Assembly (NCBI GenBank): GCA_022563885.1
Contig: JADFMM010000016.1
Location: forward strand, 1-45,909
Origin: Planctomycetota bacterium
Lineage (GTDB): Bacteria > Planctomycetota > Phycisphaerae > Sedimentisphaerales > Anaerobacaceae
Reading direction: 5' to 3'
DNA length: 45,909 nucleotides
Positions 1 to 45,909 of this stretch are shown piece after piece (positions within the stretch are counted from its first letter, which is position 1; the number at the start of each line of letters is the position of its first letter). The notes under the pieces are model-generated. The model searched no databases, had not been told where the DNA came from, and was given only the letters and a program-made list of their open reading frames with translations. Made by a program: the position numbers and the translations under genes.

Positions 1-451
1 GTGCAGGCAGTTTGACAAATCCTGAGCGCGATCGAATCGCTCAATTTAGGTATAAGCAAGGCCGTTTCAGCAGAACTAGGTCAGGGTAGCCGACGAAAGC
101 GGATGTGGCGGAAACTCCGAACCCCTTTCCCTTTCCATACCAATCGCTATGTTAGTTCATCCGCCCTGCTGAGGCCACCGATGAGCCATGATCTTAATTG
201 GTGTGATGACAGGTCCAAGCTTCCGCTTGCTCATGAAAAACGTAAAACGGGTGAAGGGACGATTGGCGCGCCTTTGAAACGGGTGGCGTTATGACAGTCA
301 GAAACGAGCAGCGCGGTGGCGAAGCTACGAGAACGAGGAAAGTCTTGTTCCATCCAATCCTGGGGGGAAGGCGGCCATTGTGCTCCGCACCTTCGTCCGT
401 TCCTTTGTTCAGTCGGTTCCCAATGCCCTGATGATTCCACCCGACGTGCTG
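1..451. other. Left-edge region without a recognisable gene
   Basis: I see no convincing coding region here. Short open frames exist on both strands, but none has a ribosome binding site together with a recognisable protein sequence, and those that run into the repeat at 452-611 are open only because that repeat is poor in stop codons. The stretch lies beyond the 3' end of the minus-strand sigma/anti-sigma pair. It could be the remains of a gene cut by the window edge, but nothing identifies one. Confidence 0.5.
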
Positions 452-611
452 GGCTCTGTCGGAAAACTCGGTCTGGCTTCGAGCGGCTCTTTTTCCGCCC
501 GGCTGCATCCGGCTGTATCGACGATAAAACCAACATCGCCTGCTTCGCCGTCTTTGCCAGGCGAAAAAACTGCTCGCTCTCGGGCCGACGACGGAGTTTT
601 CCGACAAAGCC
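452..611 (+). repeat. Family-1 palindromic repeat, copy A (MITE-like)
   Basis: This is a 160-bp imperfect palindrome. It begins GGCTCTGTCGGAAAACTC and ends GAGTTTTCCGACAAAGCC, followed by TA. The arms stay roughly complementary almost to the centre near 530. Three relatives lie at 7642, 14063 and 26433. The unit is open in at least three frames. It lies 23 bases beyond the stop codon of the anti-sigma gene, so it could act as a 3' hairpin for that transcript (inference). The left flank is CTG rather than TA, so a clean TA duplication is not visible for this copy. Confidence 0.9.
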
Positions 612-634
612 TAGTGCGCGTCGCAGGGAATCGG

Positions 635-1258
635 CTAGATGATCTCGTCCGTCAGCGAGGAAACGATGAAGAGCAGGCAGCCGTTCTCAGTGCTCTGGAT
701 GCCGTGTCGGCTTCCGGGTGCAGCGCGCTGATAATCGCCGCGGCCGAGCACTTCGTCGCCGACCCGCAAGTCGCCTTGCAGTACATAACACTCCTCGGGG
801 CCGTCGTGGATGTGCTGGGGATAGGAGCTTCCAGCTTCCATGCGAACGAGCATCGTCATCTGGTTTCGAGGTGGATCGATGAACAGCCGTTGGACTTGGA
901 CACCGTTGATTCCGGTATCTTCCCACAACCCCTGACCCGCACGTTGAATGAAGAGGTCCTGCTGCAATCTGCTGGGCGACCAGTTCTTCCAGACCTGCGG
1001 GTCGGGTGTGGCGCCCGTCGTGGAGTCGCTGGCGACCCGCCCGAGCACCTTGGCCCGCACACCCACCGGCGGCGAACTCAGCACGGTGTCCGCCAGCTTC
1101 GCGGCCACCGACTCCAACGCCCTCAGTTCGGTGATGCACGCGACGTCGCCGGCTTCCAGCCGCTGCTCGAACTCGAGGGCTTCCCGGTCGGACAGCGCGC
1201 CGGAGACGTAGAGTGCGGCCAACTCGGCCGCTTCAGTTTTCTTGCCGTTCGTCGCCAT
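635..1258 (-). CDS. ChrR-like cupin anti-sigma factor
   Basis: This 207-residue cytoplasmic protein probably holds the adjacent ECF sigma factor inactive until a signal is sensed. The N-terminal third (about residues 10-75) resembles the helical anti-sigma fold, with ELAALYVSGALS followed by a Glu-rich helix. The usual zinc motif HxxxCxxC is absent: only one Cys remains, in GDVACITE. The C-terminal part (about 110-200) is a cupin with metal ligands visible in PQHIHDGPEE and a later His in GSRH. In the ChrR family the cupin metal site takes part in stress sensing, as in the singlet-oxygen response. The gene starts 9 bases after the sigma stop codon, with AAGGGA upstream of ATG, so the two are co-transcribed. 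The inducing signal cannot be read from the sequence. Confidence 0.85.
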   Translation of the reverse strand: MATNGKKTEAAELAALYVSGALSDREALEFEQRLEAGDVACITELRALESVAAKLADTVLSSPPVGVRAKVLGRVASDSTTGATPDPQVWKNWSPSRLQQDLFIQRAGQGLWEDTGINGVQVQRLFIDPPRNQMTMLVRMEAGSSYPQHIHDGPEECYVLQGDLRVGDEVLGRGDYQRAAPGSRHGIQSTENGCLLFIVSSLTDEII

Positions 1259-1267
1259 GTTTTTCCC

Positions 1268-1822
1268 TTACCCCGTAACCAACTGGTCTCTCAGTCTCAT
1301 TATACCCTGTCGGATGCGAGTTTTCACGGTGCCGAGGGGGAGGTTTTCCCTCTCGGCAATCTCCCTATGCGTCATTCCGTCGAAAAAGGACCGCTGGATC
1401 AGTATTTTTTGCTCGTCGGGCAGTTTTTCGAGCAGTTCTCGCGCCCGATCCGCAGCCTCGCGCTGTTCCATCGTGGCTGAGGCGTCCGCGTACGAGAGAG
1501 AATCCGGCAACTCCTCCGTCACCTTCCTGGACAACCGGGCGAGCCGCCGACGACGGTCGAGTGCCCGCGACCGCGTGATCACAGTCAGCCAAGCGATCGG
1601 CGCCGCGCGGGCCGCCTCGTACCGTCCGGCGCGTGTCCACACCTGCCAGAAAACATCCTGAAAAGCCTCTTCGGCCTCGATTGAATCGCGCAGGATGCAC
1701 ATGAGGAGACCAAAAACGCGCGCCGAATGGCGGTCATAGAACGTCGCAAAGGCTGCGGAGTCGCCCTCAGCTATGGACGCAAGCAGAGCCTGGTCGGTCG
1801 GTAATCGCTCCGTTGCCGACAT
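1268..1822 (-). CDS. ECF-type RNA polymerase sigma factor
   Basis: This 184-residue protein directs RNA polymerase to a small regulon. Region 2 is visible as FYDRHSARVFGLLMCIL and EAEEAFQDVFWQVW, with ITRSRALDRRRR at its end. Region 4 is visible as LPDEQKILIQRSFF and MTHREIAERENLPLGTVKTR, a helix-turn-helix that reads the -35 element. A longer open frame reaches 2014. I chose ATG at 1822 because homology begins there and a promoter-like TACAAT sits only seven bases upstream. The cupin anti-sigma gene follows 9 bases later. The divergent DUF4331 gene at 2143 is a plausible target (inference). Confidence 0.92.
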   Translation of the reverse strand: MSATERLPTDQALLASIAEGDSAAFATFYDRHSARVFGLLMCILRDSIEAEEAFQDVFWQVWTRAGRYEAARAAPIAWLTVITRSRALDRRRRLARLSRKVTEELPDSLSYADASATMEQREAADRARELLEKLPDEQKILIQRSFFDGMTHREIAERENLPLGTVKTRIRQGIMRLRDQLVTG

Positions 1823-1829
1823 GGACGCT

Positions 1830-1859
1830 ATTGTAAGCGATCGAGCGCCGACTTGACAG
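1830..1859 (-). promoter_or_regulatory. Possible sigma70-type promoter of the ECF sigma gene, leaderless
   Basis: On the minus strand, CTGTCA (1854-1859) is followed after 18 bases by TACAAT (1830-1835). The ATG of the sigma gene lies seven bases further on, at the position where transcription would normally start. There is no room for a ribosome binding site, so the mRNA would be leaderless. The -35 match is weak and the call rests mainly on the -10 element and its spacing. Confidence 0.4.
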
Positions 1860-2142
1860 GGCGCCATACCCGGTAGATTTTGGCGGCCTCCAGAGATGCA
1901 ATCCAGTTGGCCGGCCTGTGCCTTTTCTACTTTTTTTTTACAAATACCAATCCAACCCACCTGCACACGGCGTAATGACCGGGAACGAACGAGGCGTACT
2001 CGTTCATGTGCCAATTAGTTTCGAACGCGGCTAGCCCGAGACAGGCATCTCGAATCCGGAACTCGAAACCAGTCGGCAATCTGGAAGCGTCGGACTCGTC
2101 CGGCAGACGCGACACACGGACCCCAAGCACAGGAGCAAGAAC

Positions 2143-3651
2143 ATGAAATCTCTCGTTGCCACCCCTATCCGCAAGTGCCTGATCATCACAGCATCGCTCG
2201 CCGTCGGCGCGGTAGCGCTGGCGTCCAGCCACAGCGACGCCCCGCTGATCAAACAGGATCCGCAGGCGAACCTGACCGACGTGTACGGATTCATCGGGAC
2301 CAAGTACGACGATCCGAGCGTTAAGATGCTCAACGTAGTCGTCAACGTGCGCCCGTTCTCCGAACCCGGCGACGGCCCCCATTACGAGCGTTTCGCGGAC
2401 GACGCGCGCTACAGCATCCACATCACCAACCCGGCCACCGGCGCAAGCGCGATCCGCTACGATTTCTTCTTCTCCGCGGTCGACGGCGCCCCACTGAACC
2501 CGGACACGATCCTCTCCTACGGTCTGGGTACGGAGGCGGGCCCTATCATGCAGATCGGCGACGCGCGACAGAACTTCGTCCAAACCTACTCGGTCGTGCG
2601 CAGTGCCGGTGACTCGAAAGACCTGATCGGAGAGGGTCTACTGGTCGCACCTCCCAACGTGGGCGGCCGGGTCACGCCGCTGTACAACGACGCCGATGGT
2701 CGTGCGGTGTCAGGTGCCGCCGACTTTGCCTCGCTGGACGCGTACACGCAGCAGGCGATCACCGACCTGGCGAACGGTATGGTCGTCTTCGCAGGTCCGC
2801 GTGACGACAGCTTCTTCGGCGACGTGCCCGGCGTGTTTAACCTGCTCGATCCCCGCATCATCGACAACAACGGCGATCCCAATGACGGCCTCGGCCAGGA
2901 CGGCAACGGCGTGGACGGATTCAAAGGGTTCAACGTTTTGACCTTCGCGATTCAGATTCCGGTCGCGGACCTGGAAGCCGCAGGTGTCCCGGCCACCTTC
3001 GAAAACGTGTTCTTCGGCGAGCAGACCGGCGTCGGCGTGTATGCCTCAGTGAGTCGTCCGCAGGTGCGCGAGCTGACGAATGACGGTCGGCGGATCAACA
3101 AGGGCAGCTGGATTCAGATTAACCGCCTCGGCAACCCGCTCTTCAACGAAACACTGGTCGCGTTACGCGACAAGGACCGCTACAACCGCACCTCGCCGAC
3201 CGGGGACGAGTCGTTCGCGACCTGGGCCGAGAACTCGGAGCTCGCGTTCCTGATCAACTTCGTACTCTTCGGCGATGCGACCGGCCAGGCGCCGCTGCAA
3301 ACCACCGGCCGCACGGACCTGGTGAATATCTTCATCCCGGACGTGCTGCGAGTGATTACCACGACGGACCCCGTCCGGCTCGAGGGTGACCCGGACTTCA
3401 ACCGCCTGGGTTTCCTCGGCGGGGATAAGACCAACGGAGTGTCGAGCGGTTGGCCGAACGGCCGGCGCCTCGGCGACGACGTCGTTGATATCGCGCTGAC
3501 GGCGATCGCCAGCGGCCCGACCTATGGGACGATCACGCTCGTCGGCGACAATGTCGAGGAGAATGACGTGCCCTACAACCAGGTGTTCCCTTACGCCGCT
3601 ACCCCGCATTCCGGCTCCTTCAACCGCAAGGACCCGGGTAGGCAGATATGA
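2143..3651 (+). CDS. Secreted DUF4331 domain protein
   Basis: This 502-residue protein has a signal peptide (about 1-27, charged start, then ITASLAVGAVALA) and is probably periplasmic. The mature part begins SSHSDAPLIKQDPQANLTDV, the hallmark start of DUF4331, and continues through the usual VYGFIG and FFSAVDG blocks to a normal family length. The biochemical function of DUF4331 is not known. It starts nine bases after AGGAG. It is divergent from the ECF sigma/anti-sigma pair and is followed by a DUF4198 gene with a family-2 repeat between them. A shared role in stress or metal handling is a context-based guess. Asp-rich stretches such as DNNGDPNDGLGQDGNGVD could bind cations. Confidence 0.88.
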   Translation: MKSLVATPIRKCLIITASLAVGAVALASSHSDAPLIKQDPQANLTDVYGFIGTKYDDPSVKMLNVVVNVRPFSEPGDGPHYERFADDARYSIHITNPATGASAIRYDFFFSAVDGAPLNPDTILSYGLGTEAGPIMQIGDARQNFVQTYSVVRSAGDSKDLIGEGLLVAPPNVGGRVTPLYNDADGRAVSGAADFASLDAYTQQAITDLANGMVVFAGPRDDSFFGDVPGVFNLLDPRIIDNNGDPNDGLGQDGNGVDGFKGFNVLTFAIQIPVADLEAAGVPATFENVFFGEQTGVGVYASVSRPQVRELTNDGRRINKGSWIQINRLGNPLFNETLVALRDKDRYNRTSPTGDESFATWAENSELAFLINFVLFGDATGQAPLQTTGRTDLVNIFIPDVLRVITTTDPVRLEGDPDFNRLGFLGGDKTNGVSSGWPNGRRLGDDVVDIALTAIASGPTYGTITLVGDNVEENDVPYNQVFPYAATPHSGSFNRKDPGRQI

Positions 3652-3760
3652 ACGGCGCCGTCGAAGGCACGAACGCAGTCACAAGCGAGTAGCCGATGCC
3701 CCCGTGGAATCGTGCGGTGTCGGGGCAGGCATGGCGGGCATTGGGGGTCTCACCTCCCTG

Positions 3761-3942
3761 AGGGAACGGCAAGAAATAACTTGGACTTTTGAATGCCCAA
3801 TTGCACCCCATCTTTGATCGCTTCTCAATCGCGACATCCGCGACGTAGAACAGCTACGCCTGGGGTGTCGCTCAATCGGGCGCGACCAAACATGGGGCAC
3901 ACTTGGATCCCAAATTATCCAACTTATTTCTTGCCGATCCCT
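3761..3942. repeat. Family-2 palindromic repeat, copy 1 (MITE-like)
   Basis: This 182-bp imperfect palindrome has 25-base terminal inverted repeats. The left end reads AGGGAACGGCAAGAAATAAC and the reverse complement of the right end reads AGGGATCGGCAAGAAATAAG, with both ends continuing TTGGA. The inner arms also pair (CCCCATCTTTGATCGC against the complement of GCGCGACCAAACATGGGG), so the whole element can fold as one hairpin. A close relative lies at 31455-31638. It occupies much of the gap between the DUF4331 and DUF4198 genes and carries no gene of its own. Confidence 0.92.
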
Positions 3943-3973
3943 AACTCGACACCATTTGCCGGAGGCAATCGCG

Positions 3974-4843
3974 ATGAATTCCTCAAGAACGATCGTCGTC
4001 ACCTATCTCGCCGCAGCCTTTCTGGTGCCGCGCGCGTCCGCTCACGAATTCTGGCTCCAGCCGTCGAGCTATCAACCGCAACCGAACAGCGTCGTACGTC
4101 TCTCCCTCCATCTCGGCGAACGATTCGCCGGCCGCACGGTCCCCTACGACGCGGACCGCATCGAGAAGTTCTTTGTGCTCGGCCCCGACGGCGAAGGCCG
4201 CGTGGCTGGACGGTCAGGCGGAACCGAAGAGTTTGCCCGCGTTACTTCGCCGGGTTCCTACATCGTCAGCTATCGCAGTACGCGAGCGCTCAATGAAATG
4301 ACGCCGAATGCCTTTGATGCGTACCTCTTGGAAGAGGGACTGGCGTCGATCGTCGAGGATCGCAAACGCCGAAGCGAGCAGGACGATCCCGGCCGCGAAG
4401 CCTTCTCCCGTTGTGCCAAGGCGTTGCTGACCGTCGGCGGCGCCGAATTGCGTGATCAGCGGCTCGGGCTCCCTGTCGAGATCGTGCTTGACGCGCGCCA
4501 AGCTGTCACCGGGCTCACACAGGCGCCGCTCGTTGCACGGGTGTTCTATGATTCCATACCGCTGTCCGGCACGCGCGTGGTCGCGGTTTCCCAGAGTCAT
4601 CCGGAAAATCTGATCATCGGCTCAACGGACGAGCAGGGTCGCGTCTCGTTCACCTTGCCGCACCCCGGGATCTGGATGCTGACGACCATCCACATGGTCC
4701 GGGCCCCCGAAGAACTCGACGCAGATTGGGAGAGCTTCTGGGCTTCGTCGACTTTCGAGATTCCGCAAGTCGACCACTCACAGAACGCAAGACCTGGAGA
4801 CTGTTGCGCTTATTGCGCGCGGGTTTCGGGGTTTCAGAATTAG
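3974..4843 (+). CDS. Secreted DUF4198 domain protein
   Basis: This 289-residue protein has a signal peptide ending near ASA, followed by HEFWLQPSSY. The His-Glu-Phe-Trp start is typical of DUF4198 proteins, some of which are linked to Ni/Co uptake; the exposed N-terminal His can bind metal. Two beta-rich modules follow (about 25-100 and 160-260), the second resembling a carboxypeptidase-regulatory or Ig-like fold. An upstream in-frame ATG at 3956 is possible, but GGAGG at 3961-3965 points to 3974. The last 25 or so residues, with GDCCAYCARV, extend past the usual family end and may be spurious read-through. It probably works with the DUF4331 protein (inference). Confidence 0.82.
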   Translation: MNSSRTIVVTYLAAAFLVPRASAHEFWLQPSSYQPQPNSVVRLSLHLGERFAGRTVPYDADRIEKFFVLGPDGEGRVAGRSGGTEEFARVTSPGSYIVSYRSTRALNEMTPNAFDAYLLEEGLASIVEDRKRRSEQDDPGREAFSRCAKALLTVGGAELRDQRLGLPVEIVLDARQAVTGLTQAPLVARVFYDSIPLSGTRVVAVSQSHPENLIIGSTDEQGRVSFTLPHPGIWMLTTIHMVRAPEELDADWESFWASSTFEIPQVDHSQNARPGDCCAYCARVSGFQN

Positions 4844-5199
4844 CGTAATGGCAACCCGGTTTAGAAAGCACAAGTATGCGATGAGAAGGGCTTTGGAGTC
4901 CACCCTTTAAGAAGTAAGTTCGTTGTTGTAGAGGCCTGGCGCCTGTGATGGCGTTCACTGGCTTTCTCGGTGGGATCAATTCTTACGGTATGGGCCAACT
5001 TGTTCTCAAAGTCTAGGAATCCTCGGCAGGATCTTCCTTAGGCGCCGCGCATTGTAACAATGAGTCATTTATCGCTCAGATTTGCGTCAGATTCAGTCGC
5101 GCCCGATTGACCGAAACCAGAGTTGTTGTTGGCCTACTGCGGAGGATTTTGCGATTGAGGAGCGGCTGAAGATGACGTGAAGTTGAGATGAGCAATGGA
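4844..5199. other. Intergenic region between convergent genes
   Basis: This gap of about 356 bases separates the 3' ends of the DUF4198 gene (plus) and the peptidase gene (minus). I see no gene, no repeat of either family and no clear terminator with a T-run. Confidence 0.6.
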
Positions 5200-7329
5200 T
5201 CATTTAATGTCGCGCGGTTCCTCCGGTTTAAAGTCCGTCAGATCGAGTAGATGGGGCGGTGGTTCGCCTCCGGGTCCTTTTAAATAGTGATTCATCCAGC
5301 GCATCAGTCGTAGCGAGAAATCGAGTCGGGAGCCGGTGCGGCGATTGCCGTGCGGTTCGCCGGGGTAGTGCACCAGTCGGACGGGTGACTTGCCGTAGGT
5401 CTTGATGGCCCGGTAGAGGGCCAGCGACTGCGCCGGGTGGACGCGCGTGTCCTTGGTGCCGTGGAGTATCAGCAGCGGCGTTCGACAGTTCCGGAAGTGT
5501 GTGATCGGGCTCCGCTCACGCAGAAGTTCCCGCTGTTCCCAGGGGTGTTTCATGTGGTGGACCAGTCGGTGTTCCTCGGGAATGTCACCCAGGGCGAAAC
5601 TGAGAAACTGGTCGCTGATGCCGACGAACATGACCGAGGCCGCATAACGGTGACTGAAATAGGTGGCGCCCCAGGCCGAGGCATAACCGCCGTAGGAGCC
5701 GCCGGTAATACCCACCCGATCCTTGTCCACCAGACCCGAGGCGACCAAGTGATCCACGGCATCGATGAGGTCATCGAACTCTTTGCCGCCGGGGTCACCT
5801 TGGCTGAGCTTGGAAAAGGTTACGCCGCGACCGGTGCTACCCCGATAGTTGGTATAGAAACTGGCGAAGCCCTGAGCGGCGGCGACCTGTCCGGGTAAGG
5901 AGTAGCCGGTGAGCCAGCCATTGACGTGATGCGATTCCGGGCCCCCGTGGACCATCATGATCAGGGGATAGCGTGATCCCGCTTTCTCCTCGAGCGGCCG
6001 GATGAGGATGCCCTCCAGTGCCAGTCCGTCACGGGCCTCGAAAGTCACGACCTCTTGCTTGGCCAGGGGAACACTATCCAGGAAGGGGTTACTGTGTGTC
6101 AAGCGGCGCGGTTGGGTCTCGCCTGGTCGCATGGCATAAACCTCGCGCGGATGCAGGGGACTCTCGCCGATGAAGGCGATGCCTGAACCCCCTTGGGAGA
6201 GCGATAGCTCGTGCAGGGTGTACTTGCCCTTGGCCAGTATCGTGCTTGCCGATCCATCCTCGACGTCCACCTGGGCGAAGGTGGACCAAACGCCCTGGTA
6301 GCCCAGATACATGATGGTCCGACTGTCCTTCCAGGCGAGGGACCAGATGTGTCCCGGATAGTCAGGCAGCAGATCCGTGACGACGGGATCGTCGACCGTC
6401 CCCACCATCAAGTGACCTTCGCGCGGGTCATGCTCGTCCACACCGGCGACGAGTGCCAGCCGCTGGCCGTCCGGACTCCAGGCCATCTCGCCCAGCTTTC
6501 CCCGCGTGTCCAGTTGGCAGCGAGATTGCCCACTCTGGACGTCGATGATGTGAATTATCCGCTTCATGTAGCGGTCGTCGATCAACGGTGTCGGGGCCAG
6601 GGCAACGGCCAGGTGTCTTCCATCTGGACTCCACTCGATACTGGATGCGGAACCTTTCAAGGGTAGCAAGCGGGCCTCGTTCGACTCGTCCGGGTCGAGG
6701 ACCGTTGCTTGAGGATCACACGGGGCAACCCAGACCTGCACTGAGCGCAGTCCTTCCTCATAGATGTCGGCGTCGAAACCATGTTCCCGGTTTTCTTCCA
6801 GGTCTTTTTCCTCTTTGGCCTTGGCGGTGAAGGCGACCCGTTTGCTATCCGGGGCCCAGGCGTAGGCGATGATCTCAGTCTCATGGTCCAAGACTTTTTT
6901 GGCCTCACCGCCGTCGATGGGGATGACATAGAGGCTCGTGTGTTCATCTTCTCCCCGCTGGGCCAGGAAGGCGATGCTCCGGCCGCCAGGCACCCAGGAG
7001 ACAGAGGAGACGTTGACCTTCCCCGTCACGAAGGGGCGCGAATGTCCCCCCATGTCCACGACGTGTAGTTCACTCCAGGCGGCGCCATCTTCCTCCGCAT
7101 AGACGGGCCGAGGGTTGGAAAGGGTGTAGGCAATCAAGTTGCCGTCGGGTGAGACTTGCGCGCTGCTGACCTGACGGATTCGCGCGACCATGGCCTCGGT
7201 AAGCCGGTTTTCAGGTGAACCCTCTGCGCGATTTGGCGCGGAGTGACTCAGCAGGGTGAAAAGACACAGACTCAAGCGACTGGCGAAGGGAAAACAGCGT
7301 GTTGGATGCAAAATCATTTGGTTGGGCAC
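5200..7329 (-). CDS. S9-family serine peptidase (acylaminoacyl-peptidase/prolyl oligopeptidase-like)
   Basis: This 709-residue exported peptidase probably cleaves short peptides in the periplasm. A hydrophobic segment at about 12-32 followed by SHSAPNRAEG looks like a signal peptide. Residues 50-410 form a beta-propeller with several WD40-like PD40 repeats (IEWSPDGRHLA, MAWSPDGQRLA) that gates access. Residues 430-690 are the alpha/beta hydrolase domain. The catalytic triad is Ser545 in GGSYGG, Asp627 in HGTKDTRV and His660 in GEPHGN; HGGP at 461-464 forms the oxyanion region. ATG codons at 7329 and 7317 are both possible starts. The gene stands alone between a DUF4198 gene and the autotransporter. 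Confidence 0.93.
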   Translation of the reverse strand: MPNQMILHPTRCFPFASRLSLCLFTLLSHSAPNRAEGSPENRLTEAMVARIRQVSSAQVSPDGNLIAYTLSNPRPVYAEEDGAAWSELHVVDMGGHSRPFVTGKVNVSSVSWVPGGRSIAFLAQRGEDEHTSLYVIPIDGGEAKKVLDHETEIIAYAWAPDSKRVAFTAKAKEEKDLEENREHGFDADIYEEGLRSVQVWVAPCDPQATVLDPDESNEARLLPLKGSASSIEWSPDGRHLAVALAPTPLIDDRYMKRIIHIIDVQSGQSRCQLDTRGKLGEMAWSPDGQRLALVAGVDEHDPREGHLMVGTVDDPVVTDLLPDYPGHIWSLAWKDSRTIMYLGYQGVWSTFAQVDVEDGSASTILAKGKYTLHELSLSQGGSGIAFIGESPLHPREVYAMRPGETQPRRLTHSNPFLDSVPLAKQEVVTFEARDGLALEGILIRPLEEKAGSRYPLIMMVHGGPESHHVNGWLTGYSLPGQVAAAQGFASFYTNYRGSTGRGVTFSKLSQGDPGGKEFDDLIDAVDHLVASGLVDKDRVGITGGSYGGYASAWGATYFSHRYAASVMFVGISDQFLSFALGDIPEEHRLVHHMKHPWEQRELLRERSPITHFRNCRTPLLILHGTKDTRVHPAQSLALYRAIKTYGKSPVRLVHYPGEPHGNRRTGSRLDFSLRLMRWMNHYLKGPGGEPPPHLLDLTDFKPEEPRDIK

Positions 7330-8060
7330 TCTTTGAATTCAGTGATCATTGATGTGTCTCACCTGCGGACACTCTCAGGACAGAGGCAGGAATGATATCA
7401 GGATCTTGCGAAACCGCAAGTGCCCTGGTCTCCGGATAGTACCTGCATCCCGTCCTTCGTCAATGGGGACCGTGCTACAGGGAAGCTCCCGAGAAAGAGT
7501 GACAGAATTCCTTGAGAATTGGTTGAAAAATAAGCGAGAAAAACCGTTACAGAGTCTGGTTCCTGAGGCCCTATACAATACAAGCGCATAGAGAGCGCGG
7601 GGTTAATCCGGCATCAGCTAAGAACCCGGCGATCTGAACAAGGCTGTGTCAGAAAACTCGATCTGGCTTCGAGCGGCTTGTTTTTCGCCTGGCTGCATCG
7701 ACGAAAAAACGCTCGCTCTCGGGCCGACGACGGAGTGTTCTGACAAAGCCTAGGCAGAAGTAGCTCTTAATTCAATTTCATCAATCAGGCGAACCGGCTG
7801 TCAAGCTGACAAACAGGGAATGACTCAGTGTCCCAATCGTGAGACCCGCGGAGGGACTGTCTTGAAGGGTGTCTGGCATTCGTGGGGGGATCTTTAATTA
7901 GGTTGTCAGCTTGATCAGTCAGGCTCACCTTGTAGGCCGGGCAATGCTTTCCGCAGTGCTCGGCCTATGTTCTGTCCATGGGTTGACAGGCAGGAGGAGA
8001 GGATCGGTCAACCTCCTTCCCGGAGACGGTGTTCCCTAAAGGATCGGCAAGGGGGACGAT
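7330..8060. other. Long intergenic region with a repeat and a stem-loop
   Basis: Apart from the family-1 repeat at 7642-7750 I see no gene. A weak open frame at 7349-7591 has no recognisable product. A stem-loop lies at 7933-7967: TAGGCCGGGCA pairs with TGCTCGGCCTA (10 of 11) around a 13-base loop. It lies about 95 bases beyond the autotransporter stop codon and could end that transcript, but no T-run follows on either strand. Confidence 0.5.
7642..7750 (+). repeat. Family-1 palindromic repeat, copy B (internally deleted)
   Basis: This 109-bp copy keeps both ends, GGCTGTGTCAGAAAACTCG on the left and GTGTTCTGACAAAGCC on the right, followed by TA. It has lost about 50 bases of the centre found in copies A and C. 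It has the same orientation as copy A and sits in open intergenic DNA. End point mutations (TCGG changed to TCAG, and CCGA to CTGA) are complementary, so the terminal pairing is kept. Confidence 0.88.
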
Positions 8061-11000
8061 TTACCACCGGTGCTTCCATTGTCCGCTGAGGATATGGGCA
8101 GATTCATCCGTAGCGATCCGCATGTCATAGTCAAGCAGGATGGTGTCACCGGAACCTATGTAGGTGTGGATTCCCAGACCCAAGACTACGCTATCCGGGG
8201 CAGCACCTTCGTCGGTGACCGTGAATGTGGCCCCCGGGTTGCTCGCGAAATGGGCATCGACATGAGAGGCGTTGTCGCCAAACTCGTGCACCCAACGGCC
8301 TCTGACCTGCAGCTTCCCATTGTGCTCTTCGGTCCAGGCCACATCCTTGGTCAGTCGGAGTCCGGCCGATCCTTTGATGGAGAGCATGTCCTGCTCACCG
8401 AAGGCCAGGGCGCTGGCGCCGCCTGTTTCCGTGTAGCTCTCCAACTGAACGAAGGACACCTGCACTGAAGCCATGGGCTGCACCAACCAGCCTTGGGCCT
8501 CACCCCAGTCCCAACCTCCTTCCAGGTACCCGTTGATCTCAAAGCCATTGAACTCTCCGGCGAGTTGTTCGCCTGTTACATCCACAATTCGCTCCGTCGT
8601 GTAGCCGAGACTTGACAGGGTCAGGACGGAATCCACATACCAGAACTCCTTGTTGTGGCCGGTATAGATGCCCAGATACTGCGCTTCAATCTTGCTATTG
8701 TCCCGCGACCCCGCGTAGTCGATGCTCGAGTTCGCCATGCCAAGCGTAACGCCGACCATTGTGTGGTTGGAGATCTGATAATCTGCCCCCGCGGCCCAAC
8801 CCGTCGTACTATGGGCATAGCCCGTAAAGCCCTTGACGGCTTCGCGGTCCCCAAACGCGCTGAAAAACTTGCCCCAGTAGCCCCACTCTGTGTCCGGCTC
8901 TTTTTGTCCAATGGGCTCCAATGCTTGGAAGGGGTTCGTGTCATAGAATAACCTGTTGTAGAAGGGATCGGGTCCCGCCATGGCGAATTTGGGAGAATGA
9001 TCGGAGGCTCTGGCAAAACCGCCCCGAGCATGATGCAGACGTCCCGAAACTGCGCCGGTGAGGCGGGTGGCACCTTCGGAGGTGATCGTGGTGAGCGAGG
9101 TTCGAGACTGTCCTGACAGTTGGTCGTAGAACTGCCCGACTTGCTCCTGATTCCTGATCTGTTGAAGTGCCGCGGTGATTTGGTTGCCCCCATCGACGAC
9201 GGCCTGCTGCAGAGCGTCGCCCAGTTCCCTCCGGTTGGGCGTGTCGGTGACGGTAGGGTCGGTGAAGGGCACGACTGTCACCTCAAGTACCACGCTGTTT
9301 TGACCATACTGTAGGCTGGCGGTCGAACTGATGTTTTTGACGCCGATGCTTAGAAAGGCGCTGTCCAATGTGTCAATCGCGTCGAATCCCGGCCCGGTGA
9401 TCTCGTTGGACTGGATGATGGTGTATTGCCGTGACGCGGTGATCGTCTCACGCGTGAAGGTCTTGACGGTTCCGCCGTTTATCGCCGTCGTGCCTGTCAC
9501 GATGAGTTGGTCACTGTTGCCCTTATTATCGACTTCGATGTTCAGTTGACTTCCAGACTCCAGAGACAGATCACCATGAATGGTCATGACGCCAATCGAA
9601 TTGCCGGGCTCAATGGTCCCCCTGCTGGTGACCTGGTCGGAGATGATATCCCCATTGCCGCGCAACAGGCCGTTGGGGGCGATGTCGAGTTGCCGAGCCT
9701 GAAACACCCCGCCATTAACGTCCAGTACGCCTGAAAAGCTGCTGCCCAGGTTCAGGAAGGGTTCGCGGGCGGACAGAGGGATGGGCGCCCCTTGTCCGAT
9801 CCGTGCATAGTCGGCCACCACGTTGGCATCAGGACCGACGCTGAAGAGTGCGTTTCCGACCTCCCCAACGTAGAGATTGGTAGTCACAAAGGTGGACCCC
9901 GCGCCGCTGATGTTGACACGTGCCAGATGATTAGGATCGTGCCCCGCACCAAACTGATCGGTCGTGACTCGACCTCCGTTCTTCACACCGAAGGTGGATC
10001 CCAGTTTAGATCCGACCTTGAGCCAGTTCCCGACGGAGAGCGTAGCATTTTCAATGGTCGCCGCCCCGGTCCCCGTCTCGCAGGGGTCGAAGCCCACTGA
10101 TAAATCGAAAGCCGAGACCGTTGCCAGGTCCTCGATGGTGAGCGTGCCGCCGCCCAGATAGCCGACGTAGAAGGCGTTGTCGATCTGCAGCCGAGAGCCC
10201 TGGCCCGACACTAAAACCCGGCCTACGCCGTTGCTGTCATAGCCGAGGTAGGCGTCCTGACTGGTGACGATGCCGGCTTCGGAAATCTGAAGAGTGCCCT
10301 GGCCGCCTTCTCCGACATAGATGACTTCACGATTATGCCACACGGATCCGGTCCCCGTGACATTGACATCGGCAACGCCCTCAGAACCACGAGCCAGATA
10401 GGCATTCTTTGAATTGGCCATACCGCCGTTTAGCACGACGAGTTGGCCGGTGCCCTGATTGAGATCTTCCGTGCCACCGATGAATAGGGTCTCCGCCGTC
10501 GTGAACACTGACCCGGGATCTGCCACCGTGAGACGCGAATCACTCCGGTAGTCGTTCGGCTGGGCCACCACATTCGTGTTGAAAACAACTCTTGCCACGG
10601 CGTGGAGGCTGGGGTCGATGGCGTCGAAGACGCTGTCGGTGTAATAGGGGTTACTCTTGCGAGCGAATGTGGCGCCGGATACGGTCAGAGCATTGGGGTC
10701 GCCGGGATCGGTCCAGTTACCCACGAATTCACTGCTCAGTAGCGTCCCTTCGGGCAGTGTGACGAGTTGACGGCCCGGGTTGTTCGCGTCTCTCGGGGTA
10801 AAGGGTTCGACGGTCACGTCCTCTCCCATCCGCCCCTTGATATAGGCTACCTGTTCTGCCTGCGACGGGAAAAAACCATTGGCGTCCGGGAAGACCTGTA
10901 CCGCAAGCGCATCGAGTTCGACGATCAGAGCGTCCTTGCGGCCGATGTAGGTTTCGTTGGCGCTGGCCAGAGCGCCGCCGGAGATCATGATGAAACCGTC

Positions 11001-11564
11001 CCCGTATTCGCCGATGGTCCATCTTTCTTCCACGATAAGGCTGGATCCGGCGCCTGTCACGTTAATCGTAGAGGTGCTTGTTCCATAGAGGCCGCCCAGC
11101 AGTTCACGGGTGGTCAGATTCCCTTGGACAATGTCTATTTGGCTAGCGCCGGCGACACCGGCGAAAAGAGTGCTGTCGATATCCCAAGAGGGGATGGCAA
11201 TGGGCGTGAGCGCGTTAAGAGTGACACTGCCGCTGCCGGTCCTCGTGAATCCCAGATAGACACGCGACGTCGGCGAATTTCTGATTTTGCTCAGGAAATC
11301 AATGGTTAGCGTGCCGGGGCCAGTATTTCCAATGGTGAGATCCGAGAGCGGGGACCATGCCGGGATCCCAAGCCCGGAGAACGGGGGCGTCACATCGGCG
11401 GTGCTGGTGATGGCCGCCTCTGTCACACGGACGGACGACACCAAGAGGAAGAAGGCCAAGATAAGGAACTTGCCCGTGTGCGTGACGTTTTTCAAGGTGT
11501 ACCCTCGAACACTCTGTAGACGTGAAAAATCTAGATTCCCTCCCGACCTACAACTTCGATCCAT
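8061..11564 (-). CDS. Autotransporter (type Va secretion) with beta-helix passenger
   Basis: This 1167-residue protein is predicted to insert a C-terminal beta-barrel in the outer membrane and display a beta-helix passenger. A long signal peptide ends near VTEA. The passenger (about 50-860) repeats blocks such as VNVTGTGSVWHN and IYVGEGGQGTLQISEAG, which match the repeat type shared by autotransporters and PEP-CTERM proteins. A linker with NQITAALQQIRNQEQ and SRTSL precedes the barrel (about 890-1167), which ends in the aromatic residues QWKHRW. The open frame extends to 11666, but a promoter at 11591-11619 places transcription near 11584, so ATG at 11564 is the likely start. The ligand or target is unknown. 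No separate translocator is present or needed. Confidence 0.9.
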   Translation of the reverse strand: MDRSCRSGGNLDFSRLQSVRGYTLKNVTHTGKFLILAFFLLVSSVRVTEAAITSTADVTPPFSGLGIPAWSPLSDLTIGNTGPGTLTIDFLSKIRNSPTSRVYLGFTRTGSGSVTLNALTPIAIPSWDIDSTLFAGVAGASQIDIVQGNLTTRELLGGLYGTSTSTINVTGAGSSLIVEERWTIGEYGDGFIMISGGALASANETYIGRKDALIVELDALAVQVFPDANGFFPSQAEQVAYIKGRMGEDVTVEPFTPRDANNPGRQLVTLPEGTLLSSEFVGNWTDPGDPNALTVSGATFARKSNPYYTDSVFDAIDPSLHAVARVVFNTNVVAQPNDYRSDSRLTVADPGSVFTTAETLFIGGTEDLNQGTGQLVVLNGGMANSKNAYLARGSEGVADVNVTGTGSVWHNREVIYVGEGGQGTLQISEAGIVTSQDAYLGYDSNGVGRVLVSGQGSRLQIDNAFYVGYLGGGTLTIEDLATVSAFDLSVGFDPCETGTGAATIENATLSVGNWLKVGSKLGSTFGVKNGGRVTTDQFGAGHDPNHLARVNISGAGSTFVTTNLYVGEVGNALFSVGPDANVVADYARIGQGAPIPLSAREPFLNLGSSFSGVLDVNGGVFQARQLDIAPNGLLRGNGDIISDQVTSRGTIEPGNSIGVMTIHGDLSLESGSQLNIEVDNKGNSDQLIVTGTTAINGGTVKTFTRETITASRQYTIIQSNEITGPGFDAIDTLDSAFLSIGVKNISSTASLQYGQNSVVLEVTVVPFTDPTVTDTPNRRELGDALQQAVVDGGNQITAALQQIRNQEQVGQFYDQLSGQSRTSLTTITSEGATRLTGAVSGRLHHARGGFARASDHSPKFAMAGPDPFYNRLFYDTNPFQALEPIGQKEPDTEWGYWGKFFSAFGDREAVKGFTGYAHSTTGWAAGADYQISNHTMVGVTLGMANSSIDYAGSRDNSKIEAQYLGIYTGHNKEFWYVDSVLTLSSLGYTTERIVDVTGEQLAGEFNGFEINGYLEGGWDWGEAQGWLVQPMASVQVSFVQLESYTETGGASALAFGEQDMLSIKGSAGLRLTKDVAWTEEHNGKLQVRGRWVHEFGDNASHVDAHFASNPGATFTVTDEGAAPDSVVLGLGIHTYIGSGDTILLDYDMRIATDESAHILSGQWKHRW

Positions 11565-11590
11565 AAAGTTGCCCCCAGTATGAATATTAT

Positions 11591-11619
11591 ATTGTATCCA
11601 TATCATAATAAAAAGACAA
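11591..11619 (-). promoter_or_regulatory. Sigma70-type promoter of the autotransporter gene
   Basis: On the minus strand TTGTCT (11614-11619) is followed, after exactly 17 bases, by TACAAT (11591-11596). The spacer and surroundings are strikingly AT-rich against a GC-rich background. The predicted transcript starts near 11584, giving a leader of about 20 bases with GGGGGC before ATG at 11564. This excludes the longer upstream starts of the same frame. Confidence 0.7.
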
Positions 11620-11970
11620 GGGTGGAAGGGGTATTTAGGTTGGATTGCCGGGACGGGTATGGCCATTTTCGGTCCGACTGTCCATGGGCGTGGGTTTAGC
11701 GCCCGATAAGACTCGCCGAGGGCCAGTCCAAGAGCCGCCGGGCTGCGCTTGCGGTCTCATAAATACAACGGTAAAGAAAACGGGGCGCCATGGATCCAGA
11801 AGCGGTTTTTTTCCAGCGGATGCACGTCCTTAGCTTCGTCCAAGCTGTCCTGAATTAAGTCCCTCGCTTTATTAGACGATCTGAAGGACGTCGATTTCTG
11901 TCGGCCCGGGGTAAGGATCTGGTTGGCTAGCGACAGGCGTGAGGACACACCAGGAGAAAGGACGGGATCA

Positions 11971-12399
11971 ATGCAAAGGTTCAAGACGCTCGTTGCCCTT
12001 TTGGGGCTTACACTGACGGCCTCGATGGGGACCGTGGCCCAAGGCGCTGTGGGTAGCATCGGTGCCCTGCTGTCTACGGGCTACTACATCAACTTTGAGA
12101 ATAGCTCGCCCATCAAACTGGCCCCGGATGCCGGGGCTGCGGATCCCTATCATACTTATACAGGCTGTATGGAGAGCGTGGTCAGCAGCAACTTCAATGC
12201 CCGTCTGCTCGTCAGTGTACGGGCCACGAGTCTGGCCAAGGGTGACTGGGAAGTTGACCTCTACCCCTTCATGATTCCCACCGGTCAAACTAAGGTGCGT
12301 CTCTGCGTCGTCGGAAAAAACGTCCGCATTGAGAACCTGGCGGCGGGCCAAAACAATGTCAAGGTCGCCGAAATCACAATCGAGGTTATCGCTCAGTAG
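11971..12399 (+). CDS. Small secreted protein of unknown function
   Basis: I do not recognise this 142-residue protein. It has a clear signal peptide (FKTLVALLGLTLTASMGTVA, cleavage near QGA at about 26). The mature part is about 116 residues, low in charge, probably all beta, with two Cys (in TGCMES and VRLCVVG) that could form a disulphide. An AGGAGAAAGGA ribosome binding site precedes ATG at 11971, and this decides the start against the longer frame from 11923. It is divergent from the autotransporter, about 400 bases away. A hairpin with arms CAGCC and GGCTG (12408-12420) lies just past the stop. The size and fold suggest a surface or extracellular beta-sandwich subunit, but this is a guess. 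Confidence 0.75.
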   Translation: MQRFKTLVALLGLTLTASMGTVAQGAVGSIGALLSTGYYINFENSSPIKLAPDAGAADPYHTYTGCMESVVSSNFNARLLVSVRATSLAKGDWEVDLYPFMIPTGQTKVRLCVVGKNVRIENLAAGQNNVKVAEITIEVIAQ

Positions 12400-12636
12400 T
12401 CAGTCGGCAGCCTTCGGCTGGTCCGGCAGAGTTTGTCCCTGGCCGTCCCGAAAGTCGTCTGGGACCCCACGATATTCCCTTCGACTGCCTCATAGCTAGC
12501 GCTGGCGCCATTCCCAGAGCGTTGGCCTGTCATGATCTCGACTTCACACACAGGCCCTTGATCAGAAAAAGTTTGAAAAAAGGTCCCTTTTCCATTAGGG
12601 TCTTGGCGTTCTATCTCTGTGACTTGAGGAGGCACG

Positions 12637-12939
12637 ATGTCTGTTGTAGCCATGACTCGCGTCCGATATGATGATTACGTCAAAGACGAAGTGATTGAAC
12701 TGGGCCAACAGGCCGTCAAGATCTTTGAGCAACAGCCCGGGTTTGTCAGTCTGCAACGATATAGATCCCGGGGCCGCAATGAGATCGTGACGCTCATTGA
12801 ATGGGAAAGCGAATGCGCCTATACCAATTGCAACGAGAGTCACGACTGGCTATTGCTCATACCTCAGTGGTGTGCCCTGCAGGAAGAGGGAGACGTGGAG
12901 ATCGACACTAGGCTCCTCGATCCCTTACCTCAGTTTTAG
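12637..12939 (+). CDS. ABM-like dimeric alpha/beta-barrel protein
   Basis: This 100-residue cytoplasmic protein resembles the antibiotic biosynthesis monooxygenase (ABM) superfamily of small ferredoxin-like dimers. QQPGFVSLQRYRS followed by NEIVTLIEWES is the typical strand-turn-strand pattern. No catalytic residue can be assigned, and the substrate is unknown; many family members are oxygenases, haem-degrading enzymes or stress proteins. GAGGAGG lies five bases before ATG. Its last 15 bases overlap the 3' end of mraY on the opposite strand. Confidence 0.78.
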   Translation: MSVVAMTRVRYDDYVKDEVIELGQQAVKIFEQQPGFVSLQRYRSRGRNEIVTLIEWESECAYTNCNESHDWLLLIPQWCALQEEGDVEIDTRLLDPLPQF

Positions 12940-14061
12940 GGTGGCCAGAGCCAGCGTCGCGAAGGCGGCGCCCAGCAGCCAGAAGCGTACGACCACCTGG
13001 GATTCTTGCCAACCCGCCAGGTGGAAGTGATGGTGTAGGGGGGCACACCGGAAGAGGCGCTTGCCACCGGTATACTTGAAGTAGCCAATCTGTAGAACCA
13101 CACTCATCAGCTCCATCACAAAGACTCCACCCAGTATCAGCAGTAGAATCTCGTTTCGCGTGACGAGCGCCCCGTAGCCCATGGCCGCGCCCAGCGGAAG
13201 CGATCCGACATCGCCCATGAATGTCTGTGCGGGGTAGCAGTTGAACCACAAGAATCCCAAGACCGCGCCCAATGTCGCGCCATAGAAAATGCTCAACTCT
13301 CCCGCCTGCGGTATGTGCGGTAGTAGCAGGTAGCTGGCCCAGGTGACCGTGACGCCGCCGGTCATGGACTCCGACGCGACATAACAGAGGATCGTCAAGA
13401 CCATGCTCACCATGGCGACGCAACCCGAGGCCAATCCGTCCATGCCATCGGCCAGATTGACCGCGTTGCTGGTGGCAGTCAGATAGAAGATGCCGATGAA
13501 TACAAAGGGCGGCCATGTGCTCAGGGGGAGCCGGTGCTTGTAGAAGGGCAGCCAAAACGCCTTGCCATCCTCTATTTCCCTAAAATCGACGTAGAGGAAA
13601 GAGGCGATCAGGACGGCGCCGGCGATCTGGAAGAGGAGCTTCTCCCACCAATGCAGCCCGTCCCGGGTCCTTTTCTGGGTACCGGAGGTCAGCTTCAGCC
13701 AGTCGTCAATGCCCCCCAGAATCGCAAACCAAAACACCAAAAAGATGGCCTTTTGTACAAAGGGGTTGTTGAGCTTGGCCCAGAGCAGGGTGGTCACCAC
13801 GGTGGCGAGGATGATGATGAGGCCACCCATGGTCGGGGTATTGGCCTTGTCTTTGGTCAGCTCGTTGAGGGCGGCATGGTGGAACTCCGGACGATCCCCA
13901 ATCTTCTTTCTCATGAGCCAACGGATGATGCGTGGACCTACCAGCAGGGCAATGCAGAGGCTGGTCAGGGTGGCCATGATTGCCCGGAACATCACATAGC
14001 GGTAGGCATAGAAGTGGAAGTTTTCGGCAAACTGGTAGTGTTCTAGCAAATGATACAGCAT
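12925..14061 (-). CDS. mraY: Phospho-N-acetylmuramoyl-pentapeptide transferase MraY
   Basis: This 378-residue integral membrane enzyme transfers phospho-MurNAc-pentapeptide from UDP to undecaprenyl phosphate, making lipid I. About ten membrane helices are visible. Family motifs include DKANTPTMGGL and LADGMDGLASG (Asp-rich nucleotide and Mg sites), and the cytoplasmic HHHFHLAGWQES near the C terminus. The frame is open upstream to 14301, but homology starts at MLYHLLEHYQ, so ATG at 14061 is the start. The DNA before this ATG is entirely family-1 repeat (copy C); no good ribosome binding site is visible in it. It is third in murE-murF-mraY and overlaps the ABM-like gene at its 3' end. Confidence 0.97.
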   Translation of the reverse strand: MLYHLLEHYQFAENFHFYAYRYVMFRAIMATLTSLCIALLVGPRIIRWLMRKKIGDRPEFHHAALNELTKDKANTPTMGGLIIILATVVTTLLWAKLNNPFVQKAIFLVFWFAILGGIDDWLKLTSGTQKRTRDGLHWWEKLLFQIAGAVLIASFLYVDFREIEDGKAFWLPFYKHRLPLSTWPPFVFIGIFYLTATSNAVNLADGMDGLASGCVAMVSMVLTILCYVASESMTGGVTVTWASYLLLPHIPQAGELSIFYGATLGAVLGFLWFNCYPAQTFMGDVGSLPLGAAMGYGALVTRNEILLLILGGVFVMELMSVVLQIGYFKYTGGKRLFRCAPLHHHFHLAGWQESQVVVRFWLLGAAFATLALATLKLR

Positions 14062-14062
14062 A

Positions 14063-14222
14063 GGCTTTGTCGGAAAACTTGCTCGTCGGCCCGAGAGCGA
14101 GCAGTTTTTTCGCCTGGCAAAGACGGCGAAGCAGGCGATATTGGTTTCATCGTTGATACAGCCGGATGCAGCCAGGCGGAAAAAGGGCCGCTCGAAGCCA
14201 GATCGAGTTTTCCGACACAGCC
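14063..14222 (-). repeat. Family-1 palindromic repeat, copy C, at the murF-mraY junction
   Basis: This 160-bp copy is inverted relative to copy A. It is flanked by TA on both sides (14061-14062 and 14223-14224), as expected for an element that duplicates a TA target, the habit of IS630/Tc1-mariner transposons and their MITEs. It fills almost the whole 166 bases between murF and mraY. On the minus strand the A of the mraY ATG is the second base of the flanking TA. The mraY frame runs through the element without a stop, giving CRKTRSGFERPFF and later peptides nearly identical to those encoded by copy A. Confidence 0.95.
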
Positions 14223-14227
14223 TAGTT

Positions 14228-15622
14228 CTACGCGCTGCCAACCATCTCTTTGAGCGTCTCCACGGCCTTTTCCAGGCCCACCGATCTTGATCCTTTGACA
14301 AGAACGACGTCGTGGTCCTGGATCAAGCTCGTCAGACTCTGGCATGCCGAAATGGTATCCTCAAAGTAAGCGATCTGCAACTCTTTCGCATGAAGGGAAT
14401 TGGCAGTTTGGGCAGTGAACATGGCCAGCGGACCGATGGCAATGAGCAGGTCTACCTCCGCTTCTGCAACGCATTGGCCAAGTGCTTCGTGTAGGGACTG
14501 ACTGTCTGTACCGAGTTCCGCCATCTCGCCGAAGATGCACACGCGACGACCGGTGTTGCCAACCCTGTGCGCCCCGAGAATGCTCAGTGCGTTCTCCATC
14601 GAAGCGGGACTGGCATTGTAGCAGTCATTGATGACCGTGAGAGAGCCAAGCGAAAGCACGTCGGCCCGCATGGGTGGTGGGCCCAGGGTATTGACGGCGG
14701 CCGCGAAGGAATCCCACTCGACCCCGACCCAGGAACAGACGGCCCATGCTGCCAGCGCATTGGCGATGTTGCCCGGCCCGGCCAGAGGCAGCCGGATTGG
14801 CTTGCCTTGGACAAGAAAGGTGCTGTGGTCGGCGCTGAGTTTAACTTGGTCGGCGCGAATCTCTGCGGCGGGAGAGGTGCCGAAGGTGGTCGCAGCCAGA
14901 GCATGCTCACGACAATGATCCCTGATGGCTTGATCGTCGCCATTGACGATCAAGCGACCCTCGGACCGGAGGCCCTCCACGATGGACATTTTTTCCCGCA
15001 GAATGGATTCGATGTCACCAAGGCCCTCTAAGTGTGCAGGGAATACGTTTGTGACCACGGCAATGTCTGGCTGGGCGATATGGGAAAGATACGATATTTC
15101 TCCCGGTGCGCTGCTTCCCAGTTCCACGACGACCACCTCATCGTGGGGCCGGGCGCCCAACAGGCTGAGCGGTAGACCTATGTGGTTGTTGAAGTTCCGA
15201 GGGGACTGATGCACGCTAAACCGATCGGCCAGAACGTGTGCGATGATGTGTCGCGTAGAGGTCTTGCCCACTGAGCCCGTGATCGCGATGACGCGAAAGT
15301 CAGCCTCCAGCCGAAAATGCCGTGCTAACGTTCCCAAGGCAGTGGTTGTGTTCGGAACCTGCACGAGCGCTTGGCCTGACTTGTCCTTGATGTTGCACGC
15401 AGTATCGACCAAGGCGCAGCATGCGCCCCGGGCGAAGGCCTGTTCTACATGGTCGTGGCCGTCAAAACGATCACCTTTGAGGGCGACGAAGCACTCGCCG
15501 CGTCTGAGCGTACGAGAATCGGTGCTGATACCGCTACAGATGAGAGAGGAGGACGTGTCACGTGGAGGAACGATGGTAGCTTGTAATAGGTTGGCTAAGT
15601 CTTGTAGCGATAAGGAATTCAT
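14228..15622 (-). CDS. murF: UDP-MurNAc-tripeptide:D-Ala-D-Ala ligase MurF
   Basis: This 464-residue cytoplasmic Mur ligase adds D-Ala-D-Ala to UDP-MurNAc-tripeptide with ATP. The N-terminal substrate domain shows STDSRTLRRGECFVALKG; the central domain has the P-loop GSVGKTS (about 116-122) and SPRNFNNHIGLPLSL; the C-terminal domain has VINDCYNASPASM and ends LVKGSRSVGLEKAVE. Length is normal. It overlaps the murE stop codon by ATGA, so the two are translationally coupled. Its stop codon lies just beyond the family-1 repeat. Confidence 0.97.
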   Translation of the reverse strand: MNSLSLQDLANLLQATIVPPRDTSSSLICSGISTDSRTLRRGECFVALKGDRFDGHDHVEQAFARGACCALVDTACNIKDKSGQALVQVPNTTTALGTLARHFRLEADFRVIAITGSVGKTSTRHIIAHVLADRFSVHQSPRNFNNHIGLPLSLLGARPHDEVVVVELGSSAPGEISYLSHIAQPDIAVVTNVFPAHLEGLGDIESILREKMSIVEGLRSEGRLIVNGDDQAIRDHCREHALAATTFGTSPAAEIRADQVKLSADHSTFLVQGKPIRLPLAGPGNIANALAAWAVCSWVGVEWDSFAAAVNTLGPPPMRADVLSLGSLTVINDCYNASPASMENALSILGAHRVGNTGRRVCIFGEMAELGTDSQSLHEALGQCVAEAEVDLLIAIGPLAMFTAQTANSLHAKELQIAYFEDTISACQSLTSLIQDHDVVLVKGSRSVGLEKAVETLKEMVGSA

Positions 15623-17058
15623 CGAGTGGTCAAGGATTTGATGAAGGCAAGGGCGACCTCCTTGTCACTGAAAGCAATCCTTTTCTCACCAATTACTTGA
15701 TAAGTTTCGTGTCCCTTGCCAGCGAGCAACACTATATCATTTGTTTTCGCTTTGTCGATAGCGAACTGAATAGCTTTTTCGCGATTTACCTCAATAAACA
15801 CGTTGGGATCCACGAAACAGGACAACCCGGATCTTATTTCGTCAATGATTCGCTGTGGCGCTTCGGTGCGCGGGTTGTCGCTGGTGATGATGAGGATGTC
15901 GGCGTTGGCCCTTGCGACACGGGCCATGCGGGGTCGCTTGCTTCGGTCTCTGTCGCCGCCGCAGCCGAAGAGAACGATGAGTCTTCCGCTGCAAAGCGGT
16001 CTTAAGGTTGTCAGCACATTTGCGAGCGCATCATCGGTGTGGGCATAGTCGATCAGTATCGAAAAATCCAAATCTGCCTCGACACGTTCCAGTCGTCCGG
16101 GGACGAGAATCAGTTCAGAAAGACCTTTTGCGATTAGACTTAGGTCGATACCGGCCGCGACACATAAACCGGCCGCCGCCAAATGATTGCTGACGTTGTG
16201 TCTTCCCAGAAGGGGCGACCGGACCAGCGCGGATTGATCGCCGTGATGAAGCGTGTAGGTCGTGCCGGTGACACTGAGCGAGTGGATGCTGGCCCGGAGA
16301 TCGGCGTCGCCATCAATGCCATAGTGTAGGACCTGCGCATTGGTCAGTCTTGCCAGCTGGGCACTGTGAGGAGAGTCAGCATTGAGCACAGCGGTGGCCC
16401 CAGACGCCAAGCCTGTAAACAGCGTCGACTTTGCCGCCAAATATTTTTTTTCAGTTTGATGATAATCCAGATGATCGCCCGTTAGATGGGTAAAGGCGGC
16501 GGCGGCGAACTCGATGCCGGCCAACCTATCCTGTTGCAGGGCATGACTGCTGGCCTCAATCACCATGTACTCTCTACCCGCCCTGACCATCTGAGACTGG
16601 AGTCGGGCCAGGCTGCACGCATCTGGCGTCGTCAAAGGGGCATCCTCTCTTGCGGCGCCGGTATCATAGCAAATCGTCCCGATCAAGCCGGCTGCCTTAC
16701 CGGCCGCTTCCAGGCAGGCCTGCGCGAGAGTGACGACCGTGGTTTTTCCATTCGTTCCTGTCACGGCCAGATTGATCAGTTTCTTCGCGGGATAGTCAAA
16801 ACGCGCCTGAGCCAACGTGGCGGCTGCTTTGGCAGGTGAGTCGACGACGACCATCCGTTCCGGTGTTATATCCGGCGGGAGTTTCGCGCACACGACGTAC
16901 TCTGCACCCTGGGTTTGCGCGTCCTGAATGAAACGATGGCCATCCACCGAACTGCCCGGGATCGCCACAAACACATCGCCCGGCCGCACGCGGCGGGAAT
17001 CCGTAGTAATTCGGCGGGATTCCCTGTGGACAGTCGTCACTAGCTGGTCGAATGTCAT
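15619..17058 (-). CDS. murE: UDP-MurNAc-dipeptide:meso-diaminopimelate ligase MurE
   Basis: This 479-residue cytoplasmic ligase adds the third residue of the peptidoglycan stem. The P-loop is GTNGKTT (101-107), the carbamylated Lys is K210 in YLAAKSTLF, and the third-residue specificity motif is DNPRTE (394-399). DNPR is characteristic of enzymes that use meso-diaminopimelate, so a Gram-negative-type stem peptide is predicted. It is the first gene of the minus-strand mur block, behind a promoter at 17108-17136 and a leader of about 40 bases. In many genomes ftsI precedes murE; here the upstream gene is an unrelated divergent transglutaminase. Confidence 0.97.
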   Translation of the reverse strand: MTFDQLVTTVHRESRRITTDSRRVRPGDVFVAIPGSSVDGHRFIQDAQTQGAEYVVCAKLPPDITPERMVVVDSPAKAAATLAQARFDYPAKKLINLAVTGTNGKTTVVTLAQACLEAAGKAAGLIGTICYDTGAAREDAPLTTPDACSLARLQSQMVRAGREYMVIEASSHALQQDRLAGIEFAAAAFTHLTGDHLDYHQTEKKYLAAKSTLFTGLASGATAVLNADSPHSAQLARLTNAQVLHYGIDGDADLRASIHSLSVTGTTYTLHHGDQSALVRSPLLGRHNVSNHLAAAGLCVAAGIDLSLIAKGLSELILVPGRLERVEADLDFSILIDYAHTDDALANVLTTLRPLCSGRLIVLFGCGGDRDRSKRPRMARVARANADILIITSDNPRTEAPQRIIDEIRSGLSCFVDPNVFIEVNREKAIQFAIDKAKTNDIVLLAGKGHETYQVIGEKRIAFSDKEVALAFIKSLTTR

Positions 17059-17107
17059 GTCGGTCAGATTCTCGATGTTGATCGTATTGACGCCTTAAGC
17101 GCCCGCC

Positions 17108-17136
17108 ATTCTAGGCGATGTCATGGGGTGCTTCAA
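17108..17136 (-). promoter_or_regulatory. Sigma70-type promoter of murE-murF-mraY
   Basis: On the minus strand TTGAAG (17131-17136) is followed after exactly 17 bases by TAGAAT (17108-17113). Predicted transcription starts near 17101, leaving about 42 bases before the murE ATG. It shares TTGAA with the -35 element of the toxin-antitoxin promoter at 39892. Confidence 0.6.
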
Positions 17137-17303
17137 CGTTGGGCGCGGAGAAAGGCAGTCGGGTATGTGCGAGCAACACACCACGCTGCGTTCCGTAGAT
17201 GCGCCGGGTGTTTTTTTCTTTCGTGTAATGGCGTATTGCCATAGAGTAAATGGATACCGATTCACGGAGGTCGACTAAGTTTTCCGTATCCCTAGAAAGG
17301 AAC

Positions 17304-18800
17304 ATGATGGTTCATCCCAGGTCAAGAATTCTGTTCTTAGTATTGATATCGGCAGTTGTTACGGTCTGCGCTGCGGAGTCAGATCGGCACTACTTTGCCG
17401 TGCTCCTCGACGGCAAGAAGATCGGCCATGCCGAGCATTCGCGGGTTGTCGTCGATGGAGAGGTCCGAACGACTGAGCTGATGCACATGACGATTTCGCG
17501 CATGGGCATTCCCATTCGTATGGAGGTGAGCGATACCTCCATCGAAACGGTTGAGGGGCGGCCCCTTGGTTTCGAACTGGAGCAAAAACTCAGTCTGATC
17601 ACGACCCGTCAGTCGGGTCGTATTGGCGCGGACGGCATGTTGGAGGTGACCACGAAGGGCATCGGACCGGAACAGAAAAAGCGAGTGCCCTGGCCTGAGG
17701 GTGCGCTGATGTCCGAAGGACTCCTTCTGGAGGCCGTGCAAAAGGGACTCACCCCGGGAACCTCCTACACCACCAAGATCTTCGACCCCTCGGCCATGCG
17801 GGCCATGCATACGACGGTTGAAGTGGGATCCAAGCGGGCAATCGACCTATTCGGCCGGTCTGTTCGCTTGACCGAGGTGAAGAGTACCCTTGTCTTTCCG
17901 GGAGCGGGGGCAATCGTGACCACCAGCTACGTGGATGACCAATTGGCAACATTGAAATCGGTGATTCCGTTGATGGGCATGGAGATCGAAATCATTTCCT
18001 GTTCGCGCTCCTATGCACTGGCCGACTTTGAGGCGGGCGAGCTGATGGCCCAGCTGCTCCTGCCCAGTCCCGTTCAGTTGGAGGAGGTCGGCGACTTGGA
18101 GGCGATCGCCTACCGCCTGGTCCCCACGGCCGACGGCGCTCAGCTCAACATACCGACGACGTCCAATCAGACCGTGCGAGCCGATGATGGAAATGTCCTG
18201 GTGACGGTGCGTCCGCTCAGCGGAAAGCTGGGGAATGCCTTTCCCTATCGAGGCGACAACGAAGCGGCGCTCAAGGCCCTAGAGTCCAACGTCTACCTGC
18301 AATGCGACGATGATCGCATAAAAAGCCTGGCCCGGGAGGCGGCTGGACAGACCGAGGACGCCTGGATAGCGGCCCAGCGCATCGAGCGTTTTGTTGCCGG
18401 GTACATCGTAAGCAAAGACCTAACGGTGGGTTACGCATCGGCTCTCGAGACCCTGGAGAGCAGACAGGGCGATTGTACCGAGCACGCGCTGCTCTGCACG
18501 GCCCTGTGCCGTTCCCTTGGCATCCCCGCAGAAGTGGTTGTCGGTATCGCTTATGTAAAAGAGTTTGCCGGGTCGTCGAACAGTTTTGGGGGACATGCGT
18601 GGACACGCGTCTTCATCGAGGATCAGTGGATTGGTCTCGACGCCGCCTTTGCGGGGACCGGCCGGGGCGGCTATGATGCGGGCCATCTCGCCCTGAGCAC
18701 CGGTGGCGGCGAACCGGCCGATTTCTTTTCTCTGATTGGAACCCTGGGTCGCTTCGAAGTGGCGGAGGTCGTTCCCCTGTACGAATCCAGTGATCAGTAA
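17304..18800 (+). CDS. Secreted transglutaminase-like protein
   Basis: This 498-residue protein has a signal peptide (ILFLVLISAVVTVCAAESD) and is probably periplasmic. The first 320 or so residues are a beta-rich domain I cannot name. Residues 365-455 form a transglutaminase-like (papain-fold) core with the triad Cys391 in GDCTEHALL, His431 in GGHAWTRVF and Asp446 in GLDAAF. Bacterial members of this fold are usually peptidases or peptide cyclases rather than protein cross-linkers. Start ATG 17304 follows AAAGGA; an ATG immediately after it is equivalent. It is divergent from murE, so a cell-envelope role is plausible but unproven. Confidence 0.87.
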   Translation: MMVHPRSRILFLVLISAVVTVCAAESDRHYFAVLLDGKKIGHAEHSRVVVDGEVRTTELMHMTISRMGIPIRMEVSDTSIETVEGRPLGFELEQKLSLITTRQSGRIGADGMLEVTTKGIGPEQKKRVPWPEGALMSEGLLLEAVQKGLTPGTSYTTKIFDPSAMRAMHTTVEVGSKRAIDLFGRSVRLTEVKSTLVFPGAGAIVTTSYVDDQLATLKSVIPLMGMEIEIISCSRSYALADFEAGELMAQLLLPSPVQLEEVGDLEAIAYRLVPTADGAQLNIPTTSNQTVRADDGNVLVTVRPLSGKLGNAFPYRGDNEAALKALESNVYLQCDDDRIKSLAREAAGQTEDAWIAAQRIERFVAGYIVSKDLTVGYASALETLESRQGDCTEHALLCTALCRSLGIPAEVVVGIAYVKEFAGSSNSFGGHAWTRVFIEDQWIGLDAAFAGTGRGGYDAGHLALSTGGGEPADFFSLIGTLGRFEVAEVVPLYESSDQ

Positions 18801-18826
18801 TCAGTAACAATTGAGTAATCAGTGAG
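18788..18826 (+). repeat. Short repeated ATCAGTA/GTAATCAG motifs
   Basis: CAGTGATCAGTAATCAGTAA is followed by GAGTAATCAGTGAG, so related 7-9 base units recur four times in about 39 bases. It spans the stop codon of the transglutaminase-like gene. It is a simple degenerate tandem repeat, not a CRISPR array, as there are no unique spacers. Confidence 0.6.
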
Positions 18827-19252
18827 CAAGCAACCAGTCTTCCGCCAAAACCGACTACAGATCCCCAGACCCACAGACCCACAGATCATCCGATAGGGCC
18901 ATCTCTATTGACCTGGCAGACCTGAAATTTATACTGCATGCTAGTGGTGTGTGCTGCCTCACAGGAGAGAATGGGCGGCACAGCCGTGCCTTACGACCAT
19001 GGAGGTTGGATACGGGTTAGTTGCGTGTTGCTTACTGGGATCTCAGTGTATGCGCCGTTTTGGCTCCTTCCGGACCGTTGTCATTGCAGCAAGGATTGGT
19101 TCGTATCGTGCGGTTATGGGGAACGGACCTGTTCAGTTTGGATCACGCCTACAACAATCACAAGGAATGATTGACTCAGAGGTTACGCCCGGAATCAGCC
19201 GACAAAGCTTACAGACGAAGGACAGAACTATATCGAAAACTGATGCGCCTTC
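18827..19252. other. Intergenic region before the LamG gene
   Basis: I see no gene in this stretch of about 425 bases, only overlapping short frames without recognisable products. It must hold the promoter of the downstream LamG gene if that is expressed, but no convincing -35/-10 pair stands out. Confidence 0.5.
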
Positions 19253-22200
19253 ATGAATGACCCTGCAGAGACAAACCGTCGTGTTGATGAGCGTTCCCGA
19301 GTGTGGCAGCGCTGTCGGCTCCTCATCGCTATCCTTGGCTGTCTTCAGGGCGTCGCCTCGGCCAATGCCGATGACGCGCTTGTCGGTCACTGGGAGTTCG
19401 ACAGGGTCAGAGACCTCGAACCCAAACGAGTCTTCGATTCATCTCCCTTTAGAAATGATGGGCGACTGACTGGACAGGCCGCGATTCGATCGGAGGGCCA
19501 TACCGGTGGGGCCTTGGATCTGAATCCCAACAACAGCGACGCAGACTATGTGACGGTTCCCCACGATAGTAGCCTGGATCTACCCGATCAGCTCACCCTT
19601 GCCGCGTGGCTCTTTGTCTTCGAGCTTGACGAGGGCGACGGCATTGCCACCAAGGGCGTCGAGTTGGCTCCCTGGAGTCTGGCCCTGTCGAAGGCGGGGC
19701 ATCCCCTGTTTGAAGTCAATCATCGGGGTGATGGTGCCGCAGTCTACAGCAACCCGTCGGAGCTGCGCGGTCACGAACAGGTCCAGTCCGGTCTATCGAT
19801 CGAATTCCAGCAGTGGGTCCACGTCGCCGTGACCTACGATGGAGCGACCCTGGCCTTCTTCGTCAATGGCGTTGAGGAGCGTTTCTCCGACAAGGCCTAT
19901 CTTTTTGGCAAGACCAACGAGCCCCTGATCTTGGGGGCGGCATTGCCCGGCGAGGATGCGTTCTTCAATGGCTATATGGACGATGTGCGTCTCTACAACC
20001 GGGCCCTGGAGGGCGACAGCATCAAGCTCATGGCATCGGCGGGCCTGCACGCCATTGACCCCAGTCCCGCGAATGGAGCCCGGTCGGTCGCCCATGCGGA
20101 ACTCACTTGGTGGGCCCCGCGCGGTGAGCCCCTGCAGGTGGTCTATGTGGGCACGAATCGCTTTGTAATGACACAAGTGGCGCTTCTCCCCAACTTTGAA
20201 CAGAGTTTCGTGATTGAAAACCCCACGCCCTCGACGACCTACTTTTGGCGGGTAGATCAGCAGGGGGCGACCGAGACGGTGCGCGGCGATGTATGGGTCT
20301 TTTCCACGGCGCCGCTCGAGGCCAGCGAGCCTTCTCCCGCCATTGAGGCCGTGAGCGTGCCTCTCGATGGACTGGGTCTCGGCTGGGCCTCGGGATTCGG
20401 TGCCTCCGGGCACCGGTCTATTTTGGCCCCGCCGGCGGGGAAATGTCGTTGGCCGCCACGCTCGATGCGGATCACTTCACGCCGCCGGCGACGTCCATCG
20501 AGTACGATCGGGCCTATCGTTGGCGGGTCGATGCGGTCTCGCAGGAGGGGTCGGTTGTTACCGGTCCCGTGTGGCGCTTTCGCACCGCCCCCTATGTCCC
20601 GCCCGATCCCTGCGTTGTGGCCTGGTACTGGTTTGACGAGGGCGGCGGCAGCACCTCGCACGATTGGTCCGATAACGGCTTAGATGCTCGACTCGAGGGA
20701 AACGTGGCTTGGTCGGCCGAGGGTAAATTCGGCTGGGCCGCCGACCTGACCGGAGATGGCTACATCCAGATACCGGTGGGTCCGGCGCTGCAAGGTGTCC
20801 GTGATTTCACTCTGCTCGGATGGTTTTTGCAGGAGCAGCCCAGCGAAGGGACGCGTCTGTGGAGCCTCGGCCGCGATGCGGAGCACTCCATTTCCCTGCT
20901 ACCGAACCTGCCCGGGGCAGATAGTTTCCTCTTCGAGAGTCGCTGCGCCAGCGGCGGTGTGGACCGAGAGGGCGGCACAGGCGAACATGCCTTTCCTCTG
21001 GGGGAATGGACCCACAGTGCTTTGCGCCTCGACATGGACCGACGGCGCGCCACCCTCTTCCAAAATGGCCATAGCGTATTGGAAGTCGAGGACATCCAGG
21101 TGGATCCCGCCTTCTTGCACGAGCACGGCGGGATGCCGGCGTGTTACCTCGGTCGGTCTCACCAGGACGACGGGGCTTTCTTTAGAGGCCGGATCGATGA
21201 CGTGCGACTCTACCGGAAGGCCTTGAGCGACACCACCGTTTCTCGGGTAGTCAGCGGGGATCTGGTGCAGGCTTGGGGTCCAACGCCGGTCTCGGGCGAG
21301 CAGGTAGATCGGGAAACGCCGATCACTCTCACCTGGGAGGCGGGGCAGGGGGCTGTCAGCCACGATCTCTACGTTGGCACCCATCCCTCCGCACTTTTCT
21401 ACCAGGGACGCCAGCGTCGTCGCCGTTTCGCCTTGGGGCTGGTTGAGGGGGGCACCACTCACTATTGGCGCGTCGACACCCGGTTCGCCAATGGGGCCGT
21501 GCGGCCGGGCGTGGTGTGGGACTTTACCGTTTCACTCCACCTCGTCGTTGACAACATGGAACTCTATACGGACGACCCCGGTAGCCGCATCTGGGACCAG
21601 TGGATCGACGGGATCGTGACGGCCAACGGGTCAACCGTGGGCTATAACGAACCGCCCTATGCGGAATTGGAGACCGTCCATTCAGGCAGGCAGGCCATGC
21701 CCTTCATCTACGACAATTCGGGAGAGTATGGCTTCTACTCCCAGGCCTTTCTCGATTTGGGTGTCGCCCAGGATTGGACGCGTCACGGCATGAGGGCCCT
21801 GGCCCTCCATTTCTGGGCAGACTACCGGAACACGGTGAAGGAGAGCGACATCCTCTGGGTGGGAATCGCCGACACGTCCGGTCATCAGGCCTTTGTGCCC
21901 CTGGAAAACTCCATGGTCGAATTGAAGCAGGCCGAGTGGCATCAGTGGAACGTTGACTTGGCCCATTTCACCAACGTCGATTTGACGGCGGTGCAGCGCA
22001 TCTTCCTCGGCGTGGGCGACCCCGGCAATACCGTTGCCGGCGGCCAAGGGCTGCTCATTGTCGACGACATTCAGCTCTGGCCGCCCCGCTGCATCGGCGT
22101 TCCCGAACCACCCGACCTCAATGGTGACTGTCGTGTGGACAACTATGATCTGGCCATCCTGACCTCGGATTGGCTGGTCAGCGGTGAATTACACTTTCCT

Positions 22201-22979
22201 CAGGACCCCGGGACCGACGACCTGATGTCCCATTGGCCCCTCGATGGCGATGCGGTCGATGAGGTCAGCGGCCAACGTGGCATCATGCTGGGAGGCAGCC
22301 GGGCCATGGGCGTAGTGGCGACGCCCTTGAGTTTTCAGACGAGGAATGGATTGTGCTGGGCGACACGACCGCCCCTGTCAGTCAGGCCATTGCCGAACTC
22401 GACAGCTTCACCGCCGGCATCTGGGCCCGACCGGTCTTGATCGGCGGTCGGTGGCAGCGTCTCTTCGATTTTGGCAACGGCACAACCGACTATCTGATGC
22501 TTGCCGCCTTTGATGGATCCCCCACAGGGGGGGGAACGCCCCGATTCCATCTCCGCGTCGATGATGCGCAACAGGGACCCAGTTCCGATGTCCCGCTCAA
22601 ACAGCATGAGTGGCAACATGTCACGGCCAGATTGAATGCCGACACCAGCGTCGCCACCATCTGGATCAACGGGGTCAAAACGGGAGAGGCCTTGATGACA
22701 CACCGACCCCGTGATCTGGGACGTACCGGTCTGAACTACTTCGGCAAATCACAGTGGCATGGCGACGGGACATACGTCGGCCGCCTAGACGAGTTCCGCC
22801 TCTACCGGCGTGCCCTGACGGATCTGGAGATGCGCTATCTTGCGGGGCTCACCGAACCCTATGCCAACCTGGGCGAGGCGACTGCCAGCGATCTCAACAC
22901 CGACGGCCGGGTCGATGCGCTGGACCTGGAAATCCTGACAGACGCCTGGTTGCAGGAGACCCTGTGGCCCAGTCCCTAA
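19253..22979 (+). pseudogene. Large secreted LamG/Fn3-like/dockerin-like protein, two frameshifts
   Basis: One gene of about 3.7 kb is split over three frames. It starts with a signal peptide (RCRLLIAILGCLQGVASANA). Order of modules: LamG (19380-20030, HVAVTYDGATLAFFVNG), two fibronectin-III-like modules (to about 20600), LamG (20615-21250), an Fn3-like module, a carbohydrate-binding-like module starting VVDNMELYTDD (21540-22090), a dockerin-like segment DLNGDCRVDNYDLAILTSDW, a third LamG (22220-22850) and a final dockerin-like DLNTDGRVDALDLEILT. The first shift lies near 20395-20420, where the sense resumes as VYFGPAGGEM. The second lies near 22285-22302, resuming as GHGRSGDALEFSDEEW. Both look like loss of one base. 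Such proteins bind extracellular polysaccharide. It is either a pseudogene or affected by sequencing errors. Confidence 0.85.
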
Positions 22980-23171
22980 GGTTTTGCTACAGGGGCAGCT
23001 GTCTAGGTTCGTGCTCGTCATCGAATCCTTGAAAAAGCCGATTACGAGTACCGCTGCGCTGAGCACGAGAGGCACGCCGATGTCGCTCCCTTTTCCCTTT
23101 ATCCCCCCAGGTGTTTGTGATAGACTCGCTCGCCATAGAGCAACAGAGACCCAAACAATGGAGTCGCTAGC

Positions 23172-24647
23172 ATGAGCAGGAGCTCGGTCAAAACACCTTC
23201 TAGCGGGGTCCCGGCCCAACACACCGTTGAACCACTTCGCGAAGGATCTCACGGCCTTGCCCTGGACGGCGAGCGGTTTCATCTGATAGGGATCGGCGGC
23301 ATGGGGATGAGCGCCCTCGCCCTGGTGTTGGCCCGTAGCGGGGCGGTGATCCGAGGGTCCGATCAGACATCAGGGGCCAGTACTGCCCTCTTGGAGGCAC
23401 GAGGTGTCCAAGTCTGCCTCGGCCACAGCGCCGAAAATCTTCAACCTGGCTTTGACAGAGTCGTCGTTTCTGCCGCCATCAATGGGGACAATCCGGAACT
23501 CCTCCACGCCCAGCGCCGCGGCTGCAAGGTCTACAAATACGCGCAGATGTTGGGGGAGCTGTTTAATAGATGTCGGGGGATCGCCATCAGCGGTACCCAT
23601 GGCAAAAGCACCACCAGCGCCTGGTTGACCTATGTCCTACAACAGGCCGGGGTGGATGTGGATTTCGTCATTGGCGCGTCGACCGATCAATTGGTGCGCC
23701 CGGCCGGCTCGGGTCCACCTGACTACTTTATTGCCGAAGCCTGCGAATATGATCGCAGTTTCTTGAACCTCAGGCCCCACATCGCCTGCATACTCAACAT
23801 CGAACCCGATCATCTGGATTACTATCGGGATGAAGCGGAGATCGTCTCGGCCTTTGCTGAGTTTGCCGCGGGCATCGAGGAGGGAGGTGTATTGGTGGCC
23901 CATGGACAAGACGCCAACGTGATGCAGGTCATCACACAGTTGCATCCCCGGCCCCGCAATGTCACCATTGGCTTGGACCCCTCCTGCGACGTATTTGCCG
24001 ATCACATCGTTGACGAGCGGGGCCTCCATCGTTTCGACGTGTATCGAAGCGGGCAGAGGGTGGGTTCGACCCGCATCGGCCTGCCGGGTCAGCACAACAT
24101 CTTTAATAGTCTGGCCGTGTATGCCATGGCCACAGAGATGGGCTTGGACTCGGAGGTGGTCCTGTCCAAGCTATCGACCTTCACGGGCATCGATCGGCGT
24201 TTGATGTTCAAGGGTCGGTTTGACGACATTACCGTCATTGATGACTATGCTCATCATCCGACGGAGATCAGAGCCTCATTGGAAGCCATCACCCAGCGCT
24301 ACACACCCAAACGAATCTGGAGCGTTTTTCAACCCCATCAGTACAGCCGCACGCGGTTTTTGCTTGATGCGTTTGCCGAAAGCTTTAAGCTGTCCCACGT
24401 AATAATCGTTCCCGAGATTTTCGGTGTTAGGGATTCCCCAGAGAGTCGACAGGCGGTCAGTGCCCAGGACCTGGTGCAGCGCCTAAAGGCCTGTGGTTCT
24501 GAGGCCATTTTCCTGGATGGGCGTAGCGCCATTTGTGATTACCTCAAGCGCCACGTGACCGCCGGCGATTTGGTTGTCACGATGGGTGCCGGTGATGTGT
24601 GGAAGGTCGCAGATGAATATATTCAACGGCTTAAGCTCGATAGTTGA
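23172..24647 (+). CDS. murC: UDP-N-acetylmuramate:L-alanine ligase MurC
   Basis: This 491-residue cytoplasmic ligase adds L-Ala to UDP-MurNAc. About 35 extra N-terminal residues precede the Rossmann motif GIGGMGMSALA (40-50). The P-loop is GTHGKST (141-147); CEYDRSFLNL, EPDHLDYY and DDYAHHPTE are typical MurC blocks. GGAG lies eight bases before ATG. It opens the plus-strand block murC-murB-ddl-ftsQ and overlaps murB by 35 bases. In most genomes murG and ftsW would precede it; here the decayed LamG gene does. Confidence 0.97.
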   Translation: MSRSSVKTPSSGVPAQHTVEPLREGSHGLALDGERFHLIGIGGMGMSALALVLARSGAVIRGSDQTSGASTALLEARGVQVCLGHSAENLQPGFDRVVVSAAINGDNPELLHAQRRGCKVYKYAQMLGELFNRCRGIAISGTHGKSTTSAWLTYVLQQAGVDVDFVIGASTDQLVRPAGSGPPDYFIAEACEYDRSFLNLRPHIACILNIEPDHLDYYRDEAEIVSAFAEFAAGIEEGGVLVAHGQDANVMQVITQLHPRPRNVTIGLDPSCDVFADHIVDERGLHRFDVYRSGQRVGSTRIGLPGQHNIFNSLAVYAMATEMGLDSEVVLSKLSTFTGIDRRLMFKGRFDDITVIDDYAHHPTEIRASLEAITQRYTPKRIWSVFQPHQYSRTRFLLDAFAESFKLSHVIIVPEIFGVRDSPESRQAVSAQDLVQRLKACGSEAIFLDGRSAICDYLKRHVTAGDLVVTMGAGDVWKVADEYIQRLKLDS

Positions 24648-25494
24648 AACAGATTACCCCTTGGCGAAACATACCTGGTACGCCATTGGGGGGCCTGCGG
24701 ATTATTTTGTGCGGCCTCAGACGGTAGAGGAACTCCAAGAGGTCATGATTCGTTGTCGGGACAACGACATCCGGACTTATGTCGTTGGATTTGGCTCTAA
24801 TCTGTTGATTCCCGACGAGGGCATCCGCGGAGCCGTGATAAAGTTGGAAGCCGATCACTTCCGCCAGACGCACTTTGATCGTGACACCGTGACCGTCTGG
24901 GCCGGCGCCGAACTGCGGCGATTGATCCTGACCAGTGTCAAGAAAGGGCGCTCCGGGGTTGAAATTTTGTCCGGAATTCCCGGCTCGATTGGGGGCGCGG
25001 TCCGCATGAACGCCGGAGGCCACTTCGGCGATATTGGGACCGTGGTAGAGTCTGTCACGCTCATGGACAAGCAGGGCAATATCTTCGAAAAACGAAAACC
25101 CGAACTCTCCTTCGATTACCGCAGCACCAACATCACCGCGCCGTTGATCCTAAATGCCAAGCTCAAACTCACCAGTGCGGATCCGGAACAGATCCTGCGC
25201 ACCGTGCAGGAGTGTTGGATCTTAAAGAAGAACAGCCAGCCGCTCAACAGCCGCAACTGTGGCTGTATTTTCAAGAATCCCCGAGGTCACTCGGCCGGCG
25301 CGCTCGTCGATCGAGCCGGTCTCAAGGGGCTGCGCATTGGGGGCGCCAAGGTCAGTGAAAAACATGGCAATTTCATCGAGGCGGACCGTGGCTGTCAAAG
25401 CGCCGATGTGCTCAAGTTGATCGACGCGGTCCGGGAGAGAGTCCGGGAACAGTTCAACATCGAAATGAACCTGGAGATCCAGGTGTGGAAGTAA
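24613..25494 (+). CDS. murB: UDP-N-acetylenolpyruvoylglucosamine reductase MurB
   Basis: This 293-residue flavoenzyme reduces UDP-GlcNAc-enolpyruvate to UDP-MurNAc. FAD-binding motifs are GFGSNLLIPD (59-68) and GIPGSIGGAVRMNAG (121-135); FDYRSTN is conserved. The general-acid position lies in GCIFKNP (217-223) and is Cys218 here, where many MurB enzymes have Ser. The short form without the extra type-I loop matches type II. Start ATG at 24613 follows GGAAGG and overlaps the end of murC; the longer frame from 24574 adds residues with no homology. Confidence 0.96.
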   Translation: MNIFNGLSSIVETDYPLAKHTWYAIGGPADYFVRPQTVEELQEVMIRCRDNDIRTYVVGFGSNLLIPDEGIRGAVIKLEADHFRQTHFDRDTVTVWAGAELRRLILTSVKKGRSGVEILSGIPGSIGGAVRMNAGGHFGDIGTVVESVTLMDKQGNIFEKRKPELSFDYRSTNITAPLILNAKLKLTSADPEQILRTVQECWILKKNSQPLNSRNCGCIFKNPRGHSAGALVDRAGLKGLRIGGAKVSEKHGNFIEADRGCQSADVLKLIDAVRERVREQFNIEMNLEIQVWK

Positions 25495-25521
25495 AACAGG
25501 CCACGATCCTCATGCAACGGT

Positions 25522-26643
25522 ATGGAAGCTAGCCCATTAAAAGTTGCCGTTCTGATGGGGGGGCCGGGCAGCGAACGAGAGATCAGTGTTCAAAGCGGTG
25601 GCGCCGTGCTCAAGGCACTCTCCGAGGCAGGTATCGATCATGTCGCCTGGGATGTCCAACCAGACGCGCTGCAATTCCTGGAAGATCCGTCGATTACCCT
25701 CTTCTTCATCGCCTTGCATGGAGAATTTGGTGAAGATGGTCAACTCCAGCGCATCTTGGAAAAGCGGGGTCTGCTCTACACGGGCAGCGGTCCCGACGCC
25801 AGTGAGCTGGCCTTCGACAAGTTGGCCAGCAAACGTGTCTTCGAACGGCAGGGGGTCCCCTGCCCCCGGGCTATTGAGTTCACCGAAGGGCTGGATGCGA
25901 CTGGGCTCCAGATCCAGCTTCAGCCCTTCGAGGACAAAATCGTCGTCAAGCCGCCGCGCGGGGGCAGCAGCCTCGGCGTACAGATCGTGGCCCGCGATGT
26001 CGATCTCTGGAACCTCTGTCGGCGAACCCTCGCAGACTACGGCAGTTGCATGGTCGAGCAGTTTATTGCTGGCAGAGAACTCACCGTCAGTATCTTGGAT
26101 GAGTGTGCCCTGCCCGTCATCGAAGTCCAACCGGCCCGTCCCTTCTATGACTACCATGCCAAGTATGTCGACGACGGCACCCGCTATCTCTTCGACACCT
26201 TGAGTGAGGCAGAGTCGCATGCCTTACAGCAGCAGGCCCTACGCTGTTTTGAAGGCCTGGGTCTGCGGCACTTCGGTCGCATCGACTTCATCCTCTCTCC
26301 CGAAGGCGTCGCCTATTGCCTCGAGGCAAACAGTATTCCCGGATTGACTTCCCATTCACTCCTACCCAAGGCCGCACAAAAAGCAGGTCACTCCATGAGT
26401 GATATCTGCTGCTCCATCGTGGATGCGGCTACGCGCTGTCTGAAAACTCCGTCGTCGGCCCGAGAACGAGCAGTTTATTCGCCTGGCAAAAACGGCAAAG
26501 CAGGCGATATTGGTAGTATCGTCGATGGAGGCGGATGCAACCAGGCGGCAACAGGGCCGCTCGTCTTCGACCCTGAGGCTCAGACCCGAAGGGAAGCCAG
26601 ATCGAGTTCCCAGAAAGCGCCTGGGTGCGAACCCACACCGTGA
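25522..26643 (+). CDS. ddl: D-alanine:D-alanine ligase Ddl with repeat-encoded C-terminal tail
   Basis: This ATP-grasp enzyme joins two D-Ala for the stem peptide. Residues 1-305 match Ddl: MGGPGSEREISVQSG (12-26), HGEFGEDGQLQ (66-76), PPRGGSSLGV, and the Mg and substrate segment EANSIPGLTSHSLLPKAA (268-285). The family normally ends near SIVDAA (299-303). From residue 304 on, about 70 residues (RCLKTPSSARERAV onward) come from family-1 repeat copy D, read in frame until a TGA just beyond it. Total length is 373. The tail is low in hydrophobic residues and probably disordered. The gene sits 27 bases after murB, with no strong ribosome binding site. Confidence 0.95.
   Translation: MEASPLKVAVLMGGPGSEREISVQSGGAVLKALSEAGIDHVAWDVQPDALQFLEDPSITLFFIALHGEFGEDGQLQRILEKRGLLYTGSGPDASELAFDKLASKRVFERQGVPCPRAIEFTEGLDATGLQIQLQPFEDKIVVKPPRGGSSLGVQIVARDVDLWNLCRRTLADYGSCMVEQFIAGRELTVSILDECALPVIEVQPARPFYDYHAKYVDDGTRYLFDTLSEAESHALQQQALRCFEGLGLRHFGRIDFILSPEGVAYCLEANSIPGLTSHSLLPKAAQKAGHSMSDICCSIVDAATRCLKTPSSARERAVYSPGKNGKAGDIGSIVDGGGCNQAATGPLVFDPEAQTRREARSSSQKAPGCEPTP
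26433..26621 (-). repeat. Family-1 palindromic repeat, copy D, inside the ddl coding region
   Basis: This is the most diverged and longest copy (about 189 bp). It has the same orientation as copy C: GCTGTCTGAAAACTCCGTC at the left, GATCGAGTTCCCAGAAAGCG at the right. The centre CAGGCGATATTGGTAGTATC matches copy C closely. About 30 bases (roughly 26565-26595) are inserted relative to the other copies. It supplies the C-terminal extension of Ddl without a stop codon and ends about 45 bases before ftsQ. Exact ends are uncertain by a few bases. Confidence 0.88.
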
Positions 26644-26668
26644 CTTCCCCTCTTTAGAACGCTCCCCA

Positions 26669-27520
26669 ATGGCCCAACGAAAAAAGAACGACACACGGAC
26701 CAAGCTCACTGCCACGCTGAAGATCATGGCGGTGTTTGGCCTAGTGGGCCTAGTGGGCGCGGGCTTCCTCTGGGCCGAACGCTCAATCGAAGCACGTCGT
26801 CAGGTTCAAACCGGGAACCTGGTCTTTGTGGACACGCCCGCCTGGGTCGACCAGACACTTCTCTCGAAGGTCACCGCCGCCGTGGGAGATCGATTCACTC
26901 TGGAGCCCGGCGTTGCGGAAGCAATCAGTGCCGGCCTGAATCGGGTGGCCTGGTTACGCGATGTCCATGTCGAAGTGACTGCTGAGGCCGTTCGCGTCCA
27001 TGCCCAGTGGCGAAAGCCCCTGGCCATTGTCAAGAGCGGCTTAGTCCATTTTTGTGTAGACAGAGACTTGGTTGTCCTCGACAAGCTCGACCTGGCGCTG
27101 CCGATGGTCACGATTCGTGGTGTTCGTTATCAGCGTAAACCCTTGGTCGGCAGCCGACTCGAAGAGGAGGACTTAGCCGCGGCGGTGGATCTGATCGCCA
27201 TTCTCGACAGCATGGATGCCCAGGAAGCGCCGGCTCCCCCGTTGTTGGCTCAGATTGAGACCGTGGACATCAGCAATTTTCAAGGACGCGTAGCCAAACA
27301 GGCGTCTCACATCGTCCTCATTGCCAAAGGGAACACACAGATCTTGTGGGGGGCGGAGATCAACGCTTGGGGCGAGCATCTGGAGAACAGTGACACAGAC
27401 AAGCTAGCCATGCTCTACACCGTTTACCGGTGGGACTTCAACAACTCTTTTGGTGATGGCTTGCTCATCAATTTGAAGGATTCCCGCTATGAGGTTCCCT
27501 TGCCCGCCGATCGGTATTGA
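26669..27520 (+). CDS. ftsQ: FtsQ-like cell division protein
   Basis: This 283-residue bitopic membrane protein has a basic cytoplasmic tail (1-13), one membrane segment (about 17-36, MAVFGLVGLVGAGFLWAE) and a periplasmic part. The N-terminal periplasmic region resembles the divergent POTRA domain of FtsQ/DivIB (DRFTLEPGVAEAISAGLNRV, then WLRDVHVEVT). FtsQ bridges early and late divisome proteins. Identification rests on topology, the weak domain match and the location after ddl, which is the standard place. The membrane segment contains a direct repeat of GGCCTAGT. The frame extends upstream into the family-1 repeat, but ATG at 26669 gives the normal FtsQ start. Confidence 0.78.
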   Translation: MAQRKKNDTRTKLTATLKIMAVFGLVGLVGAGFLWAERSIEARRQVQTGNLVFVDTPAWVDQTLLSKVTAAVGDRFTLEPGVAEAISAGLNRVAWLRDVHVEVTAEAVRVHAQWRKPLAIVKSGLVHFCVDRDLVVLDKLDLALPMVTIRGVRYQRKPLVGSRLEEEDLAAAVDLIAILDSMDAQEAPAPPLLAQIETVDISNFQGRVAKQASHIVLIAKGNTQILWGAEINAWGEHLENSDTDKLAMLYTVYRWDFNNSFGDGLLINLKDSRYEVPLPADRY

Positions 27521-27679
27521 GGCCTGTTGGGTGGGGATGGAAAGATGACATTAGAACTACCTGTAAGAAATGTGTTTGCGTTGGAGAATGCAATATGTGA
27601 AAATAGGGCGATTCCAGCCGTGGAATGCAAGCTAACTATTTCATAGTCAAAACTTCAATGTCTCTAAAATGAGTCGGGC

Positions 27680-30112
27680 ATGCTATCCGCTTTCACGAAA
27701 ATCGCACTTGGAATGAGAACCCTGCGGCAATTCCAAATCATAGGGCGCCAAGAATGGATGCTGGTTCTATTTGTTGCGTCATGTATGGTAACTGGTACCG
27801 CAGCGCAACAGCACTCTCCGCTACCCCCGTTGCCGGGCAGTCTTGAGATTGTCAAACCGTTTGTGGAGGAGCACTGTGTGGACTGCCACAATGAGCGAGA
27901 TAAAACAGGGGGATTGAGTCTTGAAAAGATCCGTTCAGAAGAGGTGAGTAAGCGTGCCGAACTGTGGGAAAAGGTCATCCACAAGCTCCGTCACCGACAG
28001 ATGCCTCCCGACGAAATGCCTCAGCCGGATGAATCGGCTCGCAATCTCTTCGTTTCAACTCTGGAGTCCTCCATTGACCGTAGCGCCGCAACGAGTCCAA
28101 ATCCGGGTCGCACGGAGTCTCTCCGTAGACTCACCCGCAACGAATATCATAATGCCATAAGAGACCTCATTGCCCTGGATGTAGAAGTCTCATCTTTATT
28201 GCCGAAAGACGAAATCAGCCATGGGTTTGACAATATCACCGTGAGCGGCTTGTCGCCAATGTTGCTGGAGAGATATCTTGCCGCGGCCAAAAACATCAGC
28301 CGTCTTGCGATTGGCAGACCCATACGGGAAGCTGAAAGCAAGATCTTCACCATTCCGCTGGATTTGACTCAGGAAGACCACATTGATGGCCTGCCCCTGG
28401 GCACGCGCGGAGGAGCCGTTGTCCATCATCATTTTCCATTGGACGGTGAGTACGAATTCCAGTTGCGGCTAACGCGCAATCGCGATGGAAGAGTGGAAGG
28501 ACTCAGTGAATCTCATCAGGTCGAGTTGATTCTGGATGGCATGCCGGTGCGGAGTTTTGTGGTTGAGCGTCCGCCGAGAAATCGCAGCCACGACCATGTG
28601 GATCGTCATCTGATCGCGACCCTTCCCGTGAAAGCCGGTTCACACAGAGTGAGTGCCACGTTTATCAAGAAGACGGCAACACTCCTCGAAAGCGACCGCC
28701 AACCGTATCTGGCGCACTTCAACAATGCCCGGCATGCTCGAACGCAACCGGCACTCTACTCAATCAACATCTTTGGACCGCTCAACGTTTCGGGCTCGGG
28801 CAAGACGTCCACCCGGGACAGGATATTTTCTGTCTATCCTTCCGACGCATCCGAGGAAGATCGTTGCGCCGAAACAATCATCTCGACACTGATGCGCCGC
28901 GCCTATAGACGACCCATTGCCGCGGAAGAGCTTCTCTCCCCCCTAAGGTTTTACAAAAAAGAGAAAGATAGAGAAGGATTCGAAGCAGGCATCGAAATGG
29001 CGCTCAGAGCGATATTGGTAAGCCCGCACTTCCTATTCAAAATAGAGCAGCAGCCATCCGGGGCAAGCGCGAACGAAACCTATTCCCTGCCGAGCGTAGA
29101 GTTGGCTTCGCGCTTATCCTTCTTCCTCTGGAGCAGCATACCCGACGATGAGCTGCTCGACACAGCCATACGAGGCGACCTGTTGGATCCCGTTGAGTTG
29201 GAAAACCAGGTGCGGCGCATGTTGGACGATCACAAGTCTCAGGCGTTGGTGCGCAATTTTGCCGGTCAGTGGCTTTACCTACGGAATCTCGATAGCGTCA
29301 AACCGGATCTTCGATCTTTCTTGGATTTCGATGACAACCTACGGCAGTCCATGCGACGCGAAACGGAGCTCTTCTTCGCAAGTATCATGCGGGAGGACCG
29401 AAGTGTTCTCGATTTTCTGCTAGCGGATTATACGTATCTCGATGAACGGCTTGGCAAGCACTATGGTATTCCAAATGTCTACGGCAGCCGTTTCCGGCGC
29501 GTTGCGTTGACCCATAACGACGCGCGCGGGGGCCTGTTGACCCACGGTAGTATTCTCACGGTGACATCCAATGCCACCCGTACCTCGCCAGTCGTTCGAG
29601 GCATGTGGATCTTGACCAATATCCTGGGCACGCCTCCAAAACCGCCTCCTCCCGATGTCCCGCAGCTCAAAGAAAAGAAAGCGTCTGATATAAGCACGCC
29701 ATTCCCCTCTATGAGAGAGCGCATCGCGGAACATCGTAAGAATAGTGTCTGCGCAAGCTGTCATGATGCGATGGATCCACTCGGTCTGGCGCTGGAAAAC
29801 TACGATGCGATTGGACGATGGCGTGCCCTAGACGAAGGCAACTCCATCGATGCCTCAGGAACGCTGTCCGATGGCAGCGCATTCAACGGCGCCATTGAGT
29901 TGCAGCAAGCCATTGGGAAGCGGCCCAAGATTTTCGTCACCACCTTGTCTGAAAAGCTGCTAACCTACGCCCTAGGACGGGGGCTGGAATACTACGATGC
30001 CCCGGCAATCCGCAAGATCGTGAACGACGCCAGTCGGAGCGACTACCGCTTCTCTTCCCTAATTCTGGGAATTGTCAATAGCACACCCTTTCAAATGAGG
30101 AGATCGCAATGA
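27680..30112 (+). CDS. Secreted DUF1587/DUF1592/DUF1588/DUF1585 protein with c-type haem motifs
   Basis: This 810-residue protein is of the large planctomycete/Verrucomicrobia secreted family. A hydrophobic segment (MLVLFVASCMVTGTAA) precedes the mature protein; starts at 27680, 27713 or 27758 are possible. A CxxCH site (Cys66, Cys69, His70 in CVDCHN) lies in a small cytochrome-like module. DUF1587 (RRLTRNEYHNAIRDLIALD), DUF1592, DUF1588 (YLDERLGKHYGIP to a second CxxCH at 691-695, CASCHDAMDPLGLALENYD) and DUF1585 follow. It probably handles electrons during a periplasmic reaction, but the substrate is unknown. It overlaps the DUF1552 gene by ATGA, so the two are translationally coupled and probably act together. 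Confidence 0.9.
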   Translation: MLSAFTKIALGMRTLRQFQIIGRQEWMLVLFVASCMVTGTAAQQHSPLPPLPGSLEIVKPFVEEHCVDCHNERDKTGGLSLEKIRSEEVSKRAELWEKVIHKLRHRQMPPDEMPQPDESARNLFVSTLESSIDRSAATSPNPGRTESLRRLTRNEYHNAIRDLIALDVEVSSLLPKDEISHGFDNITVSGLSPMLLERYLAAAKNISRLAIGRPIREAESKIFTIPLDLTQEDHIDGLPLGTRGGAVVHHHFPLDGEYEFQLRLTRNRDGRVEGLSESHQVELILDGMPVRSFVVERPPRNRSHDHVDRHLIATLPVKAGSHRVSATFIKKTATLLESDRQPYLAHFNNARHARTQPALYSINIFGPLNVSGSGKTSTRDRIFSVYPSDASEEDRCAETIISTLMRRAYRRPIAAEELLSPLRFYKKEKDREGFEAGIEMALRAILVSPHFLFKIEQQPSGASANETYSLPSVELASRLSFFLWSSIPDDELLDTAIRGDLLDPVELENQVRRMLDDHKSQALVRNFAGQWLYLRNLDSVKPDLRSFLDFDDNLRQSMRRETELFFASIMREDRSVLDFLLADYTYLDERLGKHYGIPNVYGSRFRRVALTHNDARGGLLTHGSILTVTSNATRTSPVVRGMWILTNILGTPPKPPPPDVPQLKEKKASDISTPFPSMRERIAEHRKNSVCASCHDAMDPLGLALENYDAIGRWRALDEGNSIDASGTLSDGSAFNGAIELQQAIGKRPKIFVTTLSEKLLTYALGRGLEYYDAPAIRKIVNDASRSDYRFSSLILGIVNSTPFQMRRSQ

Positions 30113-31455
30113 TTATCACCAAGAAGGCTATTGACCGCAGATCGTTTTTGCGGGGCGCCGGTGTATCGTTGGCACTGCCCCTATTGGATGCGATGGTACC
30201 TGCCATGAGCGCTTTCGCCCAGACGCCTGCCAAGCCGGTCCGCCGTCTTGGCTTTGTTTACATCCCCATGGGTGCTCATCTCCCCAAATGGACCCCGGCC
30301 GTCGAAGGAAAACTCACCGAGCTAACACCGACACTGAAAACGCTCACACCCTACCTCGACCAGCTGACCGTCCTCTCGAATCTGGAATTGAAGAACGCAT
30401 ACTCCCAAGGAAACCATGCCACCGCCAATTCCGCCTTTCTCAGCGCCGCAAAAGCAAAAATGACCGAAGGCAGTGACTACGAACTCGCAACAACGGTTGA
30501 TCAGATTGCTGCGAAACGCATAGGCGGCGAGACACCCCTGCCCTCTCTTGAATTGGCCATGGACTTGATGACGGCGATGGGAAACTGCGATAACGGATAT
30601 GCCTGCGTCTATCAAAACAATCTTTCCTGGTCATCACCCACGTCGCCGCTTCCGGCGGAAGCGCACCCACGCATGGTCTTCGAGCGGCTTTTCGGCGGTC
30701 GGGGCAGTGCGGCCCAGCGGCGGGCCGATCATCAGAAAGACGCCAGTATCCTCGACTGGGTGATGGAGGACTTTACCCGACTGCAGAAACGACTAGGGCC
30801 GGACGATCGCCAAAAAGTGTCCCAGTATCTGGACACGATCCGTGAGGTGGAACGCCGTATCCAAAAAGCCGAACAACGGACGGTGGATGCACCCGCGCCG
30901 GATATGGATCGTCCGGCCGGTGTACCGGAGGCTTACTCCGATCACGCCAAGTTGATGTTTGATCTACAGGTCTTGGCGTTCCAGGGAGACATCACCCGCG
31001 TCATGACATTCCAATTGGCCCGCGAAACGAGTGACCGGACCTACCCCGAAATCGGAGTGCCCGACCAACACCACTATGTTTCGCATCATTCCAATAACCC
31101 AGATAAGGTCGAGAAATTGACCAAGATCAACGAGTTTCACGTGTCGCTGTTTGCCTATTTCTTGGAAAAGCTAAGGTCTACACCCGATGGCGAAGGGACA
31201 CTACTCGATCACTCGCTGATACTCTGCGGCAGCGGCATGGGGAATCCTGACGTGCATGATCATGTCGATTTGCCCATTCTGGTAGCCGGAGGCGGTGGGG
31301 GATCGCACAGAGGAGGACGTCACATTCGCTATTCCGAACCCACCCCCCTCGCAAATCTCCATTTGACTTTGCTCGACAAAGTGGGCGTACCACTCGATGC
31401 TTTCGCTGACAGCACGGGGAGACTCGATGAAGTTTTCGAACCGCTAACGCTGTAG
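30109..31455 (+). CDS. Tat-exported DUF1552 protein
   Basis: This 448-residue protein starts with a twin-arginine signal (Arg10, Arg11 in DRRSFLRGAG, then SLALPLLDAM and AFA), so it is exported folded. The body matches DUF1552: FVYIPMGAHLPKWTP, LDQLTVLSNL, and the late GSGMGNPDVHDHVDLPILVAG. The fold is related to the sulfatase/DUF1501 superfamily by general pattern; a metal-binding site in HDHVDLP is plausible. DUF1552 and DUF1592 genes are commonly paired in this part of the tree. Its stop codon TAG shares its last base with the first base of family-2 repeat copy 2. Confidence 0.9.
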   Translation: MIITKKAIDRRSFLRGAGVSLALPLLDAMVPAMSAFAQTPAKPVRRLGFVYIPMGAHLPKWTPAVEGKLTELTPTLKTLTPYLDQLTVLSNLELKNAYSQGNHATANSAFLSAAKAKMTEGSDYELATTVDQIAAKRIGGETPLPSLELAMDLMTAMGNCDNGYACVYQNNLSWSSPTSPLPAEAHPRMVFERLFGGRGSAAQRRADHQKDASILDWVMEDFTRLQKRLGPDDRQKVSQYLDTIREVERRIQKAEQRTVDAPAPDMDRPAGVPEAYSDHAKLMFDLQVLAFQGDITRVMTFQLARETSDRTYPEIGVPDQHHYVSHHSNNPDKVEKLTKINEFHVSLFAYFLEKLRSTPDGEGTLLDHSLILCGSGMGNPDVHDHVDLPILVAGGGGGSHRGGRHIRYSEPTPLANLHLTLLDKVGVPLDAFADSTGRLDEVFEPLTL

Positions 31456-31638
31456 GGGACCGGCAAGAAATAACTTGGACTTTTGAATGCCCAATTGCAC
31501 CCCATCTTTGATCGCTTCTCAATCGCGAAATCCGCGACGTAGTAGAAAGCTACGCCTGTGGTTTCGCTCAATCGGGCGCGACCCAATATGGGGCACACTT
31601 GGACCCCAAATTGTCCAACTAATTTATTGCCGATCCCC
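31455..31638. repeat. Family-2 palindromic repeat, copy 2 (MITE-like)
   Basis: This 184-bp copy is nearly identical to the copy at 3761-3942 for its first 70 bases and very similar throughout. Left end GGGGACCGGCAAGAAATAAC; the right end is the inverted form with two changes (ATTTATTGCCGATCCCC). It starts at the last base of the DUF1552 stop codon and ends 16 bases before the ankyrin start. The whole spacer between the two genes is therefore element plus the ankyrin ribosome binding site. Confidence 0.92.
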
Positions 31639-31653
31639 AGATGTGAGGACACC

Positions 31654-33129
31654 ATGATGACTTCCCGATGTATCCCGATTCGGTTGGTAGTGGTTTGGAT
31701 GCTTGTGTCTCTACCGGTCTCGATTGCCGAAGGAGAGACGCACCTTGTCGATGCGGTCCAACGGGGTGATCGGGAACGGGTCGAACACTTGTTAGAACAA
31801 GGTGCGAACGCCAATTCAGCCACGCCTGATGGAACGACCGCATTACTCTGGGCCGCTCATTTGGATAGAGTCGACATCGCGACGTTGCTGCTTCGAGCCG
31901 GCACAAACGTCTCTAGCGCCAACCGATATGGCGTGACGCCACTGATGCAGGCAGCCACCAACGGCAATGCCGAGTTGGTCGCATTGTTGCTCGACGCCGG
32001 CACCGATGTCAACGCCAAGACGCCGCAAGGCGAAACCCCATTGATGATCGCCGCGCGTACCGGAAAACCTGAAGCAGTCCGAACCTTGCTGGCCCGCGGA
32101 GCCAATCCGAATGTCACCGAAAGCAAGCGCGGACAGACCGCTCTAATGTGGGCTGCAGCGGAGGGTCATGTTCAGACCGTGCAATCACTCATCGATGCGG
32201 GTGCAAAAATAGATGCGGAGTCCAAGAGTGGTTTTACCGCATTTCTTTTCGCTGTTCGGCAAGGCAAAATCGATGTCGTACGAACGCTTCGCCAACATAT
32301 CGACAAGATCATGATAACACAAGATCGGCGTGATTTACCTGACACGCAGAATCAAGATCAAACCAGTCGCGGTTTATGCATGGCGGTCAGTAACGCACAC
32401 TTCGAATTAGCAGCACTGCTTTTGGAAGCCGGTGCGGATCCAGATTTCATGTGGAAGGGTCGCACGGCGTTGCACAGGATTATTTCGGTCCGCAAACCAG
32501 GCACCGGCACACACGACCCACCCCCGCCGGGCTCTGGCAATATGACCAGTCTAGAATTGGTCCAAAAACTTGCTGAACATGGAGCCAATCTCGATCTTAG
32601 GATGACGACAGGAGGGTATGTCTCGACCGGCGCCACGGCATTTTTGTTGGCCGCGCACACCGCCGATGCCGGATTGATGCGTCTGCTCGCCGATCTCGGC
32701 GCAGATCCCTTGATCCCCAATAAAGCCAATTCCACGCCGTTGTTAGTCGCAGCGGGCGTTGGCGTTAAGTCTCCGGGTGAAGACGCCGGCACGCCCAGCG
32801 AAGTGTACGAGGCCGTAAAGGTCGCCCTAGCGCTGGGCGGTAACGTCAACGCCGTCAATGACCGTGGCGAAACGGCCATGCACGGAGCGGCATACAAATA
32901 TGCCGATGCCGTGGTACCGCTACTGATGGACCATGGCGCCAAGATCGAGATCTGGAATCAAAAAAACAGACAGGGTTGGACACCCTTGCGTATCGCCACG
33001 GGTGTCCATAGAACCATGAATTTGAGAAGATCCCCCAAGGTCGCCGCAGAACTCCGAAAAGCAATGATCGCCGCGGGCGTCTCGACCCATATCGACCCTG
33101 AGACAAACATTAGCGGTGGCACCCGATAG
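31654..33129 (+). CDS. Secreted ankyrin-repeat protein
   Basis: This 491-residue protein has a signal peptide (IRLVVVWMLVSLPVSIAEG) followed by about nine to ten ankyrin repeats. Clear units are DGTTALLWAAHLDRVDIATL, GVTPLMQAATNGNAELVALL, GETPLMIAARTGKPEAVRTL and QTALMWAAAEGHVQTVQSLI; later ones are diverged. Ankyrin stacks bind proteins, so a periplasmic partner is likely. TGAGGAC precedes two adjacent ATG codons (31654 and 31657). It lies downstream of the DUF1592-DUF1552 pair on the same strand, separated only by a family-2 repeat. I infer that the three formed one transcription unit before the element inserted. Confidence 0.9.
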   Translation: MMTSRCIPIRLVVVWMLVSLPVSIAEGETHLVDAVQRGDRERVEHLLEQGANANSATPDGTTALLWAAHLDRVDIATLLLRAGTNVSSANRYGVTPLMQAATNGNAELVALLLDAGTDVNAKTPQGETPLMIAARTGKPEAVRTLLARGANPNVTESKRGQTALMWAAAEGHVQTVQSLIDAGAKIDAESKSGFTAFLFAVRQGKIDVVRTLRQHIDKIMITQDRRDLPDTQNQDQTSRGLCMAVSNAHFELAALLLEAGADPDFMWKGRTALHRIISVRKPGTGTHDPPPPGSGNMTSLELVQKLAEHGANLDLRMTTGGYVSTGATAFLLAAHTADAGLMRLLADLGADPLIPNKANSTPLLVAAGVGVKSPGEDAGTPSEVYEAVKVALALGGNVNAVNDRGETAMHGAAYKYADAVVPLLMDHGAKIEIWNQKNRQGWTPLRIATGVHRTMNLRRSPKVAAELRKAMIAAGVSTHIDPETNISGGTR

Positions 33130-33176
33130 CACATGGGCGGATTCACCTACAAGCCTGGCATCGCACTTCTGTCTTC

Positions 33177-33974
33177 TTGATATCCTTCATTGAAAAGATG
33201 TCACTGCCCACATTCGACCGGATCGTAAGAGAGAAATGGGAGGAGTGGCGTGACGAGGTGCTTTCCAAGGCGAGAGGCGAAGACATGATCCGCACAGGTC
33301 GGCTCTACGATGCCAAGGGTGGATACACCGAAGCGGAGCGGGTACCCCTATTTTCGTCGCATGGGCTGGCAGACCAAGAACAAGGCCTTCATCAGCGAAG
33401 ACAATCGCATCATTCTGCCGCTCTATTCGGACGGCTTCAGTTTCTCTTTGATGGCCCTGACGGATGACGGCGGCCAAACCTGGCAATTTAGTAACCCCCT
33501 GGTGGGTGCCGGCAACATTCAGCCCCCCTGGTCCAAGGCGGAAAGGGAACGCTGGTGGCGTACATGCGTGACAACGGTCCGGCCCCCAAACGTCTCCACA
33601 TCAGCCGATCTCGGGACAACGGCCTCACGTGGAGTGACGTACAGGATTCGCAGATTCCCAATCCGGGCGCAGGTGCAGATCTCGTCACCCTTAGCAACGG
33701 CCATTGGGTGTTGGCCTTTAATGACACCGAACGAGGCAGGCACAGCCTAGCCGTTTCCACAACAAGGGATGAAGGCCAGATTTGGTCGAAACCCCGTCAT
33801 CTGGAACAAGACCCCAAAAAGACCACGAGTTTTGCCTATCCCGCCATCGTTCAGGCAAAAGACGGCGCGCTCCACGTGGTCTATAGCTATCACGGCAGGA
33901 AAGACAACGGCGAGGCGCACAAGACGATCAAACACGCGCGCTTCAATGAAGCCTGGATCCTTGATCAGCAATGA
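33177..33974 (+). pseudogene. Sialidase-like (BNR repeat) protein, truncated and frameshifted
   Basis: The recognisable sequence is the C-terminal half of a sialidase-like beta-propeller: GWQTKNKAFISEDNRIILP, YSDGFSFSLMALTDDGGQTW, KRLHISRSRDNGLTWSDV and LAVSTTRDEGQIWSKP, the last three containing Asp-box-like turns (SxDxGxTW). The N-terminal half with the catalytic Arg/Asp residues is missing. Two single-base shifts restore each other: one extra T in TTTT near 33351-33354 (VPLF joins RRMGWQ) and one missing C in the C-run at 33523-33528 (NIQP joins LVQGGKGTL). No ribosome binding site or signal peptide is visible. It is a non-functional fragment as written. Confidence 0.85.
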
Positions 33975-34003
33975 AAGCAGAGGTCGGTCTGGCTTCCAAC
34001 AGA

Positions 34004-34845
34004 TCAGGGTTCCAGATTATCTTTGATGAGGGATCGCTTCAAAGTGTTCAGCAGACGCCGAGCGTCGTGCTCTTGATCTGTGATCACATTGTCCGAAACA
34101 AGGATGCGTTCGCTTTCCTTGTCACCAACCACGACCGCCTCGGTACTCAATCCTGAAAAAAGGTTGCCTGTTACAGCGATGTCTTGCGTGCCTTGCAGCA
34201 ATATCCCGGCGGCGGCCAGATCGTCTGCACGACGCTTGACCTGGCCTTGACCAATAAAACTGTTCGAGAAGTTGTTGCCCGTGACGGTGATGCGGCCACT
34301 GTTGGGCCCGATGACCAGGGCCCGCTGTTTGACAATCGTGAAGACGTTGGCACTGACCGTGCAACCGTGCGCGCCGCGCAGGTCGATGCCGCCGGATTCC
34401 TCGTGGGCAATGACATTGGCGCTGAGGGCGATGCCGTAGCAGTCTCTGTCGAGGACGATGGCCGTCCCCTTGCACTCCTCGATCATGTTACCGGCAACGA
34501 CCGAACCATAGGTGTTCTCGATCACCACGCCGTCCCCCAGGTGGTCGTCGAGGTTATTACCGGTCATACAGAAGTGATATGGGTGGCCGACCCGACGCCT
34601 GCCAGGGTGACATCGGAGCTAGAGATCAGCAGCGGTTTCGTGATTTCAAACAGACCGGGCGGCAGTTGGACCATGCCGCCTTCAGGCGGACACGCGTCGA
34701 TGGCGGCCTGAATGCTCTCATAGTACCTCGCATAGATCACTGGACGGGCACCGGGCAGCAGCACCGGTCGAGCCTTTTCCTGAGCGATTGCATCGATATG
34801 GGTCATGGTGAGCAGTATCAACAACACGAAATGTAGACGGGCCAT
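34004..34845 (-). pseudogene. Secreted right-handed beta-helix protein with internal deletion
   Basis: Two minus-strand pieces belong to one gene. The first (34845 to 34564) has a signal peptide (MARLHFVLLILLTMTHIDAIA) and the first coils, ending GLFEITKPLLISSSDVTLAG. The second (34567 to 34004) has about seven further coils, with repeats such as GITLSANVIAH-like turns (IALSANVIAHEESGGIDL, CTVSANVFTIVKQRALVIG, ITVTGNNFSN). The pieces are in different frames and overlap by four bases. At the join, ATHITS meets CMTGNNLDD, and the several coils expected between the cap and MTGNN are absent. An internal deletion with a frame change explains this best. Such proteins often bind or cleave polysaccharide. 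Confidence 0.75.
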
Positions 34846-35066
34846 TTTTCATCTCCTATAAGGCTGACGCGAATAAAACACGACGATGGATCTACGGTTC
34901 CAACGTGACCGAGATGCCCCGCACTGGATGCGGGAACCTATTCTTAGAAGAATCACTTCACATTCGCCCTGCAACCGGGTGATGAACTCTAACACGATCG
35001 CCTGACGCGGCGCTAGGGACTGTTCGATTCTTCCGTCTCGCGGAGAAGCGCGTCGCCGCGCTTGAA
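34846..35066. other. Gap between two decayed minus-strand genes
   Basis: These 221 bases contain no recognisable gene or repeat. They would hold the promoter of the beta-helix gene. Confidence 0.5.
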
Positions 35067-37810
35067 TCAAGGCACGGCTTCGAACTCAGGCAGACCGAGG
35101 CGACGCGTCAGGTCTTGAAAGCGCGGCTCGGAGCGCAAGCGCTTGAATCGAGGATCTAGTGCGACTTCGACGAGCCAGCTGCTATCGCGCTGCTCGTAGG
35201 CACGCCACAACCAGTCCAGTGCTTGACCTTGCTGGTCGAGACCGGCGTAGATGACAGCGACCTCGTACGACGGCACGTATCGCTGCCCCGAAAGATCTAT
35301 CATTTCTCCGAGTATCTCGTTCGCCGCGGTTATCCGGCCTGAGACGGCATAGGCATGCGCCAGCGCAGCTAGGTGGACCGGGTTTCTCTTGGAAAGGCCC
35401 ACCCCCTTCTCGAACATCTCAATGGCCTCTTCAAGCCGCCCCTCTTGTTCGTAGACTTGACCCAAGAACAAGATTGCCACGATGAAGTTCGAATTCAGCT
35501 CCAGGGTCTCTTTCAGTTGCTCGATCGCGAGATCGTGCTCACCTGTATAGAGGTAATGCCATCCTAAGTGAAGCTTGAGGATCAGGCTGAGTGGGTCGAG
35601 CTCTAGCGCCCTTTTGCTATGAGCCAGGGAATCTTCCTGGCGGCCCATCGGCAGAAGACAGTGCGAGTACCACTGGTGTGCCGTCGCATAGTTGGGGTTC
35701 AGAGCAATGGCGCGTTCATACTCCCGCTCGGCAGCCGCTAGGTTCCAATCGTGCCCCTGGAGGACAGCGGCCAGCACCACGTGGGCTTCCGCCAGCGTTT
35801 CGTCGTACTCCAGTGCCTCCTCCGCCGCGGCCTTCGCTAATGGGTAGCTCTTGTGCGGGTCCATGAGGGAATAAATCTCATGGCCCAGCAGAACGTACGT
35901 GTAGGCCACACCGGCGTGGGCCAGCGCGAAAGTGGGATCTTTTTCAATCGCCTGATTGAAGTACTTGAGTGCGCCTTCGAACGCCTCTTTCGTCCTCTGG
36001 TTCCAAAAGTAGCGTCCTTTGGAATAAAGCAAGTAAGCATCGGGATCGACCGGCCGACTCCGCCCGAGCGCCACCTTTTCCTCGGGCGTCACCGTGATCT
36101 CGATTTCATGGGCAATCGCCTGCGCCAGCTCGCTTTGCAAGGCCAGGACATCGCTCAAGCGGCGCTCATAGGTTTCCGCCCAGAGCTGCCTTTCGGGCTC
36201 GGCCTGCACGAGCCTCGCTATGACCCGCACGCGGTCGCCGGCCCGCATCACCGAACTCTCTTATGAGGGCGGCGACGTTCAACTCCTGGGCGATACGCGC
36301 TAGGGGCTTGTTGTGTACGTTCTTGTACTGCATCACCGAGGTCCGAGAGATGACCCGCAACGCGCCGATCTGCCCTAGATGGACTATCAGCGCTTCGGTC
36401 ATCCCGTCCGCGAAAAACTCGTCTTCGGGGTCACCGGAAAGGTTCTCCACAGGCAGCACGGCTAGCGATTCGATGCGAGCGGGGTAGACGGCGGGACCGA
36501 AAACGCGGGCCCAGCGCTCGCGCACATCACCCAGGATCAAGCCTATTGCCAATGCAGCAGCCACTGCGCCGGCGGCAGCAAAGGCGAGCTTGTTGCGTTG
36601 GATGGCCTTTTGAATGCGGTAGGCCGCGCTCGGCGGCCGGGCAATGACGGGCTCGTTATGGTCATGGCGCATGAGATCCAGCGCCAGGCCATTGGCGGTT
36701 TCGTAACGCCGTGTTCTGTCCTTTTCCAGACACTTCAGCACGATCCAGTCCAGGTCGCCTCGCAACTGGCTGATCAGTTTGGGGGCGTCTGTGGCATGGC
36801 GGGCCGCTGTGGTGGAAAGCGCTTCAGCCTGTAGGGTTGCCAACTTGGTCGACGGTCTCTGCGGTGCCTGCTCCCGAATGACCTTGCGCATGGCATCCAG
36901 GCCCGCTTTCTTGAGGGCATCGGGATCAAAGGGGGTATGCCCCGTGAGCAACTCATAGAGCAGGATACCCAGACTGTAGATGTCGCTGCGGGTGTCGATG
37001 TCTAACCCGCTCATCTCCGCCTGTTCCGGACTCGTGTACACCGGCGTTCCGATGAATTGCTGAAATTGTGTGTAGACGTCTTGTCTGTCAGGTCCTGCTG
37101 CATGGCCTTGGCAATCCCAAAGTCGATCACCTTGGGCATGGGTACGCCGTCGTGCAGGGTGATCATGATGTTGGACGGTTTGATGTCGCGGTGAATAATC
37201 CCCTTCTGATGCGCGTGCTGGATGGCGTGGCAGATGGGAATGAACAGATCCGAGCGCTCTCGCGTGGAAAGCTTCTCCTGATCACAGTATTCTGTGATCG
37301 GAATGCCTTTGACCAGCTCCATCACGAAATTAAGGACGACCCGACTCGGTAGCCCCGGCGTCCAGGACCTTGGCGATATTAGGATGGTCCATCATGGCCA
37401 GGGCCTGACGTTCGGCTTCGAAACGGCCGATGACCTGTTTGGAGTCCATCCCCGGCTTGATGACTTTCAAGGCAACTCGGCGTCTGACCGGTGTACCGTT
37501 GTTGAGCGATGTACACGACCCCAAAACCGCCCTCCCCGATCTTCTCCAGGAGCTTGTAGCGGCCTATCGACTGTCCCGCCTGTTCGAATGCCAGACCCAG
37601 TTCGGGCCGAAGGCTCTCCGTCGGTCCGGGCGGATTAGATTGCCCAGTTTGACCGCCCTGGCCGGACGGTGAAGACCCCTGGGAGCTTGCGGCAGGATCG
37701 CTTGCGGCAGCCGGATCAGGGATCTCCTCCCCGGGCTCGTATGGCCGGAGGATCTCATTCAGCCGTTCCGGCTCCACGCCCATCAGTCTTCTCTTCGGTT
37801 TTTTGGCCAT
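35067..37810 (-). pseudogene. Eukaryotic-like Ser/Thr kinase with TolB-like and TPR domains, four frameshifts
   Basis: A single gene of about 2.7 kb is readable across five frames. It starts MAKKPKRRLMGVE at 37810. A Pro/Ser/Gly linker leads to the kinase: [11 protein letters not shown] (Gly loop, near 37520), VALKVIKPG (Lys, near 37475), HRDIKPSN (catalytic, near 37180), DFGIAK (near 37110) and [12 protein letters not shown] membrane segment follows ([17 protein letters not shown], near 36560). Then comes a TolB-like N-terminal module ([13 protein letters not shown]) and six or so TPRs to the end. Shifts: about 37490-37500 (one extra base), 37327-37333 (extra A in TTAATTT), about 37078 (one G lost in ACGTC), and about 36261 (extra A in ATAAGAG). 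All key catalytic residues survive, so decay is recent or the shifts are sequencing errors. Confidence 0.9.
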
Positions 37811-37986
37811 TTCGCCTCGGTCCTGTGGCATTGACTTAAAACACCTCACGACATACCGCCCATAGGGTACCTACCACTCGGACCAAAAAAACCAAAAATA
37901 TCTCCCCTATCTCTGCGAATTCTCATTTCTTTCCTGAATATAGGGGCAGAACCATCAATCGAAACCCTTTATGAAAGGAACAAACC

Positions 37987-39555
37987 ATGAAAATGACAGT
38001 GATTCAAAAACGGGTCATCGCATCGATCGTGCCGACGCTCCTCTGCTCACAGGCTTCGGCCTGGTGGGGCACTTACAACTGGGGGACGAAACCTTTCAAG
38101 GTCTTATCAGAGATCTTGATCCTCTTAATTGTCTTTGGTGTAGCTGTTCCGGTACATGCAGTAACGGTGGACGGCATCGTCAGGACCGTCAGTCCAGTTG
38201 ATTCCTTGGCGGCCATTCAGGGAGCTGTCGATGACGCTCAAGCCGTAGGCGGAGAAGTATTCTTCACTGCAGGAACCTACGATTTTGGCAGTGGAAGACT
38301 TGAAGTAAGGAACAGCGGTGATGTAACGTTAACAGCAGACGAACCAGACGATCCTTTGAACCCAGCCACGTATAATGTAACACTCACTAGTTCTGGGTTT
38401 GAAGTTATTAAGGTTCAATGTCGTGACACGACGTCAAACGTAACCGTAGAGAATTTATCGGTGGTTGGAGCAGACAGCGCCATACGTCATAGAGATGAAA
38501 CTAACAAGAAGGGCGGTAATCTCTTCGTAGAATCCTGCTCCCTGCAAGCACAATCAGGCAGTTCAGGAGCCTTGCATAGTACAGATGTAGGAGCTGTGTC
38601 TTTGTGCGTGGAGAAGTGTCTTATTAGGGGAGCATGTGAAGGTATTCTTGCAAGAAACAATGGCGAATGGACCGATTTTACTGTTAAAGAGTGTAAGGTC
38701 GAAGGTGTTTCGGGGGAAATAGTACTTCATAACTGGGAGCGTAGTGGCATTAGAATTCTGGTGGAGAATAATGATGTAGAAGCCTTAGGCGAAAGCGAAT
38801 TCAATGCGACTGCATTGTTCATCGTCGGTCCTCGGGCGAACGAGCCAGAAATTCTAAACATTCTGGATAACCACTGCTTAAATGGTAGGAACGTGATATT
38901 CAGCAGGATTGCATTGATAGCAGGGAATGTGATGGAAAGCGAGCTGGCTCAAATGGTGTTGCTCGCCAGGTTCGGGACAAGTTTTCAAATAACTGATAAT
39001 ACTTTCCTATTCAAACCTACGAAACAAAATGTTGGTGGGAGAAATAGGAATGCCGCAGTAATTCTTAGAGAATCAACCGATACCTTGTTTGAGGACAACC
39101 ATGTAATAGTGGCTGCTACTGGAGATGGACGGACCTTCCGGGATGCAGCGTGCTTATCGCTAATAAGCGCAGAGAATACGGAAATTGTCGATAACCTGTT
39201 CGAGGCGGTAGAAGTGCAAATAAGACCAGCGATTAAGAGCCGACGGAACTCAAAGGACAATCAATTTATAGACAACGCGTTTACAGGAACATTCAGCGAA
39301 GCCTTGTTAGGAGTCGAAATGACGGGTTCTTTACTGGTTGATAATCATGTGGAGAATTTAACTCCTAGCAGTGGTTTCGACTTCGTGTTAGAGGCCGACT
39401 CGCCAGCAGTAGGTGGAGCGGGTAACACGATCCTGGGTAATGGTATTGAAAACGTCTGGGATCAGACAGATAACGCCGCAACTCCGGCCTATGACGGACG
39501 TAATACCATTGTCGACGTAGCCAGTATCAAGAACGTCACAGTGCCGCTACCTTAA
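37987..39555 (+). CDS. Secreted right-handed beta-helix protein, AT-richer than its surroundings
   Basis: This 522-residue protein has a parallel beta-helix of at least eight coils (IQGAVDDAQAVGGEVFF start cap, then NVTVENLSVVGAD, LFVESCSLQA, FTVKECKVEG, ILVENNDVEAL, TEIVDNLFEA, NQFIDNAFTG). The N terminus is odd: a first hydrophobic stretch (VIASIVPTLLCSQASA) and, 25 residues on, a second stronger one (EILILLIVFGVAVPVHA) that looks like the real signal peptide. AAAGGA lies seven bases before ATG. The line at 38401 has 24 G+C in 60 bases, against 38 in 60 for the line at 24961, suggesting recent transfer. A terminator follows at 39597. The ligand is unknown. Confidence 0.85.
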   Translation: MKMTVIQKRVIASIVPTLLCSQASAWWGTYNWGTKPFKVLSEILILLIVFGVAVPVHAVTVDGIVRTVSPVDSLAAIQGAVDDAQAVGGEVFFTAGTYDFGSGRLEVRNSGDVTLTADEPDDPLNPATYNVTLTSSGFEVIKVQCRDTTSNVTVENLSVVGADSAIRHRDETNKKGGNLFVESCSLQAQSGSSGALHSTDVGAVSLCVEKCLIRGACEGILARNNGEWTDFTVKECKVEGVSGEIVLHNWERSGIRILVENNDVEALGESEFNATALFIVGPRANEPEILNILDNHCLNGRNVIFSRIALIAGNVMESELAQMVLLARFGTSFQITDNTFLFKPTKQNVGGRNRNAAVILRESTDTLFEDNHVIVAATGDGRTFRDAACLSLISAENTEIVDNLFEAVEVQIRPAIKSRRNSKDNQFIDNAFTGTFSEALLGVEMTGSLLVDNHVENLTPSSGFDFVLEADSPAVGGAGNTILGNGIENVWDQTDNAATPAYDGRNTIVDVASIKNVTVPLP

Positions 39556-39596
39556 GAGCTAACACCAGCTGACTCGGCTGCCGCAACTCTTCACGA

Positions 39597-39654
39597 CGCC
39601 AGGCTGCAAAGGTCATTTCCGAGAGGGGTGGCCTTTGTGTCCCGGCGTTTTTTT
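39597..39654 (+). terminator. Rho-independent terminator after the beta-helix gene
   Basis: CGCCAGGCTGCAAAGG can pair with CCTTTGTGTCCCGGCG, interrupted by a small internal loop, around a loop of about 19 bases. A run of seven T follows at 39648-39654. It lies 41 bases past the stop codon of the beta-helix gene, in the right orientation. Confidence 0.8.
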
Positions 39655-39891
39655 CACCGCGAAATACACGAAAAGCGGGAATTAAACAGGAAGGGCTCAA
39701 TCAGAGTGCAATGGAGCCGCTGGCATAGGCGACAGCCGTCAAAATAGAGCCTTCCATCCGATTAATCCAAGAATTGACAAGGCCAACCAGAATCCGCGAC
39801 CGCCCTTCCTGTCCAATCAATCCGTTCAGAGTCGGCCAAATGCTCAAATGCCAGCCAGAGCTTTCGTGGTTCAAGAAAAACCGGACTCGAT
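39655..39891. other. Gap between beta-helix terminator and toxin-antitoxin promoter
   Basis: I see no gene here. Frames crossing it on the minus strand overlap the antitoxin gene and have no recognisable product. Confidence 0.5.
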
Positions 39892-39920
39892 TTGAATAAT
39901 GGGACCGGATGGAGTATACT
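39892..39920 (+). promoter_or_regulatory. Sigma70-type promoter of the toxin-antitoxin pair, leaderless
   Basis: TTGAAT (39892-39897) is followed after exactly 17 bases by TATACT (39915-39920). The antitoxin ATG begins six bases later, at 39927, which is the expected first base of the transcript. The mRNA would have no leader. The sequence between -10 and ATG, GCGTCC, is the same as before the ECF sigma ATG. Confidence 0.65.
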
Positions 39921-39926
39921 GCGTCC

Positions 39927-40127
39927 ATGACCAGAGTCGAAAAATTGGAGTCCGAAGTTTCACGTCTTTCAGCGGATGAGCTGTCTCGGTTCCGTGCATG
40001 GTTTGCTGAATTTGACGCTGCGCTGTGGGACGAGCAGATCGAGCTTGATGCGAAATCAGGCAAGCTCGATCACTTGGCCGAGAAGGCCATCCAGGATTTC
40101 AACTCCGGAAACTGTAAAGAGCTGTGA
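39927..40127 (+). CDS. Antitoxin-like small protein
   Basis: This 66-residue acidic, helical protein (SEVSRLSADELSRFRAWFAE, then DAALWDEQIELDAKSGKLDH and AIQDFNSGNCKEL) has the pattern of antitoxins that pair with ParE/RelE-type toxins, where a long helix and an acidic tail wrap the toxin. No clear DNA-binding domain is visible. ATG at 39909 is also in frame, but the -10 element at 39915-39920 would lie inside that version, so I chose 39927. It overlaps the toxin gene by four bases (GTGA), giving translational coupling. Confidence 0.78.
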   Translation: MTRVEKLESEVSRLSADELSRFRAWFAEFDAALWDEQIELDAKSGKLDHLAEKAIQDFNSGNCKEL

Positions 40128-40387
40128 ACCATTTCACGTCCCCGTCTTTTTGGTCCTGCTACGAAAAACTCCCCGTCCCTATGCGTCATTTGGCGGAGAA
40201 GAAATTCGAACTCCTCAAGCACGACCCCGATCATCCCAGCCTTCGTTTCAAGAAGATCGGCCGTTTTTGTTCGGCTAGGGTTGGGATCAAATACCGCGCG
40301 CTTGCTGTAGAAATTCCAGCAGGCTGTCTGTGGTTCTGGATTGGCCCGCATTCTGAATATGACAAACTGATCAACGCGTCATCATAG
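40124..40387 (+). CDS. RelE/ParE-like toxin
   Basis: This 87-residue basic protein resembles the RelE/ParE toxin fold: helical start (SFWSCYEKLPVPMRHLAEKK), LLKHDPDHPSLRFKKIG, then strands CSARVGIKYRALAVE and LWFWIGPHSEYDKLI. LRFKKIG followed by SARVG.YRAL is the usual core, and HSEYDKLI is a typical C terminus. RelE members cut mRNA on the ribosome and ParE members inhibit gyrase; the sequence does not decide which. It starts with GTG overlapping the antitoxin stop. Confidence 0.85.
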   Translation: MNHFTSPSFWSCYEKLPVPMRHLAEKKFELLKHDPDHPSLRFKKIGRFCSARVGIKYRALAVEIPAGCLWFWIGPHSEYDKLINASS

Positions 40388-40489
40388 CGTCTGCCCTGCC
40401 CGGTTTTCAACATTTCGGTGACTTGACCGTGGTCGATGGCGGCACCAACAACCGGAATCAGTGCGTTTATTTGAACAGGAAGTTCAGGA

Positions 40490-40660
40490 AGGAAGGGAAG
40501 GGCTGTAGCGGTCGGAGTACTGATTTTGGGGAAAGGTTCAAGCTTCGCTTGAATGAGGGTATTTTACCATGAAGTTAAGATGAGAAGGCTGTCCTCCACG
40601 AGCGTTAGACGCTCTAATACGCACTCACCGTAACGCGGTGCAATTGACTTAAAGCCAATC
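40490..40660 (+). ncRNA. Candidate bridge RNA region of the IS110-family element
   Basis: The 285 bases between the toxin gene and the transposase contain several phased hairpins. TTCAAGC/GCTTGAA with a TTC loop lies at 40537-40553 and is perfect. GAGCG/CGCTC lies at 40600-40614 and CACCG/CGGTG at 40626-40640. A near-palindrome TTGACTTAAAGCCAA follows at 40644-40658. IS110-family elements are known to encode a bridge RNA of about 150-250 bases in the non-coding end upstream of the recombinase gene, with loops that pair to donor and target DNA. The structure fits, but the loop sequences have not been matched to the ends, and the limits given are approximate. Confidence 0.45.
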
Positions 40661-40673
40661 AAGGAGAACAGCC

Positions 40674-41714
40674 ATGACTACTGTAACAATCGGAATCGAC
40701 TTGGGCGACAAGAATCATGAAGTATGCGTGCTCGACAATGCAGGCGAGGTAATCGATCGCTTTATGGTTGGCAATACCAAAAGTCAGCTTCAAAAGGTAT
40801 TTGCAAAGTATGCTGGTGCTCTGGTGGCGATGGAGACCGGAACGCATTCTCCCTGGGTCAGTCGCGTGCTGGTAGCCTTGGGGTGTAGGGTCCTGGTCGG
40901 TAATGCCCGCAAGCTCCGGGCGATCTGGGCTTCTTCCCAGAAGTCCGATACCAAGGATGCCGAAATGCTGGCGCGTATCGCACGCTTGGACCCGAAGCTC
41001 CTGTATCCGATCCGTCACCGTAGCCAAAAGGCACAGGTTGACCTGGAGCAAATCAAAGCCCGTGATTTACTGGTCCGTCTACGAACCGATCTGATTAACC
41101 ATGTCCGCGGTGTGGTCAAGAGCCTGGGGGAACGCTTGTCAAAGTGCGCTGCCCCGGCTTTCCACAAGAAGGTCCAGAAGGAACTACCGGATGACCTGCG
41201 TACGGCCTTGATACCATTGCTTGAGCAAATCGGCTCGCTGACTGGACAGATCCGAGCCTACGATAAGCAGCTTGAAGACGTGGCCGAAACCGCTTACCCG
41301 GAAACCGTCTGCCTGCGTCAGATCCAGGGCGTCGGCTTGATTACGGCTTTGGCCTATATTCTGACGCTAGAGTCTCCGGATCGATTCGACAAGAGTCGTG
41401 CCGTCGGTCCCCATTTAGGGTTGACGCCTCGTAAGGACCAATCGGGCAGCAGTGATAAGCAGCTACGCATCAGCAAGGAAGGAGATGTTTATTTACGGCG
41501 TCTACTGGTCAGTTGTGCCCAGTATATCCTGGGCCCCTTTGGTCAGGACAGTGACTTGCGTCGCTACGGCGAGCGTTTGATAGCCCGTGGCGGCCGCGCG
41601 GCTAAACGCAAGGCGGTGGTCGCGGTGGCTCGCAAACTAGGCATCTTACTTCACCACCTTTGGTCGACAGGTGAAGTCTATCAGCCTTTGCACAATGCGA
41701 AACCTGCCGCCTAG
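40674..41714 (+). CDS. IS110-family transposase (DEDD recombinase)
   Basis: This 346-residue recombinase moves the surrounding element. The N-terminal RuvC-like DEDD domain shows Asp9 in GIDLGDK, Glu54 in METGTHSPW, and Asp92 and Asp95 in SDTKDAEMLARI. A coiled region (about 120-205) follows. The C-terminal Tnp domain has IQGVGLITALAYIL and a Ser-containing GLTPRKDQSGSSDKQ, then ISKEGDVYLRRLLVSCA; a Ser in this domain is the nucleophile in the family. AAGGAG lies eight bases before ATG. Full length and apparently intact, so possibly active. Known relatives are guided by a bridge RNA. Confidence 0.95.
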   Translation: MTTVTIGIDLGDKNHEVCVLDNAGEVIDRFMVGNTKSQLQKVFAKYAGALVAMETGTHSPWVSRVLVALGCRVLVGNARKLRAIWASSQKSDTKDAEMLARIARLDPKLLYPIRHRSQKAQVDLEQIKARDLLVRLRTDLINHVRGVVKSLGERLSKCAAPAFHKKVQKELPDDLRTALIPLLEQIGSLTGQIRAYDKQLEDVAETAYPETVCLRQIQGVGLITALAYILTLESPDRFDKSRAVGPHLGLTPRKDQSGSSDKQLRISKEGDVYLRRLLVSCAQYILGPFGQDSDLRRYGERLIARGGRAAKRKAVVAVARKLGILLHHLWSTGEVYQPLHNAKPAA

Positions 41715-41813
41715 TCTCAGGGCACCGCTGTCAGAAAGGAAATTATCATGAAGTGCAAGGTTTTAGAACTGAATAAGGAAACGCCTACGGCGAAACTATT
41801 TGATCATTTCATA

Positions 41814-41844
41814 CACCCCCCAACCGAAGCCAGATGGGGGGGTG
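41814..41844 (+). other. Strong hairpin downstream of the IS110 transposase
   Basis: CACCCCCC (41814-41821) pairs with GGGGGGGTG (41836-41844) around a loop of 14 bases. It lies 100 bases past the transposase stop codon. No T-run follows, so it is not a standard terminator. It may belong to the right end of the element or block incoming transcription. Confidence 0.55.
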
Positions 41845-42174
41845 GAATTGAAGACTCACGACACCCCTGGTTCCTCTCGCCGGGTTTGTCATAACGTACA
41901 GTGTACTTAGGGATTGACCCTTGCGGACACCATTTACAAAGCTTTTGACGTCTTGGTCTGGAAGACTGCGGTCCATGCTAAGATCCTGCCTCCTGGCGGA
42001 GGCGACTGAAGAGATCGTCATGAAGTTTGCAGCTTCCCAAGACGTACCTTAACAGGCACCGGGCCCCAGCCAGGCCCACACACAGAGTGCGAATGGAAGC
42101 AAGACAGACAAGGCTTTGAAAAAATAGTCGGCAACGGTAAATATTATGCTTGAATAGCCTTCTCATGGAAGGCG
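41845..42174. other. Region between IS110 and truncated kinase gene
   Basis: I see no complete gene. Kinase-type sequence begins abruptly at about 42166 (WKAMEKDRARRY, preceded by the stop TGA at 42151). The DNA before that has no kinase similarity in any frame, so a rearrangement end point lies at about 42160-42168. Confidence 0.55.
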
Positions 42175-44508
42175 ATGGAGAAAGACCGAGCCCGTCGCTA
42201 TGACACGGCGAGCGGCTTGGCGCAGGATGTCAAACGCTTCCTCAATGACGAACCCGTCGCCGCCGCGGCCCCCAGCCTTTGGTACACACTGCAAAAATTA
42301 GCGCGACGGAACAGGGTGATCTTTGCCGCCGCAACGGCGATCGCGGCGTCACTCATTCTGGGTCTTGGCCTGGCACTTTATGCTTTCGCTCGGGAGCGCG
42401 TGGCCAGGAGCGACGCGGAGTTTCAGAGGGCGGAGGCCGAGCAATCTCAACGCATGGAATCCGAGCAGCGGCGGCGCGCAGTAGCCAACGCCCTGGGGGC
42501 CCGCCGGCTGCAATACGCCGCAGACATACGAATGGCACAGCTCGCTCTCCAAGACTCCGATCTGGGGCTGGCGAAGCAGATCTTGAACTCACACGTCCCG
42601 AGCGATGCCGAGCACGGGCCTGACCTGCGGGGGTGGGAGTGGCGTTATCTCTGGGACCAGTGCCGCGATGAAGCATTGATCTCCAATCGCGAGACAAGCG
42701 ATCCGGCCGAGAGCCTGACCGTAAGTCCGGATGGCTCGACCCTGATTGTGGGACACCGTTGGGGGACCATTCGACTCCTGGACGCTTTGACGCTCAAGCA
42801 TCTGCATACGCTGCAGGAAAGCGGGCAGTTCGCCAGAGTCGAATATTCACCCGATGGCAAGCTGCTGGCGGCGACTGGCGACAGCGGCGTCGTCAAACTG
42901 TGGGACGTTGGGACATGGACAGAACGAGACGAGTTGCCCCGCACACGAGAAATATGGGAGCTGGCCTTCTCGCCGGACAGTCAGTGGCTGGCGACCTTTG
43001 CAAATAACGGGGTCGCGCGGATTTGGTCCGTTGCGACAGGGGAGATCGCGCACGTATTCCCAGGCTTTGAGCCGTACGGGGCGGGAATGACCTTTTCTCC
43101 CGATAGTCGGAGCCTTGCCGTCGGTGGCAAAGGTGGCCGGATTCGTATCTTCGATGTGAAGACCGGCGATCCGGTGCGTAAGATGCATTCTCCCGAGAAA
43201 GGCGTGGCCGCCCTGGGCTTCTCATCCGATGGCTCCCTGCTGGCTGCCGGCGGCTGGCCGACAGGGCTGATCACCTTATGGGACACCAAAACGGGAAAAC
43301 TTGTCGGGGAGCTCCGCGGCCATGGCGCCTGGGTCAGTTCGGTCATGTTTTCAAGAGACGACCAGACACTTGTCTCCGCCAGCGCGGATCAAACCATCCG
43401 AATCTGGGATATGGACGCGAGAGAGAATCGCACGGTGCTACAGGGTAGCCTGGATGAAATTTGGGACCTGGCCTGGCTTGCAGAGGGTCAGCAATTCGTT
43501 TCCGCGGCCAAAGACGGAACGGTCTCCCGGTGGGAGGCGTCCCCCACCTCCGATGACGATCAGCCCACCATTATCCCCGGCCTTCGCAAGTCTTTGGGCC
43601 TTGCCAAAGCCGGCTCTCAGCTCGTTGCGGTCAACCAGGATCAATCCGTGGTGCTGGCCGATTTACGCCGTCCGGGACGGGTCAAGGTTGTCGAGTCACT
43701 TGGTACCAGCCATCACGGGCTTGCATGGTGCGCCGAAAGAGGTTTGTTGGCGTCGTGCAAGTGGAGAGAGATCACGGTCTGGTCCGACGAGGAAAAGGAG
43801 TCAGTCGCCTTTCGGCATGACCTGGAAGGTAGGATTCAATTCATGCGATTCCTCGACGATGGCGCTTATCTCATGGTCCTCTCTGATAAACATGAGGTGG
43901 CCGTGTGGGACACGAAAACCTGGAATGCAGCCGATGAAAGGGTGCAGCTTTCGAAGGGGATAGTGGCGGATCTGCAAAAGGGTCGGACTTGGCGCGGTCC
44001 CACCGAAATCCTTAAGATTTCGCCCGATGGAAGCCGGCTTGCCATCGGCACCGAACGGGGATATGTGGTCTGGTTTGACCTCAAGAGTGGGTATCAGTTG
44101 TCGGAGACGCGGTGTCATCGTGGCTGGTTTAATGCCCTCGCATTCTCGGCGGATGGCAAGCTTGCGGCTTCATGCAGTTCGGGCGGCTATGTGGTCTTGT
44201 GGGATGTGCACTCTGGCAAGCAGATCGGCAACAAAATTCGGGCCTCCCGGCGATCGACGCAGGGCGTGGCCTTTTCGCCCGATGGCGCGCGCCTGGTGAC
44301 CGGCCATGCGCGTCCCGGGCGGATCAAGGTCTGGGATCTTGCCACAAGACGACAGCTTCTGGAACTGCCCTGCGGCGGCGGATCGCAGGCGACCCATCTG
44401 GCATTCTGGCCGGACGGACCGGGCCTAGTCGCCTGCGATGGTGAAAATCTAGTCATCTGGCGTGCCCGGTCCTTGGATGAGATCCAAGCGGCTGAGAGGG
44501 CACGCTGA
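42175..44508 (+). CDS. WD40-repeat protein, remnant of a Ser/Thr kinase lacking its kinase domain
   Basis: This 777-residue open frame begins in the last helix of a eukaryotic-like kinase (MEKDRARRYDTASGLAQDVK, FLNDEPVA), which in intact relatives follows about 300 residues of kinase domain. That part is absent. A membrane segment follows (about 43-69, VIFAAATAIAASLILGLGLALYAF), then a coiled coil (RAEAEQSQRMESEQRRR), then about ten WD40 repeats to the end (VEYSPDGKLLAATGDSGVVK, LWDV, LVSASADQTIRIWDM). The repeats form one or two propellers that bind protein partners. The start codon is simply the first Met, with no ribosome binding site seen. The rest is intact, so truncation is recent or the product is still made from another promoter. 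Confidence 0.85.
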   Translation: MEKDRARRYDTASGLAQDVKRFLNDEPVAAAAPSLWYTLQKLARRNRVIFAAATAIAASLILGLGLALYAFARERVARSDAEFQRAEAEQSQRMESEQRRRAVANALGARRLQYAADIRMAQLALQDSDLGLAKQILNSHVPSDAEHGPDLRGWEWRYLWDQCRDEALISNRETSDPAESLTVSPDGSTLIVGHRWGTIRLLDALTLKHLHTLQESGQFARVEYSPDGKLLAATGDSGVVKLWDVGTWTERDELPRTREIWELAFSPDSQWLATFANNGVARIWSVATGEIAHVFPGFEPYGAGMTFSPDSRSLAVGGKGGRIRIFDVKTGDPVRKMHSPEKGVAALGFSSDGSLLAAGGWPTGLITLWDTKTGKLVGELRGHGAWVSSVMFSRDDQTLVSASADQTIRIWDMDARENRTVLQGSLDEIWDLAWLAEGQQFVSAAKDGTVSRWEASPTSDDDQPTIIPGLRKSLGLAKAGSQLVAVNQDQSVVLADLRRPGRVKVVESLGTSHHGLAWCAERGLLASCKWREITVWSDEEKESVAFRHDLEGRIQFMRFLDDGAYLMVLSDKHEVAVWDTKTWNAADERVQLSKGIVADLQKGRTWRGPTEILKISPDGSRLAIGTERGYVVWFDLKSGYQLSETRCHRGWFNALAFSADGKLAASCSSGGYVVLWDVHSGKQIGNKIRASRRSTQGVAFSPDGARLVTGHARPGRIKVWDLATRRQLLELPCGGGSQATHLAFWPDGPGLVACDGENLVIWRARSLDEIQAAERAR

Positions 44509-44758
44509 GAGAGACGACACCTCCTTCTTGTCCGGCGTTTGCCAGCGACACCCTGCGCTTCTCTTTCGTTCACCCCTTCCTCAATCGCAAGACGAATCGA
44601 TTCACCGTTGGCCTTTCCATGTCTATACCTGGGGTCGCTGGAAAAAAACAGGCCAAACAGGAAAAACACTGATCCCTCCCTCACCCCGTTCTCGCTGTTA
44701 GGGTAAAGCACCCTACGTAATGGGATGCCACATAACCCTCTTTCAGGAGAATTGACCC
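44509..44758. other. Gap before the right-edge gene
   Basis: These 250 bases hold no recognisable gene. The end contains AGGAGA (44745-44750), the ribosome binding site of the next gene. No clear terminator is visible. Confidence 0.5.
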
Positions 44759-45909
44759 ATGAAAGCAACGGATTCGATTCATCGCCGCCTGTGGGTGGCA
44801 CTCGGCCTGGCCGCGCTCCTCCCGGCGATCGCCATGGCGGAATTTACCCTCGATGTCGAAGTCATCGGCAAGGGGGAGATTGCCCTCACCCCGGAAACGG
44901 GCCCCTATGCGGAAGGCACTGAGGTCACGCTCACCGTCCATCCGGAGTTACGCCATGCCTTGGCCGGCTGGGGCGGTGACGCCTCAGGTCAGGCGGATGA
45001 GATCATCGTCACCATGGACGCCGACAAATCGATCCGTGCCGAATTCGGCAAGATCGTCATCGTCGGACCGCACCAATATGTCTTCGGCGCGGCAACACCC
45101 TCCTTGGCCAGACGATTCACCACGGAGGGACACTTTATCAGTGGCGACGATCTTTCCTTGTATTACGTTAAGATACGCTACGACCGTCTGCCCCAAACGG
45201 TGACTTCGATATTCAGGGTCACTCGGCCCGATATCAACGCACCCTGGGGCGAACCGGTGGACCTGATGAAGGACAACGTCAATGCGGGCCTGAATTACAA
45301 TTGGGCCATGAAACCGAGCCTCACGGACGACGGGTTGACGCTGTGCTACCTCTCGATCCAGGTCGCCAATCCTGGCGCGTGGCCTACGGCGAGCCGATGG
45401 TTGGCCGTCTACCGAGCCTCTCTGGAGGAAGAATTTGACTTCTCCGAGCCCGAGCAGCTTGGCCCCCCGGCGTGGGAGGACGAAGCCGGTCCAGGTTCCA
45501 TCACGCGTGATGGAACCGGTTTTGTATACACGTCGGAGCGTGCCGGCGGTAGTTCTGAGGGCGCTATTTGGTACACCGCTTGGGATCCAAATGGCTATGC
45601 CGTCGGAGAACCGACCTTGGTGGCTGCCGATCCCGATCAGCGCTATACATCACCCGAAATGTCGGCGGACGGTCTCACCGTCATGTTTTGGAACCCCGGT
45701 AGCCCCCACACCATCTACATGGTCGCCCGTGCCTCGGTCCACGACCCCTGGAGCCCTGCGGTCAGCCTGCCCACACCGATTGCCTTAGGCCGCGAACACT
45801 TTGCCTCGATGTCTTCGGATATGACGAAGATTTACTTCGACTCCCACCGTCCTGGTACTACGCCAATTGATCCTCGCGATCCCCGGGGTCCCCCGCCCGG
45901 CGGGCCAGG
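44759..45909 (+). CDS. Secreted protein with InlB-like repeat and PD40-like propeller, cut by window end
   Basis: An open frame of 383 codons runs off the right edge without a stop. AGGAGA lies eight bases before ATG. Residues 1-27 are a signal peptide (LWVALGLAALLPAIAMA). Residues 28-90 match a divergent InlB B-repeat (VIGKGEIALTPETG, ALAGWGGDASGQADEI, ADKSIRAEFG), a small beta-module of surface proteins. From about residue 155 blocks such as PSLTDDGLTLCYLSIQ, GSITRDGTGFVYTSERAGG, PEMSADGLTVMFW and ASMSSDMTKIYFDSHR are PD40-type propeller blades common in planctomycete secreted proteins. The last visible residues (DPRDPRGPPPGGP) are a Pro-rich linker, so more domains probably follow. Confidence 0.85.
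   Translation, partial: MKATDSIHRRLWVALGLAALLPAIAMAEFTLDVEVIGKGEIALTPETGPYAEGTEVTLTVHPELRHALAGWGGDASGQADEIIVTMDADKSIRAEFGKIVIVGPHQYVFGAATPSLARRFTTEGHFISGDDLSLYYVKIRYDRLPQTVTSIFRVTRPDINAPWGEPVDLMKDNVNAGLNYNWAMKPSLTDDGLTLCYLSIQVANPGAWPTASRWLAVYRASLEEEFDFSEPEQLGPPAWEDEAGPGSITRDGTGFVYTSERAGGSSEGAIWYTAWDPNGYAVGEPTLVAADPDQRYTSPEMSADGLTVMFWNPGSPHTIYMVARASVHDPWSPAVSLPTPIALGREHFASMSSDMTKIYFDSHRPGTTPIDPRDPRGPPPGGP

Follow-up and report, generated by a model that had tools for sequence, protein, structure and literature searches.

The window analysed here, a 45,909-nt stretch of planctomycete DNA, is one contig (C243) from a draft genome (G000) that totals 6.5 Mb in 470 contigs. It carries part of a cell-wall gene cluster in which the order murC, murB, ddl and an ftsQ-like ORF can be read, murC being named by sequence inspection and the ftsQ-like ORF by position only, without a family match. 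The ddl frame extends over 373 aa without an internal stop, and close to its 3' end it contains a copy of a palindromic repeat. The features of the gene and of its insert are as follows.

25522-26643, plus strand: ddl, D-alanine--D-alanine ligase ORF, 373 aa, inserted element and stop codon included
26430-26621, plus strand: in-frame MITE insertion, TA plus 190-nt element, with boundaries set by the TA/GGC..GCC/TA pattern of 65 bounded copies
26430-26431, plus strand: left target-site TA, in GGC-TA-C, the target probably having been CTAG
26432-26449, plus strand: left terminal inverted repeat, decayed, CGCGCTGTCTGAAAACTC (consensus GGCTCTGTCTGAAAACTC)
26563-26592, plus strand: 30-nt module of the 192-nt type, a multiple of three, also present in the G000:C395, C65 and C429 copies
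26604-26621, plus strand: right terminal inverted repeat, decayed, GAGTTCCCAGAAAGCGCC (consensus GAGTTTTCMGACASAGCC)
26622-26623, plus strand: right copy of the target site, in which TA has become TG
26622-26643, plus strand: native 3' end of ddl, kept (..GCEPTP), with TGA at 26641-26643

The predicted 373-aa product is a full-length ATP-grasp ligase of the Ddl family. It scores 296 bits against NF002378 (cut-off 243), with model positions 6-302 of 305 covered, it also matches PF07478 and PF01820, and alignment with its relatives shows that the residues invariant among them are retained. The homology ends before the ORF does: the Pfam Dala_Dala_lig_C match stops at residue 300, the NCBIfam PRK01372 match at residue 304, and the alignment with E. 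coli DdlB (1iov) at residue 303 of 373, corresponding to 305/306 of the 1iov chain. This agrees with a first-pass annotation of the stretch, which had placed the end of the Ddl homology near residue 303.

The repeat together with one copy of the TA occupies 26430-26621, that is, 2 + 190 nt, or 192 nt and 64 codons. The element part closes with GCC at 26619-26621, and the TGA at 26641 lies 20 nt past the repeat, after the native codons ..GCEPTP. When the insert is removed, the protein ends in ..SIVDAARCEPTP or in ..DAAGCEPTP, according to the TA copy that is left in place, and in both cases the same TGA closes a product of 309 aa. As read from these boundaries, the ddl insertion is in frame and shortly before the native stop, and is not a fusion beyond that stop. 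The first-pass annotation had described a 70-residue C-terminal tail encoded by the repeat and ending at a TGA just outside it; the repeat origin and the external TGA stand, and the tail itself is now seen as a 64-codon insert followed by native codons and the native stop. It includes the peptides AVYSPGK and AGDIGSIVDGGGCNQAATGPLVFDPEAQTR, and the predicted 64 extra residues most likely sit outside the folded enzyme. The ddl repeat is recovered by a profile search of the family (nhmmer E 2.4e-49), and it is 84-86% identical to the other window copies over 134-135 nt. Against the G000:C395 copy of the same 192-nt type, all its 192 nt align ungapped, at 85% identity, and by length-normalised hairpin folding energy it is the most decayed of the bounded copies examined.

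None of the Ddl proteins from 27 other genomes, among them one congener (G002), carries such a tail. They end at about 304-332 aa, several of them at 309, so that the predicted pre-insertion length is a common one among relatives. In the nearest congener (G001), Ddl is 95% identical but is broken off by the contig edge at residue 244, and neither the 3' end of ddl nor ftsQ was found in that assembly. The empty ddl site is thus one that we infer, unlike the empty sites seen in other genes. Relatives ending near residue 305-310 without the repeat are what the first-pass annotation had predicted, and its check for a frame error is also satisfied, as none is seen in 192 nt that align ungapped with the nearest sister copy. 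Since the relatives are tail-less and no frame error was seen, neither of the two outcomes named as fatal to that annotation (a similar tail in all relatives without the repeat DNA, or a stop at residue 305 hidden by a frame error) was encountered.

The repeat belongs to a large family, of which the window holds three further members, all recognised by sequence match.

449-613, minus strand: family copy
7642-7753, minus strand: family copy, internally deleted
14061-14225, plus strand: family copy between murF and a mraY-like gene, in the cell-wall gene cluster

A copy is also found in the sister genome at what appears to be the same murF-mraY place (L064). A search of this genome for a 26-nt motif, with up to 3 mismatches allowed, finds at least 119 copies, against 0 for the reversed control. 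Copies were sampled through searches and sequence stretches, and the statistics on size and edges come from 65 copies with both ends recognised. In 45 of these, TA plus element measures 162 nt (54 codons); the length is divisible by three in 51 of the 65, and not in the other 14. Variant modules of 30 nt (ddl), 54 nt (an NRPS-like gene and C429) and 24 nt (C65) are all multiples of three. The consensus, 164 nt long with both TAs, is bounded by the terminal inverted repeats GGCTYTGTCNGAAAACTC and GAGTTTTCNGACANAGCC and folds into a single extended hairpin (-91.9 kcal/mol, z -8.5). The edge TA is preserved on the left in 48/65 and on the right in 33/65 bounded copies, and the bases just outside are C on the left (48/65) and G or A on the right (58/65), which gives a CTAR target. 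Copies at least 90% identical are present in the genus itself and also in a second genus of the family; matches to the element, weaker relatives included, occur in 34 of the 161 genomes of the order. The family is therefore a MITE family by its short and multicopy nature without a transposase of its own, by its terminal inverted repeats, and by its TA duplication and empty sites. No Rfam match was found in the window. The window also contains two copies of another palindromic repeat, about 180 nt long and unrelated to the first, at 3762-3941 and 31456-31637, which share blocks of 98% and 91% identity and have ends resembling GGGAMCGGCAAGAAAT.. and ..TTTATTTCTTGCCGATCCC.

The insertion in ddl is not an isolated one. 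In-frame copies were found in ddl, in genes for a TMEM260-like membrane protein, an NRPS-like enzyme, DNA polymerase III delta', TrkH and a HAD phosphatase, in a 722-aa ORF, and in a secreted protein encoded on C395. An automatic two-flank coding test did not separate disrupted genes from neighbours within one operon, and we therefore give no rate of gene disruption. Clean empty sites between the sister species were obtained three times, for the TMEM260-like protein, delta' and TrkH. The TMEM260-like protein (G000:C54) has gained 54 residues, its G001 ortholog is uninterrupted, and the DNA flanks are 96% identical, the junction reading GGCC-TA-[element]-TA-GTCATC in G000 and GGTCCAGTCATC in G001. 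Conversely, delta' and TrkH carry inserts in G001 and none in G000. Two other inserts are common to both species. That of the NRPS-like enzyme, of about 72-74 codons, has a dN/dS of 0.53, the flanks having 0.31 and 0.67. That of the 722-aa ORF (G000:C190:4073-4240, L224; G001:C613:2060-2227, L225) shows 0 nucleotide differences over 153 nt, in flanks that differ at 1.7-3.6% of sites, and it is possible that this sequence identity reflects constraint on an old insert. In the C395 secreted protein, inspection places an insert of the 192-nt type in frame directly after the signal peptide, and the G002 ortholog is without it; in the HAD phosphatase the in-frame element is in the tail. Many copies are found at the very start of genes for exported proteins (L067, L071, L204, L208, L131, L008, L148/L073); they fall ahead of the signal peptide or immediately behind it, and no stop interrupts the frame across them. 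For several of these proteins the real start codon could be located 3' of the element. The first-pass annotation had regarded a mobile palindrome adding a tail to an essential enzyme as an oddity; the in-frame insertion in ddl is confirmed, and the oddity disappears in a family that enters many proteins.

How the element avoids breaking frames can be followed in the 51 copies of whole-codon length. Stop-free copies number 43 in frame +1 (the frame read in ddl), 49 in frame -1, 28 in frame +2 and 25 in frame -2, and in either orientation the third frame usually runs straight into a TAG, since G follows TA. Compared with a Markov model, the poverty of the consensus in stop codons has a P of 0.08-0.17, and that of the GTCGG variant a P of 0.02-0.03. 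Given its base composition, the consensus exceeds the openness expected by chance only weakly, and we therefore do not claim that selection for open frames is proven. A different relation to stop codons is seen at the edges. Gene stops fall exactly at the element TA in 10 of the 62 cases within range of an edge, and at any other offset in 2 at most. As the element ends in TA/GG, a TAA or TAG stop that is hit by insertion is replaced by a recreated TAG. One of the ten is a gene with an acetolactate synthase-like C-terminus (L142, G000:C392; copy 3414-3586), with its TAG at the element edge. The window copy at 14061-14225 was considered as a rebuilder of the murF stop and rejected, the murF stop at 14228-14230 being 3 nt outside the TA.

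The TA duplication and the CTAG preference are those of an IS630-derived MITE. When the DDE_3 (IS630) family was searched in G000 and its relatives, no transposase sharing the ends of the element turned up. A single DDE_3 remnant is present in G000, and the IS630-like ORFs of relatives, at the nine DDE_3 loci inspected, lack the terminal repeats of the element, so that no ends shared with an IS630 transposon of the host lineage were found there.

We consider it very probable that the ddl tail is an old in-frame copy of a TA-targeted, non-autonomous hairpin MITE, tolerated as a passenger. A frame error or a misassembly at the repeat could produce the same picture, with the real gene ending near residue 305, since a 470-contig draft is the kind of assembly that repeats often break or chimerise, and the contig of the sister genome does break within ddl. 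However, none of the bounded copies examined is more decayed in hairpin energy than that of ddl, and its best match elsewhere reaches only 85%; being unlike any other, it should not have been collapsed with other copies. The ungapped alignment with the C395 copy argues against a frame error, removing the insert restores a length that is common in relatives, and in other genes the comparison of the sister species reveals insertions of this type. Such an artefact is thus very unlikely. Just as unlikely is an insertion that inactivated or weakened ddl, so that the gene is now in decay or a second ligase stands in for it. Harm would be the expected outcome when an essential gene is hit, but here the ORF covers nearly the whole Ddl family model and keeps the invariant residues, the element begins only once the conserved fold is complete, and no second full-length ddl is present among the matches listed from the genome search.

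Co-option of the tail, as a peptide that would serve Ddl in localisation, partner binding or regulation and be kept by selection, is improbable, if less so. It would fit with an open frame in a copy that is 11% diverged from its inferred ancestor, and with the old insert of the 722-aa ORF, unchanged beside diverging flanks. Against it, the 21 substitutions that separate the ddl copy from that ancestor are spread as 6, 12 and 3 over codon positions 1, 2 and 3, and they change the residue in 16 codons and leave it unchanged in 3. In addition, 74% of neutral simulations leave the frame of the ddl copy open. The persistence of the frame despite divergence, to which the first-pass annotation had drawn attention, is therefore real but unremarkable on its own, and neither the substitution pattern nor the neutral simulation gives a sign of purifying selection on the ddl tail. 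From the coding pattern, a tolerated passenger beyond the enzyme fold is most likely what the tail represents. A broader proposal can be made for the element as a whole, namely that it has been selected for gene safety through its whole-codon unit and modules, mostly stop-free strands and stop-rebuilding edges, which would allow cheap spread in coding DNA, and that some inserts, for example that of the 722-aa ORF, are functional. This we hold to be possible, but rather doubtful.

With the passenger reading, a course of events can be proposed from the anatomy, in-frame insertions, empty sites and stop-codon peak that are directly observed. Mobilised in trans by a TA-targeting (IS630/Tc1-like) transposase, the element would have entered a CTAG six codons ahead of the native ddl stop, in frame. 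The tail would then be translated as 64 extra residues outside the enzyme fold, presumably with a near-neutral effect on Ddl. Gene-breaking copies would be purged by selection, and the surviving ones would be found between genes, on stop codons, in N- or C-terminal extensions and presumably in tolerant loops. Insertions would be tolerated because of the way the element is built: the 162-nt unit and the modules of 24, 30 or 54 nt keep the frame of the host gene, the scarcity of stops in either orientation allows a gene to read through, and the ends recreate stops. An insertion can often be read as coding sequence or gives a stop codon back to the gene, and in this way the element can spread without breaking genes.

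In this respect the element would act like a planctomycete counterpart of the Rickettsia palindromic elements (RPE). The RPE and Wolbachia palindromic elements are short hairpin palindromes that occur between genes and in frame within unrelated, often conserved genes (PMC2229807, PMC10969869, PMC3767692), and in Rickettsia gmk the insert-bearing protein is translated and active, with a changed substrate affinity (reviewed in PMC2229807). The likeness, a long-hairpin palindrome both between genes and in frame within conserved genes, is one of behaviour. Unlike the RPE, the planctomycete element comes from another phylum, is built as a unit of 162 or 192 nt that is bordered by TA on either side and is seen to duplicate this TA, is readable in both orientations and in up to four frames, lands exactly on stops, and has recent insertions that are seen as empty sites between sister species. 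ERIC/RU-1, YPAL/RU-2 and the 107-bp form of the Correia element are likewise hairpins of 100-200 bp with mostly TA termini, and their ORFs are fused in frame to genes (PMC2229807). Compared by description, these enterobacterial and Neisseria MITEs share the hairpin, the TA termini and the in-frame fusions, but they are described as primarily intergenic, whereas the planctomycete element, in an unrelated phylum, is in frame in core enzymes and has stop-restoring ends. IS630/Tc1-mariner transposons target TA and duplicate it (PMC2170065), and a preference of IS630 for TA within CTAG is attributed there to Tenzen and Ohtsubo (1991). The element shares the TA duplication and the CTAG preference with them and with their derived MITEs; in contrast to them, no transposase with its ends was found in the DDE_3 search of G000 and relatives, and the family that mobilises it is one that we infer. 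A literature search of incomplete coverage found no papers on such elements in Planctomycetota.

Rickettsia and Wolbachia, with their reduced intracellular genomes, are the best-known hosts of in-frame coding palindromes, and further cases are reported from enterobacteria and Neisseria. The same behaviour is now found in a lineage of Planctomycetota with 6-Mb genomes and in core proteins that include D-Ala-D-Ala ligase and DNA polymerase III delta'. The insertion differences between sister species make the cost of about 54 added residues directly testable in many proteins. Finally, the stop-restoring ends suggest a simple route by which a mobile element may survive in gene-dense genomes.
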